64,000 bases of DNA, taken from Patescibacteria group bacterium. GTDB taxonomy: Bacteria; Patescibacteriota; Patescibacteriia; 2-12-FULL-60-25. The position numbers and the translations under genes were made by a program. Below the pieces are notes generated by a model. That model was given only the letters and a program-made list of their open reading frames with translations, was not told the DNA's origin and made no database searches. Where the stretch lies: positions 687,251 to 751,250 of the forward strand of contig JAVHLR010000001.1 in the NCBI GenBank assembly GCA_031082005.1. Reading direction: 5' to 3'. Every line of letters starts with the position of its first letter. Position 1 is the stretch's first letter. Positions 1 to 64,000 of this stretch are shown here, in pieces.

Positions 1-13
1 TGCCTTCATCCTG

Positions 14-514
14 GTGGCGCTGAATGCGCTCGACATCAACACGCCGCTGCCCAATCCTCTCGCCGGCGGCAAATCAGCTGAAGATGCGTATCGCGAAGGC
101 TTCCTGAAGGCACGAGAAAAATATGCCGCCATATGTCCGATGATCGGTCTGGACAGCGACATAATTTCCGGCAAGGTAACAAGCGTCGCAGGAGACAGTG
201 TCGTCATCGAACAGACCACCTTCGGCACCGATGAAACCATCGACGGAGTCAGCGACCTACGCACCATAAAGAATACGGCCACGACTAAAGTCGTAAAGAT
301 CGTACCGAAAGACCAAGCCAAGTTCCACGAAGAACTGTCCGCTTTCAAACCGACGGCCGAAGGTAACACGATCCCTCCATCCCCCACATCTCTTCAGGCC
401 GCGAGCTTTTCTGACATCAAGGTCGGAGACACCATTCGCATCACTAGCGACAAAAATCTAAGGCTCGAGGCCGAGATAACGGCGGTTGAGATCGACATCA
501 CTCCAGCTGAATAA
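14..514 (+). CDS. Hypothetical protein; probably the C-terminal part of a longer protein truncated by the window edge
   Basis: Open frame runs upstream to the window edge with hydrophobic residues (FILVALNAL), suggesting an upstream N-terminal membrane anchor; followed by a strong terminator. Confidence 0.6.
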   Translation: MALNALDINTPLPNPLAGGKSAEDAYREGFLKAREKYAAICPMIGLDSDIISGKVTSVAGDSVVIEQTTFGTDETIDGVSDLRTIKNTATTKVVKIVPKDQAKFHEELSAFKPTAEGNTIPPSPTSLQAASFSDIKVGDTIRITSDKNLRLEAEITAVEIDITPAE

Positions 515-528
515 TCAAGTCAATCAAA

Positions 529-557
529 AAAACCTCCGGTCTAAGGCCGGAGGTTTT
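529..557. terminator. Bidirectional intrinsic terminator between convergent genes
   Basis: AAAACCTCCGG-TCTAAGG-CCGGAGGTTTT, 11-bp perfect stem flanked by A and T runs. Confidence 0.85.
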
Positions 558-561
558 CGTT

Positions 562-1098
562 TCAGACCGTATCAGTTCCTTTGCTCTTCGGAGCCAACGC
601 CATCAGCACGATCGGCAGCACCATCCATGCGCTGCGTCCATTGTCGCTCATGAAAATACTCTTCGTGCCAGCAGACAGACCCTGCGTGATCTCTTGAGGC
701 AAAAAATTCAAAGTGATACTGATAAGCAAGCCGACCTGCAGGATGCTGAACAGGATGGTCTGCCACCACGAACCAGGAGCGTTCGATCCGCCGATCGTCT
801 TCAGCAGAGCGCTGCGCGACAGCAGGAAAAAAAGCGCTACGAATATCCCGACGAAAAAAGTGATGCGTAAGACGTAATTATCGTTGACGTGAAGTTGGAA
901 ATTGATCTTATTCAAGAGCGGAGTGCTCGACACCACCGCTAACGCCATATAGACCGAAACCAATATCACGATCACCCTGTCTCGACCTAAAGACAAGCCG
1001 TAAAGCAGCGCACCTATCACGAAAAAAAGCAGGATGAACAAATCCCAACTCGGAGCCGACCAATTCAAAGAGCTTAAATAACCCATTATTTGATCCAT
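562..1098 (-). CDS. Hypothetical multi-spanning membrane protein
   Basis: 178-aa ORF with several hydrophobic segments. Confidence 0.7.
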   Translation of the reverse strand: MDQIMGYLSSLNWSAPSWDLFILLFFVIGALLYGLSLGRDRVIVILVSVYMALAVVSSTPLLNKINFQLHVNDNYVLRITFFVGIFVALFFLLSRSALLKTIGGSNAPGSWWQTILFSILQVGLLISITLNFLPQEITQGLSAGTKSIFMSDNGRSAWMVLPIVLMALAPKSKGTDTV

Positions 1099-1135
1099 AA
1101 TGGGTTCATTATACCACTAAAACAACAAAATAAAC

Positions 1136-2227
1136 CTACAACCCCGTCTTTTTCAGCTCTTCCAATGCCTTCTTCTGTTCGTGAGTGATTTTTTTCTCGA
1201 CTTTCGCTTGGATCGTCACCAGATGATCGCCCCTGCCGTGGCCGCGCAGATATGGGAATCCTTTGGCATGCAGCTTGAATACCGTACCCGAGGTCGTGGC
1301 TTCGGGTATCTTAAGGCTTCCCGGCCCATCGACTGTGTCTATCATCACCTCACCGCCCAACTGCAGCGTCGAATAAGGTATTTCGGCCGTAGATAACACA
1401 TTCTGTCCTTCACGGCTGAACGTGCCATGCGCTTTGACGCGGATCCTGACGAACAGATCCCCTGGCCTTCCTCCAACACCCGGATATTCTCCCTCGCCAT
1501 TCAATTTCAACGCCTCGCCATCATCGATACCAGCTGGGACATCGACTGAATATTCTTTAGTCGTTTTTTCGATACCCGCACCCGAGCAGTGCTTACAATC
1601 TATCGTATGTCGCTGACCTTGCCCTTGGCACTCCGGACATGTGACAGCTGATTGGATCGCACCAAAAATCGTCCGCGCCGTCTTCTGGACTTGGCCCTTG
1701 CCATTACACGTCTTACACGTCTCCATCTTTGACCCAGGTTCCGCGCCAGTACCTTGGCACACGGCACAGACCGAATTCTTATACAGCTTGATCTGCTTCT
1801 TGGCACCATGCGCCGCTTCAAGGAAATCAATTACCAATTCTGTCTCGATATCGCGACCACGCTTCACTCTTTGCCCGCCGCGTCCACCGTCGAACCCGAA
1901 CATGCCGCCCAAGATGTCGCCCAGATCTCCCAAGTCCTCAAAATTGACCCCACCTTGAAAATCTTGGAATCCCCCGAATCCTCCACCAAAGCCTTGGCCA
2001 CCACCGAATCCGCCCTGCTCGAATGCAGCCGAACCGAAGCGGTCGTATTTCGCACGCTTTTCCTTGTCGCCCAAGACCTGATAAGCCTCGTTGATGTCCT
2101 TGAATTTCTGCTGATCGCCGCCCTTATCCGGATGATGCTCATGCGCCAAACGACGGAACGCCTTTTTAAGCTCATCGTCAGTGGCGGTCTTTTCGACGCC
2201 TAAAATTTTGTAGTAGTCTTTGGACAT
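1136..2227 (-). CDS. dnaJ: Chaperone protein DnaJ
   Basis: J domain (DYYKILGVEKTATDDELKKAFRRLAHEHHPDKGG), Gly/Phe-rich region, four CxxCxGxG zinc repeats; start taken at MSKDYY. Confidence 0.97.
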   Translation of the reverse strand: MSKDYYKILGVEKTATDDELKKAFRRLAHEHHPDKGGDQQKFKDINEAYQVLGDKEKRAKYDRFGSAAFEQGGFGGGQGFGGGFGGFQDFQGGVNFEDLGDLGDILGGMFGFDGGRGGQRVKRGRDIETELVIDFLEAAHGAKKQIKLYKNSVCAVCQGTGAEPGSKMETCKTCNGKGQVQKTARTIFGAIQSAVTCPECQGQGQRHTIDCKHCSGAGIEKTTKEYSVDVPAGIDDGEALKLNGEGEYPGVGGRPGDLFVRIRVKAHGTFSREGQNVLSTAEIPYSTLQLGGEVMIDTVDGPGSLKIPEATTSGTVFKLHAKGFPYLRGHGRGDHLVTIQAKVEKKITHEQKKALEELKKTGL

Positions 2228-2266
2228 TTGTTCCAACTCAAAACGAGTTATTCATCACCACAAAAT

Positions 2267-2431
2267 TTATTTACGTTCTCGCGTATCGTTGATCATTTTT
2301 GTTAACGTTTCTGTTTGGTTATCCAGTTTTTCATTCATTTCCTTATATTTTTTTTCAATCTTCCTAGATAGCAGTGCCGAGCTCAACCCAATGAGGATTA
2401 ATAGTCCAGACACTATATGTAGATCTGACAT
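2267..2431 (-). CDS. Small single-TM/coiled-coil protein (54 aa), below the ORF-track cutoff
   Basis: Manual translation MSDLHIVSGLLILIGLSSALLSRKIEKKYKEMNEKLDNQTETLTKMINDTRERK*: N-terminal hydrophobic helix then charged heptad-like helix, filling the dnaJ/DUF3467 gap. Confidence 0.5.
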   Translation of the reverse strand: MSDLHIVSGLLILIGLSSALLSRKIEKKYKEMNEKLDNQTETLTKMINDTRERK

Positions 2432-2449
2432 AGTTAAACAACGCTTATG

Positions 2450-2737
2450 TTAAATTTTTTCATTTGTAGAAATCGATCTTTCGTACCGCAACTTCTCCCA
2501 CTGCTCCAAAGTCTTCTGCAACGTCGCGATCAAATCGCGCGCCGCGAAATGGTTCATGAAGATGCGCGAAACAAGTTGTGCTTGGTTGACGCCATGCGCA
2601 TTCACGTGGCTCAAGAAGTCTACGACTACATCTCGTTCTTGCGAAGTGACTGAAAACGCGTTGGCGTAATGGCCCTTCATGTCCTTCGGGTCGGCGTTCA
2701 CCGTAATCTGTTGCGGCTGTTTTTGTTCATCTGACAT
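2450..2737 (-). CDS. DUF3467-like protein
   Basis: Small protein with YANAFSVTSQERDVVVDFLS...VSRIFMNHFAARDLIATLQKTLEQWE pattern typical of DUF3467. Confidence 0.75.
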   Translation of the reverse strand: MSDEQKQPQQITVNADPKDMKGHYANAFSVTSQERDVVVDFLSHVNAHGVNQAQLVSRIFMNHFAARDLIATLQKTLEQWEKLRYERSISTNEKI

Positions 2738-2755
2738 ATGATTCTCTTTTTTTAC

Positions 2756-2858
2756 GTACGGTCGGCAAGGCGCTGAGCGCAGCGAGGACTGTCTGAGCGA
2801 GCCCTGAACAATCCTGCGAGCGAGTTCCGCAGCAAGCGAAGCGCCTTGCCGACCGTAC
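2756..2858. repeat. REP/MITE-like long hairpin element
   Basis: Perfect 19-bp terminal inverted repeats GTACGGTCGGCAAGGCGCT ... AGCGCCTTGCCGACCGTAC around a GAGCGCAGCGAGG/GCGAGCGAG/CAGCAAGCGAAGCG-rich core. Confidence 0.8.
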
Positions 2859-2862
2859 AGTT

Positions 2863-4788
2863 TTATTGCTTAAACTCCCCTTCTTGCGGTTCCGGTCTGT
2901 CTTTCTTGTCTTCTGTTTGTGTCTGCTCTCCCTGTTTCGGTTCGTTTTCGACCGTCGCGCTGTCGTTCTGCTGTTTCTTGTACATAGCTTCGCCGACTTT
3001 CTGCGCAGCCGTTGCCAATTCGTCTCCAGCTTTCTTGATGGCTTCGACGTCGTCCGTGTCCTTGATTTTCTTCAGAGCTTCCAGCTTTTCCTCGACCGCC
3101 TTGCGGTCATCTTCGCTCACATCCTTCGCCTCCTTCATCATCTTTTCGGTCGTATAGATCATGCTTTCGGCCATGTTCTTGGCTTCGATGAGCTCACGCT
3201 TCTTCTTGTCTTCTTCGCCATGCAGCTCCGCTTCTTTCTTCATCTTCTCGATATCGTCTTTCGAAAGGTTGGTCGAAGCCGTAATGACGATCTTCTGTTC
3301 TTTATTCGTCGCCTTATCCAAAGCCTTGACGGACAAGATGCCGTTCGCATCGAGGTCGAAACTTACTTCAATCTGCGGGACGCCACGAGGTGCAGTCGGA
3401 ATACCCGATAGCGTGAAACGGCCAAGCGAACGGTTATCGACCGCCATCTCGCGCTCGCCCTGCAACACATGGATTTCCACCGACGTCTGTCCATCCGCTG
3501 CGGTAGAGAAAATCTGCGACTTTGAGGTCGGGATTGTTGTATTACGTTCGATGATCTTGGTCATGACCGAACCCATCGTCTCGATACCCAGCGACAACGG
3601 CGTCACGTCAAGCAAAAGCAGCTCGCCCTTGATGTCGCCTTGCAGATTTCCTGCTTGGACCGCTGCACCGGCGGCGACCACTTCGTCCGGATTGACCGAG
3701 ATATTGGCTTTCTTGCCGAAAAATTTCTCGACCGTCTGCTGGACCAGAGGCATACGCGTCATGCCACCCACCAAGATGACTTCGTTTATGTCCGATGTCG
3801 ACAACTTCGCATCCGCCAAAGCTTTGCGGCAAGGCACCAGGGTCTGTTCGACCAAACCGCCGACCAACTCTTCGAGTTTGGCGCGCGACAACTTCAGCAT
3901 CAGATGCTTCGGACCGTTAGCGTCGCTCGTGATGAAAGGCTGGTTGACTTCGGTCTCCATCGAGCTCGAGAGCTCTATCTTGGCTTTTTCTGCCGCTTCC
4001 TTGATGCGCTGCAGAGCCAGATTATCTTTCGACAGATCGATACCCTCCTGTTTACGGAACTCGTCCACGATCCAGGTGATTATCTTCTGGTCAAAATCAT
4101 CTCCGCCCAAATGCGTATCTCCATTAGTCGCCTTGACCTCGACCGTATTCTGGTTCGTCGTCGCATCGAACGCGATTTCAAGTACCGATACGTCGAACGT
4201 ACCTCCTCCGAGGTCGTACACGATCACTTTCTCATCTTTCTTACGATCAAAGCCGTAAGCCAAAGCAGCAGCCGTCGGCTCATTGATGATGCGCAAGACT
4301 TTCAAACCCGCGATTTCGCCCGCGACCTTCGTCGCCTGGCGTTGTGAATCATCAAAATACGCGGGGACAGTGATCACTGCTTCCGTTATCTTCTCACCCA
4401 AACGGGCTTCCGCATCCGCTTTGAGTTTCTGCAGGATTATGGCAGAAACTTCTTCCGGAGAATGTTCCTTGCCTCCCATGACGACGCGCAGTCCGTCGCC
4501 CTTCTGCGTAATCTTATACGGCAACCACTTGAGATCACGCTGTACTTCCGCATCATCCCAACGGCGTCCGATGAGTCGTTTGACGCTGAACACCGTATTC
4601 TCCGGATTGACGACGGCCTGACGTTTCGCCACTTGCCCAGCCAAACGCTCCCCTGTTTTTGATACAGCGACGATCGACGGCGTGGTCTTCGCGCCTTCTG
4701 AATTCTCCAGGATCTTCGGCTGTCCGCCTTCGACGATCGCCATGCACGAATTGGTCGTGCCCAAGTCTATCCCTAAAATCTTTGACAT
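2863..4788 (-). CDS. dnaK: Chaperone protein DnaK (Hsp70)
   Basis: [36 protein letters not shown], full-length 641 aa. Confidence 0.98.
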
Positions 4789-4792
4789 AGTT

Positions 4793-5227
4793 TTATTTAT
4801 CTTCTTTCTTCAGTTCGATCGTTATCTTCTTTGGTTTAGTGAGTTCTTTCTTCTTCAGCTCGATGGTGAGGATGCCGCCTTTGAAAGACGCTTTCGCTTC
4901 GCTCTCATCGACGCCCTGGGGCAAAGAGAGCTGCCGGCGGAAATGACCCTGGCGGATCTCTTTGCGGTAGTAATCCTTCTCATCGATTTCTGTTTTCCGC
5001 TCCGTACTTCCGCTGATCGTCAGCATCCCGCCCTCGATGGATATCTCAACGTTCTTCGGATCGACACCGGGCAAGGCCGTCTCTACGACCAGCGTGCTTT
5101 CCTTCTCATACACATCGATCGCCGGCACCAGCCCGTTCTGTTGGTTAACTGCAGCCGGCAGACCGTCGAAATATTTGTCGAAGTTATCGAAAGGTTCGAA
5201 GAAATTTGACCATTTGATGAGTGACAT
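4793..5227 (-). CDS. Hsp20/alpha-crystallin family small heat shock protein
   Basis: Alpha-crystallin domain: [30 protein letters not shown] ... [41 protein letters not shown]. Confidence 0.93.
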
Positions 5228-5260
5228 ATTTTTTAGGTTTGTTGATTACTGGATAGGTAT

Positions 5261-5788
5261 CTATGTCGTCTTAGCCCGAGCGACGACTACGCGAGCCGGC
5301 CTTAAGAGTTTGCCGTTCAGACGCCAGCCAGATTGAAGGCATCTAAGCACAGTCCCTTCAGCCGCGTCATCCGTCGGTTCTTCCGAAACCGCCTCATGCA
5401 CCAGCGGGTCGAATAGGCCTTCGGTCATAATCTTCTCCAGGCCGATGTCCTTGAAGACCGTTTCCCAGGATGCCCTGACCGCCTCGATCCCGCTTATCCA
5501 ATTGTCGAACTTTTTCTTGTCCTCCTCCTGAAGTCCTTTCAGCACCGGAGTGAAAGCCAAGGCCATCTCGAATTGATCGATAGCCGGAAGAAGCCTGTTC
5601 AAGAGCTTTTCGTTCGCGTAAAGGGCGAATTCGGCCTTCTCTTTATCGGTCTGTCTTTTCAGATTGGCGTAATCGGCCTGCGCTCTCTTCCAACCGGATA
5701 GGTATTCGGCGCAACGGCAATCATTCTCCTCGTCCACACGTTTACTTTCGGACGACACCTCTTCATTACTCACTTCGCGCTCATCCAT
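5261..5788 (-). CDS. grpE: Nucleotide exchange factor GrpE
   Basis: Coiled coil then DYANLKRQTDKEK...LLPAIDQFEMAL...GLEKIMTEGLFDPLVHEAV; start at MDEREV, 2 nt after the hrcA stop. Confidence 0.92.
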   Translation of the reverse strand: MDEREVSNEEVSSESKRVDEENDCRCAEYLSGWKRAQADYANLKRQTDKEKAEFALYANEKLLNRLLPAIDQFEMALAFTPVLKGLQEEDKKKFDNWISGIEAVRASWETVFKDIGLEKIMTEGLFDPLVHEAVSEEPTDDAAEGTVLRCLQSGWRLNGKLLRPARVVVARAKTT

Positions 5789-5790
5789 AT

Positions 5791-6471
5791 TCACTTCAAA
5801 TTGTTCTTCAGATTGACTAATAGGGCTTTGGCGTACGGGTAATCGAGACGCATCGGACCGAGGATCGCGAAAAATACGCCTTGATCCAACGTCACCATAA
5901 CCGAACCGCACATCGATCCGAACGGACACTCCTTGCCGAGTCTTATGGTCGGCTCGATGAATTCTTGTCTTTTCACCCGGCCTATCATCCCATCCAGCGA
6001 ATCCAACAGGGCGCCAAGGTTGAGCACGCTCCTCATCTCGTCGAATTCCGGCTGGGCGAAAAGATGCGTCAGACCGGTATAGTAAGTGTCGTCCTTATGC
6101 AGACCGACGATCACCGCATTGTCGACCGCTGCGGCGATGCACTTGGCGGATTCCTTGATGCGCGACTCGAAATCATTCTCACCGGAATTGATCGATTCGA
6201 CCGCCTGACAGTCTTTTTTGGTGGCTGCTCGCTTCGGCATCAGCTCATCGACATAAAGTCGGTAACCCTGCTCCGTCGGCAACCGGCCCGAAGAAGTATA
6301 TGGCTGCGTCAGATATCCCAACTCCTCGAGCTCCGCGAACCAATTCCTGATCGTCGCCGAGCTGACCTCCATCCCGTACTCCTCAACCAAACGTTGTGAT
6401 CCCACCGGTTCACCCGTCTTGATCACATCTTCTATGACGTTCAGTAGGACTTTTTTCAGTTTCGGTTCCAT
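5791..6471 (-). CDS. hrcA: Heat-inducible transcription repressor HrcA (short form)
   Basis: N-terminal winged HTH: EPVGSQRLVEEYGMEVSSATIRNWFAELEELGYLTQPYTSSGRLPTEQGYRLYVD; CIRCE upstream. Confidence 0.93.
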   Translation of the reverse strand: MEPKLKKVLLNVIEDVIKTGEPVGSQRLVEEYGMEVSSATIRNWFAELEELGYLTQPYTSSGRLPTEQGYRLYVDELMPKRAATKKDCQAVESINSGENDFESRIKESAKCIAAAVDNAVIVGLHKDDTYYTGLTHLFAQPEFDEMRSVLNLGALLDSLDGMIGRVKRQEFIEPTIRLGKECPFGSMCGSVMVTLDQGVFFAILGPMRLDYPYAKALLVNLKNNLK

Positions 6472-6483
6472 CGTTTATGCTGA

Positions 6484-6510
6484 TTAGCACTCTTCATTCT
6501 CAAGTGCTAA
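6484..6510. promoter_or_regulatory. CIRCE operator
   Basis: TTAGCACTC-N9-AAGTGCTAA, one mismatch to TTAGCACTC-N9-GAGTGCTAA, in the hrcA leader. Confidence 0.95.
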
Positions 6511-6512
6511 TT

Positions 6513-6541
6513 AGCATACAAGGCACTTGATTGCCAGTCAA
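6513..6541 (-). promoter_or_regulatory. Sigma70-type promoter of the hrcA operon
   Basis: Minus strand: TTGACT - 17 nt - TATGCT, just upstream of CIRCE. Confidence 0.85.
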
Positions 6542-6572
6542 GTGCCTGAAAAATCCTTATTTTGGACAAAAT

Positions 6573-7814
6573 CTATTCGTACCGCAACGCCTCAATCGGA
6601 TTCAACTTTGCCGCTGTGCGTGCCGGAAAATAACCGAAGAAAATCCCTATGGCCGCCGAAACTCCGAAACCAAGCTGTATCCCGAACCAAGGCATCTCAA
6701 AAGTCCAACCCGCGGATTGCATCGACTGGAGCAGTAGTATCCCCAAATATGAAACCCCTACACCAATCACCACCCCCGCGAAACCTGCCAGGACAGATAA
6801 TAATATCGCTTCATACAGGAACTGTTTGAGCACGTCGGAAGATTTCGCGCCGATGGCTTTACGCAGCCCTATTTCCCTCGTCCTCTCCGTGACCGTCACA
6901 TACATGATGTTCATGATGCCTACGCCACCGACGACCAGCGATATCGCCGCTATCGAAGTCAACAGTATCTGCAAGATGGTACCGATGATGCCAGCACGCT
7001 CCATCGTGTCTTCCTGCGTAGCCACAAAAAAATCATCTTTCGCCAAATCTCCCGTCGGGTTATCGAGCTTATGCTGCTCGCGCAGCAATATCCTTATCCT
7101 CTCTTGGGCTTCTGCCGGAGGAGTATTGCCGATCTTCACCGTCATGAATTGGAGACGCTCGATGTTCAGCTGCTGCATTAACGTGGTGACAGGCGTATAG
7201 ACTTGCCGATCCAGATTGGTGAAGAATTTCGTTCCGGCTGTTTTCATCACGCCGATTACGCGATAAGAGACCTTCTTTATCTTGATCCTTTTATTCAGCG
7301 GATCCTCATTACCAAACAGATCCTGGGCGATGTCGTGTCCCAGTACGGCGACATGGGCCTTCGAATCTATGTCATCCGAGGTCATGAAAGAACCGCTCTC
7401 GATTTCCGTATTGAAGATGATGATGTCCGATTCGGTGGTACCGCTGATCTGTGTCGTATAGTTGCTGCCCTGGTATTCGACGACCAGACTCGAATAGATG
7501 TTTGCTCCGGCTGCCGTGACCCAACTCTGCTGTCGGATTTTCTTGTAGTCATCCATGGTCAAGACCTGCTTAACGCTCGTGGTCGGCGGACCCGCCCCCT
7601 GTTTTCCGTCACCAGGTCCATTCCTCACGAAAAGCAGGTCAGAACCGAACGACGCGACTTGCGATAAGATATATTTTTCTGCGCCGCGTCCTACCGACAA
7701 CATCAGGATGACGGACGCGACTCCGATGATGATGCCCAACATCGTCAAGACAGCCCGACTCTTATTCACCATCAGGCTGTGGAAACTCAAACGGATCGTA
7801 TCCCTGAATCTCAT
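6573..7814 (-). CDS. ABC transporter permease, MacB/FtsX family
   Basis: MacB_PCD-type N-terminus (SRAVLTMLGIIIGVASVILMLSVGRGAE) and C-terminal FtsX (ERTREIGLRKAIGAKSSDVLKQFLYEAI). Confidence 0.92.
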   Translation of the reverse strand: MRFRDTIRLSFHSLMVNKSRAVLTMLGIIIGVASVILMLSVGRGAEKYILSQVASFGSDLLFVRNGPGDGKQGAGPPTTSVKQVLTMDDYKKIRQQSWVTAAGANIYSSLVVEYQGSNYTTQISGTTESDIIIFNTEIESGSFMTSDDIDSKAHVAVLGHDIAQDLFGNEDPLNKRIKIKKVSYRVIGVMKTAGTKFFTNLDRQVYTPVTTLMQQLNIERLQFMTVKIGNTPPAEAQERIRILLREQHKLDNPTGDLAKDDFFVATQEDTMERAGIIGTILQILLTSIAAISLVVGGVGIMNIMYVTVTERTREIGLRKAIGAKSSDVLKQFLYEAILLSVLAGFAGVVIGVGVSYLGILLLQSMQSAGWTFEMPWFGIQLGFGVSAAIGIFFGYFPARTAAKLNPIEALRYE

Positions 7815-7815
7815 A

Positions 7816-9048
7816 TTATTCGTGCCTTAGGGCTTCGATCGGATGGAGCTTCGCCGCTTTCCGTGCCGGCAAATAGCCGAAAACCACGCCGATGATCGTC
7901 GAAACGCTGAAACCCAACAAAGCGCCGTTCCACGAAATCAGATAAGTCCAACCCGGTTGGTAATGATTGATGATCTGTATCGCCAACCAAGCCAGGAAAG
8001 AACCGGTCAAAAAACCGATCGCGCCGCCTGCCATGGTCAAAATCACCGCTTCCATGAGGAACTGGCGGAGAATATCCTTATATTTCGCGCCGATCGACTT
8101 ACGCAAACCTATCTCGGCTATGCGCTCCGTCACGCTGACGAACATGATGTTCATGATTCCGATCCCACCGACTACCAGCGATATCGCCGCGATGGCCGTC
8201 AACAATATCTGCAGAACTGACGTAATCTGCTCCACCATCTTGACTGCATCCTCGGCCGTCATGACGAAAAAATCATCCTTCGTCAGATCGCCCGTCGGAT
8301 TATCAATGTTATGCGCTTCGCGCATGATGATCTCCAGCCTGCTCATCGCTTCAGGCAACGGCAGCTGCGTTTTTACGATAAAATATTCGAAAAATTTCTT
8401 GTGATAGACATCCAAGAGCGTAGTGCCAGGAAGATAGACGAGTTCGTCCAGGTTGGTGAAGAACTGCGTACCCGCTTCCTTGACGACGCCTATGACGCGA
8501 TAACTCGTAGTCCCGAGCTTTATCCTCTTTCCCACCGCTTCCTCTTGCCCAAAGATCTCGTCCGCGATCGCGCTTCCCAAAACCGCTACTTTCGCGTGGC
8601 TATCGACATCCGCGTCGGAGATGAATTCTCCGGCAGCCATCGAATAACCGCCGATGCGTATTTCGTCCGGAAACGTACCGATGACGGTAATCGATTTGTT
8701 GACGTCGCCGGCTTTGATCAAGTCGGTCTGCATGACCTCGGCCGACAACATATCGATCCACGGCTCTTTCCGCAGCCTCTTGATGTCCTTGAACTCCAAC
8801 GTTTGGTCGACGAACGGCGTCGCGCTCTGCAGCTCTGACATGGATTTAGAACCGGGATGGACGATCAATTTGTCCGGACCGAAGACTGAAATCTGCGACA
8901 GTATAAAACGCTGCGCGGATTCCCCGATCGACAGAGCCAAAATTACGGCCGCGATGCCGATGACGATACCGAGCATCGTCAAAACAGACCTGCCGCGGGT
9001 CCGGAGCAAGCTTTTCCAGGAGCTTTGGACCAGGTCTGAATATTGCAT
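7816..9048 (-). CDS. ABC transporter permease, MacB/FtsX family (paralogue)
   Basis: Same architecture as the neighbour: RSVLTMLGIVIGIAAVILALSIGESAQ, ERIAEIGLRKSIGAKYKDILRQFLMEAV. Confidence 0.92.
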   Translation of the reverse strand: MQYSDLVQSSWKSLLRTRGRSVLTMLGIVIGIAAVILALSIGESAQRFILSQISVFGPDKLIVHPGSKSMSELQSATPFVDQTLEFKDIKRLRKEPWIDMLSAEVMQTDLIKAGDVNKSITVIGTFPDEIRIGGYSMAAGEFISDADVDSHAKVAVLGSAIADEIFGQEEAVGKRIKLGTTSYRVIGVVKEAGTQFFTNLDELVYLPGTTLLDVYHKKFFEYFIVKTQLPLPEAMSRLEIIMREAHNIDNPTGDLTKDDFFVMTAEDAVKMVEQITSVLQILLTAIAAISLVVGGIGIMNIMFVSVTERIAEIGLRKSIGAKYKDILRQFLMEAVILTMAGGAIGFLTGSFLAWLAIQIINHYQPGWTYLISWNGALLGFSVSTIIGVVFGYLPARKAAKLHPIEALRHE

Positions 9049-9051
9049 AAC

Positions 9052-9774
9052 CTATTTAGTCAAATCGCCCGTGCTCAAGCAGCGATGCTTGACCGTCTCG
9101 TCGCTCAAAAGAAGTCCGTCCTTAAGCTTAATGATGCGCTCTGCGTGTTCCGCAGTATATGTCTCATGCGTGACCAGGATGATCGTATGTCCCATCTTCA
9201 TGTTCAGATGCTGCAGGATCTCCATCACCTGGGCACCGGATTTTGAATCCAGGTTTCCCGTCGGCTCATCGGCAAAAATCACCGGCGGTTTACGGATCAA
9301 AGCCCGCGCGATGGCGACGCGTTGTCTCTCACCGCCCGAAAGCTGGTTCGAAAGATTGTTTACGCGATGACCTAAGCCGACGGATTCGATGGCTTCCATG
9401 GCTAAAGCTTTTCTCTTGCTCGCCGGTACGTCCGAATACAATAAAGGCAACATGACGTTGTCCAGCACCGACGTCTTAGGCAACAGATTGAACGCCTGAA
9501 AAATAAAACCTACGTTCTCGCCGCGCATACGCGCCAACTGATCCTCATCCAATGTCGATACGTCTTTATCTTCAAAAAGGTACCTGCCCCCCGTCAGTCC
9601 ATCCAAAAAACCCAAGATATGCATCAAGGTGGACTTGCCCGAACCCGATGGACCCATGATCGAAAGGAATTGCCCTTTGGGCACGGTGAAACTTATCCCA
9701 TGCAGGACCGGGGTCTCGAGTTCCTCGTTGAAGTAACTTTTTTTTAGGTCTTCGACCTTGATGACGTCTGGCAT
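9052..9774 (-). CDS. ABC transporter ATP-binding protein (MacB/LolD-like)
   Basis: Walker A GPSGSGKST, signature LSGGERQRVAIARAL, Walker B PPVIFADEPTGNLD; start at MPDVIKVEDL. Confidence 0.95.
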   Translation of the reverse strand: MPDVIKVEDLKKSYFNEELETPVLHGISFTVPKGQFLSIMGPSGSGKSTLMHILGFLDGLTGGRYLFEDKDVSTLDEDQLARMRGENVGFIFQAFNLLPKTSVLDNVMLPLLYSDVPASKRKALAMEAIESVGLGHRVNNLSNQLSGGERQRVAIARALIRKPPVIFADEPTGNLDSKSGAQVMEILQHLNMKMGHTIILVTHETYTAEHAERIIKLKDGLLLSDETVKHRCLSTGDLTK

Positions 9775-9778
9775 GTGC

Positions 9779-11620
9779 TTATTTCTTCTCCGACAAGATG
9801 ACCGCCTCTTTTTCCTCCAGACCCGACAGTACTTCGACCCTGCCTTCATCGCCCTTCAGGCCGATGGTCACGTTACGATCTTCCGGTACATCGCCTGCTT
9901 TAAGCACCCGCACCGTACGCTGCCCGCTTCCGTTGATCGTCCGTATGGCGCGTAACGGAATCACCAGAGCGTCCTTCACTTCGCCCGTCAAAATCGTGAC
10001 GTTCGCCGTCATGCTCGGCTTGACTTCATGCCCGTTCGGCTCGATCTGAACCCTTATCTTGTAATACACGGCATCCTGTACTTTGGTTTCCGCTGGGTCC
10101 TTGGCCGTGACCGTACCCTTGAATTTCACCTCGTCTCCGAAAGCATCAAGCGTGATCGTCGCGCTTTGCCCGACCTCTATCTTCGGGATATCTGTTTCCG
10201 GCACTTTCGCTTCGATGTCGTATGATTCAGTGCCGATCATCTTTATCGCTGCGACGTTCATGGTGATCTGCTCGCCTACGTCAGGTACGACTTCTGATAT
10301 CGTTCCGTTGACTGGCGAAACTATCTGGACGTTGGTCAGATCCTGCAACGCTTTCTGGTAAGCGACGTTCGCTTGTTCGACTGCGGCGCGTAACGGCGCC
10401 ACATCGACTTCGCGCGGCCCCGAACGCTTCAGATCCAAAGTGGCTTTCGCGGCTTCAACAGCAGCTGCTTGAATCTGGACATTGACCTCTCCGGATTTCA
10501 ACTGTACTTCAGCGTTTGTTTTTGCCGTATCGTATGCGAGCTGCGCGCTGCTGTAGGCGTTCTGCAGCTGGTCGATCGTCTGCGTCTTGGTCAATTCCGT
10601 ATTCAGGATCGCTTGTTTTGCGGCAAGGACCGTAGAGTCTTGAGCCGAAACGCTAGTCCTATCCGCATCAATCGCTGTCTTCTTCGAAGATAAATCGGTG
10701 GATGTGAAATAAGAACTCGTCAAAGAAGCCGAGAGCACTTTTTGGACATCAGTCAGGTACGTCTGCACGTCGTTTATGGCCACCGAAACCAAATCCGCGG
10801 CCGCACTAATCTGCTCCTTGGTCGAGGCGCTATTCAGGGCCTTTACCGCCGTTTCGGCCGTCGATTTAGACTGCTTGGCTACTCGATAGCTGCTCTTCGC
10901 CCTTTCCATGGAACCGAAATCAAGATATCCGAGCAAGGAGGCGTAATTCTGGTTAGTCGCCGTATCATCGACACCGGTGACATCATCGCCGTCAGTCAAA
11001 CCGGTCTGCAGCGGTCCAAGCGCCGTGAGCAGCGTCGTCTTGGCCGAGTCGTATGCGTTCTGGATGTTCTGCGTTACTATCGCCCCCTGATTGTCCAAAT
11101 TGCTCTTCGCAGTTGATAACGCGATTTCCGCCGTCCTTATCGAATCAGCTGTCGTTTTCTTGACCGAATCCAAGTCAGACACGGCTTTATCATATGCCGC
11201 CTGGGCTTGATCGACCTGCGTCTCCGCGACATGAACGCTCTGTTTCGTCTCACCCGCTAAACGAGAATTCAGGTTCGCCTGCGCGACCGACAGCGCAGCT
11301 TTGGCGCTCTGCACCGCGAAATGCGGATCTTGTCCTTCCAATTCAGCCAGGACATCCCCCGTCTTGACGACATCGCCGACTTTTACGTTCACGGCCTGGA
11401 TAGTACCCGAATTCTTGAACGCTAAATCTATCCGCGCCGCGGGTTTGATTTCACCCGTCACTTCGACGGTTTGCTGTAAGGATCTTTTTTCGACCGGCGC
11501 CGTCTCGTAAACGATCTTACCCGACTGGCTTCGGCTATACATATACCAGACACCGATGACTAAGATGATAGCCAGGACGATGTATGTGCTCTTCTTCTTC
11601 AGTATCTTAGGTAACGCCAT
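9779..11620 (-). CDS. HlyD/RND-type efflux adaptor subunit
   Basis: N-terminal TM, lipoyl halves (GTIQAVNVKVGDVVKTGDVLAELEGQD; VNGTISEVVPDVGEQI), long coiled coil. Confidence 0.9.
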   Translation of the reverse strand: MALPKILKKKSTYIVLAIILVIGVWYMYSRSQSGKIVYETAPVEKRSLQQTVEVTGEIKPAARIDLAFKNSGTIQAVNVKVGDVVKTGDVLAELEGQDPHFAVQSAKAALSVAQANLNSRLAGETKQSVHVAETQVDQAQAAYDKAVSDLDSVKKTTADSIRTAEIALSTAKSNLDNQGAIVTQNIQNAYDSAKTTLLTALGPLQTGLTDGDDVTGVDDTATNQNYASLLGYLDFGSMERAKSSYRVAKQSKSTAETAVKALNSASTKEQISAAADLVSVAINDVQTYLTDVQKVLSASLTSSYFTSTDLSSKKTAIDADRTSVSAQDSTVLAAKQAILNTELTKTQTIDQLQNAYSSAQLAYDTAKTNAEVQLKSGEVNVQIQAAAVEAAKATLDLKRSGPREVDVAPLRAAVEQANVAYQKALQDLTNVQIVSPVNGTISEVVPDVGEQITMNVAAIKMIGTESYDIEAKVPETDIPKIEVGQSATITLDAFGDEVKFKGTVTAKDPAETKVQDAVYYKIRVQIEPNGHEVKPSMTANVTILTGEVKDALVIPLRAIRTINGSGQRTVRVLKAGDVPEDRNVTIGLKGDEGRVEVLSGLEEKEAVILSEKK

Positions 11621-11623
11621 ATT

Positions 11624-11857
11624 CTATTTTTCGTTCAATTTCGATAATTTGTCGCTCATCTTATCCAGAAGACCTTTCATCATTTCAGTCGGTACAAGCA
11701 TCAACACCCCGTTGCCATGCGAAACGACCATCAGGTTGGAGCCTTGTCTGATCCCCATGGTTTCCCGAAAATTCTTCGGTATCACAATCTGCCCTCGTTC
11801 ACCCACAACGACTGTGCCGATCATCTCTCCTTTGGCGATTGCTGGTTTCTTTGGCAT
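11624..11857 (-). CDS. AbrB/MazE/SpoVT-family DNA-binding protein
   Basis: GTVVVGERGQIVIPKNFRETMGIRQGSNLMVV swapped-hairpin motif. Confidence 0.9.
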   Translation of the reverse strand: MPKKPAIAKGEMIGTVVVGERGQIVIPKNFRETMGIRQGSNLMVVSHGNGVLMLVPTEMMKGLLDKMSDKLSKLNEK

Positions 11858-11912
11858 AGTATGAAAAGTATGAATTGTATGAATCTATCACCCCGCCTCA
11901 AACGCGTCAAGC

Positions 11913-12581
11913 CTAACTGAAATCCCCCTTCAGCTTCCCGTATCTTAGTATCAGGACGGCACGCAGCATCTGGACCGCCATGACGACATATTCTTTTACT
12001 CCCTTGATGATTCCGACCTTCTGCATCTTCTTCCGCATGTTCAAGCCATGCATCTTTCGTCGGCAAACCTTGAGCTTATGGATCCGGCAATAGTAGTTCA
12101 AAGCCGTCTCCACCATGAAACCTCTTAAGTACTTATCCGGTATATCCTCGAATATCTTCCGGTTCAGGACGCGCTCACCGCTGATCAACGGCAAGAACTT
12201 CGTCAACGCAGTCAACCACGCTCCCCTGTCCCGCAAACCCACGCTCATGTCGCATTCACCCTTTAGCACCGGCAGGAGTAACGACTCGAGATGTCTCTGC
12301 TCCAGACCTTTCAGATCCGCATCGAGAAAGAACAGGATCGGCGCATCCGTGTGCGCCACGCCATGCATCATCGCAGCACCCTTGCCGTGCTTCCACGGTA
12401 GCTGGTGCACCAGGGTGGCTCCGGCGGCGACCGCTTTCTCCGCCGTCGCGTCTGTCGAGCCATCGCTGATGACGACGACATCCCTGAAAAGGTTAGAGCC
12501 CGCAAGCGTCTTCACTATCTGCCCGATCGTCGGCTCTTCGTTATATGCGGCGACGATCGCTGCTGCGGCAAGTTTGATCAT
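11913..12581 (-). CDS. Glycosyltransferase family 2
   Basis: AAIVAAYNEEPTIGQIVKTLAGS...VVISDGSTDATAEKA...ILFFLDADLKGL. Confidence 0.92.
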   Translation of the reverse strand: MIKLAAAAIVAAYNEEPTIGQIVKTLAGSNLFRDVVVISDGSTDATAEKAVAAGATLVHQLPWKHGKGAAMMHGVAHTDAPILFFLDADLKGLEQRHLESLLLPVLKGECDMSVGLRDRGAWLTALTKFLPLISGERVLNRKIFEDIPDKYLRGFMVETALNYYCRIHKLKVCRRKMHGLNMRKKMQKVGIIKGVKEYVVMAVQMLRAVLILRYGKLKGDFS

Positions 12582-13150
12582 ACGTTGAAGCTTAGGTCGT
12601 ATTTTATCTCTTCCAGCTTACGTATGTGCTGGCGTGCTTGGTCGACTTTCGTCCTCGCATAACCCGTAGCGTCTAAAGACAAGAGCATCTCGAACACTTT
12701 ATCCGCGATTTTCGCCACACGGATGATTTCAGCGTTATTCTTGTTCGTCGCGCAAGATATGCTGTAACGGACCAACTCGCCGATCAGATCAGACAGCGCG
12801 CCGATCATGATCAAAGGGTCTTCGGGCCTATCCTCCAGATCCAGGATATCTTCGCCCAGTACCGCATTCAAAAACAGATTCGCTTCCAGCATTTCTTCGG
12901 TTGCCGCACGCCAAGCTCCCTCATCCTCGATCAGGCGCTCCTTCTTGATCAACGACAAACCGCCCTTCATCAACACTTCCGCTTCTGATGATTGCTTCAT
13001 CGCCTCATCGTTCTTTCCTCGGTGCAATGAAAAGATTATCTGCTTCGAGATCTTCTGCAGCTTGGCGGATAATTCGCGCAGCTCCCTTTTCTTTTTCTCC
13101 GCCAGAGCATAACGCTGCGCGATTTTATTCAGTCCTGAATTCAGATTCAT
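12578..13150 (-). CDS. Conserved hypothetical helical protein between two glycosyltransferase genes
   Basis: ATGA overlaps with both neighbours; start taken at MNLNSGLNKI. Confidence 0.7.
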   Translation of the reverse strand: MNLNSGLNKIAQRYALAEKKKRELRELSAKLQKISKQIIFSLHRGKNDEAMKQSSEAEVLMKGGLSLIKKERLIEDEGAWRAATEEMLEANLFLNAVLGEDILDLEDRPEDPLIMIGALSDLIGELVRYSISCATNKNNAEIIRVAKIADKVFEMLLSLDATGYARTKVDQARQHIRKLEEIKYDLSFNV

Positions 13151-14277
13151 ATATTTTTTAATGCGGCATACACGGCTTCCGTCCGGCTTACGACCGAATC
13201 CCAAGAAAACAGACGGATAGCCGATTCTCTCGCCCTTTTTCCTCGCTCTTCCGTCATTTTAGGATCCGCTAAGACATAATCAAGCGCGTTCTTCAATCCA
13301 CCGATGTCGCCTGATTTATAGGAGACGCCCGAGTGGTCTATCAGCTCAAGATTCTCGGGTATATCGCTCATTATCACGAGTTTCGCGAAGGACATCGCCT
13401 CCAATACGGATACGGACAGGCCCTCCGATCTCGAGGGATGGATCATCGCATAGGAATTCGCGATCAGTTGTTTCAGGGTCTCACCCGTTTGTCTGCCGGA
13501 AAAGATGATCCTGTCGTCACCTAAAGCCGCGGCCTTCAGTTTTTTTTCATAGCGCTGCTCGGCAGAGTTGTCTCCTGCGAACCCTATGATCAACAACTTC
13601 TTGTCGGTCAGCACCGACTTGAATGCGATGATCGCATCCTCGATCGCTTTATGCGGTATGAAGCGCGACAACGTAAAGAAGTAGCCGCCGCTTTCAAGAC
13701 CGAACTTCTTGAGTTCGTCTAATCCAGGCAGCTTTTTCGGGATATCTACGCCGTTCGGTATGTACCAGACGTGCTTGTTGAATTTATTCCGGCAGAACAG
13801 CTGTATCGAATGGGAAGTGGCCACGGTGGTATGCGGAAAGAATACAGCCGTCCATTCCCCGAATGCCAGATATGCTTTCGCGAACCAGCGCCATTTCTCA
13901 TGGAACCTGTCGCGACTATGGAAGGTAACCACAATCTTCGTCTTCCTTTTCAGCAGGCGCGGTATCCAGGCCAGGGTCGAAGGACCGACGCCGTGATAAT
14001 GGATGACATCAGCCGGCTTGAAAAGCACGTGCAGCGTAGCGAAAAACGTATGGACCAAAGCATCAAGATTTTTCCTTTTTACCGTCGGCAACGTGATGAG
14101 CTCCACTCCTTTGAAAGACTTTATCCGACGGGGATTCGCGTAGGGTCTGACATACACGCTGACCTCGTGACCTAAAGAGACCAGCCGTGTGGCCAGTTCT
14201 TCGACATGCGTCTCGATACCGCCGCCCTGTGATGTCGCGGCCGGTATGCCTTTTGCGCCAATCATGTAAATGCGCAT
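13147..14277 (-). CDS. Glycosyltransferase family 4
   Basis: GGGIETHVEELATRLVSLGHEVSVY ... SRSEGLSVSVLEAMSFAKLVIMSD. Confidence 0.93.
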   Translation of the reverse strand: MRIYMIGAKGIPAATSQGGGIETHVEELATRLVSLGHEVSVYVRPYANPRRIKSFKGVELITLPTVKRKNLDALVHTFFATLHVLFKPADVIHYHGVGPSTLAWIPRLLKRKTKIVVTFHSRDRFHEKWRWFAKAYLAFGEWTAVFFPHTTVATSHSIQLFCRNKFNKHVWYIPNGVDIPKKLPGLDELKKFGLESGGYFFTLSRFIPHKAIEDAIIAFKSVLTDKKLLIIGFAGDNSAEQRYEKKLKAAALGDDRIIFSGRQTGETLKQLIANSYAMIHPSRSEGLSVSVLEAMSFAKLVIMSDIPENLELIDHSGVSYKSGDIGGLKNALDYVLADPKMTEERGKRARESAIRLFSWDSVVSRTEAVYAALKNI

Positions 14278-14415
14278 AACATGGGCGATTCGCGCCCTTC
14301 GCTCTTAAGCCAGGCATGCCTTGATTAAATTCCTGACTTCGTATATCATTTTAGCGCAAAAGTAGGATTCCTGCACGCATTTGAACCGTCAGGATCCGTG
14401 ACTTAGACACAGCCT

Positions 14416-14491
14416 GGCGCGGTAGCTCAGTCGGTAGAGCAGTGGCCTTTTAAGCCAACGGTCGTGGGTTCGATCCCCACCCGCGTCACCA
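14416..14491 (+). tRNA. tRNA-Lys (UUU), CCA encoded
   Basis: Cloverleaf: acceptor GGCGCGG/CCGCGTC, D arm GCTC/GAGC, anticodon loop CTTTTAA, T arm GTGGG-TTCGATC-CCCAC, ACCA end. Confidence 0.95.
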
Positions 14492-14524
14492 ACGATAAAG
14501 CCCGGAATTTCCGGGCTTTATCGT
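14492..14524. terminator. Palindromic terminator after tRNA-Lys (probably bidirectional)
   Basis: ACGATAAAGCCCGGAA-T-TTCCGGGCTTTATCGT, 16-nt perfect arms. Confidence 0.8.
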
Positions 14525-14584
14525 ATACAAAAACAAACAACGGTCCGGACGACACACATTTATGTCTATCCGAACCGCAAGTCT

Positions 14585-14884
14585 TCAGTTGGCTGCAGCG
14601 AGGGCAGCCTTTTCTTCACGCCGACGTTTTCCTTGCTGCTGGAGCCAGGAATTTACCGCTGGCCTGATCCTGTCCTTGACCAGCCGCCGGTCTGCTCGAC
14701 CGAGCGACTCGATCAAATCGTCGTCGCAGAGAAACCCAACGAGCTCCTTGAGTTCGCTCGGGAGGATCGGATCTTCGCGTACGATGCGCTCGATGAAATC
14801 CCTGAAGCGTTCCAGAGGAAAGCCGCCCTTCGGGGGGCACACGTTTACATCTTCGTTCCGGACCGTGTAGCTGACTCGCTGCAT
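14585..14884 (-). CDS. Hypothetical protein (99 aa)
   Basis: Single ORF between the tRNA terminator and a second hairpin; plausible composition, no recognised domain. Confidence 0.5.
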   Translation of the reverse strand: MQRVSYTVRNEDVNVCPPKGGFPLERFRDFIERIVREDPILPSELKELVGFLCDDDLIESLGRADRRLVKDRIRPAVNSWLQQQGKRRREEKAALAAAN

Positions 14885-14930
14885 CTCGAAAACCTTTCTC
14901 GGCGAAACGCCGAACTGACGCTGACCAAAG

Positions 14931-14959
14931 AACCATCTGATAAGATAGATGGTTTTTTT
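14931..14959 (+). terminator. Intrinsic-terminator-like hairpin
   Basis: AACCATCT-GATAAGAT-AGATGGTT followed by T run. Confidence 0.5.
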
Positions 14960-14966
14960 CGTTCGG

Positions 14967-16034
14967 TCAACCCTTCAGCAACCCTAGCCAGAGTTTCGCC
15001 AGTTCCGTTCCGTCATCCGTGCGCAAGGTATGTGACAGTGCTTCAGCGAAAACCTTACGTGCGTCCTCATCTTCCATCAAAGCAATGATCTCTTGACCAA
15101 GATGCTGTCCGAAACCATCATCTTGTTCGACAACCGCCAACGCACCCTTCAACTTCGTTAGGTTCTCCAGCTGCGGGCTGTTCGGCAAAGGCACCGCCAC
15201 TACCGCTTTATGCAACGCCGCGAGTTCGCTAAGCGCACCAAAGCCCGCCCTCGAAACGACCAAATCAGCGGCGACATACGCAGCGAGCATCTGGCCTTCA
15301 TCCAACGTTTCGTACTGTCGGTAACCGTCCCTTTTAAGATCGATCGCCTTTCCTTTGCCCGTCTGGTGCACGATCTGCATCTTGGACAGAAGCGAATCAG
15401 CGATTGAAGCGATGGCTGCGTTAAGTGATGCCGCACCAGTCCCTCCGCCCGTCACGAACAAAACAGGCCTTTCCGACTCCAAGCCCAAACGCTCGCGCGC
15501 TTCCTCACGGCTTGGCAGCTCCACACCTGAAAAGCGGCACGGCGTCGCGATCTTCTTCGTCTGTATCTTGGCACCGAACGGTTTTGATCCAGGATAAGCG
15601 AAGGAGGCCGTGACTTCAGCGCAAAGCCTAGCCACCGCTTTATTCGAGAGTATCGGCGTCGCATCCAGCTGGTGTATCGCACAAGGGATGCCAAGTCTGG
15701 CCGCAGCACGCATCACCGGAACCTGCATGAAACCGCCGGCCGAAAAAACAGCGTCAGGTCTTTCGTGCCCGATTATGCGCTTAGCCGCCCGAAGCGCTTT
15801 CAAGTAATCGATAGGGAAAGTCAACCAGCTCCGGCTCGGATAACGCGCCAACTTAGCCACCGGTATCGTATGGAAAGAGACTCCTTCTGCCTCGACGAAC
15901 GGGGCTTCCGGACCATTTGCTGTTCCGATCCATGCGAATTCCACGTCCGGCCTAATCCTGCGCATGCATCTCAAGACCGCAATCAATGGCGTTACCGGTC
16001 CGAGAGTTCCCCCTCCGCAAAATAATATCTTCAT
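14967..16034 (-). CDS. murG: UDP-N-acetylglucosamine transferase MurG
   Basis: FCGGGTLGPVTPLIAVL, VLFVTGGGTGAASLN, GFGALSELAALHKAVVAVPLPNSPQLEN. Confidence 0.9.
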   Translation of the reverse strand: MKILFCGGGTLGPVTPLIAVLRCMRRIRPDVEFAWIGTANGPEAPFVEAEGVSFHTIPVAKLARYPSRSWLTFPIDYLKALRAAKRIIGHERPDAVFSAGGFMQVPVMRAAARLGIPCAIHQLDATPILSNKAVARLCAEVTASFAYPGSKPFGAKIQTKKIATPCRFSGVELPSREEARERLGLESERPVLFVTGGGTGAASLNAAIASIADSLLSKMQIVHQTGKGKAIDLKRDGYRQYETLDEGQMLAAYVAADLVVSRAGFGALSELAALHKAVVAVPLPNSPQLENLTKLKGALAVVEQDDGFGQHLGQEIIALMEDEDARKVFAEALSHTLRTDDGTELAKLWLGLLKG

Positions 16035-17131
16035 ACGCTAGATTGTTTCGAGACCGAAGCGACGATGCCTGCGCCCATGGCTAAAGCGACGAAGGCGGAA
16101 CTGCCGTAACTGACGAACGGCAAGGTGACGCCGGTCATCGGCATCAAGCCGATCATCGATGAAATATTCAATATAGCCTGTATCGCGAACCATGCCCCTA
16201 CGCCCGTAGCCAAAAAACGCCCGAACTCATCCTTAGCACCAGCCGCTATCACGAAACAACGGTGGATCAAAAAAGCTAAAGCGACGATGAAAGCGGCACA
16301 CAAGAAAAAACCCAATTCCTCCGCCATCACCGCAAAAATCGAGTCACCTGCGACTTCGGGTAGATATTGATATTTTTGACGCGAATGGCCGTATCCCAAT
16401 CCGAACAGCCCGCCCGAACCGATGGCCAAAAAAGCTTGGTTGATGTGATAGCCTATGCCCTGTGGATCAAGTTCCGGATGCAAGAATGTCATGAACCTCG
16501 CCGCCCGATACGGAGTCAACTTGATGAGCAACGCGACCAGACTCAAGAAGGAAAAACCCAACACTACGAACCAGATAACCGGCGCACCAGCCACGAAATA
16601 CATGAGCAGCGCCATGCCTGATATGACTGCCATCGAACCCGTATTCGGCTGGAAGATCAGAAGCGCCACCACAAGACCCAGCACAGTCAAAAAAGGCAAA
16701 AGCCCTTCCTCCAACGTCTTGGCTTTTGATTCGTGCTTCGAGGCCAGCCAGGCGGCCACGTAAATCAGGAACCCGACTTTCACGAATTCCGAAGGCTGGA
16801 AAGCGATACCCAGATCGATCCAACGACCGGCACCGCCAAAACGCATACCGACGCCAGGCACATAGACAAGGATCAACAGGATTATGCTAAGGATCACCGC
16901 AGGCAACGCAAGTGGCCGCAACTTGCGATAATCCAGCTTGGCCATGATGAAAAAAACGAAGAGACCCGGCACTATCCCATTCACCAGCTGGTGCTTGAAG
17001 AAATACCAGGAATCATCGAACTTCTGGACACCTAACGGACCCGCAGCCGACAATAACATCACCAAACCGAACAGGACCACGCCCGTCAAAAGCAGCAGGA
17101 ACCTTTTGTCTATCGGTTGGTTGATGCGCAT
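16031..17131 (-). CDS. ftsW: FtsW/RodA/SpoVE-family glycan polymerase, probably FtsW
   Basis: SEDS signatures: DLGIAFQPSEFVKVGFLIYVA, GGLFGLGYGHSRQKYQYLPEVAGDSIFAVMAEELG, MTGVTLPFVSYGSSAFVALAMGAGIV; gene context. Confidence 0.92.
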   Translation of the reverse strand: MRINQPIDKRFLLLLTGVVLFGLVMLLSAAGPLGVQKFDDSWYFFKHQLVNGIVPGLFVFFIMAKLDYRKLRPLALPAVILSIILLILVYVPGVGMRFGGAGRWIDLGIAFQPSEFVKVGFLIYVAAWLASKHESKAKTLEEGLLPFLTVLGLVVALLIFQPNTGSMAVISGMALLMYFVAGAPVIWFVVLGFSFLSLVALLIKLTPYRAARFMTFLHPELDPQGIGYHINQAFLAIGSGGLFGLGYGHSRQKYQYLPEVAGDSIFAVMAEELGFFLCAAFIVALAFLIHRCFVIAAGAKDEFGRFLATGVGAWFAIQAILNISSMIGLMPMTGVTLPFVSYGSSAFVALAMGAGIVASVSKQSSV

Positions 17132-17141
17132 CGTTCAAGAT

Positions 17142-18188
17142 TCAGAATTTATCGGTCATCGCCAAGACGACGCCGACCCCTGCACAAAACATTGATATGA
17201 GCCAAGTCCTGAAGACTATCTGCGACTCTTTCCAGCCGATCGCTTCCAGGTGATGGTGGATCGGCGCACTCCTGAAGACCTTCTTTTTCCTTATCTTCTT
17301 GGAAATGACCTGGATAATGACGGACAACGACTCGATGACGAAAGGCAGACCGATTATCGGCAAAAGCAGTGGCTGGTTCGTCAACATCGCTACGATACCC
17401 AGCAAAGTCCCTAAAGACATAGCTCCGGTGTCGCCCATGAAAAAAGAGGCTGGAGTGACGTTAAACCATAGGAAGGCCATCAGAGCGCCGGAAATCGCTG
17501 AACAAAAAATCGCCAAATCGTGTTTGCCCTGTGAATACGCTATTGCGGCATATGCGGCAAAAGCCGCCATCAAAGGACCTCCCGCCAAGCCATCTAACCC
17601 GTCTGTCTCGTTGACGGAATTCGACGTCGCGATGATGACGAGCGCAAAAGCAGGGATATACAGCCAACCTAAGCCGAAGTCGCCGACGAAGGGAACGTGC
17701 AAGATGTCCCAATCGAGTTTCGAATAGAACCACCAGGCCGCGACGAAAGCGATCGATGAATATGAAATCAACCTATGCCTCATCCTCAACCCGCCGCCCG
17801 CCGGACCGATTTTCCTGACGTTCAAGTAGTCGTCCAACAGACCCACCAGCGCAGCAGCTATCATCGCGCCCAACGGAAGCAGGGTCTGCGATCGGGTGAG
17901 GAAATTCCATGAACAAAAATCACTGTCCCAAATCCCGCACCCCATAGACAAGACCAGGATGATGAACGTGACGGTGCCCCAAACGAGTATGCCTCCACCC
18001 ACCGGCGTACCGGACTTCGCCGCATGCAAAGCGGCAGCGATCGGCGCGCTCTCTGCAGTCCTGATGGTCTTACCCATCTTCAGCTTACGCAAAAGCCTCA
18101 AGAGCAACGGAGCGAACAACATGGCCAACAAGAAACTGCCGAATGTGATGGACAACGTGCGGACGACATCAAAGGGTGCAGGATGCAT
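17142..18188 (-). CDS. mraY: Phospho-N-acetylmuramoyl-pentapeptide transferase MraY
   Basis: GLLDDYLNV, NSVNETDGLDGLAGG, ASFFMGDTGAMSLG, HHHLEAIGWKESQIVFRTWLIS. Confidence 0.95.
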   Translation of the reverse strand: MHPAPFDVVRTLSITFGSFLLAMLFAPLLLRLLRKLKMGKTIRTAESAPIAAALHAAKSGTPVGGGILVWGTVTFIILVLSMGCGIWDSDFCSWNFLTRSQTLLPLGAMIAAALVGLLDDYLNVRKIGPAGGGLRMRHRLISYSSIAFVAAWWFYSKLDWDILHVPFVGDFGLGWLYIPAFALVIIATSNSVNETDGLDGLAGGPLMAAFAAYAAIAYSQGKHDLAIFCSAISGALMAFLWFNVTPASFFMGDTGAMSLGTLLGIVAMLTNQPLLLPIIGLPFVIESLSVIIQVISKKIRKKKVFRSAPIHHHLEAIGWKESQIVFRTWLISMFCAGVGVVLAMTDKF

Positions 18189-18191
18189 AAA

Positions 18192-18569
18192 TCAGATATT
18201 CACGAGCATTAAAAAGAATGAAGAGACCGACCAGATGATGATGAGCAACGAGGTGAGTCCGGCCAAAGTTTTCGCCGCCAACGCGTCGAGACGAAACAGG
18301 TAAAAGGCCAAGAGATAATTCAACAGCAGCACACCAAACATCGATCCCGGGATCAGGACGATCCACCACCATGCCTGGACGTTATCGATCCCCAAGAAGA
18401 TATTATAATGCATCACAAGCACTCCCGATCTTAGGCCTTCCGGCACCAAGCGCCAGAGCAGAAAAGCGCCACCGGATACCACAACCGCCAAATCCGCGAT
18501 GAGGTTCCATCGGATGAACGGATTTTGCCACGCCCTGCGGGCTGAAAGCTTGAATTCCGTCAATGCCAT
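18192..18569 (-). CDS. Small hypothetical membrane protein
   Basis: 125 aa with hydrophobic segments, tightly packed in operon. Confidence 0.65.
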   Translation of the reverse strand: MALTEFKLSARRAWQNPFIRWNLIADLAVVVSGGAFLLWRLVPEGLRSGVLVMHYNIFLGIDNVQAWWWIVLIPGSMFGVLLLNYLLAFYLFRLDALAAKTLAGLTSLLIIIWSVSSFFLMLVNI

Positions 18570-18573
18570 GTGA

Positions 18574-18831
18574 TCAGTCGATATTCACTACTTCCGTGAC
18601 TTCTGGGATGAATTCACGCAACGTCTCCTCTACCCCCTCTTTCAACGTCTCCCCGGCGTAAGCGCAACCCACGCAAGCCCCTCTCAACCTGACTGTGACC
18701 CGACCCTGGGCTGCATCAAAACCCACGAATTCGATATCGCCGCCATGCATCTTCACGCCTTCCCTCAACTTATCCAGTACGGCCTTGATTTTTCCCTCAA
18801 TTTCGAGCTGTTTTTCATCCATAATTAACAT
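18574..18831 (-). CDS. NifU C-terminal domain-like Fe-S scaffold protein
   Basis: REGVKMHGGDIEFVGFDAAQGRVTVRLRGACVGCAYAGETLKEGVEETLREFIPEV (CxxC NifU-like motif). Confidence 0.88.
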   Translation of the reverse strand: MLIMDEKQLEIEGKIKAVLDKLREGVKMHGGDIEFVGFDAAQGRVTVRLRGACVGCAYAGETLKEGVEETLREFIPEVTEVVNID

Positions 18832-18969
18832 AAATTTACTTGTTCCGCAGAGCCTTGACAAGATGCACGTTTTCCCGTAATCTTGTGGCTATCTGCGAAG
18901 GCATCCCTCATACAACGTTCAACTGACAAAAGGATGACCGAAACACTGCAGACTAACCACTAAAACTAT

Positions 18970-19260
18970 ATGGCACATAAGAAAGCTGGCGGCTCTACTA
19001 GTTACGGCCGCGATTCCCAAGGTCAACGCCTTGGTGTTAAGTTGTATGCCGGCGAATTCGCCAAGGTCGGCAACATAATCGTGCGCCAACGCGGTTCCAA
19101 AATCCGCCCGGGCAACAACGTAATGATGGGCAAGGATGACACCCTGTTCGCCGCCGCCGATGGCCTCGTCTCATTCATCGACAAGAAGGTAAAGCGTTTC
19201 ACGGGTGCGTTCAAGACGGTAAAAATCGCGAACGTTACTCCGGTCGAACCAAAAAAATAA
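18970..19260 (+). CDS. rpmA: 50S ribosomal protein L27
   Basis: [61 protein letters not shown]. Confidence 0.97.
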
Positions 19261-19277
19261 CAGTAAAAAAAACAAAG

Positions 19278-19300
19278 AGCCGGATCCGTCCGGCTTTTTT
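19278..19300 (+). terminator. Intrinsic terminator of rpmA
   Basis: AGCCGGA-TCCG-TCCGGCT followed by TTTTT. Confidence 0.9.
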
Positions 19301-19350
19301 GATGCAAGCATCGCAATCGAAGGCACATCGTAATGGACGCCCAAATCTGG

Positions 19351-19356
19351 TAAAAT
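19351..19356 (+). promoter_or_regulatory. Extended -10 (TGG TAAAAT), 6 nt upstream of an ATG
   Basis: TGGTAAAATATCTCCATG; suggests a leaderless transcript. Confidence 0.5.
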
Positions 19357-19362
19357 ATCTCC

Positions 19363-19548
19363 ATGCGTAAAAAGGCTCCACAGAAAACAAAAAGCAACAC
19401 TAACATTTTAGGCTTGGCCGCAACCGGCCTCGCGCTCGCCGCTGCTCTAGGATTTTTGACCGTCAGCAACAACGATAAATCGACACACAATCTAACCAAT
19501 CTGCACAAGACGGACGCGACCTCCGTACGACCCGCAGTCGCCAAATGA
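19363..19548 (+). CDS. Small putative membrane/secreted protein (61 aa)
   Basis: Lys-rich N-terminus plus hydrophobic helix (LGLAATGLALAAALGFLTV); own promoter-like -10 and downstream terminator. Confidence 0.55.
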   Translation: MRKKAPQKTKSNTNILGLAATGLALAAALGFLTVSNNDKSTHNLTNLHKTDATSVRPAVAK

Positions 19549-19590
19549 TCGCGACGCGAAAACCCTTCACACAACAGACCACCCTATTCC

Positions 19591-19620
19591 AAACACCGTC
19601 GATCCAAATCGACGGTGTTT
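19591..19620. terminator. Bidirectional intrinsic terminator
   Basis: AAACACCGTCGAT-CCAA-ATCGACGGTGTTT, 13-bp perfect stem. Confidence 0.88.
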
Positions 19621-19638
19621 ATGTACTGTAAGATGATA

Positions 19639-21300
19639 TTATTTCTTTCCTCTCGCCGCAGCCTTAATGAAACCTAAAAACAACGGATTGGGTCTGAAAG
19701 GACGCGAGGTCAACTCTGGATGGAATTGCGAAGCCATGAAGAATGGATGGTTCTTGAGCTCCATGATCTCGGCCAACTTATCATCCGGCGACATGCCGGA
19801 AAATACGACTCCTTCTGCCTCAAAATCAGATCGATATTCCGGATTAGCCTCATAACGATGACGATGACGCTCTCTGACGATCTCGGCATGATACAACTCT
19901 CGCGCCTTACTCCCCTTCTTAAGCACACAGGGATAATCTCCCAAGCGCATCGTACCGCCGTAATTCCTGTCCTCCATCTTCTTCTGTTGTTCGTCCATCA
20001 GATGTATCACTGGATGCAAAGTTTCCGGATTGATCTCCGTCGTATTCGCATCTTTCCATCCCAACACGTCCCTCGCGATTTCGACCAAGGCTAACTGCAT
20101 TCCGTAACACAACCCCAGATATGGGACTTTGTGTTCGCGAGCGTACTTGATCGCCATCAGTTTGCCCTCAATCCCACGCGAGCCAAAACCTCCAGGGATC
20201 AATATGCCGTCCAATCCTTTTAATGTCTTCGTGACCCCGGCCGAATTACGCTCAAAATCCTCGCTATTCAACCAGACGATCTCCGGTTTACGATGCTCGT
20301 GCCACGCAGCATGCTTGATCGCTTCCAGCACGGAAAGATACGCGTCAGTCAACGTAAAATCTCCAGTGGAGAAATATTTCCCTACCACGCCGATCTTGAC
20401 GGGTTTTGTCGAGGTCTTGATGCGCTGCACGATACTGCGCCACTGACGGCCGTCGGATTTAGTCTTTTTAAGCTTCAGTTTTTTGATGACTTCGTCCGCA
20501 GCGCCCTCTTCCTCCAGCCTCATAGGAACGGCATAAATCGATTCTACGTCCGGACATGCGATGACGTCCTGCGGCGCGACATTGCAGCTTACGCTCAATT
20601 TACGTTTACGCGGCGCATCGATCGGCACGGAAGACCGGCAGATGATCAAATCAGGCTGCAACCCGGCTGCATTCAACGAGCGAACCGCATACTGCGTCGG
20701 CTTGGTCTTCATCTCTCCGACGTTCCCTGGGACCGGGAGATAACTGACCAACGCAATCAAGACATCGCCCGGATGCTCCAACCGCATCATGCGGCAAGCT
20801 TCGAGATAAAGCAGATTCTGATATTCTCCGACCGTTCCGCCAATCTCCACCAGCGTCACATCAGCATCCGCAACTTTAGCCGCCTGCTTGATGCGTCCGA
20901 TTATCTCGAGTGGCACGTCCGGCACCCACTCGACCGTCTTCCCGCCGTAACCCATGGCACGCTCTCGATTGATGATGGTCTGGAACACGAGCCCCGACGT
21001 AATCGAGTTCTCTCGACCCAAGTCCTCGTCCAGAAAGCGTTCGTAGTTCCCCAAGTCCTGATCCGTCTCCAAGCCATCCTTAGTCACAAAAACCTCACCG
21101 TGTTCGGTGGGGTTCATGGTACCTGGATCGACATTCAGATACGGATCGATCTTGACGGCCGTGACGCGTAAACCGCGCGCTTTAAGCAGTGCTCCGAGCG
21201 AGGCCGTAGCCACTCCCTTGCCGACGCCGCTCATCACGCCGCCGGCAATAAATATAGTCGTCCTACGACGACTTTTCTTGTTCCGTAAAGTTTTCCCCAT
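19639..21300 (-). CDS. pyrG: CTP synthase
   Basis: FIAGGVMSGVGKGVATASLGALLKARGLRVTAVKIDPYLNVDPGTMNPTEHGEVFVTKDG; GATase PYLGLCYGMQLA; 553 aa. Confidence 0.98.
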   Translation of the reverse strand: MGKTLRNKKSRRRTTIFIAGGVMSGVGKGVATASLGALLKARGLRVTAVKIDPYLNVDPGTMNPTEHGEVFVTKDGLETDQDLGNYERFLDEDLGRENSITSGLVFQTIINRERAMGYGGKTVEWVPDVPLEIIGRIKQAAKVADADVTLVEIGGTVGEYQNLLYLEACRMMRLEHPGDVLIALVSYLPVPGNVGEMKTKPTQYAVRSLNAAGLQPDLIICRSSVPIDAPRKRKLSVSCNVAPQDVIACPDVESIYAVPMRLEEEGAADEVIKKLKLKKTKSDGRQWRSIVQRIKTSTKPVKIGVVGKYFSTGDFTLTDAYLSVLEAIKHAAWHEHRKPEIVWLNSEDFERNSAGVTKTLKGLDGILIPGGFGSRGIEGKLMAIKYAREHKVPYLGLCYGMQLALVEIARDVLGWKDANTTEINPETLHPVIHLMDEQQKKMEDRNYGGTMRLGDYPCVLKKGSKARELYHAEIVRERHRHRYEANPEYRSDFEAEGVVFSGMSPDDKLAEIMELKNHPFFMASQFHPELTSRPFRPNPLFLGFIKAAARGKK

Positions 21301-21354
21301 ACGGAATTGGATTATACACTATACGCGGCTAGAGATGAAAAACCGTAAACACCC

Positions 21355-21915
21355 TCACCCCCTCATCTGCGTCGTCTGGGCGATCGCCCTCAACGCGCGA
21401 GCCAAAAGTCTATCCAAATTCTTATATCCACTGATGGAGAAGACGTTCTGTGCCTTAACCCATCTTCCTTCGAAAATCGCCCCTTCCCCTGTCAGATGTT
21501 CTTTGGCGTTCGGAGGCGCTTCGAACAAAAAGATGTGCACCACTTTTTGGATCACTCCTTCCGCCCGTCGGAAACGGAAGGACGTGCGTCCCAGCGTCGC
21601 GACGTATCTCAAACCAGTCAGGCCCGTCTCTTCACGTATCTCGCGCACAGCCGTCTCGACCAGCGTTTCGCCTTCTTCCTGATGACCCTTAGGGAAAGTC
21701 CAACGCGAAAACGGATCTTTGATGAAAAAAATCTCGATCGATCCGTTGCGCCGCCTGAAGATTATCCCGCCTGCGGAAATTTCGTTATTTATCGCTTCCA
21801 GCGCACTATCACTCCCGACCCGATGCCTGGAGCCATGTCGCACATCTTGGACGCGTTTATTTCTGCGCGGTGAGTAGTTCGACGGCTTTGTCGAGCTGCG
21901 GGTCTCTGTCTGCAT
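21355..21915 (-). CDS. NUDIX hydrolase (start uncertain, overlaps upstream gene)
   Basis: Nudix box GHQEEGETLVETAVREIREETGL. Confidence 0.9.
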   Translation of the reverse strand: MQTETRSSTKPSNYSPRRNKRVQDVRHGSRHRVGSDSALEAINNEISAGGIIFRRRNGSIEIFFIKDPFSRWTFPKGHQEEGETLVETAVREIREETGLTGLRYVATLGRTSFRFRRAEGVIQKVVHIFLFEAPPNAKEHLTGEGAIFEGRWVKAQNVFSISGYKNLDRLLARALRAIAQTTQMRG

Positions 21916-23146
21916 GATAGTCTTCCTGGGTCATTTCCACGACAAAGTCGGGATCGATGCCAAGTTTATCGATTAATCTTCCGTGCGGAGTGAGCCATTC
22001 AGCTATCGTTATCTTGACCGCACTACCGTCTGCGAAATCCATGTAATCCTGGACTGAACCTTTACCGTAGGTCTTCGTACCTACGAGTTTGGCGAGCGCA
22101 TAATCCTGTAAAGCTCCTGCCACGATCTCTGAAGCCGAGGCTGAACCTTCGTTGACCAAAACGACCGTCGGCAACTGGCGCAACAAACCGCTAGCCGTGC
22201 CGTGGTACTGGTCGACGACTTTGCCCTGCCTACGTTCTTTGACGACGACTTGATTACCGGCCCATTCGCCAGCCACGCTGATCGAACTCTCCAGATAGCC
22301 TCCCGGATTATTACGTAAATCCAAGATTATCCCCTTCACGCCCTTCGCCGTCACCTCGTCAGCGGCCTGTTCCATGAGACCCGAGGTGTCTTGGTTGAAA
22401 CTCGAAATTTCGATGACAGCGATTCCGTCATCGCGATATTCCACGCGCACGCTCTTGACTACGATGACGTCGCGGACAATCTTGATCTCTTCAGTATAAG
22501 GCGTCTTCTTTTCGTTCCCCTTGCTGTCTTTTTCCACCTTGTATCTGCCGACAGTCAGCACGACTTCCGTCCCTTTGTCTCCACGAATCAAGGAAACCGC
22601 CTTCTCGACCGGCATTCCGGTCGTATCTTCTGAGTCAATCTTCAGTATGAAATCGCCTGCCTTCAGACCGGCTTTTTCCGCAGGCGTATCAGGCAACGGC
22701 GAAATCACTTGTAGTTGGTCATCTTTGATGCCGATTTCCGCACCAATACCTTCGAATTTTCCCTGTAACGACTGGCTAAACTCATTCGCAGTGATCGGTT
22801 CAAGGAACACGGTGTACGGATCCTCAAGAGAATCCGCCAAGCCCTTCATCGCGCCGTACATCATCTTGCGCTCGTCCAAGGGCTTCTTGTAGTAATTATC
22901 CTTCAGCTTTTTCCACAAATCCCAGAATTGCTTGAAATCCGTACCCAATTGCAAATCGCCCGGCGGAACCGATCCGACGCCCGAGATGCTGGCGACTGTA
23001 CCCGAAACCGCGGCTCCGTCCTGGGCCGCCATCAGATTCTGTGGTCTCCCGACGGCAAAGCCCGCCCAAAACGCCAAAACCACCGTGACGGAGACGCCCA
23101 AAGCCCAAACTACCCTTTTTACGCTCGAATTATTTTGGAGTTGCAT
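21857..23146 (-). CDS. S41 family carboxyl-terminal processing peptidase
   Basis: TM, PDZ domain (GIGAEIGIKDDQLQVISPLPDTPAEKAGLKAGDFILKID), catalytic GSASASEIVAGALQDY...GTKTYGKGSVQ. Confidence 0.95.
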   Translation of the reverse strand: MQLQNNSSVKRVVWALGVSVTVVLAFWAGFAVGRPQNLMAAQDGAAVSGTVASISGVGSVPPGDLQLGTDFKQFWDLWKKLKDNYYKKPLDERKMMYGAMKGLADSLEDPYTVFLEPITANEFSQSLQGKFEGIGAEIGIKDDQLQVISPLPDTPAEKAGLKAGDFILKIDSEDTTGMPVEKAVSLIRGDKGTEVVLTVGRYKVEKDSKGNEKKTPYTEEIKIVRDVIVVKSVRVEYRDDGIAVIEISSFNQDTSGLMEQAADEVTAKGVKGIILDLRNNPGGYLESSISVAGEWAGNQVVVKERRQGKVVDQYHGTASGLLRQLPTVVLVNEGSASASEIVAGALQDYALAKLVGTKTYGKGSVQDYMDFADGSAVKITIAEWLTPHGRLIDKLGIDPDFVVEMTQEDYHADRDPQLDKAVELLTAQK

Positions 23147-23153
23147 GTTAACG

Positions 23154-23182
23154 ATAATAAGATGATAATCTACCCTAGTCAA
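23154..23182 (-). promoter_or_regulatory. Sigma70-type promoter of the S41 peptidase gene, apparently leaderless
   Basis: Minus strand: TTGACT-17 nt-TATTAT, 7 nt before the ATG at 23146. Confidence 0.8.
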
Positions 23183-23187
23183 TCGTT

Positions 23188-24486
23188 ATGCATAAAGCGC
23201 CATTTCATCGCAGGATTCTGCCCCTGATATTTTTCGTCGCCTTCATCGCCGTAGCTCCGACGATACTTTTTTATACCTCCGGATACCGCTGGAACCCGAA
23301 AAAGGGCAAAGTCGAAAGAAACGGCACCGTCATAATCGATTCAGTCCCGACTGATGCGACAATCTATGTCGACGATCGTCCATTAGACAAGACCACACCC
23401 TTCACCATCCAAGACATGGCGCCAGGCACGCACCAATTCAGGATCGAACGCTCTGGCTATACCTCGTGGTCAAAATCGCTGGACGTATATCCGGAAAAAG
23501 TCACTTTCGCCAATTCAGTCTATCTATGGAAACAGTCTGAACCGCAATTCACCCTTAACACTCCTGCAAAACACGACTCGATCAGTCCTGATGGGACTAG
23601 GTTGGTCCTGGTGGACAACACGCATCCCTCGAGCACCAATATCGTCATCCTCACGACAAATGACATGAGACGACAGGATGTCGAGATAGATAATCCTATC
23701 CCGGACGATGTCACGTTTGAATGGTCGGACAACTCACGCTATGCGGTGATCCGGACGGTGGACGAGAACAAAGCCTGGCTCATAGATTCATTCGCCCAGC
23801 ACGAACCGCTGTCCTTGCCCGACGGTTTCTTCCGTTGGGAAGGCAATCAGCTCATCGGCATCGATCGAGGCGTCCAGACGACGTTGCGGACCAGCGATTA
23901 TTCGCTGGAAAAGACGCCGTTGGAAAAACCCATTGCAGATGCTTCCGATACGGCCGACCTGAAGACGACAACCGATACCTCCGCCCTGCTTTATACGACC
24001 GTCAAAGATCCCAACCGCGCGCTGCTTTTGCCTTCCGGCGACTGGCGATTTTACGCTTCGCTGAACAATTACGTACTGTTGAACGACGGCTGGGATTGGT
24101 TATCCCTGCAGCCCGAGAACAATCCGCCGCAATATCGAAAAATCACCGGTGACTACCCCCGCCTGCTGGTCAACAAAAAAATCAACCACTATCTCTTCGT
24201 CAACGGAACCGAGATGCTGATATGGAACCCGCTCGCAGAACCCGATCTGATCCTGCGCCAAAGCGATCGCATATTGGATGCCGCCTGGCACGCCACGGGC
24301 GACAACATATTCTACGCGACGGAAAAAGACGTACGCGTCATCAACCTCGACCCGCGAGATGGACGGGAAATCTCCACGCTGGCTTCTTTCGACAAGATCA
24401 ACGATTCGGCTTACTACGATGGAAAAATATTCATCCTCGCAACACGGGGTGACCAATCAGGCCTATGGACCTTAAGCGTAGAATGA
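23188..24486 (+). CDS. PEGA domain-containing protein
   Basis: N-terminal TM then GTVIIDSVPTDATIYVDDRPLDKTTPFTIQDMAPGTHQFRIERSGYTSWSKSLDVYP. Confidence 0.88.
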   Translation: MHKAPFHRRILPLIFFVAFIAVAPTILFYTSGYRWNPKKGKVERNGTVIIDSVPTDATIYVDDRPLDKTTPFTIQDMAPGTHQFRIERSGYTSWSKSLDVYPEKVTFANSVYLWKQSEPQFTLNTPAKHDSISPDGTRLVLVDNTHPSSTNIVILTTNDMRRQDVEIDNPIPDDVTFEWSDNSRYAVIRTVDENKAWLIDSFAQHEPLSLPDGFFRWEGNQLIGIDRGVQTTLRTSDYSLEKTPLEKPIADASDTADLKTTTDTSALLYTTVKDPNRALLLPSGDWRFYASLNNYVLLNDGWDWLSLQPENNPPQYRKITGDYPRLLVNKKINHYLFVNGTEMLIWNPLAEPDLILRQSDRILDAAWHATGDNIFYATEKDVRVINLDPRDGREISTLASFDKINDSAYYDGKIFILATRGDQSGLWTLSVE

Positions 24487-25145
24487 GCGGGTCTGACGAT
24501 CAGGTCATCGTCGACAAGACCGTAGTATTCGTCAAAAACCAACTCAAAAACGCCGAGGGCGGCCACGATTGGTGGCATATCCAGCGCGTCTGGACGACGT
24601 CCAAAGCTATCGCTGCGCAAGAAAAAGCAGACGATCTCATCGTCGAACTTGGAGCGCTCCTGCACGACATCGCTGACTCGAAATTCCATGCTGGCGACGA
24701 AGACATCGGTCCACGAACGGCACGAAACTTTCTTGCAGACCTCGGAGTCGACGAAAAAATCATTGAACACGTCGGGCTGATCGTCGCCAACATCTCTTTC
24801 AAGGGCAGAAAACACGAACAAACCTTCAGATCCCCGGAGCTGGATGTGATACAGGATGCCGACAGATTGGACGCGATGGGTGCCATCGGCATCGCGCGCG
24901 CCTTCAACTATGGCGGTCACGTAGGGCGCGAGTTATACAATCCCGAAATCAAACCTAACCTCGAGATGACCAAAGAGGAATACAAAAAAGCCGACGCGCC
25001 GACGCTCAACCATTTCTACGAAAAGCTTCTGTTGCTCAAAGACAGGATGAACACCCAAACAGGTAAAAAGTTGGCTGAAAGGCGCCACATGTTCATGGAA
25101 AGATATCTCGAACAATTCTATTCGGAGTGGGAAGGCAAAAATTAA
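24483..25145 (+). CDS. HD domain phosphohydrolase
   Basis: HDWWHIQRVW ... GALLHDIADSKFH ... VIQDADRLDAMGAIGIARAF. Confidence 0.92.
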   Translation: MSGSDDQVIVDKTVVFVKNQLKNAEGGHDWWHIQRVWTTSKAIAAQEKADDLIVELGALLHDIADSKFHAGDEDIGPRTARNFLADLGVDEKIIEHVGLIVANISFKGRKHEQTFRSPELDVIQDADRLDAMGAIGIARAFNYGGHVGRELYNPEIKPNLEMTKEEYKKADAPTLNHFYEKLLLLKDRMNTQTGKKLAERRHMFMERYLEQFYSEWEGKN

Positions 25146-25149
25146 TCGT

Positions 25150-25557
25150 TCAACCAAGATCCTGCCTGATCCGTTCCGCCACAGTTTCCGCCTCACCCGG
25201 CGCGTATTCCTTGCCCGGCCAATGTTTCAGTCCATCATCGACCGTACGCGGCACGACGTGCAGATGCGTGTGCGGAATCACCTGACCCGCGACTGATCCA
25301 TTATTCATCTCTAGGTTAATCCCAGCCGCTCCGCCCTTGGTCAGCGCCTGCGCAATTTTTTTCGCCAATTTGATTATCGACCCCACATCCTCTTCCGGCG
25401 CGTCCATCAAATTCGTGCTGTGTCTCTTGGGCGTAATAAGCACATGCCCCGGATTCACGGGGTTGATGTCAAGAAATGCATAAAGCCGTTCGTCCTCGTA
25501 TACCGGAGTCGATGGGATCTCTTTGCTGACTATCTTGCAGAATAAACAATCATCCAT
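25150..25557 (-). CDS. HIT family hydrolase
   Basis: DCLFCKIVSKEIPSTPVYEDERLYAFLDINPVNPGHVLITPKRH ... GQVIPHTHLHVVPR. Confidence 0.96.
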   Translation of the reverse strand: MDDCLFCKIVSKEIPSTPVYEDERLYAFLDINPVNPGHVLITPKRHSTNLMDAPEEDVGSIIKLAKKIAQALTKGGAAGINLEMNNGSVAGQVIPHTHLHVVPRTVDDGLKHWPGKEYAPGEAETVAERIRQDLG

Positions 25558-25616
25558 ATTTTTCTATTAGATCGTCCTGATGTATCGCAGGACCAAGAAA
25601 TTATTTTCGTCCGTAT

Positions 25617-25643
25617 GTCATCCCGGGCTTGACCCGGGATCTG
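25617..25643. repeat. REP-like palindrome (GTCATCCCGGGCTTGACCCGGGATCTG)
   Basis: ATCCCGGG-CTTGA-CCCGGGAT 8-bp perfect stem inside the GTCATCCCGGGCTTGACCCGGGATC repeat motif. Confidence 0.75.
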
Positions 25644-25992
25644 ATATTTTCCTGAAAAGCACTAGACTCGCCGATCCGACCGCGATCGCCAAAAGCAAAC
25701 CAGGTGTACCGACATCTACTTTGGCGTATACGTAACAACCAAGCAAGCCGGCGATGATGACGACCAAGGCGTTCACGATCACGTTCGACGTCGCATGGAT
25801 GCGCGGCAACAATACGCCCAAAACCAAAAGAAAAAGGACTACCAAAGCAAAGAACGGTAAATTGACGAACGGCGCCACGAACCCTGGCACGAACTTATCC
25901 ATCGCCGCCCACGCAAAGCAAACGAAAGCCGAGGCTAATGCTATTTGTCTGAATAATCGCTCGACAATCTCCAGCGGCGTCATAGTCGTCAA
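25618..25992 (-). CDS. Hypothetical membrane protein whose C-terminus is encoded by a REP-like palindrome
   Basis: Hydrophobic segments; terminal ...SDPGSSPG* is read from the palindrome at 25617-25643. Confidence 0.65.
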   Translation of the reverse strand: MTTMTPLEIVERLFRQIALASAFVCFAWAAMDKFVPGFVAPFVNLPFFALVVLFLLVLGVLLPRIHATSNVIVNALVVIIAGLLGCYVYAKVDVGTPGLLLAIAVGSASLVLFRKISDPGSSPG

Positions 25993-27440
25993 AATCTATG
26001 CCAAGCGTTCGCCGCCTCGCGTCTTAATATTCCGAACCAATCCTGCATATCCACGGCCTCACGCTTATACTTCAGAGTAATTTTACGTACATAAACCGCA
26101 CCGGAACGCGACATTATGCCCGGTGCCGACAGCACGAACCTCAACTTCTCCATATTCGGGTTCAAGCCAAAACTAAAACGCGATTTCATCCAACCCTCCT
26201 GCAGCTGCTCTGGTTTTACATAGTCAGTGAGTACGGCTCTGACGCCTTCCGCCTCCAGTTGCGTCGAATCGTTGAATCTACGGGGCTGCGGTTCGAAATA
26301 GCTTTCTGACGTAAAAGCGAAATAACCGTCAGCAACGATCCTGACATCGCCCAGCGGCGCCTTTAACGCAGCCAGACCTTTATCAACCGCATCGCGATTC
26401 GCCCTCACGGTCGTATGCGTCCGCTTCAGGGCGACTGATTTGTTACCGAATGAAATCGTCTGCAGACCCTCTTTGTGGAACGTCTCCGCGACGATATGAC
26501 GCGAATTCGTCCAGGCTAAACCCGCCTGCGTCGCAGTTGCGAATCCGACCACGTCTCCGAAGTTCAGCCGCGGTCCGACGACCCAGTGCTTCGCCGTCGT
26601 GTTGACGTTCCGGATGAACACGTCATCGCTCGAGACGACCGCGACACGATAGACGCAATGCTTCGGATCCGGGATCGAAATTGTATGCTTGAATTCTTTC
26701 CCCATCCTGACGTCCCGACTGCCCGAAGCGCCCACGGCATCCTGGGCTATCTCCTCACCCCCGCAAAAAATCCTGAAACCCACGGTATCATTGCCTTTAT
26801 CGCGGTTCGCGGCTTGCAGGCTGAAGACCGTCTTGAATGGCTTCGTAGGTACGAAATAAAAATCATGCGCCCCACGCAGGGAAATTCTCGTATCCTTCGC
26901 TTCACCCGCTGGACCATCAAAGACCTCGGGCGAAACGCTGCTTGCATTCCAGACGGCCAGCGACGAAACATCCTGTTTATTCAATACATTTGTCGCGTTA
27001 TTGAAAACAAAAGCAGAAAGTGGTTTTTCGATTTTCACCCAACGAGAGTCATCCAATTCGGATGAATACATGGGGTGCATCTCCAATTGCTGCCCAGCAG
27101 CATCGCGCGCCAAACCGAAATCAAGCAAAGGCTGGCGTATCGGCATGTATTCGATCTCGATCTCAACGGTCTGGTATGGCCCTGGTACGGCCGCAGTGAA
27201 ATAAACAGGGTCATCGATGACAGCCTGTCCCACCCAACCGTCGTTCTGTTTGCCTGGTTGCGTAGTCCGCTCGCTTGGTAAAAACGGATTGATCCAAGCA
27301 CTACCGCTGCCCAAATCCGTCTGGACCACGAAAACACCTGACGGCGGAAAGCGCATTACTATAGGCCAAAAAACCAAAAGCACCGCAGCTATCCACGGTA
27401 AAAAAATCAGGGTGTAGGCCAACGGTTTAGGTAAAATCAC
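25989..27440 (-). CDS. Hypothetical membrane-anchored extracytoplasmic protein
   Basis: N-terminal TM, 483 aa; ATGA overlap with upstream gene. Confidence 0.7.
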   Translation of the reverse strand: MILPKPLAYTLIFLPWIAAVLLVFWPIVMRFPPSGVFVVQTDLGSGSAWINPFLPSERTTQPGKQNDGWVGQAVIDDPVYFTAAVPGPYQTVEIEIEYMPIRQPLLDFGLARDAAGQQLEMHPMYSSELDDSRWVKIEKPLSAFVFNNATNVLNKQDVSSLAVWNASSVSPEVFDGPAGEAKDTRISLRGAHDFYFVPTKPFKTVFSLQAANRDKGNDTVGFRIFCGGEEIAQDAVGASGSRDVRMGKEFKHTISIPDPKHCVYRVAVVSSDDVFIRNVNTTAKHWVVGPRLNFGDVVGFATATQAGLAWTNSRHIVAETFHKEGLQTISFGNKSVALKRTHTTVRANRDAVDKGLAALKAPLGDVRIVADGYFAFTSESYFEPQPRRFNDSTQLEAEGVRAVLTDYVKPEQLQEGWMKSRFSFGLNPNMEKLRFVLSAPGIMSRSGAVYVRKITLKYKREAVDMQDWFGILRREAANAWHRF

Positions 27441-28999
27441 AATCTTATTTCGTAAAGCGTCTGGTTATCGCTGCTCAACAAGGGCGTCAGACTGAAGCCA
27501 CGTTCCAGCCATTTGCCCAGGCCTACTTCATCTTGCGTAGTCAAGAAAATCATCACCCTCTCCTGCGCCACCAACTCCTTTATTCTATCATCATCAGGCA
27601 AAGGACTAGCGGCGCTGAATTGGGGAAAGAATATCTTATCGCTCCGTTCGGATAAAACAGCTACATAATCACCCCCGACAGCTTGCGCACTCGATCGGAT
27701 ATCCGCATAGCGCAGAAGTTCCCGGCTGGATATGACGACACCCTCCCCATCCTGGTACAAACCCAAATACGTTCCGTAAATCGACAAACCGACGAGCGAC
27801 GGGATGATGACTAACAATCCGGATATCCGACCAAGTTTTTTCTGGATCGCAGATATCGTCGCCGCGACCGACAAGGCGAACAAGGGGGTAAGCGGCAAAA
27901 AATAACGCAAAAACGAGTTCCCTATCGACGCTATGTTTACACCCACATGATCCTGATACAACGCCTGACCATACAGCAGCGTCAGGATTGACGCCGTCGC
28001 AATACCCGCTCCACCCAGTATCTGCGTCGTCCGATCCCTCCGGCCGACAAACAAAGTAAGGACGGTAGCCACAAGCCACGGCCAATACATGCCCAACAGA
28101 TATGCCCTAAAATTCGCCAAGACAGCCCTCGGATGCAATCCAAAGGGCAACAGGTTCTGGCTCACTTCGGCTGCGTTGCTCGGTTGCGGAGCTAAAACAG
28201 TATCGCGCAGGTTATATCCGATGGACCAGAAGCTTCCGTAAGTCTTGTACGCCATCCAAGCCGATATCATCGGAAGGACTGATACCGCCAAAATAAAAAC
28301 GCAACTTTTCAGTAACTTCTTATCTATTTTTTTTATCGCTCTTTGCCTGATGATCAAAACCGCACACAACCAAACCAATATCCACACAGCCTCGACGGGT
28401 CTTATAGCACAAGCCGTGCCGACAGCCACACCGGACAAACCGATGCATACGACACGCAACCATTCAGCGATTTGCCGTTCCTCGTCCGACGCAAACCAAA
28501 TCAAGAAAGTCGCCCAGACCATGAGAGAGACGGCTACTAAATTCGGAAAAAGACCGCGGTTCGCATAAAGAATCACGGTCGGGAACGTTAGCCAAGCTAA
28601 TATTGCCGAGACCTGTGCCGCCTGACCCAATTTTTTCGTGGCGCACCAAAGAGGTATCGTCGCCGAAAGCGCCAGCAGAGGGGTAAACCACAGCATCCCG
28701 AACTGACCTAAGAGCAAAAAAACGAAAGCCATGATCAGCGGTAAACCCAAAAAACCAACTGGCACCATGTATCCGCCCTGTGAAACAAAACTCCGCGGGT
28801 GCACCCAGGGACAAAGATCCAATAAACGGTCCTTTATCTTCATCGTCCCTTGTCCGGCCAGCGTTTTCGCACTGACTGCCACTGCCGTCTCATCCGGACT
28901 CATGTAGACATCCAAAAAAAGACGCGGAATCACGCTGAATAAAGTTATCCCCAGTGCAAAAATCCCTAAATAAACAATGACTTTCCCGGATCTTGTCAT
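27437..28999 (-). CDS. Multi-spanning membrane protein, GT39/ArnT-like architecture
   Basis: About ten TM segments; early acidic motif in first loop (LFLDVYMSPDETAVAVSAKTL). Confidence 0.65.
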   Translation of the reverse strand: MTRSGKVIVYLGIFALGITLFSVIPRLFLDVYMSPDETAVAVSAKTLAGQGTMKIKDRLLDLCPWVHPRSFVSQGGYMVPVGFLGLPLIMAFVFLLLGQFGMLWFTPLLALSATIPLWCATKKLGQAAQVSAILAWLTFPTVILYANRGLFPNLVAVSLMVWATFLIWFASDEERQIAEWLRVVCIGLSGVAVGTACAIRPVEAVWILVWLCAVLIIRQRAIKKIDKKLLKSCVFILAVSVLPMISAWMAYKTYGSFWSIGYNLRDTVLAPQPSNAAEVSQNLLPFGLHPRAVLANFRAYLLGMYWPWLVATVLTLFVGRRDRTTQILGGAGIATASILTLLYGQALYQDHVGVNIASIGNSFLRYFLPLTPLFALSVAATISAIQKKLGRISGLLVIIPSLVGLSIYGTYLGLYQDGEGVVISSRELLRYADIRSSAQAVGGDYVAVLSERSDKIFFPQFSAASPLPDDDRIKELVAQERVMIFLTTQDEVGLGKWLERGFSLTPLLSSDNQTLYEIRL

Positions 29000-29005
29000 A
29001 CCATA

Positions 29006-29077
29006 ATCTTAGCACGATTTTTGCGCTACGCACCACCACCCCTTCAACTATCGCCGAGGCAAAAATTGTGCTACCGT
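29006..29077. promoter_or_regulatory. Symmetric divergent promoter region with 15-nt inverted repeat
   Basis: TAGCACGATTTTTGC (29010-29024) and GCAAAAATTGTGCTA (29059-29073), 14/15 complementary; each arm ends in an extended -10 (TGC TAAGAT / TGC TACCGT) exactly 6 nt from a divergent start codon. Confidence 0.6.
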
Positions 29078-29083
29078 AATCAT

Positions 29084-30550
29084 ATGCAAATGAAGAAATT
29101 CGCAATTTATTATTTATTAGTCGCAAGCACCTTCCAGCTGCTGGTTCCGACTTATATCCAAGCGCAAACACCGAGCATCGACGCCGGCTTTGATCCTAAT
29201 AGGATTCTTGAAGACGAAGACATCTTCGACGCCAATGGCATGAGCTACGAACGGATGGTCAGTTTCTTGCGTTCCAAAGGCGCTCTAGCCGACTACATCA
29301 CGATCGACATCGACGGCGTACCCAAGACGGCGGCTGAAATAATCTGGCGTGTTTCGCAGACCTACAAGATGAATCCCAAATATCTGCTGGTGCTGCTCCA
29401 AAAAGAACAGTCACTCGTGGAAGACCCTAGCCCCAGTCAACGCCAGATGGATTGGGCTGCTGGATACGGCGTATGCGACTCTTGCAGCAAGAACGATCCA
29501 TCTATCCAAGACTTCAAGGGCTTTGCCTCCCAGCTTGAGTGGGCGGCTAAACAACACCGTGAAAAATACCTGTTCCAGATCCTGATGAAAGGCCGGACGA
29601 TAGCAGGCAAGGCGCCGGGACAAGCTATCCCGATCGACGGGATGATCGTCACTCCGGTCAACAACGCGACCGTAATGCTTTACAGCTATACCCCGCATAT
29701 CCACGGCAACCTGAACCTGTGGCGCATCTGGCACCGCTGGTTCAGCCTGACTTTCCCTGACGGCAGCGTGGTCCGCGGTAAACCTTCCGGCACGACATAT
29801 CTCATCCGTCTGGGCCAGAAACGTCCTTTTGCCAGTCCTGTCGTCATGGCTTCGATGGTAGATGAGAACAAAATCATCGAGACTTCAGACACCGAGTTAG
29901 CCGCGTATGCCGACGGAAGCCTGATCCAATTCCCCAAGTATGCTCTTCTCAAAGATCCCCAAAACCGCATTTGGCTCTTGAGCGACACCGGGCTCCGTCA
30001 CATCGCAAGCATGGAGATATTCAACAAATTCGGCTTCAACCTTGATGAGGTGATCGAGGTCGAGGAGGAAGATATCATCGACTATCCTGTCGCCAAAGCC
30101 ATCGACGAAAACACCCAATTCCCCCAAGGCGTCCTGCTGCAGGATAAAGTCAGCAAAAAAGTCTGGTATGTCGACGACGAAGGCAAGCATCTTATCGCCC
30201 ATCCGACGATCCTCGCCCTCTACTTCAAGAATTGGAAACCGAAACAAGTCACGACCAAGACTCTGGATACCTATGCGACGGCGCCAGATTATACTTTCCA
30301 TAACGCCGAGCTGGTCAAAGGCGAAAAATCAACCGCTGTCTACGTGATGGACGGTGGCGCGCTTCGTGCCATCCCGAGCGCCGAGATATTCGAGAGCATG
30401 GGTTGGAAATGGAAAAACATCGTGACCGTTCCCGACAAACTGATTTCAAGCTATCCTATCGGTGATATCTTTGACCTTAAACCCGTCGCTTCGGTCGCTT
30501 CCGCAGCATCCGAACCGACGCCAACGGCTTCAACCACACCAATGATATGA
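29084..30550 (+). CDS. Secreted protein: lysozyme/transglycosylase-like N-terminal domain plus C-terminal repeats
   Basis: Signal peptide; KMNPKYLLVLLQKEQSLVEDP...WAAGYGVCDSC; degenerate repeats [VI]-[WY]-x-x-x-x-G-x-x-[RH]-x-I-x-[SH]-x-x-I-[FL]. Confidence 0.7.
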   Translation: MQMKKFAIYYLLVASTFQLLVPTYIQAQTPSIDAGFDPNRILEDEDIFDANGMSYERMVSFLRSKGALADYITIDIDGVPKTAAEIIWRVSQTYKMNPKYLLVLLQKEQSLVEDPSPSQRQMDWAAGYGVCDSCSKNDPSIQDFKGFASQLEWAAKQHREKYLFQILMKGRTIAGKAPGQAIPIDGMIVTPVNNATVMLYSYTPHIHGNLNLWRIWHRWFSLTFPDGSVVRGKPSGTTYLIRLGQKRPFASPVVMASMVDENKIIETSDTELAAYADGSLIQFPKYALLKDPQNRIWLLSDTGLRHIASMEIFNKFGFNLDEVIEVEEEDIIDYPVAKAIDENTQFPQGVLLQDKVSKKVWYVDDEGKHLIAHPTILALYFKNWKPKQVTTKTLDTYATAPDYTFHNAELVKGEKSTAVYVMDGGALRAIPSAEIFESMGWKWKNIVTVPDKLISSYPIGDIFDLKPVASVASAASEPTPTASTTPMI

Positions 30551-31338
30551 TCGTTTTCGCCGCCATCGTCCCGCATTCCCCGCTCCTCGTGCCGTCCATC
30601 GGCAAAGAACACCGCGAAAAACTTAGCACCACTCTGGCCGCCATATCAGAAATCGAGCAAGCGCTCTATCTGGCGAAACCAGAGACCATCTGCATCATCG
30701 CGCCGCACGGAAGCCGTTATCCCGACGCGTTCAGCATCAATCTCGCCCAAAAATACGTCGGCAACTTCAAAGCTTTCGGCGATTTCTCCACGACCGTCAC
30801 GGCCAAAGGCGACTTCCTGATGATCGATCACATGCAGCGCAAACTACGCGAAGAAAACGTCCCCTTCACCTTGACGTCCAACGAAGAAGTGGATTACGGC
30901 TACAGCGTACCCATCATGCTCCTGACTTCGCATCTGCCTGAATGGAAACTCATTCCTGTCTCGCCCTCGATGCTGGACGGCAAGGCTCACTATGATTTCG
31001 GAACTCAACTGAAACGCGTCCTGCACGCCGAAGAACATCGCGTAGCCGTGATCGCCAGCGCCGACCTTTCGCACAAACTCGACGCCAATTCACCAGGCGG
31101 GGCGTCCAAAGAAGGGCCTGAATTCGACAAGGCTGTCTGCGATATGGCGCTCGCCAATCAATGGGAACAATTATCCAAACTTCCGTTGGAGATCGTGGAA
31201 AATTCCGGACAATGCGGATATCGGCCGATCATGACCTTACTCGGTACCCTTGATGAAATTAACGTAACGCCGAAAAAACTCTGTTATGAAGCACCCTTCG
31301 GCGTCGGATACCTTACCGCCAGATACGACATCATCTGA
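30547..31338 (+). CDS. LigB/MEMO1-like class III extradiol dioxygenase superfamily protein
   Basis: AIVPHSPLLVPSIGKEHREKL ... CIIAPHGSRYPDAFSIN ... VAVIASADLSHKLDANSPGG. Confidence 0.85.
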   Translation: MIVFAAIVPHSPLLVPSIGKEHREKLSTTLAAISEIEQALYLAKPETICIIAPHGSRYPDAFSINLAQKYVGNFKAFGDFSTTVTAKGDFLMIDHMQRKLREENVPFTLTSNEEVDYGYSVPIMLLTSHLPEWKLIPVSPSMLDGKAHYDFGTQLKRVLHAEEHRVAVIASADLSHKLDANSPGGASKEGPEFDKAVCDMALANQWEQLSKLPLEIVENSGQCGYRPIMTLLGTLDEINVTPKKLCYEAPFGVGYLTARYDII

Positions 31339-33058
31339 CCGGTTGTTCGCGACAATAGTCCCAGCCCTGCGCACCATCCCTGGTGTGGAAATTTTCGATT
31401 ACGCGATAGACAAAAAAAATAATCTCACTCCTGGAAACATCATCCGCATCCCCTTCCGCAAAAAAAATATTCCGGGTCTGATACTTGAAATCAAAAGCGA
31501 GTCCGCATATGCCGCAAAAGCCAAGGATATCGCTGATTCGACTATCCTGCTCGACATCGGCAATACTGGCTGCGACCTGTTGGACGCAACCGCCCAGCGC
31601 ACCCAAAGTTCGCGTCCCAGCGTCTTGACCTCTTGGATCAGACAGATACCCAAACGTGCTTTATCTTTCAAGCCGACCGCACGTCAACTTGCTCTTCAGG
31701 GCAATAAGATAGAGACGACTTTTTCTCTGGATCCGGCCAAAGACCTGATAGATCAAGCGAAGCAGAGTCCAGGGCGTACGCTTATCGTCGTTCCCTGGAT
31801 CAGCCAAGCCCAAAAGATCTCCGTTGCGCTAGGCGTACCCTCCTTGGATTCCACGACCGCCATGGCCAAAGCTTGGAACTCGCTTAAAGCTTTCGCTGAA
31901 TCCACGGAATCAATCTTGGTCACGACCAAAATCGGTGCCTGGCTCGCCTCCGTAGCCGATACCGTACTGGTGCTCGAACCCGAGAATGACGACCATAAAC
32001 AAGACGAAATGGCTCCACGCTACGACGCCAGGTGGCTCATCTCGCAAGCCAATCTATCGCGCCACGACTTGACGGTGAGATATTTTTCACTCACGCCTCG
32101 GCTCGGAGCGAACGTCTTTCCGACCTTCGAGATTTCCGCCGACATCATCCGCGAACCCATCACTAAAGCCAGCCGCTCCGATATCCGCGGCATAAGTTCT
32201 GTTTCGGTGAACAGCATGCGCGAAGCCCTGGAAGACGGACGCAGTGTTTATCTCATCCACCCGATCACAGGCCTGCGTGCCCGTCACACCTGTAGCGACT
32301 GCGGCTGGCAAGCCACCTGTTCCTCTTGCGGCTTCGGGCTATCCGCTGTCGGGAATACGGGTTTATGCAAAAAGTGCGGCCGCAAGGGACAACCGCTGCC
32401 CATCAGCTGCCCTAACTGCCAGGGCACCAAATTCGATCGCAGTGTCGCCGGCATCGAGACGATCAGAGCCCTATTGGAAAAATCATTTGGCGCTGGGACT
32501 CTGACGCCCCTGACGACGACTCAAGCTTTCGAAACAGACTTTGCACCATCATCCTTTGTCTTATTGACTGATATAGATCTGCTCGCCGGAGCGCTTGAGG
32601 ATATCCGCCGCCGCGAGCGCCTAATCATTGCTTGGCGTCGCTTGACGGCAAAAATCCAAGCCTCGTCAGCCATTTTGATGGTACAGGGCAAGGACACCTC
32701 TCTGGGAGAGTGCCTGTCTTGGCTTACTCCGCAAGGCCTAAAGACAGCTTGGGACAAAGAGATGGCTGACCGCGCACTCTTTGGCTATCCACCGGCAAAA
32801 CGGCTGATCAAGCTGCTGGTCGACGGCAATATGTCGTCCGCCACCGCCATACTTAAAGACATCACAAACGTAGTACCAAGCGGCTTCCAGCTCAATGGAC
32901 CTTTTCCCGTGCCTTTTCGAGCCGACACGCGAACTGCGCGCTGGGTCATCCAGCTCACCTGTCCAGCCGAAACACGGGACCATGAGCTATCCGAAATGCT
33001 CAAACCCTTCCGCTCCAAGGCCCTGATTGACCTTGACCCGATTGCCTTTTTCAGCTAG
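31286..33058 (+). CDS. priA: PriA-like primosomal protein N', helicase motifs degenerate
   Basis: N-terminal PriA DNA-binding region (TIVPALRTIPGVEIFDYAIDKKNNLTPGNIIRIPFRKKNIPGLILEI), Cys-rich zinc region CSDCGWQATCSSC..CKKCGRKGQPLPISCPNC, priA-def-fmt context; exact start uncertain. Confidence 0.8.
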   Translation: MKHPSASDTLPPDTTSSDRLFATIVPALRTIPGVEIFDYAIDKKNNLTPGNIIRIPFRKKNIPGLILEIKSESAYAAKAKDIADSTILLDIGNTGCDLLDATAQRTQSSRPSVLTSWIRQIPKRALSFKPTARQLALQGNKIETTFSLDPAKDLIDQAKQSPGRTLIVVPWISQAQKISVALGVPSLDSTTAMAKAWNSLKAFAESTESILVTTKIGAWLASVADTVLVLEPENDDHKQDEMAPRYDARWLISQANLSRHDLTVRYFSLTPRLGANVFPTFEISADIIREPITKASRSDIRGISSVSVNSMREALEDGRSVYLIHPITGLRARHTCSDCGWQATCSSCGFGLSAVGNTGLCKKCGRKGQPLPISCPNCQGTKFDRSVAGIETIRALLEKSFGAGTLTPLTTTQAFETDFAPSSFVLLTDIDLLAGALEDIRRRERLIIAWRRLTAKIQASSAILMVQGKDTSLGECLSWLTPQGLKTAWDKEMADRALFGYPPAKRLIKLLVDGNMSSATAILKDITNVVPSGFQLNGPFPVPFRADTRTARWVIQLTCPAETRDHELSEMLKPFRSKALIDLDPIAFFS

Positions 33059-33091
33059 ACTGAATGACTATTTAGGATAAAAATAGAGTAC

Positions 33092-33580
33092 ATGGGCAAA
33101 ATCTACAAAATCGTCACGGTTCCAGCCAAAACGCTACGTCAGCGCTCGGTTGAAGTTGACCCAAAAAGCATCGGCACGCCGGAGTTCCAAAGCTTTCTCG
33201 ACGATTTGATAGCCACCATGGACTCCCAATCCAGTCCGGCCGGGATCGCTGCGCCGCAGGTCGGACGCAACGAACGCATCTTTATCGTCAACGAACGCTG
33301 GGGACCCAAGGTTTTCATCAATCCCGAAATCGAAGTGCTGTCTGAAGCCATTGTAGAAAGCGAAGAAGGCTGTTTCAGCGTACCTGGCGTCTGGGGCATC
33401 GTACCGCGTGCCAAAAAAGTCCGCCTCAAAGCCCTCGATCGTCATGGCCGTAAAATGGAGATAGTTGCACGTGCTTTCGAAGCCATCGTTCTGCAACATG
33501 AATTCGATCACCTCGAAGGCGTACTGTTCATCGATAAAATGACACACACCACAAAAGGCGAAAACACCAAATCAGTCTGA
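33092..33580 (+). CDS. def: Peptide deformylase
   Basis: PAGIAAPQVG, EGCFSVPG, LQHEFDHLEGVLFID. Confidence 0.97.
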   Translation: MGKIYKIVTVPAKTLRQRSVEVDPKSIGTPEFQSFLDDLIATMDSQSSPAGIAAPQVGRNERIFIVNERWGPKVFINPEIEVLSEAIVESEEGCFSVPGVWGIVPRAKKVRLKALDRHGRKMEIVARAFEAIVLQHEFDHLEGVLFIDKMTHTTKGENTKSV

Positions 33581-33582
33581 CC

Positions 33583-34521
33583 ATGAAAAAAATCATCTTC
33601 TTCGGCACGTCCGATTTTGCCGTACCAGCACTAAAAGCCCTCCTTAACGACGAGCGTTTCGAGGTCGTCGGAGTCGTCACTCAAGCCGACAAACCCGTCG
33701 GCCGCCACGCCATCCTGACTCCACCGGCCATAAAAAAATTTCTCGCTTCCGCCGTACCTGCACGAACAGGGATTCCGATAAAACAACCCCTCAAGCTCAA
33801 GGATGAGGACTTCAAGTCTTGGATAACCGATATCGGACCGAGCTGTGACGCCTTCGTCATCGTATCCTACGGCAAAATCCTTCCGCAGTGGCTTTTGGAT
33901 CTGCCGAAAAAAGGCATCGTTAATGTACACGGCTCGTTGTTGCCTCGTTGGCGCGGCGCCTCTCCGATCCAAGCCGCTATCGCAGCCGGGGATGCTTTGA
34001 GCGGCGTAACCGTCATGCTGATCGACGCCGAAATGGATCACGGTCCGCTTTTGGCGACGGCTGACGAAAAAATCCTTGCTGAAGATACGGGCAGTACGCT
34101 CCATGACAGATTGGCGCTACTCGGCGGTCACATACTGCCCGACATCCTTTCCGACTATCTGGAAGGAAAAATCCAGCCGCAAGAACAGGACCACGAAAAA
34201 GCGACATACTGCAAGATACTGTCACGCGACGACGGTAAGCTGGATTTCACCAAGACCGCTGACGAACTCGAACGCCTCATACGCGCCTATGATCCATGGC
34301 CTGGGACCTGGATGGAAATTGACGGTAAGCGCGTCAAGATCCTGTCAGCGAAAATCAGTCAGAAAGCAGACGAAACAAAGCCTGCTGATCGCTTCGTCCG
34401 CAACAGCTCACCCTGCATCACCTGCGCTGACGGTACCGTTCTGGAGATAGTCCGTCTCCAACCCGAAGGCAAAAAGGCCATGGAAGGCAGTGATTATTTA
34501 AGGGGCAAAAAGAGCTGGTGA
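33583..34521 (+). CDS. fmt: Methionyl-tRNA formyltransferase
   Basis: IIFFGTSDFAVPALKAL ... SYGKILPQWLLDLPKKGIVNVHGSLLPRWRGASPIQAAIAAGD. Confidence 0.97.
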   Translation: MKKIIFFGTSDFAVPALKALLNDERFEVVGVVTQADKPVGRHAILTPPAIKKFLASAVPARTGIPIKQPLKLKDEDFKSWITDIGPSCDAFVIVSYGKILPQWLLDLPKKGIVNVHGSLLPRWRGASPIQAAIAAGDALSGVTVMLIDAEMDHGPLLATADEKILAEDTGSTLHDRLALLGGHILPDILSDYLEGKIQPQEQDHEKATYCKILSRDDGKLDFTKTADELERLIRAYDPWPGTWMEIDGKRVKILSAKISQKADETKPADRFVRNSSPCITCADGTVLEIVRLQPEGKKAMEGSDYLRGKKSW

Positions 34522-34546
34522 AGCGCTTCTTAACGCCCGATACCGG

Positions 34547-36736
34547 TCACTGCTCTGCGCTAGCTCCTCGTTTTTGAGAAGTCAGCTTCCACCATCTCCA
34601 AATAATCTCCATCTCTGGTTCCGGTCCCGACCCACCTCCACGAATAACAGCACTCTTATCGTAGCTTCCGGCACGAACATCACGAAACTTACGGACCACT
34701 TCCAGGAAAGGTCCGAATTTTTCTGGTTCACCCTGGGAGTTCATGCCCAGATAGGCGACAAACTGTTCTACTTCCTGAAGCGTCATGTATTCCGGATTCG
34801 GCATCAAATTACCGTTACTCACGTCAACATTCAAACTAAGCATACCCTGATCCGAAATCACCTTAGCGTAAACAACAACCCCACGACGCGCCAATATCTC
34901 TAACGCTTTCTCGCCATCCGGGTCTAACCGAAACACATTTACATATACTCGCCTGATCCCCGATTCAGCGATTATTTCAGCCTCATCAACAGAGAGATTG
35001 TCATAACTTAAAGAAACACCTCGTTGCCAGCGCAAAGGATTGACCTTATTCTGGAGACTCACCGCTGATAGGACGCGCCTCAGCTGATTTAGGGGAATAT
35101 GCAACGGGATGTCTCGTGCAACCGGATCAGGCGGCGTATTGATCCGCAGCGTCTGAAAATAATACGCGTAGCCGTCCATACCTTGACGTTTCCGCGACGC
35201 ATTCTTCTGGAGCGAGGACAAGAAATTCTCCGATAAATTACCTTCTTCATCCGTCGATATGGCCAGTTCCACTCCACGCAAGCGTAACATCTCTTCCAAC
35301 GAATCTTCGCTCCACCCATCTACTCTACCGAATAAATACTGACCGACCAAAATAGGCGCGGCAGGGCTGCTGTTCAGAGCTCTCACGCTTTCCCTACTGG
35401 GCGAATAGAAATCGGTCGCGTCCAATGTCTGATGGTTATATGGATTACTGATTTTCTTAAGCCTCTTTTGCGCTTCATCCGCGCCAGGATCACCGATCAA
35501 AAGTTCAAATTCCAGCGTATGGTACGTCTTTTCATACTCGTCCCTCGCTATCGGCCGCAAACCCTGCCTCACCGACTGCCTCAAGACGTAATCCGAACTG
35601 CGCAATTTACCCTCGACGACTATCCCATCATCAACGGGCTGATTAACGACAAAATCGATCCTAGGCCCTTGCCGTACATCGCGCTTCTTATCCGCAGCGG
35701 CCTTAAGTTGAATCGGTTTCTCCGCAACAAGTGCTTCTTTCAACTTTGCGCTTTCCGCATATACGGTGCCTATCGATTCGGCGGCTGAATCAGCTCCCGG
35801 GATTACGACCAAAGGCGGCTCCAGCCGATAAGTGTCCTCTGTTTCTTTATCCAACAAGACCGCGTACTCGTGTTGCTGAATCTTATTCTTTCCCAATACA
35901 AAGCGCTCTTGCTGTTCGTGGGGCAAACCCTTGATGACCAGCTCGAAAACTATCAGTTCAGCGCCAGTGATGGAAAAACAATTACGTTTATTCGTCAAAA
36001 AATATTCAGTGACTGAACCCTGACCCCAATCGTAATCGTCATCGTTCCTGAACATGCCTTTGACGACATCCCTGATCTCATCCTCCTCAAGATCATCCCC
36101 GATCTGCGACAAGATTTTCTGTGCCATTTTTTCCGCTTTCCTTCTCGCTTTCTCCACCCTCTCGTCATCTACACCGTTTATTTTTTCCAGATTGAAATAT
36201 AAATCACCAAAACTCAAGGTTTCACCTTGTTCGAACTTATTTCGCGCATCCTGTTTGAACCGCTCGAGGGCTTTTTCATCCCGCCTCTCCAATCTCTCGC
36301 GCACCCGCTCACCGACCTTCGAGCGTTCCCGCTCGCTCTGCGGCCGCAATATCTGGTCAGGCATCTCCCACTGTTCTCTTACTTCCTCCGAAACGTCCGG
36401 TTGGGTCGATGATAAGGACCTTCCGACATCAGGTATCAATGGTGCGTGCAGACCAAACGCCACTAAACCAGCCCTAAATATGGGTTTTCTCGACAACTCC
36501 CTCCACCAAGATAACCGCACGGCAGGTACAGGTATTACCTCATCGTCCTTCTTGGCGCTATCTTGTTTGATGCTGGATTTCAGTTGCTCGATTTTTTTTC
36601 GCCTGGTTTCATCATCGATTTGAGCCGCTTCACGGTTTAAAGCTATCCCCTCAATATATTCACTTTCCCGCTGCTCCTCCCGCACACTATGCTCCCTGAA
36701 ATCAACGTGCTCCTTTTTATCTAATTTTTCCGCCAT
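34547..36736 (-). CDS. Large hypothetical protein (729 aa), charged N-terminal region
   Basis: Long uninterrupted ORF with charged coiled-coil-like N-terminus; no recognised family. Confidence 0.7.
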   Translation of the reverse strand: MAEKLDKKEHVDFREHSVREEQRESEYIEGIALNREAAQIDDETRRKKIEQLKSSIKQDSAKKDDEVIPVPAVRLSWWRELSRKPIFRAGLVAFGLHAPLIPDVGRSLSSTQPDVSEEVREQWEMPDQILRPQSERERSKVGERVRERLERRDEKALERFKQDARNKFEQGETLSFGDLYFNLEKINGVDDERVEKARRKAEKMAQKILSQIGDDLEEDEIRDVVKGMFRNDDDYDWGQGSVTEYFLTNKRNCFSITGAELIVFELVIKGLPHEQQERFVLGKNKIQQHEYAVLLDKETEDTYRLEPPLVVIPGADSAAESIGTVYAESAKLKEALVAEKPIQLKAAADKKRDVRQGPRIDFVVNQPVDDGIVVEGKLRSSDYVLRQSVRQGLRPIARDEYEKTYHTLEFELLIGDPGADEAQKRLKKISNPYNHQTLDATDFYSPSRESVRALNSSPAAPILVGQYLFGRVDGWSEDSLEEMLRLRGVELAISTDEEGNLSENFLSSLQKNASRKRQGMDGYAYYFQTLRINTPPDPVARDIPLHIPLNQLRRVLSAVSLQNKVNPLRWQRGVSLSYDNLSVDEAEIIAESGIRRVYVNVFRLDPDGEKALEILARRGVVVYAKVISDQGMLSLNVDVSNGNLMPNPEYMTLQEVEQFVAYLGMNSQGEPEKFGPFLEVVRKFRDVRAGSYDKSAVIRGGGSGPEPEMEIIWRWWKLTSQKRGASAEQ

Positions 36737-36759
36737 ACTAGGTTGCTATGCAAAATTAT

Positions 36760-39126
36760 TTAAGATTTTGGTTTTACGCTCTCCACCATCCCCTCACCCA
36801 AGAACAGAAACGCAAAACCTAGCGGATGATTGAGATAAGGGGTGAAGAAATGTAAGACTGCCAAGGCGAACAAAGATGAAACTGCACCGACGCGCAGCCA
36901 TCGTGGTTCTTCAGTCCTCCAGATACGCCAACCGAGCGAAATCAATATCCATAACATGACGGGAACACCCAGGACACCGAATTTTATCCAGTGCTCCAGC
37001 CAGCCCCATTCAAAAGCGTAAGTCTCGAATGTCCCACCCGTAGATTGGACGACTCTTGGGTCTTTGGATTCATACGTCACAGTCGCGCCAAAGCCCGAAC
37101 CAAGGATCGGATGCTCCGATATCTTTTCCCACATCTTCGGCAATAATTTCCAGCGGCTGACGGCGGCTTCCTCGCCCATATTTGCGCGCTTGATCACCGC
37201 ATCGGCGAAAGATCCGAAAGCAACGTAAGGGATCGGGAAAAGCAAAGCGACCAAGACCAGAATGACGGAGAAGACACCAGCCGAAACGACCATCTTCGCC
37301 TTCTTGAAGTCCAATTGCTTAAGAGTCAAAATTCCGACCAGCACCAAGCCTACAGCTGCACCCATCCAGAAGCTTCGCGATAAACCAATCAGCAACACCG
37401 AACCACTGACCACCATAACCCACCATGCGATCTTCTTGTCAGTGTTCTTTTTTTTGTCATCCTGAACGAAGCGCAGCGCAGTCGAAGGATCTTTAGCACT
37501 AGACAAAATCCACGCCAACGAGAGCAGCATGGCCGCGACTTCGAACACATGAGACTGGAAGAAGACGCGCCAAACATTTTGTCCCGCGAAAGTAATCTCA
37601 CCCACCCCGCTCCGTCTTATCCAGATATACAGGCTATCCGTGAACCATAAACCGTGCGAAAAGACATATTCGATTAAAAGCGTCTTCAGCGTAACCCAAA
37701 ATATCCCCACAACCGCTATCGGGACCAAAGTCGAAACCAGTTCTTTTCTTTTTCGATAAGATATGTCGAGCACAGGAATCAGCAGCAGAAGATCCACCCA
37801 GGCGTTCGCGTCGCTGAAGATGAAACGGTGGTCGCCGCTTTGCCATCCACGGATGAAAGCGAAGACAAGAAGCGCGGCTAAGACGAGATACTGCCAACGA
37901 CCTGACAACACCCGCCCTACCTTTCCTGTCATCCCGGCCAAGCGCAACGCGAGCCGGGAACTGGATCCCGCGTCTTTGCCCGGGATAACCAAATTAAGTA
38001 GCCATCCCGCAAAAAACGCGACAAAAAATGCGATACGCAGAGAAACCGTATCCGGCCACACGCCAATCTGGAAAAGATACCCTTTCGACCCCAACATCAG
38101 CTCCAAAAATAATGCAGTCAACGCCAGCTCCGGTTTTTTCCACGCCCAATAGAAAACTAAAGCCGAAAGCCCGGCTGCTATCGCGCTATTCAGCCAGCTG
38201 ACGTTCAAGGCTAGATACGAAAGCAGCTCGAGGCCAGCCAATGCCAAAAACCATTTACCAGCCGTCTGCCTGAAAAAATTCACCGCATCGACCGTCAACA
38301 AACCAAAAGGGACAGCAAGTGCTATAAGCCAATGCCTCCAACCCGGATGCCATTTGGCGAAATATTGCTCTAGGCTTGTCGTAAAATATCTTTGGCGCAA
38401 CGGCTGGAATTCCTTGGCGAAGGATTGTCCGAGATGGTGTATGACCGTCACTTGTGGCAGATAGGTCACATTCCAACCCTTTAACCTCGCCGTCTTGCAG
38501 AAATCCACCTCCTCCATCCAGATGAAATACCTTTCATCATACCCCAAACCTTGATCCACCAACTCTTTCCTGACCAGGAAACACGCGCCCATGACCTGGT
38601 CCACGTTTTGTTCCTTGTCCAGATCGATATCACTACCGAAATACTTCTTCAACCAAGGCAACCAGGGAAAGAAATGTGCGATCTTGAGGACGATCGACAG
38701 TTGGTCCATTAATCCGGGAAACCGTCTTACGCTCTCTTGCGTCCCGCCATTGGGATAGACCAGTTTAGGACCAAAAATCCCTGCCCGCGGCCGGTCATCG
38801 GCCAGCTTCACCAACTTCGTCAATGATCCCGCTGGAGACTCCGTATCCGGATTCAGGAATAGCACATAACGTGCATCTGATCCCTTCGCGCCGATGTTAC
38901 ATGCCTTCGCAAAACCTAAGTTGGCGTCATTCACGATCACCTTCAAAGGCAAGGAATGCTTCATCCCGACGTCTCTCGCCAACGTCACGCTGTCATCGCT
39001 CGATACATTATCGACGACCACACATTCCCAATCCAAGCCCTCACAGGCCTGCGGCAAACTCAAAAGATTCTTCTCCAGTAGATCCGAAACGTTCCACGAA
39101 ACTATGACAATCCTCAAATCTTTCAT
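36760..39126 (-). CDS. GT2 glycosyltransferase fused to an O-antigen ligase/polymerase-like membrane region
   Basis: MKDLRIVIVSWNVSDLLEKNLLSL...VLFLNPDTESPAGSL then more than 8 TM segments with HPILGSGFGATVTYES; ATGA overlap with upstream GT2; contains two in-frame REP-like inserts. Confidence 0.85.
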   Translation of the reverse strand: MKDLRIVIVSWNVSDLLEKNLLSLPQACEGLDWECVVVDNVSSDDSVTLARDVGMKHSLPLKVIVNDANLGFAKACNIGAKGSDARYVLFLNPDTESPAGSLTKLVKLADDRPRAGIFGPKLVYPNGGTQESVRRFPGLMDQLSIVLKIAHFFPWLPWLKKYFGSDIDLDKEQNVDQVMGACFLVRKELVDQGLGYDERYFIWMEEVDFCKTARLKGWNVTYLPQVTVIHHLGQSFAKEFQPLRQRYFTTSLEQYFAKWHPGWRHWLIALAVPFGLLTVDAVNFFRQTAGKWFLALAGLELLSYLALNVSWLNSAIAAGLSALVFYWAWKKPELALTALFLELMLGSKGYLFQIGVWPDTVSLRIAFFVAFFAGWLLNLVIPGKDAGSSSRLALRLAGMTGKVGRVLSGRWQYLVLAALLVFAFIRGWQSGDHRFIFSDANAWVDLLLLIPVLDISYRKRKELVSTLVPIAVVGIFWVTLKTLLIEYVFSHGLWFTDSLYIWIRRSGVGEITFAGQNVWRVFFQSHVFEVAAMLLSLAWILSSAKDPSTALRFVQDDKKKNTDKKIAWWVMVVSGSVLLIGLSRSFWMGAAVGLVLVGILTLKQLDFKKAKMVVSAGVFSVILVLVALLFPIPYVAFGSFADAVIKRANMGEEAAVSRWKLLPKMWEKISEHPILGSGFGATVTYESKDPRVVQSTGGTFETYAFEWGWLEHWIKFGVLGVPVMLWILISLGWRIWRTEEPRWLRVGAVSSLFALAVLHFFTPYLNHPLGFAFLFLGEGMVESVKPKS
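37456..37495. repeat. REP-like element inside CDS (GTCATCCTGAACGAAGCGCAGCGCAGTCGAAGGATCTTTA)
   Basis: ATCCT...AGGAT hairpin; encodes AKDPSTALRFVQDD in the host protein. Confidence 0.75.
37929..37987. repeat. REP-like double-hairpin element inside CDS
   Basis: TCCCGGC...GCCGGGA and ATCCCG...CGGGAT stems; encodes VIPGKDAGSSSRLALRLAGMTG. Confidence 0.75.
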
Positions 39127-39863
39127 ATGCCGTGCTTCATTCGAATTATCTTCTCCGCATCTCGATACTTCTTGATTTCCTTCGGCATCCAACCGAAAAT
39201 CGGCCATGGAACCTTGTGGATGAAACTTGGCAACCAAGAACTTATTCCGGATGACCTCTGCTTCACCCTGAACAGATATTCGTCGACGAAAACTCCTTTC
39301 GCTCCGTTCTTCGCCATGGTCAACCACAAGTCCCAATCCTGGAATTTCTTAAGCGTTTCATCAAAACCTGGAAACGCCTTTCTCCGAACCAGCGCCGTGG
39401 TGTGTATGTAATTCATCTTATGCAAAGCCGCGATGTCCCACGGTCTAGACGGAAATTTTTTGAAATCCCAGTAGAAATTCGAATAGGCAAAGGCGGCTTC
39501 GGCATTCTTATCCAAGGCATCCGAAAGGTGAGCCAAGGCATTCGTTTCCAGAACCACATCAGCATCCAAAAATATCAGTCTTGCAGAAGTCGTCGATTCG
39601 GCTCCATGATTCCTTGCCGCAGGCGCACCCTGCTTTTCCGTAAACCTGATGATGCGAAGCGGAAGACTGTCCTTGAACCCTTCCGCTATCGCCTCTGGAT
39701 GGTCTTCCGAAACGTTATCGACCACTAAGACCTCTGCGGGCTGCAAGGTCTGCCGTGTCAAACTCTCTAAGCAAGCCGCCAACTCCTTCGCGTGGTTAAA
39801 ACACGGAATTACGACCGCGATACCCCTTCGGTTCACGTCAGAATTATTGTCGACATCTTGCAT
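39123..39863 (-). CDS. Glycosyltransferase family 2
   Basis: GIAVVIPCFNHAKELAACLESLTRQTLQPAEVLVVDNVSED ... ARLIFLDADVVL; start at MQDVDNN. Confidence 0.93.
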   Translation of the reverse strand: MQDVDNNSDVNRRGIAVVIPCFNHAKELAACLESLTRQTLQPAEVLVVDNVSEDHPEAIAEGFKDSLPLRIIRFTEKQGAPAARNHGAESTTSARLIFLDADVVLETNALAHLSDALDKNAEAAFAYSNFYWDFKKFPSRPWDIAALHKMNYIHTTALVRRKAFPGFDETLKKFQDWDLWLTMAKNGAKGVFVDEYLFRVKQRSSGISSWLPSFIHKVPWPIFGWMPKEIKKYRDAEKIIRMKHGI

Positions 39864-40929
39864 ATAGAGTTTCCCATCTATCTTTCCAACTAAAATCCTT
39901 CGACACCCTCTCGCGTCCCTGCGTACCGAGTCGATGCGCCAAATCTCGATCATCCAGCAGACGCATGACAGCTTCCTCTATCTCATCTATCGATATCGGC
40001 TTCACTAATAGACCTGTATATCCATCCCGTACCGCCTCCCCTGCCCCTCCACTCCTCCCTGCGATCGCAGGGATACCGGCCTGCGCCGCTTCGAGATACA
40101 CGATACCGAAGCCTTCCATGTCATTCTCCTCTTCACGTACCGGCAACAAAAATACATCTGCCGCCGCATACCATAGCCACTTTTCCTCATCATCCGCGTC
40201 CTTGATCCATCTGACCTTAGTCCGATGCTCTACGGCCAGCTTCTCCAACCTCTCACGATCAGGCCCATCGCCTATGACTACGTAATCGACTTCTTGTTTT
40301 GCCTGGATCCGCGCCAACGCATGTAGCGAAGCATCAATGCCCTTTCGTGGAACCAGCCTGGTCAACGACAAGACGATAGGCGTTTCGCTATCCACACCCA
40401 ATCTCCGTCGCGCCGTCGCCCTATCTACGATCTCTCTCGGTTCGGCCCCGGGTGTCATCACCGTTACTTCAATCTCGCCCACTACTTTCATCAGCTCCGC
40501 TTTTGTCGCCTCACTATTCGTGAAAAGCGCTTTTGCGTTGCGGCAAATCCGACGCAAAAGCCATTTTTTCCATCCAGTCGCGGCGAGTTTGATGTCTAAA
40601 CCATGAAAAAAAACCACATACTCCGGACCGCCTGATAATCTCGAAAGCCACGCTGCGGTACCCAACGGAAATACATGGCTGATGAAAATCACTCTTTTCT
40701 CTTTTTTCGATTTCCGCATCAACGACACCGTCGGCCACCAGCTTGGCCAAACCTTACGAAACATCCTGATCGTCCTGACTTCTCCCGGGCCGTCGACTGC
40801 GTGATTCTCTGGAACCAAAACCTCGATCCTTCCTTGAGCAACGTTGACCAGATTACCCAAATACCTAGCCACGCCCCCGCGCTCCGGTGGATAATCCAGC
40901 GTAATCAATGTTATTTCAGGTTTGTTCAT
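39844..40929 (-). CDS. Glycosyltransferase family 4
   Basis: PERGGVARYLGNLV ... IVLSLTRLVPRKGIDASLHAL ... EGFGIVYLEAAQAGIPAIAGRSGG. Confidence 0.95.
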   Translation of the reverse strand: MNKPEITLITLDYPPERGGVARYLGNLVNVAQGRIEVLVPENHAVDGPGEVRTIRMFRKVWPSWWPTVSLMRKSKKEKRVIFISHVFPLGTAAWLSRLSGGPEYVVFFHGLDIKLAATGWKKWLLRRICRNAKALFTNSEATKAELMKVVGEIEVTVMTPGAEPREIVDRATARRRLGVDSETPIVLSLTRLVPRKGIDASLHALARIQAKQEVDYVVIGDGPDRERLEKLAVEHRTKVRWIKDADDEEKWLWYAAADVFLLPVREEENDMEGFGIVYLEAAQAGIPAIAGRSGGAGEAVRDGYTGLLVKPISIDEIEEAVMRLLDDRDLAHRLGTQGRERVSKDFSWKDRWETLYARCRQ

Positions 40930-42379
40930 GTATTTCTGCCTGCGGCACGACCCGCTTACGTAAGTTCAACATGAAATCTAAATCTTGTTTAGTGATGATG
41001 CCAAGCAATAAAGATCCTGCTGTCGCCGTCGCCGTACCCAATAGGAAAGCCAATGTAAAAGACAGCTGCGATCCGATTCCACGCCAGACATACCAAGAAA
41101 AAGCCGCGACCAAAAGTGCACGTGCCAATATCCACATGACATTTCTCCAACCTCCAGCATCTCTTCGCGTAAAATAAATTCCAAAAAAGAACAACGACCA
41201 AAAACTCAACACGCTCGCCCAAGCGGCACCCAGAGGTCCATACTTAGGCACTAAAATCGTATTCAAGACGATGTTGATGATCATGGTCAACACCATGGCC
41301 GTAGTCTTGAGGTGCGCCCGTTTAGTCGCATTCAGCAAAGAACCCAGTGGGAAATCCATGAACAGCGCCAAGAGCACCCAGGGCAACACAGAGAATGGGA
41401 TGACGGCATCCAGATACTTCTCTCCGTACACGAGCGGTATTATCCGCGGCGCCAAAGCCGAAAGACCGGCCGAAAGACCAAGACCTAAATACGCCATCAG
41501 ACGCAGCGCTCCGGTGTAGGTCCTCTTTATCTGTTCGTGGTCATGTTTCACCCAAGCCGCTGCAATGGCCGGATAGACCGCGGCCGTCACTGTCATCGGT
41601 ACGAACTGCAACGCATACGTCATCTTATAAGCGACGGAATAGATGCCGACCGAAGTCAATCCATGGAACGCTTCAAGGAACAACGTGTCTAGATATGAAT
41701 ACGTCTTGACCGCCAACCCGGCGATCGCGAAAGGCACAGCTTCGTGTGCCAAATGACGGACGTCAAACCAAGTGGATTTTTCCCATCTTATGCCTTGCGT
41801 TAAAGTTTTGCGCCAAGCCCAAACCAAATTCCACAGGCTCCCCAAAAACAAACCACCTACCAGGCCTTTTGCACCGAAACCCAGGAACGCAGCCGTTATC
41901 GATGAACCGGCTGTCAGTATCTGGCCAAGCAGCATCCCGATCGCCTCGAACCTCAAATTCTGCTTGCCGCGCAAAGCCCCATAGAACATCAGATGAATCG
42001 TATCCGCCGCCATCACCAGACAAGCGATGGAAATCGCCAGCATCGTCTCCTCATTCGCTCCCTTGAACCAACCGTATCCAAGGGACGCTGCGACCGCTAA
42101 AGGCAACAACGCCAATTTCACTTTCAGCGCAGCGCCTAACATGCGGTTCGCATCCTCACGTCCTCCGGCATACGCCAGGATGATGACCTGCGTAATCCCC
42201 AAATCAGACAAAACAACGAACAACGAAGTCACCGATACGCTGAAAAAATAGGTACCGGTTATGTGCGGCCCCAAGAGCTTGGCGATGGCCCAAAAATACG
42301 CAAAAGCAATGAGCTTGTTCAGGCTCATCGCGCCCACCAACCAAGAGGCATTCTTAGCGATTCTGGTACCTTCTGTCAC
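40916..42379 (-). CDS. Oligosaccharide flippase (Wzx/MATE-like)
   Basis: About 12-14 TM segments, RIAKNASWLVGAMSLNKLIAFAYFWAIAKLLGPHITGTYFFSVS. Confidence 0.9.
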   Translation of the reverse strand: MTEGTRIAKNASWLVGAMSLNKLIAFAYFWAIAKLLGPHITGTYFFSVSVTSLFVVLSDLGITQVIILAYAGGREDANRMLGAALKVKLALLPLAVAASLGYGWFKGANEETMLAISIACLVMAADTIHLMFYGALRGKQNLRFEAIGMLLGQILTAGSSITAAFLGFGAKGLVGGLFLGSLWNLVWAWRKTLTQGIRWEKSTWFDVRHLAHEAVPFAIAGLAVKTYSYLDTLFLEAFHGLTSVGIYSVAYKMTYALQFVPMTVTAAVYPAIAAAWVKHDHEQIKRTYTGALRLMAYLGLGLSAGLSALAPRIIPLVYGEKYLDAVIPFSVLPWVLLALFMDFPLGSLLNATKRAHLKTTAMVLTMIINIVLNTILVPKYGPLGAAWASVLSFWSLFFFGIYFTRRDAGGWRNVMWILARALLVAAFSWYVWRGIGSQLSFTLAFLLGTATATAGSLLLGIITKQDLDFMLNLRKRVVPQAEIHEQT

Positions 42380-42391
42380 GTTTGAATATTA
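42380..42391 (-). promoter_or_regulatory. -10-like element TAATAT, 6 nt from the GTG start
   Basis: Minus strand TAATAT-TCAAAC-GTG. Confidence 0.5.
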
Positions 42392-42420
42392 GCTTTTTTT
42401 AGCTGTTTTCGCTAGTCACA

Positions 42421-42451
42421 AAGCCGGTGAGCAAGAAACGCCCACCGGCTT
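42421..42451 (-). terminator. Terminator-like hairpin
   Basis: AAGCCGGTG-13 nt-CACCGGCTT, 9-bp stem just downstream of the HD gene. Confidence 0.55.
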
Positions 42452-42461
42452 CGAGTTTGGT

Positions 42462-43949
42462 TTACGGAGCTCTCCACTGATGCACGAGCTCTAGCACCTT
42501 GGCCCTGACCGCTCGCGGGTCAGCACCACCGGCCTTCGCACCGAAAAAAAGCCTGACGACGGACTCTTCCTCCTCTTTCAGCGTCCGCATGATTGGCGAA
42601 GCTTCAAGCCAAGAATCTCCGTTGACGTCACAAGCGTACTTGCCCTCTTCGTCCAAAGACAAGAGATAGGCACCACGCTCCAGATCACGCATCGCTTTTA
42701 GGGGCTGACGGTCGACTATGAACCTCTCGTCAGGATACGCCTTCGACATGACATCGAGCACATGCCGTGCCAGGTCGTCGTCGTTCTTGCCGAACTCGTA
42801 AAGCCTCTTCCAAAGGTCTCTGGCGACGATACGTCGAGCCAACTCCGCCGTACCGTTACCGCCACCTGAAGCTGACCCGAGTCCTTCCATCAGGGCTTTC
42901 AGGAAGGACTCGTCGCTCATCCGAAGATAGCCTTCGACGAAACCGTCGAGCGTAGCCGTCTTGAAGACGCACGCTCCGGACTTCCCCGCTTTTCGCGTGA
43001 TCTCGTCCATCATCAGTTCGATGGCTCGCAAGGTCTTGTGACGATAGATCTGCGCAAACATCTGGAACCTCGCCTGCACGAAATTCTCGATAGCGCGCAG
43101 ACTGCTCATCCTCCAACCCAGACGGTACGCATGAAGGTCAGCTCCCTTCCCTCTTACGCAGAGTACGGACTTGAGGATACGGTTCGGTTCGTACAGGCCA
43201 TAACTGACGCCACAAGCGCGGCTATCGCGCAGCATGTAGTCCATGCGATCCGCATCCACCGGTGCCGATGAGATCAAATCACGCAAGAACGGCACCCAGG
43301 GACGCAACTCTTCCGGCACGTCAGCATGAGGTCGCGCGTTCAACATAACCGCAGCCAGTAGGGACGGCATCCAATATTCATCATCACCACCGTTATCCGA
43401 CCACAGTACGGCAAAAAGCAGGCACGTAGCCGCCTCATGGCTAATTCTGTCTCCATTGCCCTGAAACAGCTCCGCTCTATACGGCCGTAAAGGATCCAAC
43501 CTCGGATCGTCCAACAACGGTTCGACGTCATAGAGCTTCGGTGCGAATCTCTTGTAGGCGTGCGAAAGCGGACCATGGCCCAAATCATGGACTAGCGCCA
43601 AGATCCTCGCGACACGTTGCAGCGTGGCTTTGAACTTAGCATCGAGTTCATGGAACTTGATGGCCTGCCCCGGTTCGGCTTGCGCTCGGCTGCGCAGTTT
43701 CGACGAAGCGGCTCGCGAACCGCTGCTCACGGCATCAAGCATCGACTGCGTCATATGCACGACGCCGATGCAGTGCTCGAAGCGCGTGTTGGTCGCCGTC
43801 GGAAAGACATAGCGCAACAAGCCCGTTTGATGTATCGAACGCTGCCGCTGGAACAAGGGATGGTCGATGATCCCCATCTCTTCCGGCGTCAGCTTGATCA
43901 GGCCATACAGCCCATCGTGGATCGAACGACTGCGCGTGAGATAGTTCAT
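42462..43949 (-). CDS. HD domain phosphohydrolase, SAMHD1/dNTPase-like
   Basis: HPLFQRQRSIHQTGLLRYVFPTATNTRFEHCIGVVHM ... LALVHDLGHGPLSHAYKRF; start at MNYLTRSRS preceded by GGAGAGG. Confidence 0.9.
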   Translation of the reverse strand: MNYLTRSRSIHDGLYGLIKLTPEEMGIIDHPLFQRQRSIHQTGLLRYVFPTATNTRFEHCIGVVHMTQSMLDAVSSGSRAASSKLRSRAQAEPGQAIKFHELDAKFKATLQRVARILALVHDLGHGPLSHAYKRFAPKLYDVEPLLDDPRLDPLRPYRAELFQGNGDRISHEAATCLLFAVLWSDNGGDDEYWMPSLLAAVMLNARPHADVPEELRPWVPFLRDLISSAPVDADRMDYMLRDSRACGVSYGLYEPNRILKSVLCVRGKGADLHAYRLGWRMSSLRAIENFVQARFQMFAQIYRHKTLRAIELMMDEITRKAGKSGACVFKTATLDGFVEGYLRMSDESFLKALMEGLGSASGGGNGTAELARRIVARDLWKRLYEFGKNDDDLARHVLDVMSKAYPDERFIVDRQPLKAMRDLERGAYLLSLDEEGKYACDVNGDSWLEASPIMRTLKEEEESVVRLFFGAKAGGADPRAVRAKVLELVHQWRAP

Positions 43950-44011
43950 GACCCCTCTCCTCATGACTAGAAAGATCTTGTCGAATCTTCGTCTATTAAA
44001 ACCACGATGTC

Positions 44012-44050
44012 AAATTCAAAAGACCCGGTAGTACCGGGTCTTTTGAATTT
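44012..44050. terminator. Perfect-palindrome terminator downstream of rpsI
   Basis: AAATTCAAAAGACCCGGTA-G-TACCGGGTCTTTTGAATTT, 19-nt perfect arms. Confidence 0.88.
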
Positions 44051-44054
44051 CAAT

Positions 44055-44636
44055 TTAACGCTTGCTCCACTGCGGTGCTCGTCGCGCACCCTTCAAGCCG
44101 AATTTCTTTCGTTCCTTCTTGCGCGCGTCGCGTTTCAGGAACCCTAACTTCTTCAAAGCTTTACGATATGTCGGGTTGAGCTGCAACAGGGCGCGGGAAA
44201 TGCCGTGACGCACTGCGTCTGCCTGACCGCGGATGCCGCCACCAACGACCTTAGCACTGACATCGACTGCGCCTTCCTGGCCAGCCGTCTTCAGCGGACT
44301 CGTCACAGTGTCACGCAACTCGAAAGTCGTAAAATATTTATCGTATGGTTTGCCGTTCACGGTTATCAAGCCTTTGCCGTTCTTGATCAGACGAACCCGC
44401 GCAATGGAAGTCTTACGACGACCCACTGTGCTGATGAAAGATCCGCCCTTTGCCGCGGCGCCTCCGGCCAGTTCATCCTCTTCAACTGCTTCCATCGCCT
44501 TCAGTTCTTTTTCCGCTGTTTCGGCAGTGTCTTCAGACACCTTTTTCTTGGCGGTGACTTTTTTTTCCTTGGTCTCCGTCTTCTTGGCCTTTGCGGGCTC
44601 CTTCTTCTTGTCTTTGTCTTCTTTCTTGGTCGGCAT
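44055..44636 (-). CDS. rpsI: 30S ribosomal protein S9 with charged N-terminal extension
   Basis: [32 protein letters not shown] ... [62 protein letters not shown]. Confidence 0.97.
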
Positions 44637-44638
44637 AG

Positions 44639-45022
44639 CTATTTAACGAAAGTCAATCTCTTAAGCCTTCTGTCCTGTGTAGAGTTCTTCGGCAACATAT
44701 ACTTGACTGCATGGCGCAGAATCTCTGAAGGATTCTCCTCACGCAGCTTAGCCACCGGCTTCCTCTTTAGGCCTCCCGGACGGTTGCTGGTGCTGAAATG
44801 CTCCTTCTGTTCCCACTTCTTGCCGGTGAAGACTACTTTATCTGCATTCTTGATGCGCACGAAATCACCCATATCGATATGCGGTGTGTATTCCGGTTTA
44901 TGCTTACCCATGAGCAAGGTCGCGATCTTGGTCGACAATCGTCCGACGACCATCCCTGCGGCGTCTATCTCATGAATCGCACGTTGTACCTGGGGCATCC
45001 CCTTCTGTGATTTCCACGTCAT
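44639..45022 (-). CDS. rplM: 50S ribosomal protein L13
   Basis: [54 protein letters not shown]. Confidence 0.96.
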
Positions 45023-45026
45023 ATCA

Positions 45027-45383
45027 TTAGTCTTTAACGAATTGGATCTGTGCCATTTCAGCCCCATCACCCTGGCGCTGACCTATCTTTATGATGCGGG
45101 TGTAGCCGCCTGGGCGCGTCGCATAACGCGGTCCAAGCTCTTCCAAGACCTTGTTCACTGCCGTTTCCACCGTCAAGACTTTCGCCAATTCACGGCGTGC
45201 GGTCAAAGTCTTCTTGCGTCCGGTCGTGATCAATTTTTCGACCATAGGTCTCACTGCCTTAGCTTTCGCCAAAGTCGTGTTCATCCTTTCGTACAGGACC
45301 AAACTTGTCGCCAAACCTCGCAACAAAGCCTTGCGCGGGCCGTTCTTGCGATCCAGTGTCTTGCCTTTTCTGTTATGCTTCAT
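45027..45383 (-). CDS. rplQ: 50S ribosomal protein L17
   Basis: MKHNRKGKTLDRKNGPRKALLRGLATSLVLYERMNTTLAKAKAVRPMVEKLIT. Confidence 0.97.
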   Translation of the reverse strand: MKHNRKGKTLDRKNGPRKALLRGLATSLVLYERMNTTLAKAKAVRPMVEKLITTGRKKTLTARRELAKVLTVETAVNKVLEELGPRYATRPGGYTRIIKIGQRQGDGAEMAQIQFVKD

Positions 45384-46071
45384 ATTCCAATTCTTTAAGC
45401 AGGTTCAAATGGTCCAGCATGATGCTAACCGCTGACTTACAAGCGTCTATAGGATCGATCGTACCGTCGGTTTCTATGGTCAGGACCAACTTATCATAGT
45501 CGGTCTTTTCGCCTAAACGCGTCGCTTCGACTTTATACGATACATTAATCACAGGATTGTATAGCGCATCGATTGCGATCGTACCAAGTTCCAGTTTCTC
45601 CTTTATGCGCTCTTCGGTGGATCTGTAGCCACGTCCCGGCGATATCGTGACTTCCATCTCTAAGGATGCGTTCTTATCCGTCAACGTCGCGATCACCAGC
45701 TCTGGATTGACGATTTCGACATCAGCGTTCTTAGAAAAATCACCTGCTGTCACCGCCTTTTCGCCCTTTACGTTCAATGTGACCTTGACCGGTTCTTCTG
45801 CGAAGCACTTCAGACGCAGCGATTTCAGATTTAAGATGATCTCCAATACGTCTTCCTTCACGTTCGGTATGGTAGAGAACTCATGTTCTGCGCCCTTGAT
45901 CTTCACCGCTGTGACCGCTGCTCCAGGCAAGGACGACAAAAGTACGCGACGCAGCGCGTTACCGATAGTCGTGCCGTAACCCGGCATACACGGTTCTACT
46001 GTAAGTATGCCCTCGCCGGCTCGTTCGCCGCGGGCAAAGACTATTTTGGACGGAAGAAGTAATGACTCCAT
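45373..46071 (-). CDS. rpoA: RNA polymerase alpha subunit, N-terminal domain only
   Basis: GYGTTIGNALRRVLLSSLPGAAVTAVKIKGAEHEFSTIPNVKEDVLEIILNLK; 232 aa, stops before any alphaCTD and overlaps rplQ. Confidence 0.96.
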   Translation of the reverse strand: MESLLLPSKIVFARGERAGEGILTVEPCMPGYGTTIGNALRRVLLSSLPGAAVTAVKIKGAEHEFSTIPNVKEDVLEIILNLKSLRLKCFAEEPVKVTLNVKGEKAVTAGDFSKNADVEIVNPELVIATLTDKNASLEMEVTISPGRGYRSTEERIKEKLELGTIAIDALYNPVINVSYKVEATRLGEKTDYDKLVLTIETDGTIDPIDACKSAVSIMLDHLNLLKELEYEA

Positions 46072-46089
46072 ACTTAAGGTACGTGATTA

Positions 46090-46701
46090 TTAACGCGAAT
46101 AATATTCGACGATTAGTTGGGGTTCAAATATCTGCTTCAGATCGTCCGCTGCCGGAAGGCTCGTTACCTTGACCGTCAGGCTCTTTACGTCCGACGTCAA
46201 CCAAGACGGGACTTCCACCTTGGGCAGGTTCTCGAGGAAAATCTTCCAGATCTTCTTATCTTTTTTGTTGTCACGAACAGTGACTATATCGCCCGGTTTC
46301 ACTTGGAACGAAGACACATCCACCTTCTTGCCGTTGACCGCGATATGGGCGTGAGAAATCACCTGACGCGCTGCAGCCCGGGTCTTCGTCAGACCGGCGC
46401 GGAACAAGACGTTATCCAAGCGAGTCTCCAAAAGACGCACCAAATTCTGCGCTGTATCGCCCTTCATGTTAGTCGCTTTCTCGAAATAATTGCTGAACTG
46501 CTTCTCCATCACGCCATAAACCAATTTCGCACGCTGCTTTTCGCGCAGCTGTTTGCCGTAATCGGTGATGCGCCTGCGGCTCGTCGGACCATGCACACCA
46601 GGACCATAAGGACGTTTCTCCAAAATCCTGGCCATCTTTTCACGGCCGTCCAGGTTCAATCCTTCGCGCCTGACGCGCTTTGCTGTAACTCGTAATCTCA
46701 T
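46090..46701 (-). CDS. rpsD: 30S ribosomal protein S4
   Basis: RRITDYGKQLREKQRAKLVYGVMEKQFSNYFEKA ... LLETRLDNVLFRAGLTKTRAAARQVISHAHIAVNGKKVD. Confidence 0.97.
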   Translation of the reverse strand: MRLRVTAKRVRREGLNLDGREKMARILEKRPYGPGVHGPTSRRRITDYGKQLREKQRAKLVYGVMEKQFSNYFEKATNMKGDTAQNLVRLLETRLDNVLFRAGLTKTRAAARQVISHAHIAVNGKKVDVSSFQVKPGDIVTVRDNKKDKKIWKIFLENLPKVEVPSWLTSDVKSLTVKVTSLPAADDLKQIFEPQLIVEYYSR

Positions 46702-46707
46702 AATGGT

Positions 46708-47157
46708 TTATACCCTACGAGGCCGCGGCGGTCTGCAACCGTTATGCGGGATTGGGGTGATGTCTTTTATGCTTAAAACTCCGACATTATTGGCCTGGAA
46801 AGCCCGGATAGCGCCTTCCCTGCCCTGACCGACGCCGGAAACCAAAATGTTGACGTCCTTCAGTCCGTAACCAGAAGCTTTATCCACAGCATTCCTGACG
46901 ACAATCGAGGCAGCGTATGGCGTAGACTTCTTCGGCCCCTTGAAACCCGCGGCACCGGCGCTCGCCCAAGACAACACGTTGCCGTTCAAATCCGTCAGCG
47001 TGACGATCGTATTGTTGTACGTCGCTTGGATATACGCTTTACCATGAGGTATCACGCCCTTGGCTTTCGTCTTCGTCTTCTTACGCCCCTTCGCACCCTT
47101 CTTGTCTGTCGTGGCGGAAGCTGTCGTTTCGACGTTTTTTGTTTGCTCGTCAGTCAT
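46708..47157 (-). CDS. rpsK: 30S ribosomal protein S11
   Basis: [45 protein letters not shown] ... [13 protein letters not shown]. Confidence 0.97.
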
Positions 47158-47160
47158 ACT

Positions 47161-47547
47161 TTACTTCTTTTCAAGTTTACGTTTACCCGAACCCATGGTA
47201 CGGCGCACATTGCCCTTCACGGTACGGCAGTTGGTTTTTGTCCTTTGTCCGCGAGCAGGCAACCCTTTGATGTGTCTTGAACCGCGGTACGATCCAATAT
47301 CTTTCAAGCGTTTGATATGGCTCATGACCTCGCGTCGCATCTCGCCCTCAACCTTATAATTTTTTTCGACGTAATCGCGCAGGGTGTTGGCCTGATCTTC
47401 AGTCAGATCCTTTACCCTGATGTCAGGGTTCATTCCCGTCTCTTTCAAGATCTTCTTTGCCGTAACCTGGCCGATCCCATAAATGTAGGTCAACCCGATT
47501 TCGATTCTTTTTGCATTGGGGAGAGTTACTCCAGCGATTCTAGCCAT
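47161..47547 (-). CDS. rpsM: 30S ribosomal protein S13
   Basis: [34 protein letters not shown] ... [25 protein letters not shown]. Confidence 0.97.
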
Positions 47548-47559
47548 AATCGAATTTAA

Positions 47560-47673
47560 TTAGCCCTGTCTCTGCTTATGTTTAGGATTTTTGCAAATCA
47601 CAACAACCCGCCCTTTCCGGCGTATGACCTGACAATTGCGGCACATTGCCTTTACCGATGATCTAACTTTCAT
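47560..47673 (-). CDS. rpmJ: 50S ribosomal protein L36 (37 aa, not in the ORF track)
   Basis: Manual translation [37 protein letters not shown]. Confidence 0.97.
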
Positions 47674-47724
47674 AAGAGTCGTAAATTAAGCCATGAACTA
47701 ATACGCGAAGGGCTGTCAAGTGGG

Positions 47725-47952
47725 CTATAATCTATATGTTATTCTACCTTTTGTCAAATCGTAGGGGGTTATCTCGACCTGCACCTCGTCCCCTGGAGTA
47801 AGGCGGATACGGTACATCCTCAATTTTCCTGCTAAATGACACAAAATAGAGTGTCCATTATCGAGCTTTACCCTGAACATAGCCGAGGGTAAGGCCTCTT
47901 CGATGACACCTTTGACTACGATAAAATCCTTGGCGGCTTTATTGGCTCCCAT
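47725..47952 (-). CDS. infA: Translation initiation factor IF-1
   Basis: [61 protein letters not shown]. Confidence 0.97.
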
Positions 47953-48045
47953 AATTAAAATTTGTCGCGTTTTTGATGCGAATGATTGTGATAAACGTTG
48001 GAAACAACTCCGAGATAATAGCAGGGCTTCACGGATTTTACAAGG

Positions 48046-49911
48046 TTAAATCCCGATATTCGCTTTAATCCGTCTGACGCCGGAAGAGACAGCTTCTTCC
48101 TTCAGTATCTTGAACGAACCCAATTCCCCGGCATGCGTCACATGCGGCCCACCGCAGATCTCCTTGGAAAAACCTTCGACCGTATAGACGCTCACCTTTT
48201 CGCCATATTTCTGTTCGAACAGACCTATCGCCCCAGCTGCTTTAGCCTCATCGACCGTCATTTCTTCGCGCGTCACAGGCAAATCACGCTTGATGACGTC
48301 GTTCACGATATCCTCTACTTTTTTAATTTCTTCGGGCGTCATCTTTTGCCCATGCGAAAAATCGAACCTCAACCTCTCCGCCGTTATGTTGCTTCCTTTC
48401 TGCGCCACATGCTCGCCCAAAACCTGTCGTAGCGCCTGATGCAGCAAATGCGTAGCAGTATGCAGACGAGTAGTCTCTTCCGAGTGATCAGCCAAACCTC
48501 CCTTAAAGGCACCAGCAGAAGCTGCACGCGAAAGTTCTTGATGTTTCTTGAATTCTTCTTGAAAAGACACCACGTCCAATTCAGCCCCTGCCTCCTGAAC
48601 CAGCTCCTGCGTCAATTCCAACGGAAATCCATACGTTGAAAATAAAATAAAGGCTTCTGCACCGGAAATCATATGCTCGCGTGACATACGTTCGAATTCC
48701 TTCAGACCTTTCTCTATGGTTTTGGCGAACTTTTCTTCCTCCTTAGAAATCTCGTCAACAATCCTTTGCCGATTAGTCTCAAGCTCCGAATAATATCCGC
48801 CGTATAACCCGATCACAACAAGGGCGACGTGCGCCAAAAAAAGATCGGATATACCCAAACGCTTGCCCTCACGGACTGCACGGCGGATCAAGCGGCGTAC
48901 GACATATCCCTGCCCGACGTTAGATGGCACGACACCTCTCTGGTCGCCGATGATGAAAGTCGCGGCACGGATATGATCCGCAATTATGCGGAATGAGCGG
49001 TTCGCCTGCTCTGCCTCGCTATCAAATCCATCCACCGATTTCGAATATTTCAACTTAGCCTTGTCTTCAATCGCCCCGATGATGACCTGAAAATCCTGAA
49101 TATCAAAAACTGTGGGCACACCGGCTAACATAGCCGCGGTCCGCTCTAAACCCATCCCAGTATCAACGTTCTTTTGAGCCAATGGCACATACGAACCATC
49201 CGCCTTTTTCTCATACTGCATGAAGACGTCATTCCAGATTTCGATAAAACGTCCGCAATCGCAATTCGGGTGGCACACCGGACCGTAAGACTGGTCATGC
49301 TCTTTTCCCGTATCATAAAACATTTCTGTATCTGGACCGCACGGTCCGGTCTGACCCGCCGGACCCCACCAATTCTTTTCTTTCGGATACGTGTAGATTC
49401 TAGGGCCATCATTGCCTCGTACAGGCTCGTCCCTGCCGGCAACGCCCACGGCAGCAACAATTCCCTTGACTTCAAACTGAGCCTGCCAAATGGCGATAGA
49501 CTCTTCGTCCCTAGGCGAATTCTCATCTCCTTCGAAAACAGTCACGTAGAGCCTATTCGGATTCAAGCCCAACCACTCAGGCGAAATCATGAACTCGAAT
49601 GACCAGCTGATCGCTTCGGGTTTGAAATAATCGCCCAAAGACCAGTTACCGAGCATCTCAAAAAATGTCAGGTGCCGATTATCCCCTACTTCCTCGATAT
49701 CACCCGTACGGATGCACTTCTGGCTGCTCGCCAATCTGGCTCCCATCGGATGAGGCTGACCTAACAGATAGGGCACTAACGGAAACATGCCCGCCATGGC
49801 GAACAAAGCGGTCGGATCGTTTTCAGGGATCAGTGAAGCCGAAGGGATAATTTCATGTCCCTTGCTCTTGAAAAAATCCAGATATTTCTGGCGTAATTCG
49901 GATAATGTCAT
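48046..49911 (-). CDS. alaS: Alanine--tRNA ligase, C-Ala domain absent (621 aa)
   Basis: LRQKYLDFFKSKGHEIIPSASLIPENDPTALFAMAGM...; editing HTATHLLHQALRQVLG and CGGPHVTHAGELGSFKILKEEAVSSGVRRIKA at the very C-terminus. Confidence 0.96.
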   Translation of the reverse strand: MTLSELRQKYLDFFKSKGHEIIPSASLIPENDPTALFAMAGMFPLVPYLLGQPHPMGARLASSQKCIRTGDIEEVGDNRHLTFFEMLGNWSLGDYFKPEAISWSFEFMISPEWLGLNPNRLYVTVFEGDENSPRDEESIAIWQAQFEVKGIVAAVGVAGRDEPVRGNDGPRIYTYPKEKNWWGPAGQTGPCGPDTEMFYDTGKEHDQSYGPVCHPNCDCGRFIEIWNDVFMQYEKKADGSYVPLAQKNVDTGMGLERTAAMLAGVPTVFDIQDFQVIIGAIEDKAKLKYSKSVDGFDSEAEQANRSFRIIADHIRAATFIIGDQRGVVPSNVGQGYVVRRLIRRAVREGKRLGISDLFLAHVALVVIGLYGGYYSELETNRQRIVDEISKEEEKFAKTIEKGLKEFERMSREHMISGAEAFILFSTYGFPLELTQELVQEAGAELDVVSFQEEFKKHQELSRAASAGAFKGGLADHSEETTRLHTATHLLHQALRQVLGEHVAQKGSNITAERLRFDFSHGQKMTPEEIKKVEDIVNDVIKRDLPVTREEMTVDEAKAAGAIGLFEQKYGEKVSVYTVEGFSKEICGGPHVTHAGELGSFKILKEEAVSSGVRRIKANIGI

Positions 49912-49985
49912 ATTCAGGGAATAATCGTACCCTGTACTTCACGCTTCGTACAGTCCTTTTTGCCAAGCGGCCCGCGCCCTGCCTC

Positions 49986-50822
49986 TCAACCGACATCCCC
50001 AGTGACCATTTTCGACACATCATCTACGTGCTGCAGCGCCGTGCCGTTATTGTTCTCTTTTTTCCGCAACAACTGGTGGTACACCAATTCAGCCTGATTC
50101 ACGAATACTTTGAGCAAAGAAATGTCGATTTCCGTAATTTTCGAAGGATCGACCTTCATCAGAAGGTATGCCTTACATCCGGTCTGTTTGCGATCCGAAG
50201 GCACCACGAGCACCTCCTTGCCGTCCTCTGTCCCGACGAAAGCATGAGAAGCGCTGTATTGATGCAGACTACGCAATTCCTTGTTCGCTACTTTGAGGCT
50301 AGACTCGGAGGACTTGTGATAAATTTCGTATTCCGTACGGAGCTTATCCAGCTCCATGACACGAATGAAGGCATTCTCCGCCTTCACGATAGAAACCGCA
50401 TCGGTGATCATCGACTGCAAGATGTCTTTGCCGTAAGAACTCTTGTCCACTAACGAAAGCGAGGTTTGGTTTACCAATTTCTGGAGCAGTTCGATGTGGC
50501 GATTGATCGAGCCGATGTATTTGTATGATTCTATCAGTTCGTTCAAAGCGCGTTTTGCCGTATCCTGGGCTTCATCGCGTTCTTTCAGGCGCTTTTCCAT
50601 GATCCTCTCGTATAACGAAAAAGTGGCCAAACCCACCAAACCGAAAATAAAAATAAGGATTTCTTCGACGTGCGCTTCAGGAATACCCAAAAAATCGCTT
50701 CGTACGATAGAAGGCGACATCACGGCGAAAACAAAAATCACCAGATAGACCAAGGATATCCACTCAACTCGTCCGGCGAAAGCTAAACGACCTTCGTCAT
50801 TCATTTCTGGCATATTCTCCAT
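49986..50822 (-). CDS. Membrane protein with two TM segments, coiled coil and possible GAF-like sensor domain
   Basis: Hydrophobic hairpin, ERIMEKRLKERDEAQDTAKRALNEL coiled coil, C-terminal region with GAF-like ILQSMITDAVSIVKAENAFIRVME. Confidence 0.6.
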   Translation of the reverse strand: MENMPEMNDEGRLAFAGRVEWISLVYLVIFVFAVMSPSIVRSDFLGIPEAHVEEILIFIFGLVGLATFSLYERIMEKRLKERDEAQDTAKRALNELIESYKYIGSINRHIELLQKLVNQTSLSLVDKSSYGKDILQSMITDAVSIVKAENAFIRVMELDKLRTEYEIYHKSSESSLKVANKELRSLHQYSASHAFVGTEDGKEVLVVPSDRKQTGCKAYLLMKVDPSKITEIDISLLKVFVNQAELVYHQLLRKKENNNGTALQHVDDVSKMVTGDVG

Positions 50823-51913
50823 TAAGTACCAATTATTATGCCTCCACCTAGGCATTCTTCTCGCTTATAGGCGACAGCCGACTGACCTGGAGAAACCGCC
50901 TTGACTGGCTGTTCGAAATCAACACGTAATTCACCCTTTTGCTGGCCTTTAGAGATCTTCGCCCCAACCGCCTCTTGTCGATATCTTATCTGGACCTGGC
51001 ATCTTAGAGGCAAAACTGGTGCTTTCTTGCCGGAAATCCAACAAAAATCTCCGATCTCCGCATATTTTGCATACAACAAGGGATGATCAGCTCCTGCGAC
51101 TACGACAAGCCTATTTTCCTGCACATCCTTATCGGCAACATACCATGCCTGTGCGCCATTGGAAACCAAAATACGCTGTCGTTGCCCTATTGTGTACGCA
51201 TCAAGACCAGAATGTCGTCCCAATACTTTTCCTTTATCATCGACGATATCTCCGGGCTTTGACGGTATCTTTTTCCGCAAAAACTCGACCATATCCAATT
51301 TACCCATGAAACAGATTCCTTGGCTGTCCGGCTTATCGAAGACAGGCAGCTTGAATTTTTGCGCCAAGTGCCTGACGTCTGTTTTTTTCAGATCACCCAC
51401 GGGAAAAAAGGTCCTTCGCAACGACCGTTGCGTGATTCGGCACAAGAAATACGATTGATCCTTGTCTTGGTCAAGACCGCGGAACAGATGTGCCTCACCG
51501 TCTTTGTCTCGTTTCACCCTGGCGTAATGGCCTGTAGCGATGAAATCCGCGCCCACCTTATCCGCCGCATCCAGAAAAAGACCGAATTTTATGTACTGGT
51601 TGCACAAAACATCCGGATTCGGCGTTATTCCCGCCTCATATCCACGAAAAATCTCCTCAACGACTTTCTGACGATATTCTTTTTCGAAATCAAACGTCAT
51701 GAGCGGAATACCGAGCTTTGCCGCGACACGGATGGCATCTCGCCTTTCGCTCTTCCAAGCGCATTCACCCGTAGCCAGATCTTTCGTGTCGCTCCAATTC
51801 TTGATGAAACCACCGATTACTTCGTATCCCTGTCTCAACAACAAAGCCGCAGCCACGCTAGAGTCGACGCCGCCGGACATGCCGACCAAGATTTTCTTCT
51901 TTTTATCCTTCAT
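50822..51913 (-). CDS. mnmA: tRNA-specific 2-thiouridylase MnmA
   Basis: KILVGMSGGVDSSVAAALLLRQGYEVIGGFIKNW ... NPDVLCNQYIKFG ... FLRKKIPSKPGDIVDDKGKVLGRHSGLDAYTIGQR. Confidence 0.97.
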   Translation of the reverse strand: MKDKKKKILVGMSGGVDSSVAAALLLRQGYEVIGGFIKNWSDTKDLATGECAWKSERRDAIRVAAKLGIPLMTFDFEKEYRQKVVEEIFRGYEAGITPNPDVLCNQYIKFGLFLDAADKVGADFIATGHYARVKRDKDGEAHLFRGLDQDKDQSYFLCRITQRSLRRTFFPVGDLKKTDVRHLAQKFKLPVFDKPDSQGICFMGKLDMVEFLRKKIPSKPGDIVDDKGKVLGRHSGLDAYTIGQRQRILVSNGAQAWYVADKDVQENRLVVVAGADHPLLYAKYAEIGDFCWISGKKAPVLPLRCQVQIRYRQEAVGAKISKGQQKGELRVDFEQPVKAVSPGQSAVAYKREECLGGGIIIGT

Positions 51914-51951
51914 TCATCTCTCTTTCCTGGCTTATCTTGCCCGAGCGAAAG

Positions 51952-52974
51952 CTAAACCCGACCATTTCTGGCCGCAAGCTGTCCGCAGGCTGCGTCTATT
52001 TCTTCCCCAAAAGAGACACGGAACGTGACCTTGATACCACGTCGCTTCAACAAATCCATAAACTCCTGCCGGTCGTCCATCTCGGTCGCCTGATATCCGC
52101 CGGTACTATGATATTTTATAAGATTCACTTGATACAGCCGCTTATTCTGCTCCATCAGATCCGCCAAACCTTCTGCACAATCCAAAGAATCGTTCACACC
52201 TTTCAGCAGCAGATATTCGAACAGCACCTTGCGGTTCGTCTTTACGGCATATTCGCCCACGGCATACATAAGCTTGTCGAGCGGGTAGGCCTTATTCACC
52301 GGCATAATCCTATCTCGCATCTCATCCGTCGGTGCATGCAACGAAATCGCCAAGTTGACCTGTAACGACTCGCCCGCGAACTTCAGGATTCCCGGTACGA
52401 TACCGCACGTCGAAACCGTCATGTGCCGCGCGCCAAGACCGAATCCATCCGGATCGTTCAATGTGCGGATGGATTCCATGACTGCGTCGTAATTATTGAA
52501 AGGCTCACCCATGCCCATGTAGACCACGTTAGTGACGTACGCATCGTCTTTTTTCAAGATGCGCGCCATGTGGAGGACCTGTTCCACGATTTCATCTGCC
52601 GTCAGGTTGCGTTTGAGGCCAAGCTTTCCCGTGGCACAAAAAGCACAACCCATCGGACAACCGACCTGGCTGGAGACGCAAACCGTATTTCGCCCTGTTT
52701 CGTGACGCATCAGCACGGCTTCGACCGCGCTGCCGTCAGAACATGCGAATAAGACCTTATACGTGCCGTCCGAGGGATCCGTCCTTTCATCCGTCACCTT
52801 CAACTCATCCCAAGTGAATTCCTCTGCAGCCGCCTCACGCAGTGCCTTGGGGTAAGTAGTCAACCCATCCCAATCTAGAACCAAATCCTGAAAAAACGCA
52901 CGTTTAAACTGACCGAGACGATATCCCGGCTCTTTGCGTTGCTCCAACCATGCGGCAAACTCTTTATTTTTCAT
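51952..52974 (-). CDS. rlmN: 23S rRNA/tRNA adenine C2-methyltransferase RlmN (radical SAM)
   Basis: VCVSSQVGCPMGCAFCATGKLGLKRNLTADEIVEQV ... VVYMGMGEPFNNYDAV. Confidence 0.96.
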   Translation of the reverse strand: MKNKEFAAWLEQRKEPGYRLGQFKRAFFQDLVLDWDGLTTYPKALREAAAEEFTWDELKVTDERTDPSDGTYKVLFACSDGSAVEAVLMRHETGRNTVCVSSQVGCPMGCAFCATGKLGLKRNLTADEIVEQVLHMARILKKDDAYVTNVVYMGMGEPFNNYDAVMESIRTLNDPDGFGLGARHMTVSTCGIVPGILKFAGESLQVNLAISLHAPTDEMRDRIMPVNKAYPLDKLMYAVGEYAVKTNRKVLFEYLLLKGVNDSLDCAEGLADLMEQNKRLYQVNLIKYHSTGGYQATEMDDRQEFMDLLKRRGIKVTFRVSFGEEIDAACGQLAARNGRV

Positions 52975-52988
52975 GCTTTTTTGATCAC

Positions 52989-53930
52989 CTAATGCGCCAA
53001 AGAAAGCTGGGCGGCAGAGGGTGACCAATCATAAGCATTCCAAGCCCACAAAGCAAGTGCCTTCGTCGAGTCGAACGATGCTTGCTTGGTCGGTGCTCCC
53101 ATCACCACTATCGTCAGGACGGGAACCGTCTTTTTCATCAACTTGACTTTGACCGCCAAGTTATACATCGCTTCATCGATATAACCGGTCTTACCGCCTA
53201 ACACGTATATGTCCTGATCTCGGGTCAAAAGATGGTTCGTGTTGATCAATGTGTGCAACAGACTGTTTGGGCGCTCATAAAAACGATAGCGCATCGTCGA
53301 GGCCGCACGCCGGATCGTATATTGAGAAAAAGCCGCTTCCGTCAGCTTCGCCAGATCCGCTGCGGTAGTCATGTTGGTTTCCATGATTCCAGTCGGTTCC
53401 GTGAACACCGTATCAGCCATCTTCAGCTCTTTGGCCTTCTGATTCATCCGTTTGATGAAACCCGACGTGCCCAAACCACTAACTCGCGCAAGCGTCATGG
53501 TCGTATTATTCGCACTACCGACCAGGCTCGAATAGAACAAATCCCTCACTGTCGCCCTTGCCCCTGGCTTTACGTTCAGCCTGGCGCCGCCTACTTCATC
53601 TTTCGACGAAACAGACACCAAACTATCCCAGGGCTGATGATGTTCGAGCGTAACCAGTGCCGACATCAGCTTAGTTATGCTGGCTGGAGGCCACTTCTTA
53701 GCCGGCTGGTATGAATACAACACCTTGCCGCTAGAAGAGTCCATCACCACGGCCGAAACGAACTGGTTATCAGCACGCGAATATTGCGCGGCATTCGTCT
53801 TGAGGACAGGCGTTACGGCAGCACGTGCGCCCTCGGCCAACGCAAACACCAAAGTCGCACCGAAAAATAGACCAAAAAAAGCTATTGATATGCGGATAAA
53901 AATTTTGTCCTGAAAGCCCATCTTAGTCAT
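52989..53930 (-). CDS. D-alanyl-D-alanine carboxypeptidase (S11 family)
   Basis: KKWPPASITKLMSALVTLE (SxxK), GSANNTT (SxN), LGGKTGYIDEA (KTG). Confidence 0.95.
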   Translation of the reverse strand: MTKMGFQDKIFIRISIAFFGLFFGATLVFALAEGARAAVTPVLKTNAAQYSRADNQFVSAVVMDSSSGKVLYSYQPAKKWPPASITKLMSALVTLEHHQPWDSLVSVSSKDEVGGARLNVKPGARATVRDLFYSSLVGSANNTTMTLARVSGLGTSGFIKRMNQKAKELKMADTVFTEPTGIMETNMTTAADLAKLTEAAFSQYTIRRAASTMRYRFYERPNSLLHTLINTNHLLTRDQDIYVLGGKTGYIDEAMYNLAVKVKLMKKTVPVLTIVVMGAPTKQASFDSTKALALWAWNAYDWSPSAAQLSLAH

Positions 53931-54597
53931 GAAGCAGCGCTTCAGCCCACGCCACGATTTTCTCCGGCAATTCTCGATCATAAGCGAACATGGACGTGCC
54001 GTGCCCTGCCCCCTTATACGGAACGAAGATCTTATTCTCGCAAGCGGCCATATCGAAAAGCTTCTTGCTGTCGTCGTAAGACTGCTTGTCCTCCAGGGAA
54101 GAAGCGATGAACAACGACTGATTGTACGTCAGATTCCTTACGTGATCTTCTGTCTCGATTCCATGGTAATTCAAGCTCGGGGAAAGCAGAACCGCACCCG
54201 GCAACATCGGGTCACTGGCTAAAAACTGCAAAGCCAGATTCGCACCGTAAGAAGCTCCGCCGAGGATTATTCTCCTTCTGTCTATGCCCCGTCCCCTGAC
54301 CCAATCGACTGCTGATACCACGTCCCCGTATGTCGATTGGTGTTCCTCACTTGAAAAATTACGGTAATCGATCTTCCCGCCATCAGATGTTTCGACGCTA
54401 TCACCATGTCCTCGCATGTCAATCGCTAAACTGGCAAGACTCAATTTCACGCAAGCTCTCTGCACCGACAGCCAAGAGAGCCTGGTTTCCGGCATCATGT
54501 GCAGCAGTACCATCGCGCCGAGAATCGTCGGTGCAGACTGCCAGTCGCCCACTAGCCTGACGTCATCGTACGTTTTTAGATTGATTTTTTCCGCCAT
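53923..54597 (-). CDS. Alpha/beta hydrolase
   Basis: AMVLLHMMPETRLSW ... IDMRGHGDS ... IILGGASYGANLALQF (GxSxG) ... GAGHGTSMF. Confidence 0.9.
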   Translation of the reverse strand: MAEKINLKTYDDVRLVGDWQSAPTILGAMVLLHMMPETRLSWLSVQRACVKLSLASLAIDMRGHGDSVETSDGGKIDYRNFSSEEHQSTYGDVVSAVDWVRGRGIDRRRIILGGASYGANLALQFLASDPMLPGAVLLSPSLNYHGIETEDHVRNLTYNQSLFIASSLEDKQSYDDSKKLFDMAACENKIFVPYKGAGHGTSMFAYDRELPEKIVAWAEALLHD

Positions 54598-54600
54598 ATT

Positions 54601-56973
54601 TCAATTGGTGTTATCACGCCCCGTTTGTCCCCCACCTTCATCGTCACCGACTTCTTGCGACTGACGCGTTTGTCCGGAAGCGCCGGGGATCTTTCCATGT
54701 GCCAAACGTTTATCGAGCGGGTTAATGTTAGTCTGACGCGACACCTCGACCTCGAAAGCCCTTGAAAAATCCTGTTCGGGATCCGTTTGAGGTTGCCGCG
54801 TCTCGCCGTTTACCGAAGAAACGGTGCGCCTAAAGACTGTCGCCGAAGGCTGCGTCATGATGGACTCCGGCAACTCATCCCGCTTCTCTGGCGACGAAGA
54901 CGAAGAAATAATAGGTCGCTCGTCAGAAGACCTGTTCTTGTGGCGTTTCTTTTTATGCTGCCCTGTTGGTTGTGGATACTCTGGACGTGATTGGAAATTC
55001 CGTGGTGCTTCGCTGATCAATTTGTCCTTGTTGGTCTCCACCTTGTTCGTCCTCCCCTGCATCAGCTGCTTCATCAGACCGTCTTCATCCTCACCACCCC
55101 CTTCGACTATCCTGACAGTGCCTTTCGGTGGTGCGTAAGATCTAGGTTCGCCTGAAATGCGAGGCTTGTTCTGCATCGCTCCGGATGGCTGCTGCGTTCT
55201 TGTTTCAGGTGTCCCTTCGACGCGTCTGAATGTCTCAACAAGCTTAGATTCAGCTGGCGCTGCCGGCTCGACATCCTCTACAAGCAAAGGCTTGAAATCC
55301 GTACCCGGACGCGGTCCGCGGAAAGCGTTCTTCTGCACCGCTTGCTTTGCATTCCTTTCCTCCCTGATTATCGGCAGACACTCGGCGCAAAAAATCGGCC
55401 TGCTCGGATCGAGTTGTACCGGCATCTCCCAGACCTTACCGCAACGATTACACGTGTGGCTGAACATCGGCTTGTCCTTCTTTTTGCCCTGTTGCTGTGG
55501 TTTGGCGAATGACGCCATCCGCTCGTCCGAAATCTTCAGATACTCACCGTTATCTGACGAACCCTCGAGCTCATCGATGCCCTGTTCGGCTTGAGTCCTA
55601 CCCGACGTATCACCCGCCTCCTCCATTTCCTCGGCTGTCTTGATTGCCGGATATTCCAGCTTGTTACCCATGGTCAATTCCATGCCGCTCCAACGGAGGA
55701 CCTTCTCTTCGATCAAGCTCCTGACTGCCGCATATCTTTCACGCGAAACTGCGATGACTTTCTGTTCGCTACCGGTACGTTGCGCGATCGGCGCCAACGT
55801 GTTCGCCGAAAACGGAGTTGTCGCCGCACCATCGACCATCAGTTTGAGGTACACCTCGTATTTAGCCAAGTTCACCAAATCCTCCGGCGTGTAAGTCGGT
55901 GTGAATTCGTTCTCCATGAACATCGCATCATCGGCGCCGACACGGAAAGTGACGATGGTGCCCACGTTGCCAAAAACCGCCCAGGCTACTTTCTCGTCCA
56001 GCTGTTTGATGTACTGGTGCGCTACGACCAGGTTAAGCCGATATTTTCGCGCTTCCGACAGGATACTCGCGAAAGATTCGTTCGCGAAGTTCTGGAACTC
56101 GTCGACATACAGATAGAAATCACGTCTGTCAGGCTCCGGGATGTTCACACGTTCCATGGCGGCCATCTGGAGTTTAGTGATCATCATACCGCCCAAAAGA
56201 CGCATGTTGTCCTCTCCGATCTTTCCTTTGGACAGGTTGACGATCAGAATCTTGCCCTCGTCCATGATGCGCAACGGATCGATCGTGGATTTTACTTGCG
56301 CGACGATATTGCGGATGACCGAAACCGAAAGGAACTGTCCAACTTTGTTCTGCACCGGAGCGATAGCCTCTGTCGCATATTTCTCCGACCACGCCGAGAA
56401 TTCAGCGACCCAAAAAGTCTTGACGATGGGGTCTCGAATCTTGGCGATGACGCGTTTGCGATATTCCGGATCGACCAACAGACGGTTGATGCCCAACAGC
56501 GTCGCGCCTGGATAATCCAGCAGTGCGTTGACGCAATTCTGCAGGATATATTCCATGCGGGCGCTCCACACATCAGGCCAAATCTTCTTAAACACCCCCA
56601 TGAGGCCCGAAGCGACTAAATGTTTCTTATCGTCTTCAACGGTTTCTAGGATGTTGAATCCGACAGGATATTCCAAGTCGGAAGGATTAAAATAGACGAC
56701 ATCATTGATGCGGTTCGAGGGTATGTAGTCCAGCAGCTTTTCCGCCGTATCGCCGTGCGGATCGACATAACATACGCCGTGGCCCGCTAAAATATCGGAC
56801 AAAACCATATTTTCGATGAGCGTTGTCTTGCCCATACCGGTTTTTCCGATGATGTAGATATGGCGGCGCCGATCATCCGTCTTGATGCCGAAACGCCTTT
56901 TTGCGTTACGAAAATTCGTCTCTGCAAAAAGAGTTATCTCATTCTCATGATCGTGGTTATAGTCTAGTGGCAT
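54601..56973 (-). CDS. VirD4/TraG-like (type IV secretion/HerA-FtsK superfamily) ATPase with Zn ribbon
   Basis: Walker A IIGKTGMGKTTLIENM, VCYVDPHGDTAEKLLDYIP, Walker B FYLYVDEFQNFANESFASILSEARKYRLNLVVAHQYIKQL; HTCNRCGKVWEMPVQ...FCAEC. Confidence 0.88.
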   Translation of the reverse strand: MPLDYNHDHENEITLFAETNFRNAKRRFGIKTDDRRRHIYIIGKTGMGKTTLIENMVLSDILAGHGVCYVDPHGDTAEKLLDYIPSNRINDVVYFNPSDLEYPVGFNILETVEDDKKHLVASGLMGVFKKIWPDVWSARMEYILQNCVNALLDYPGATLLGINRLLVDPEYRKRVIAKIRDPIVKTFWVAEFSAWSEKYATEAIAPVQNKVGQFLSVSVIRNIVAQVKSTIDPLRIMDEGKILIVNLSKGKIGEDNMRLLGGMMITKLQMAAMERVNIPEPDRRDFYLYVDEFQNFANESFASILSEARKYRLNLVVAHQYIKQLDEKVAWAVFGNVGTIVTFRVGADDAMFMENEFTPTYTPEDLVNLAKYEVYLKLMVDGAATTPFSANTLAPIAQRTGSEQKVIAVSRERYAAVRSLIEEKVLRWSGMELTMGNKLEYPAIKTAEEMEEAGDTSGRTQAEQGIDELEGSSDNGEYLKISDERMASFAKPQQQGKKKDKPMFSHTCNRCGKVWEMPVQLDPSRPIFCAECLPIIREERNAKQAVQKNAFRGPRPGTDFKPLLVEDVEPAAPAESKLVETFRRVEGTPETRTQQPSGAMQNKPRISGEPRSYAPPKGTVRIVEGGGEDEDGLMKQLMQGRTNKVETNKDKLISEAPRNFQSRPEYPQPTGQHKKKRHKNRSSDERPIISSSSSPEKRDELPESIMTQPSATVFRRTVSSVNGETRQPQTDPEQDFSRAFEVEVSRQTNINPLDKRLAHGKIPGASGQTRQSQEVGDDEGGGQTGRDNTN

Positions 56974-57014
56974 AAGAGGGAAAGATCGGACAAGGTGCTC
57001 TGTATTCCCGTCCT

Positions 57015-58328
57015 CTATCCGAACGGGATATTCGCAGGAGGTTCGGTATATTTAGATTCCGTCTTTCGTAGCTGTGGCGCTTTCACCTGCAGGCTGTTCG
57101 GGAAATGCCATAGCGTCGCCAGCTCTTCGGTGCATAGATGGAATCTCCTGTATCCAGCCCAGTCGGAACGGCTCTTATAAGCGCTCATGAGCCGTGTCTT
57201 CCTCCAACTGTTGCGCCAGTTTTTGAACAAGATGATGGAACTGCTCATGCCGATCTTCTTCAGCTCCGGCTTAAGCGACTGCATGTTATTCGTATTGAAC
57301 TGTTTGATGGCACCGATGAACGGGTTGACTGCGCGTGGATTGCTTTTCTTCTCCTTACGCGCCACATAGATGAACCTTATCTTCACTTGATAAAGCAATT
57401 TTGATAGCTTGTTCTCGATAGCGGCTACTACATCCCTCTCCCCCGGCGTCATAGCCAACATGCGGAAATCAGGACCTGATTTAGCGTCTTTCTTCGGCGC
57501 TTCCGCTCCGGAAATCGCGTCCATCGTCATCGTCAACGCAGTCAAAGGCAAATCCACGGTCTTATCCAGCAACGTCCTCTTGACCTCGACTTTCTGACCC
57601 GTCAATTTTTTTATGAACAGAGCGCCTTCTTTCACGAAATCCATTTGCGCTATCGGCACCAACACGATCTGATACCACACCTGCTCTCCGGGACCCAACC
57701 GCCCGAAACTCTCGAACATCGCAGCCAGAGGATCTTTGAACTCCTGCGACACTTTGTCTTCGAACGCCGGATATGTCCGCAAGGGATAAAAATCGACTTT
57801 CTGGGTAGGTATCATCTCGGTGCCCCACATGTCCCACTCCTCATCCGGAAACTGCTGCGGCACCCGCGTAACATAGTCTTCGACTTCTGTGATTCGCGCA
57901 TCCGGGTATTGTGCGTAAACCGCTGCCTCGACGATATCCCGATACTTCCGCACAGTCCTTACGATGAACTGGATATGCCCTTCGATCGAGACTATCTCAA
58001 AAGAAAGATTATCCTGTATCTGTCCACCCACCCACTTATCCATGAAGCTATGGCTGCCGTGAGCACCTGCGAGGTATGCGAACATGTTATCAACGGCCTT
58101 CGGTCCTTGTTCCTGGACTCGCGGCACGTCTATAGCCAAAACCACAAAAACCCTCTTTTTGACATACAGCACCTGCCGCCATTCCAACCAAAGATGCAAT
58201 ACTCCCCACCCGATCACCACCAGCAAAACCAACCACCCGCCATTAGCCAGAAAAAAGCCCATGGCCAAAAAAGGGTTGTCGCCAATCCTGTCGATGAAGG
58301 ACCAATCTATCATCAGATATTCGTCCAT
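57015..58328 (-). CDS. Membrane-anchored partner protein of the VirD4-like ATPase, unknown function
   Basis: One or two TMs then large soluble region; immediately upstream of and co-directional with the ATPase; start at MDEYLMIDW. Confidence 0.7.
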   Translation of the reverse strand: MDEYLMIDWSFIDRIGDNPFLAMGFFLANGGWLVLLVVIGWGVLHLWLEWRQVLYVKKRVFVVLAIDVPRVQEQGPKAVDNMFAYLAGAHGSHSFMDKWVGGQIQDNLSFEIVSIEGHIQFIVRTVRKYRDIVEAAVYAQYPDARITEVEDYVTRVPQQFPDEEWDMWGTEMIPTQKVDFYPLRTYPAFEDKVSQEFKDPLAAMFESFGRLGPGEQVWYQIVLVPIAQMDFVKEGALFIKKLTGQKVEVKRTLLDKTVDLPLTALTMTMDAISGAEAPKKDAKSGPDFRMLAMTPGERDVVAAIENKLSKLLYQVKIRFIYVARKEKKSNPRAVNPFIGAIKQFNTNNMQSLKPELKKIGMSSSIILFKNWRNSWRKTRLMSAYKSRSDWAGYRRFHLCTEELATLWHFPNSLQVKAPQLRKTESKYTEPPANIPFG

Positions 58329-58401
58329 GATTCTGAAGCTAATTATAGCAGATATATCAGCGACACGTAAGGCAAAGCACCAGCCCAAGCCGACTCAACC
58401 G

Positions 58402-58426
58402 AAAAGACGGCCTCAAGACCGTCTCT
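58402..58426 (-). terminator. Intrinsic terminator downstream of secF
   Basis: Minus strand AGACGG-TCTTGAGG-CCGTCT followed by TTTC. Confidence 0.6.
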
Positions 58427-58476
58427 TCTTCTCACTCTAAATACTAACCACCTAAATGCTAAATCCTTTTTGCCTG

Positions 58477-59382
58477 CTATTTCACGCCCTTTGCCGCTGC
58501 ATTCCTGCGCGTCCAGCGATTCCAATCGACCAACAACGGTGAAGCAATGAAAATAGACGAATAAGTACCGGTTACGATACCCACAATCAAGGCTAAAGCG
58601 AAATACTTGATCGACTCCCCACCGAACAGATATACGGCGACCAAAGACAAGACCGTCGTCAAAGAAGTGTTCAGCGAGCGGACCAACGTTTGGTTCACCG
58701 ACTTCTCCACAATTTCCTCAAAAGTTCCTGTCGCCTTTTGTAGATTTTCACGCACGCGATCCAAGACGACGATCGTATCGTTGATCGAGTAACCCATGAT
58801 GGTCAGGATAGCGGCGATGAATGGTGTACCGATTTCTACATTCATGTATTTACCCAGCACCGCGAATAATCCGACCGGCAATATCACGTCATGGAAGGCT
58901 GTCGCCATGACGATAGCACCGTACTTCCAGCTCTTCACGGGCGCCGAGACGCGACGGAAGGTCCAGGCGATGAATGCCATGATGAGAAGGAAGATGATGA
59001 CCAGGGAGTTGATGGATTTATGCCTCAACTCTTCGCCGACTACCGGCCCGATGGCGTTATATTCCAGCTCCGTCGCGCTACCGAAGGTAGATTCCAACGT
59101 CTGCAGTATCTTTTCATGAGTATCTTCGTCTATCGTCTTGAAGCGGAAGATGAGATCCTTTTCCCCTGCCGGCTGTATGGTGATGGCGCTCAAGTCAAAT
59201 ACGCCCAAAGCCTTCTCGGCTTCCGTAGTCTCCGGTCTGTTCTCGAAGCGGACCGATAACATCGTCCCGCCCGTAAAATCGATTCCCTGCTTGAGTCCGA
59301 ACGTGGCCAGTGCGCCTATCGATAAGGCAATGATGACTGCCGAGAAGAGATACCAAATCGCGCGTCGTTTGATGATTGTCAT
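58477..59382 (-). CDS. secF: Protein translocase subunit SecF
   Basis: ATFGLKQGIDFTGGTMLSVRF ... VGEELRHKSINSLVI ... TIMGYSINDTIVVLDRVREN. Confidence 0.96.
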   Translation of the reverse strand: MTIIKRRAIWYLFSAVIIALSIGALATFGLKQGIDFTGGTMLSVRFENRPETTEAEKALGVFDLSAITIQPAGEKDLIFRFKTIDEDTHEKILQTLESTFGSATELEYNAIGPVVGEELRHKSINSLVIIFLLIMAFIAWTFRRVSAPVKSWKYGAIVMATAFHDVILPVGLFAVLGKYMNVEIGTPFIAAILTIMGYSINDTIVVLDRVRENLQKATGTFEEIVEKSVNQTLVRSLNTSLTTVLSLVAVYLFGGESIKYFALALIVGIVTGTYSSIFIASPLLVDWNRWTRRNAAAKGVK

Positions 59383-59386
59383 ATGA

Positions 59387-61444
59387 TTATTTCTTTTCTT
59401 CCGCCTGGCGGGGAATCATGAATAGCCATGGTGCGCGCTTGACCAGCGAACTCGACATGGCCACGCGCATCAACGTCCTAGTCACGACGATGGCGCTGAA
59501 CATGGAGAGCATAACGCCTATCGCCAAAGTCAAAGCGAAACCCTTTATGACCGCTGAAGAGAACCAGTAAAGGACTCCGCAAGATATTAGCGTAGTGAGG
59601 TTACCGTCGCGGATAGAAGTCCAGGCGCGACGAAAAGCTTCTTCCAAAGCCTGTTGCCAAGTCTTACCTAGTTTGAATTCCTCCTTCAACCGCTCGAAAA
59701 TAAGCACATTCGCGTCTACGGCCATACCTATGGACAAGATGAAGCCCGCGATACCGGACAAGGTCAACGTCACAGGCAACAGCTTGAATACAGAGAATGA
59801 AATCCCGACGTACAGTAACAATGCAACAACGGCAATCAACCCCGGCAAGCGATACCAGACGATCATGAAGATAGCGACCAGCAAAAACCCAAGCAGACCG
59901 GCAACCACTGATTTATCCACGGAATCCTGACCCAAAGTCGGTCCAACCGATTGCTGCGCGATCAACTTGATCGGCACCGGCAACGCGCCAGCCTGCAGGC
60001 GTTGGGCCAACAGCTTGGCTTCATCGATCGTGAAGTTACCCGTTATCACCGCTTCGCCGCCCGTGATTTCGCTCTGGACTGTCGGTATAGAGATCGGCTC
60101 GCCGTCCAAGAATATCGCGACCGGCTTGCCCAAATTGCGCTTGGTGATTTCCGCGAAGAGCTGTTTGCCCTCATCGTCGAATTTAAGCGACACCTGTGCA
60201 CTTCCCACGTTTTGGTCGAAATCCAATTGCGCGCGATCAAGCTGCTTGCCAGTAAGCTGCGTGGCCTTCCACTCGCTCTGTGGGGGCAAAATGTCTGACT
60301 CCAGTGTTTTTTTCGCAAAGACAGCCCGCACACGCACGTCGTTGACCGGACGTTCGCCCGTCTTATAGATCAGATGATAACCGAACTGGGTTTCGACGAT
60401 GTTGGAGATTTCACCTGTCTTCAGGCCAAATACCGCTTTCTCGAAATCTTCGACCATCACACCTTTGCCGAACCAGCCTAAATCGCCGCCGCTCTCGTCC
60501 GCTCCCGGCTCTTCCGAGTATTTCTTGGCTGATTCAGCGAAGTTCTCCGGCCTGACCTCCTTCTGGATCTCTTCAAGGCGTTTCTTGGCCTCGTCTTTCG
60601 TCGCGGTCGTCGTGGTCGGAGCGCTCGTTGCGCCTGCGAACTGGATCAAGATGTGACGAGCTTGTATCTCCGGATCAGCCGCCTTTGTCTCCTCGACTTT
60701 TGCCACGATGAATGAGTCCGTGGTCTCGATGACCTTCTCATATACCTGACCAGCGCCTAAATTTTTCGTCGCCTCAAAAATGTCGATATATTGTTGTTTA
60801 TCCTTGATGAATCCCAAATCCCCGCCCAACGCCTTCGATGCGTCATCGCTGGAATGGTCTTTCGCCAATTCTTCGACCACCGACGGGTTAGCCTTGGCCT
60901 TAGCTAAGTCCTCATTCGCCTTGGCTGCCGCCGCTTTATTATCGGCCTCCATCTTAGCTTTTTCTTCATCCGTCAATGAACGCGCCGGCTCACTATTCTG
61001 TTCCTTGAACTCAAGGATGGGAGTTTCACCGATCAACTTGATGGCCTGATTGATGTCGCGCACGCCTGCCAATTCTACCGAGACGCGCCACGAATCACCC
61101 GCACGAGCCGTAGTGATCGAAGGCTCCGAAACACCGATACTGTTCACACGGCGCTCAATCACGTCACGCACGCCGTTCAAGGCAGAGGCGCGCTCGTTGG
61201 CAGTCACCTGCGATACATCAGCCTCGTAATCAAGGTGCGTTCCGCCCTGAAGATCAAGGCCGAGCACGAATCCCTTCTCGATGCGACCAAAATGCGTGCC
61301 TACCCAGTAATTCAGGGTATCGATGACTTTATTAGCCGCCGGCGGATAAGAGATGCCTCCGACGATTAGCGCCAGAAGCGCCAGCAGTATCGCCCGTTTT
61401 TTCAGGGCCGACCGCGAGACGAACGAAGTTGTTGGTTTTGACAT
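59387..61444 (-). CDS. secD: Protein translocase subunit SecD with inserted parvulin (PpiC-type) PPIase region
   Basis: SecD: LGLDLQGGTHLDYEAD, VQSEITGGEAVITGNFTIDEAKLLAQRLQAGALPVPI, GMAVDANVLIFERLKEE; inserted ARHILIQF...FAESAKKYSEEPGADESGGDLGWFGKGVMVEDFEKAVFGLKTGEISNIVETQFGYHLIYKTGERP. Confidence 0.96.
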   Translation of the reverse strand: MSKPTTSFVSRSALKKRAILLALLALIVGGISYPPAANKVIDTLNYWVGTHFGRIEKGFVLGLDLQGGTHLDYEADVSQVTANERASALNGVRDVIERRVNSIGVSEPSITTARAGDSWRVSVELAGVRDINQAIKLIGETPILEFKEQNSEPARSLTDEEKAKMEADNKAAAAKANEDLAKAKANPSVVEELAKDHSSDDASKALGGDLGFIKDKQQYIDIFEATKNLGAGQVYEKVIETTDSFIVAKVEETKAADPEIQARHILIQFAGATSAPTTTTATKDEAKKRLEEIQKEVRPENFAESAKKYSEEPGADESGGDLGWFGKGVMVEDFEKAVFGLKTGEISNIVETQFGYHLIYKTGERPVNDVRVRAVFAKKTLESDILPPQSEWKATQLTGKQLDRAQLDFDQNVGSAQVSLKFDDEGKQLFAEITKRNLGKPVAIFLDGEPISIPTVQSEITGGEAVITGNFTIDEAKLLAQRLQAGALPVPIKLIAQQSVGPTLGQDSVDKSVVAGLLGFLLVAIFMIVWYRLPGLIAVVALLLYVGISFSVFKLLPVTLTLSGIAGFILSIGMAVDANVLIFERLKEEFKLGKTWQQALEEAFRRAWTSIRDGNLTTLISCGVLYWFSSAVIKGFALTLAIGVMLSMFSAIVVTRTLMRVAMSSSLVKRAPWLFMIPRQAEEKK

Positions 61445-61538
61445 AGAATAATCGCGCCAAGTCTAGCGAAAAAGCACCAGAAACACAAGTTTCTCGCCTC
61501 CGACTATCCACAGCCTGCCCGCGAATATCGCGAACCTC

Positions 61539-61567
61539 TTGACAAGAGAGGTGTTTTACACTAGTTT
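61539..61567 (+). promoter_or_regulatory. Promoter candidate for the downstream ncRNA
   Basis: TTGACA-17 nt-TAGTTT; the -35 lies in the palindrome CTCTTG-A-CAAGAG (61536-61548). Confidence 0.55.
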
Positions 61568-61573
61568 TCTGAC

Positions 61574-61720
61574 AGACGCGATGAGGCTTAGCCGACCTCG
61601 TCGTCTACTCTGGACGAGAAGCTCCTCCCCGACTTGTCCGGAGCCGACAGTCTAGGCTGCCGCGAGGTTCGACTGGTCTACGCCTCAGACCTTATCGATG
61701 CTTTCCTCGCGGCTTTTTTT
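61574..61720 (+). ncRNA. Orphan structured ncRNA candidate with own promoter and intrinsic terminator
   Basis: Three-way junction AGCCGAC/GTC-ta-GGCT enclosing CTCGTC/GACGAG and GCTCC/GGAGC hairpins, then GCCGCGAGG...CCTCGCGGC-T7 terminator hairpin whose loop (GCCTC) can pair with GAGGC at the 5' end. Confidence 0.65.
61659..61720 (+). terminator. Intrinsic terminator of the ncRNA candidate
   Basis: GCCGCGAGG (61659-61667) ... CCTCGCGGC (61705-61713) + TTTTTTT, with nested TCGA/TCGA and GGTCT/AGACC pairings. Confidence 0.85.
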
Positions 61721-61735
61721 ATCTAAAAAATACCT

Positions 61736-62446
61736 CTATGGTCTCAATCCGATATACGCAACCATCCCCTGGACCGGTTTAGTCATATCATGCCGCGCTG
61801 AATACAAACGATCGGCCGCACAAAACGTACAAACCGGATCAGCGGTTATGTCCACGACACCAGCCGTCTTCAGCCTCCGCACGGACTCGCGAGTCAAATC
61901 AACAAACAGTTTTCCCTCACGGCTCTCGACATTTTCAGGGCCAAACCGATCCGCGACCTCACTCCCGACTTCGTAATGGCAAGCCTTAATATGCGGACCG
62001 ACAGCGACGCGTATGTCACGCGCCTCCGAAGAAAAAACCCGTCGCATCTCCTGGATCGTATTTTCCAGGACGCCAGCGACCAATCCGCGCCACCCGGCAT
62101 GCGCTATCCCAATACATTTCTTCACCGGGTCGAAAAAAAATACCGGTATGCAGTCCGCGACTGTGACCGTCAGATATAAATCAGGCGTATCCGTGACTAA
62201 AGCATCCGAATCCAAGATGTATTTCCCGGCATCCGAATCACCCACACACGTCACATGAATACCATGAGCGATGCCCCCTGCGACCGCTCGCTTCGGTTCA
62301 ATCCCCTGCTGCGTAAAAAAAGAGTCCCGATTCTCCCTGACCGTTTCGTTGACCGGAAGAGTATTCGACCAGACCATGTTCCCGTCGCTTCGCTCGGACA
62401 GCCCGGCGACGACTCCAGAAAAACCGCCCTCAAATTCAATCTGCAT
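61736..62446 (-). CDS. pgeF: PgeF/YfiH-family multicopper polyphenol oxidase-like protein
   Basis: GIAHGIHVTCVG, DALVTDTPDLYLTVTVADCIPVFFFDP, IGIAHAGWRGLVAGVLENTIQEM, FCAADRLYSARHD. Confidence 0.93.
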   Translation of the reverse strand: MQIEFEGGFSGVVAGLSERSDGNMVWSNTLPVNETVRENRDSFFTQQGIEPKRAVAGGIAHGIHVTCVGDSDAGKYILDSDALVTDTPDLYLTVTVADCIPVFFFDPVKKCIGIAHAGWRGLVAGVLENTIQEMRRVFSSEARDIRVAVGPHIKACHYEVGSEVADRFGPENVESREGKLFVDLTRESVRRLKTAGVVDITADPVCTFCAADRLYSARHDMTKPVQGMVAYIGLRP

Positions 62447-62455
62447 ATAATGGCA

Positions 62456-62878
62456 TCACACGACCTCCAATTCCTTGAAGCCCGTCTCTTCATCAAAAAT
62501 CCTTTTGTATTCGACGTCATCAAAAATTCCGATTACGATTTCCGCGGTGTATTTGACCACGCAACCGTCTTTCAGATGTCCACCGATTACGTTCCCGTTC
62601 TTATCCGATAAAGAAACGTGGATATGACAACCGTCGAGCGAAACCGTCCCAGTCCCCGACACGACCTCGAACGGTTCATCCCACTCCTTAACAATCTGAT
62701 CATCAGCATCAGACCCCGCCATCCGCAAACGCGCGTTCTGCAGACCTGCGACGATCGACAACAACACTCCGGCCTTGATGCCCTTTTCCTTGACTCCCTT
62801 CTCGATCTCCTCAAACAGTAGTTGGCCTGGTTTCAGGCGAAAAGACACCTGCTCCATACTCACTCTATCCCGTGGCAC
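62456..62878 (-). CDS. PPC (DUF296) domain protein
   Basis: [44 protein letters not shown] ... [34 protein letters not shown]; real start may be the internal MEQVSF. Confidence 0.85.
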
Positions 62879-64000
62879 TTCTTATATTTCTTTCCCGAAC
62901 CGCACGGGCAAGGATCATTCCGGCCGACTTTATCGAATGCCTTCGCGTCCGTGGCCGTGGTTTTTTGTGTATCTGAATTTCCGCTGCCCGCCTCTTTAGC
63001 CGGACCGGAAAGCTGCATCGCGTTCCTGCCGCGCATCTGCATCGCTGCCTCTTGCTTGGCCAAGTCCTGCGCAATCTGGATCTTGAAGATAGCGCCCGCG
63101 ACCTGCCTATCCATAGACGCCTGCAGATCGTTGAACATGCGATACGATTCGCGTTTATATTCCACCAACGGATCACGCTGGCCGTAGCCCTGCAGGCCAA
63201 TACCTTTACGCAGATGGTCCATCGAATCCAGATGCTCCACCCATAACGTATCGATAGCATGCAACATCAACGCCTTTTCCACATCGCCCATCCTCAAACT
63301 GTCGCCCAGCATCTGTTCGACTGCGGCATACGCCTCTTTCGCTGTCTCCATTATACCTTCGATCAGTTTAGTCCGGCGCGTCGCGATATCCAGCTTGCCC
63401 TGAAGACCGGTTTCGATATTCTTCAATCGGGATTTGACGTCGAAATTAGACGGGAAAATCGCCTGGCACGCTTTCTCGATCTCCTGCATGTCCCACGCTT
63501 CCGGGTCTTCTGCGGCGGTATGGAAAAGGACCGTCTGTTCGATCTCTCCTTCGACCGCATCCATGACCATGCGTTTCACGGGACGTTCGCCTTCTTCCGT
63601 CCTTTCGTGCGCCAACCGCAACACCTCGTTGCGCTTGCCATAAACGACAGTGCGATGCCGATTCAACACATCGTCATAATCAAGTAGATGTTTACGGATA
63701 TCAAAGTTGTGCCCTTCCACTTTCTTCTGCGCCGATTCGATGGCACGTGACAGGACGCGGCTTTCGATCGGCTGATCGTCCGGCAAACCAAGGAATTCCA
63801 TGCGCTGTTTCATACGCTCCGATCCGAAGATGCGCATCAAATCATCCTCCATCGACACGAAAAATTGCGTCGAACCTGGATCGCCCTGTCGTCCGCAACG
63901 GCCGCGCAGCTGATTGTCGATGCGACGGCTCTCGTGGCGCTCGGTACCCAAGACGTGCAATCCGCCCAAAGCCCTGACCTCCGCCGACTCTTCCGGCGTC
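62860..64000 (-). CDS. secA: Preprotein translocase SecA, C-terminal part (5' end beyond window)
   Basis: [48 protein letters not shown] ... SEC-C zinc motif [20 protein letters not shown]; frame stays open to 64000. Confidence 0.97.

Follow-up and report, generated by a model that had tools for sequence, protein, structure and literature searches.

Parvulin units inserted into the P1 region of SecD in Patescibacteria

As established for SecDF of T. thermophilus, the P1 domain of SecD works as a proton-driven arm in contact with preproteins at the outer face. It is presumed to be where SurA and PpiD encounter preproteins, a contact that is transient and hard to study. In a 64,000-nucleotide stretch of a Patescibacteria group bacterium genome (i.e. 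the window; contig JAVHLR010000001.1, positions 687,251 to 751,250), the P1 base and P1 head encoded by secD are separated by 245 residues as compared to about 13–72 residues in most unfused patescibacterial SecDs. The question raised by this locus is what the additional region is, how it came to be there and what it might do at the translocase. The relevant features, in coordinates of the window, are as follows.

59387..61444, minus strand: secD ORF, 685 aa, with the parvulin region inserted (TIGR01129 397.7 bits, cut-off 244.4)
60995..61171, minus strand: N-terminal part of the SecD P1 base (SecD_1st, residues 92-150), with TPILEFKE as its last strand (Pfam; AF2 strand 144-149)
60272..60997, minus strand: insert, about residues 150-391, not in ordinary SecD (Pfam and SecD comparison)
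60680..60970, minus strand: Unit 1 (U1, residues 159-255), a decayed parvulin without first strand and without catalytic His
60347..60673, minus strand: canonical parvulin (strand B1 and unit U2, residues 258-366) with complete active-site residues
60311..60343, minus strand: orphan strand B2, residues 368-378, His lost
59975..60265, minus strand: SecDF P1 head, residues 394-490 (Pfam)
59465..59968, minus strand: SecD RND-type transmembrane domain, residues 493-660 (Pfam SecD_SecF_C; AF2)
58477..59382, minus strand: secF, ordinary, adjacent downstream of secD (ORF, Pfam, NCBIfam)

The gene was identified as secD by matches to SecD_1st, P1_head, SecD_SecF_C and Sec_GG, all above the Pfam cut-offs, and by the adjacent secF; secA lies 1.4 kb from secD and is cut by the window edge. 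The insert follows the P1-base strand TPILEFKE and precedes the P1 head. A Pfam search with the whole SecD matched Rotamase_3 (E 1.9e-36) and Rotamase (E 6.6e-35) over two stretches each. When scanned separately, residues 258–366 scored 92.3 bits against PF00639 and 101.4 bits against PF13616, and residues 153–257 scored 40.7 and 35.4 bits, respectively. As the PF00639 cut-off is 21.7 bits, the degenerate first copy is genuine, its score lying well beyond what chance would give. A first-pass annotation of this DNA had proposed a PpiC-type parvulin region within SecD, preceded by a degenerate copy; both proposals were upheld by the domain search and both regions had been placed correctly within a few bases. 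Its description of a tandem copy was right as to the presence of two units, whereas the layout begins with a decayed unit that lacks the first strand, followed by a canonical parvulin and then by an orphaned first strand.

The nearest PDB sequences to the parvulin region were those of PrsA (1zk6, 4wo7, 2jzv) and the SurA parvulins. No SurA_N-type Pfam match was present in the window SecD, whose parvulin is located inside SecD and not in a free-standing chaperone. An AF2 model, a check that the first-pass annotation had also suggested, gave pLDDT values of mostly 77–94 over the insert. Foldseek searches with the model returned SecDF structures first and then SurA (E 1.8e-7) and PpiD-YfgM, the parvulin proteins among the best matches. 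The global pTM was 0.37, so that the placement of the parvulins relative to the P1 head is not fixed by the model. An assembly or frameshift artefact was ruled out by 33 double forms from the family, all read at this length, and is also countered by the recurrence of the parvulin ORF in 40 of the 41 family genomes. The NCBIfam SecDF model NF009585 (993 positions) was considered as a parvulin-containing model and discarded, as it gave no match to the parvulin segments scanned on their own.

The two units differ in their active sites. Residues were compared, by alignment to PrsA, at the positions of the parvulin active-site set (i.e. Pin1 H59, C/D113, L122, M130, F134, T152 and H157). The canonical unit has the full set, as H264, E312, L322, M330, F334, T352 and H357. 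We take H264, E312 and H357 to be the equivalents of Pin1 H59, the C113 position and H157, respectively; the C113 position is an acid in bacterial parvulins. Among the canonical units of 75 relatives, H157 was kept in 73 and both F134 and G155 in all 75. The dN/dS of this unit was 0.04–0.20 for the pairs of relatives with usable dS, showing purifying selection on it. The canonical unit, the second of the two, is predicted to be an active isomerase. Unit 1 of the window SecD has an isoleucine at the H157 position and no first strand of its own, and its Pfam match begins at profile position 10. Similarly, 64 of 69 double forms have no His at the H157 position of Unit 1, and dN was higher in U1 than in the canonical unit in four of five pairs. 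The active site was lost in some fused SecDs (L079, L081, L088 and L099); in the canonical unit, the strand His and H157 were lost jointly in L079 and L081 and otherwise kept jointly.

The distribution of the fusion was examined at the level of family, class and phylum. Forty of the 41 family genomes encode a parvulin only inside SecD, and the one family genome without a parvulin match also has SecD missing from its assembly. No free parvulin was found in any of the 41 family genomes, and the genome of the window itself has no parvulin besides that of SecD. The four genomes of the same genus carry a full-length fused SecD, as do nearly all others of the family. A survey of SecD across Patescibacteria detected a parvulin match in the SecD ORF at this site in at least 48 of 287 sampled genomes, 40 of which were read domain by domain with the other 8 resting on ORF length and kinship. 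Of these 48 genomes, 22 belong to the same class, from which 23 were sampled, and 26 to eight other families; named relatives with the fusion include Uhrbacteria, Magasanikbacteria, Falkowbacteria, Buchananbacteria, Kerfeldbacteria and Moraniibacteriota. Among about 50 named loci sampled outside the phylum (from Chloroflexota, Cyanobacteriota, Bacillota, Pseudomonadota and others), no SecD contained a parvulin. The first-pass annotation had presented the fusion as something built by this organism; it is instead a trait common to the class and to several other patescibacterial lineages. The suggestion that SecD carries the parvulin instead of a separate PrsA or PpiD agrees with the absence of a free parvulin from the family but does not extend to the many fused relatives, including many genomes of the class, that keep a free PrsA-like parvulin beside the fused SecD.

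Several variants of the locus were noted in this survey. SecD and SecF form one chain of about 1,010–1,110 aa, with the parvulin insert, in L076-L084. About 200 extra residues lie between SecD_1st and the parvulin in L068-L073 (family f88); this stretch had no Pfam match in L070 and is perhaps a far-decayed unit 1. Glu/Pro-rich inserts of 127 and 72 residues, without a parvulin, occupy the same P1 site in L103 (f86) and L113 (f49), respectively. A Lysobacteraceae-labelled contig (L140) encodes a patescibacterial single-insert SecD that falls among patescibacterial sequences, and is probably from a mislabelled genome bin.

In SecD core trees, all fused forms fell within a single region of the phylum that also included some unfused lineages. 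One SecD without an insert (L033) nested with a double form (support 100/97), pointing to at least one secondary loss, and the fused forms are therefore not expected to make up a strict clade. Strict monophyly of the fused SecDs gave p 0.88 on a quick tree, where the constrained tree scored higher, as compared to a borderline p 0.0499 on a careful reduced tree, and hence monophyly of the fused forms is not claimed. The simplest reading of the history is one gain with losses. The losses of active sites (L079, L081, L088 and L099) and of the insert (L033) indicate that the parvulin domain is not strictly required. Judging from L103 and L113, the P1 site seems tolerant of insertions.

The SecDs with a single unit have an unusual order of elements. 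In these 23 proteins, the unit begins with helix 1 directly after LEFKE and ends with strand 4 (FGYHIIKK); in 20 of the 23, the missing His-bearing first strand (EIKASHILIRT and similar) comes C-terminally, beyond a short linker. With this strand moved to the front, 20 of the 23 single forms gained >3 bits against a canonical profile, as compared to one of the 23 when a shuffled strand was moved in the same way. Searches against Pfam with the strand moved to the front extended coverage to position 1 and raised both PF00639 and PF13616 scores in five of five cases. The AF2 model of L136, with block means of pLDDT of 90–96 over residues 151–260, has the order a1 146-170, a2 177-184, a3 188-192, b2 196-201, a4 207-216, b4 232-242 and b1 249-258. 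Judged by these profiles and this model, the parvulin of the single-insert SecDs is quite probably a natural circular permutant, in which the new ends would lie between beta1 and alpha1 and the old ends would be joined by a hairpin. A literature search, thin on subscription papers and hence weak evidence, gave no match for circular permutation of parvulin; if correct, such a natural permutant would be undescribed for the parvulin fold as far as these searches show.

The double form of the window SecD and its kin has the order U1 (decayed), B1 (His strand), U2 (predicted active) and B2 (decayed strand). The His is kept in B1 in 65 of 69 double forms and in B2 in four of 69. In its position and its flanks, B2 corresponds to the C-terminal strand that bears the His in single-insert SecDs, as exemplified by ILIKTKSETDYAPADKW in L092 beside VLIKTKTEVDIIPPQDQW in L102. 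Retention of the His in B1, its loss from B2 and the flanks that B2 shares with the single forms make it most likely, at the level of sequence, that B1 serves the canonical copy and B2 is a leftover. Two SecDs (L088 and L099) have one unit without either His that groups with U1 of doubled relatives (98/83), and so are probably remnants after loss of B1-U2.

The order U1-B1-U2-B2 can be derived either from doubling of a permuted unit or from insertion of a second parvulin into a permuted unit. Under the latter, a canonical parvulin of the free type would have entered the beta4-beta1 loop of the permuted unit with no duplication. This nested insertion has a somewhat less than even chance: U2 joins the free parvulins (95/95), apart from the single-form units, in the larger careful unit tree, and U1 and B2 flank the canonical copy like the two halves of a single form, whereas the unit alignment has only 87–88 columns and an AU test (p 0.22 for nested insertion, p 0.35 for a single origin of all units within SecD) rejects neither. 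Tests of duplication against insertion on quick trees were set aside, as the constrained trees scored far above the free search, a sign that the free trees had been poorly searched. The trees are also in conflict in that the SecD core tree mixes single and double forms and the unit tree groups the single-form units together. For the history as a whole, we lean slightly towards a scenario in which a parvulin became permuted in SecD, a second unit restored a canonical copy and left behind an inactive unit and an orphan strand, and the proton-driven motor came to be coupled directly to prolyl isomerisation of the chain as it emerges. These single, double and reduced forms are informative about the links among permutation, duplication and decay.

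A role at the translocon can be sketched from better known proteins. In E. coli, EM places SurA at SecDF on its periplasmic side, and AlphaFold predicts that both SurA parvulin domains bind the SecDF P1 head (PMC9987972). PpiD contacts the periplasmic part of SecD, although the functional importance of its parvulin domain itself has been questioned (PMC9643414). The insert, a parvulin region built into the P1 region of an otherwise ordinary SecD, is likely to act as a tethered prolyl isomerase or holdase at the translocon exit. A preprotein leaving SecYEG on the outer face would be captured by the proton-driven swing of P1; the tethered parvulin would bind the captured chain and isomerise its prolyl bonds or keep it unfolded. 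The first unit, which has lost its catalytic histidines, may be a peptide-binding or scaffolding module, if kept at all, as is the inactive P1 of SurA. Fusion would make permanent the contact with SecD P1 that is made elsewhere by free SurA and PpiD. We infer catalysis, timing and client binding by the SecD parvulin.

Two other readings of the insert were weighed. The parvulin fold might be a holdase only, i.e. a peptide grip that prevents back-sliding of the preprotein and strengthens the P1 stroke, with isomerisation irrelevant. One of the two units has no catalytic residues in nearly all double forms, L079, L081, L088 and L099 keep the domain after loss of both active sites, and the doubts over the PpiD parvulin domain (PMC9643414) point the same way. 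This reading is nevertheless unlikely, as the near-invariant canonical active site and the paired retention or loss of its histidines are expected under selection for catalysis. The other reading is that the insert is neutral, a passenger without a role in export; this would fit with its loss at least once within the fused group (L033) and with the repeated changes in copy number. We consider this very improbable and rejected it on the basis of retention in 40 of the 41 family genomes and dN/dS values well below 1; the active-site residues are, moreover, nearly invariant across many families.

The SecD parvulin is accompanied by other isomerases. The genome of the window encodes a cyclophilin (L208; 261 aa ORF) with a GAGC lipobox, an exported lipoprotein isomerase, so SecD is not the sole exported isomerase. 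An FKBP-type match in the same genome lies in a 438-aa ORF, the size of which suggests trigger factor. Two relatives (G222 and G333) encode lipoproteins (L085, plus strand, 479 aa, lipobox LTGC; L086, minus strand, 491 aa, lipobox LSGC, respectively) with a SecD-like P1 and two parvulin units, beside a full SecDF-parvulin protein. No RND transmembrane domain was found in L085 or L086, which are, from their domain content, putative detached P1-parvulin chaperones. In G249, a 239-aa lipoprotein with an LAAC lipobox (L071, minus strand) resembles the SecD P1 head alone and is encoded <5 kb from a SecD-parvulin gene.

The SecD-parvulin fusion is real, widespread and well conserved, and its architecture is new although its parts are known. 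No description of a fusion of SecD with a peptidyl-prolyl isomerase domain was found in the literature, in a search that was thin on subscription papers and is weak evidence; a tblastn search of phages gave only SurA/PrsA-like matches, none of them relevant. As Pfam annotation would show both domains, the bare fusion is less novel; less expected are the permutation and the way in which it relates to the double form. The existence of a genetic fusion with copy-number and active-site variants in dozens of lineages makes the hand-over to a parvulin, and the need for isomerisation, directly testable.

Of the known systems, SecDF of T. thermophilus (3AQP) and the structures 5YHF and 5XAN share the P1 base, P1 head and RND-type transmembrane core and are the best Foldseek matches, but have no parvulin between P1 base and head. 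PrsA, the Bacillus foldase, provides the closest solved parvulin sequences (1zk6, 4wo7 and 2jzv), and is a free lipoprotein without SecD parts. PpiD-YfgM is likewise a membrane-tied parvulin at the translocon exit that touches the periplasmic part of SecD (PMC9643414); it differs in being a separate polypeptide with its own transmembrane anchor and chaperone domains and no fusion to SecD. SurA of E. coli resembles the window SecD in having two parvulin units, with P1 inactive and P2 active, and in acting on proteins that leave SecYEG, with its parvulins predicted to lie on the SecDF P1 head (PMC9987972). In contrast to the parvulins inside SecD, those of SurA belong to a free periplasmic protein that has a chaperone N-domain of its own, and they are in the canonical order.
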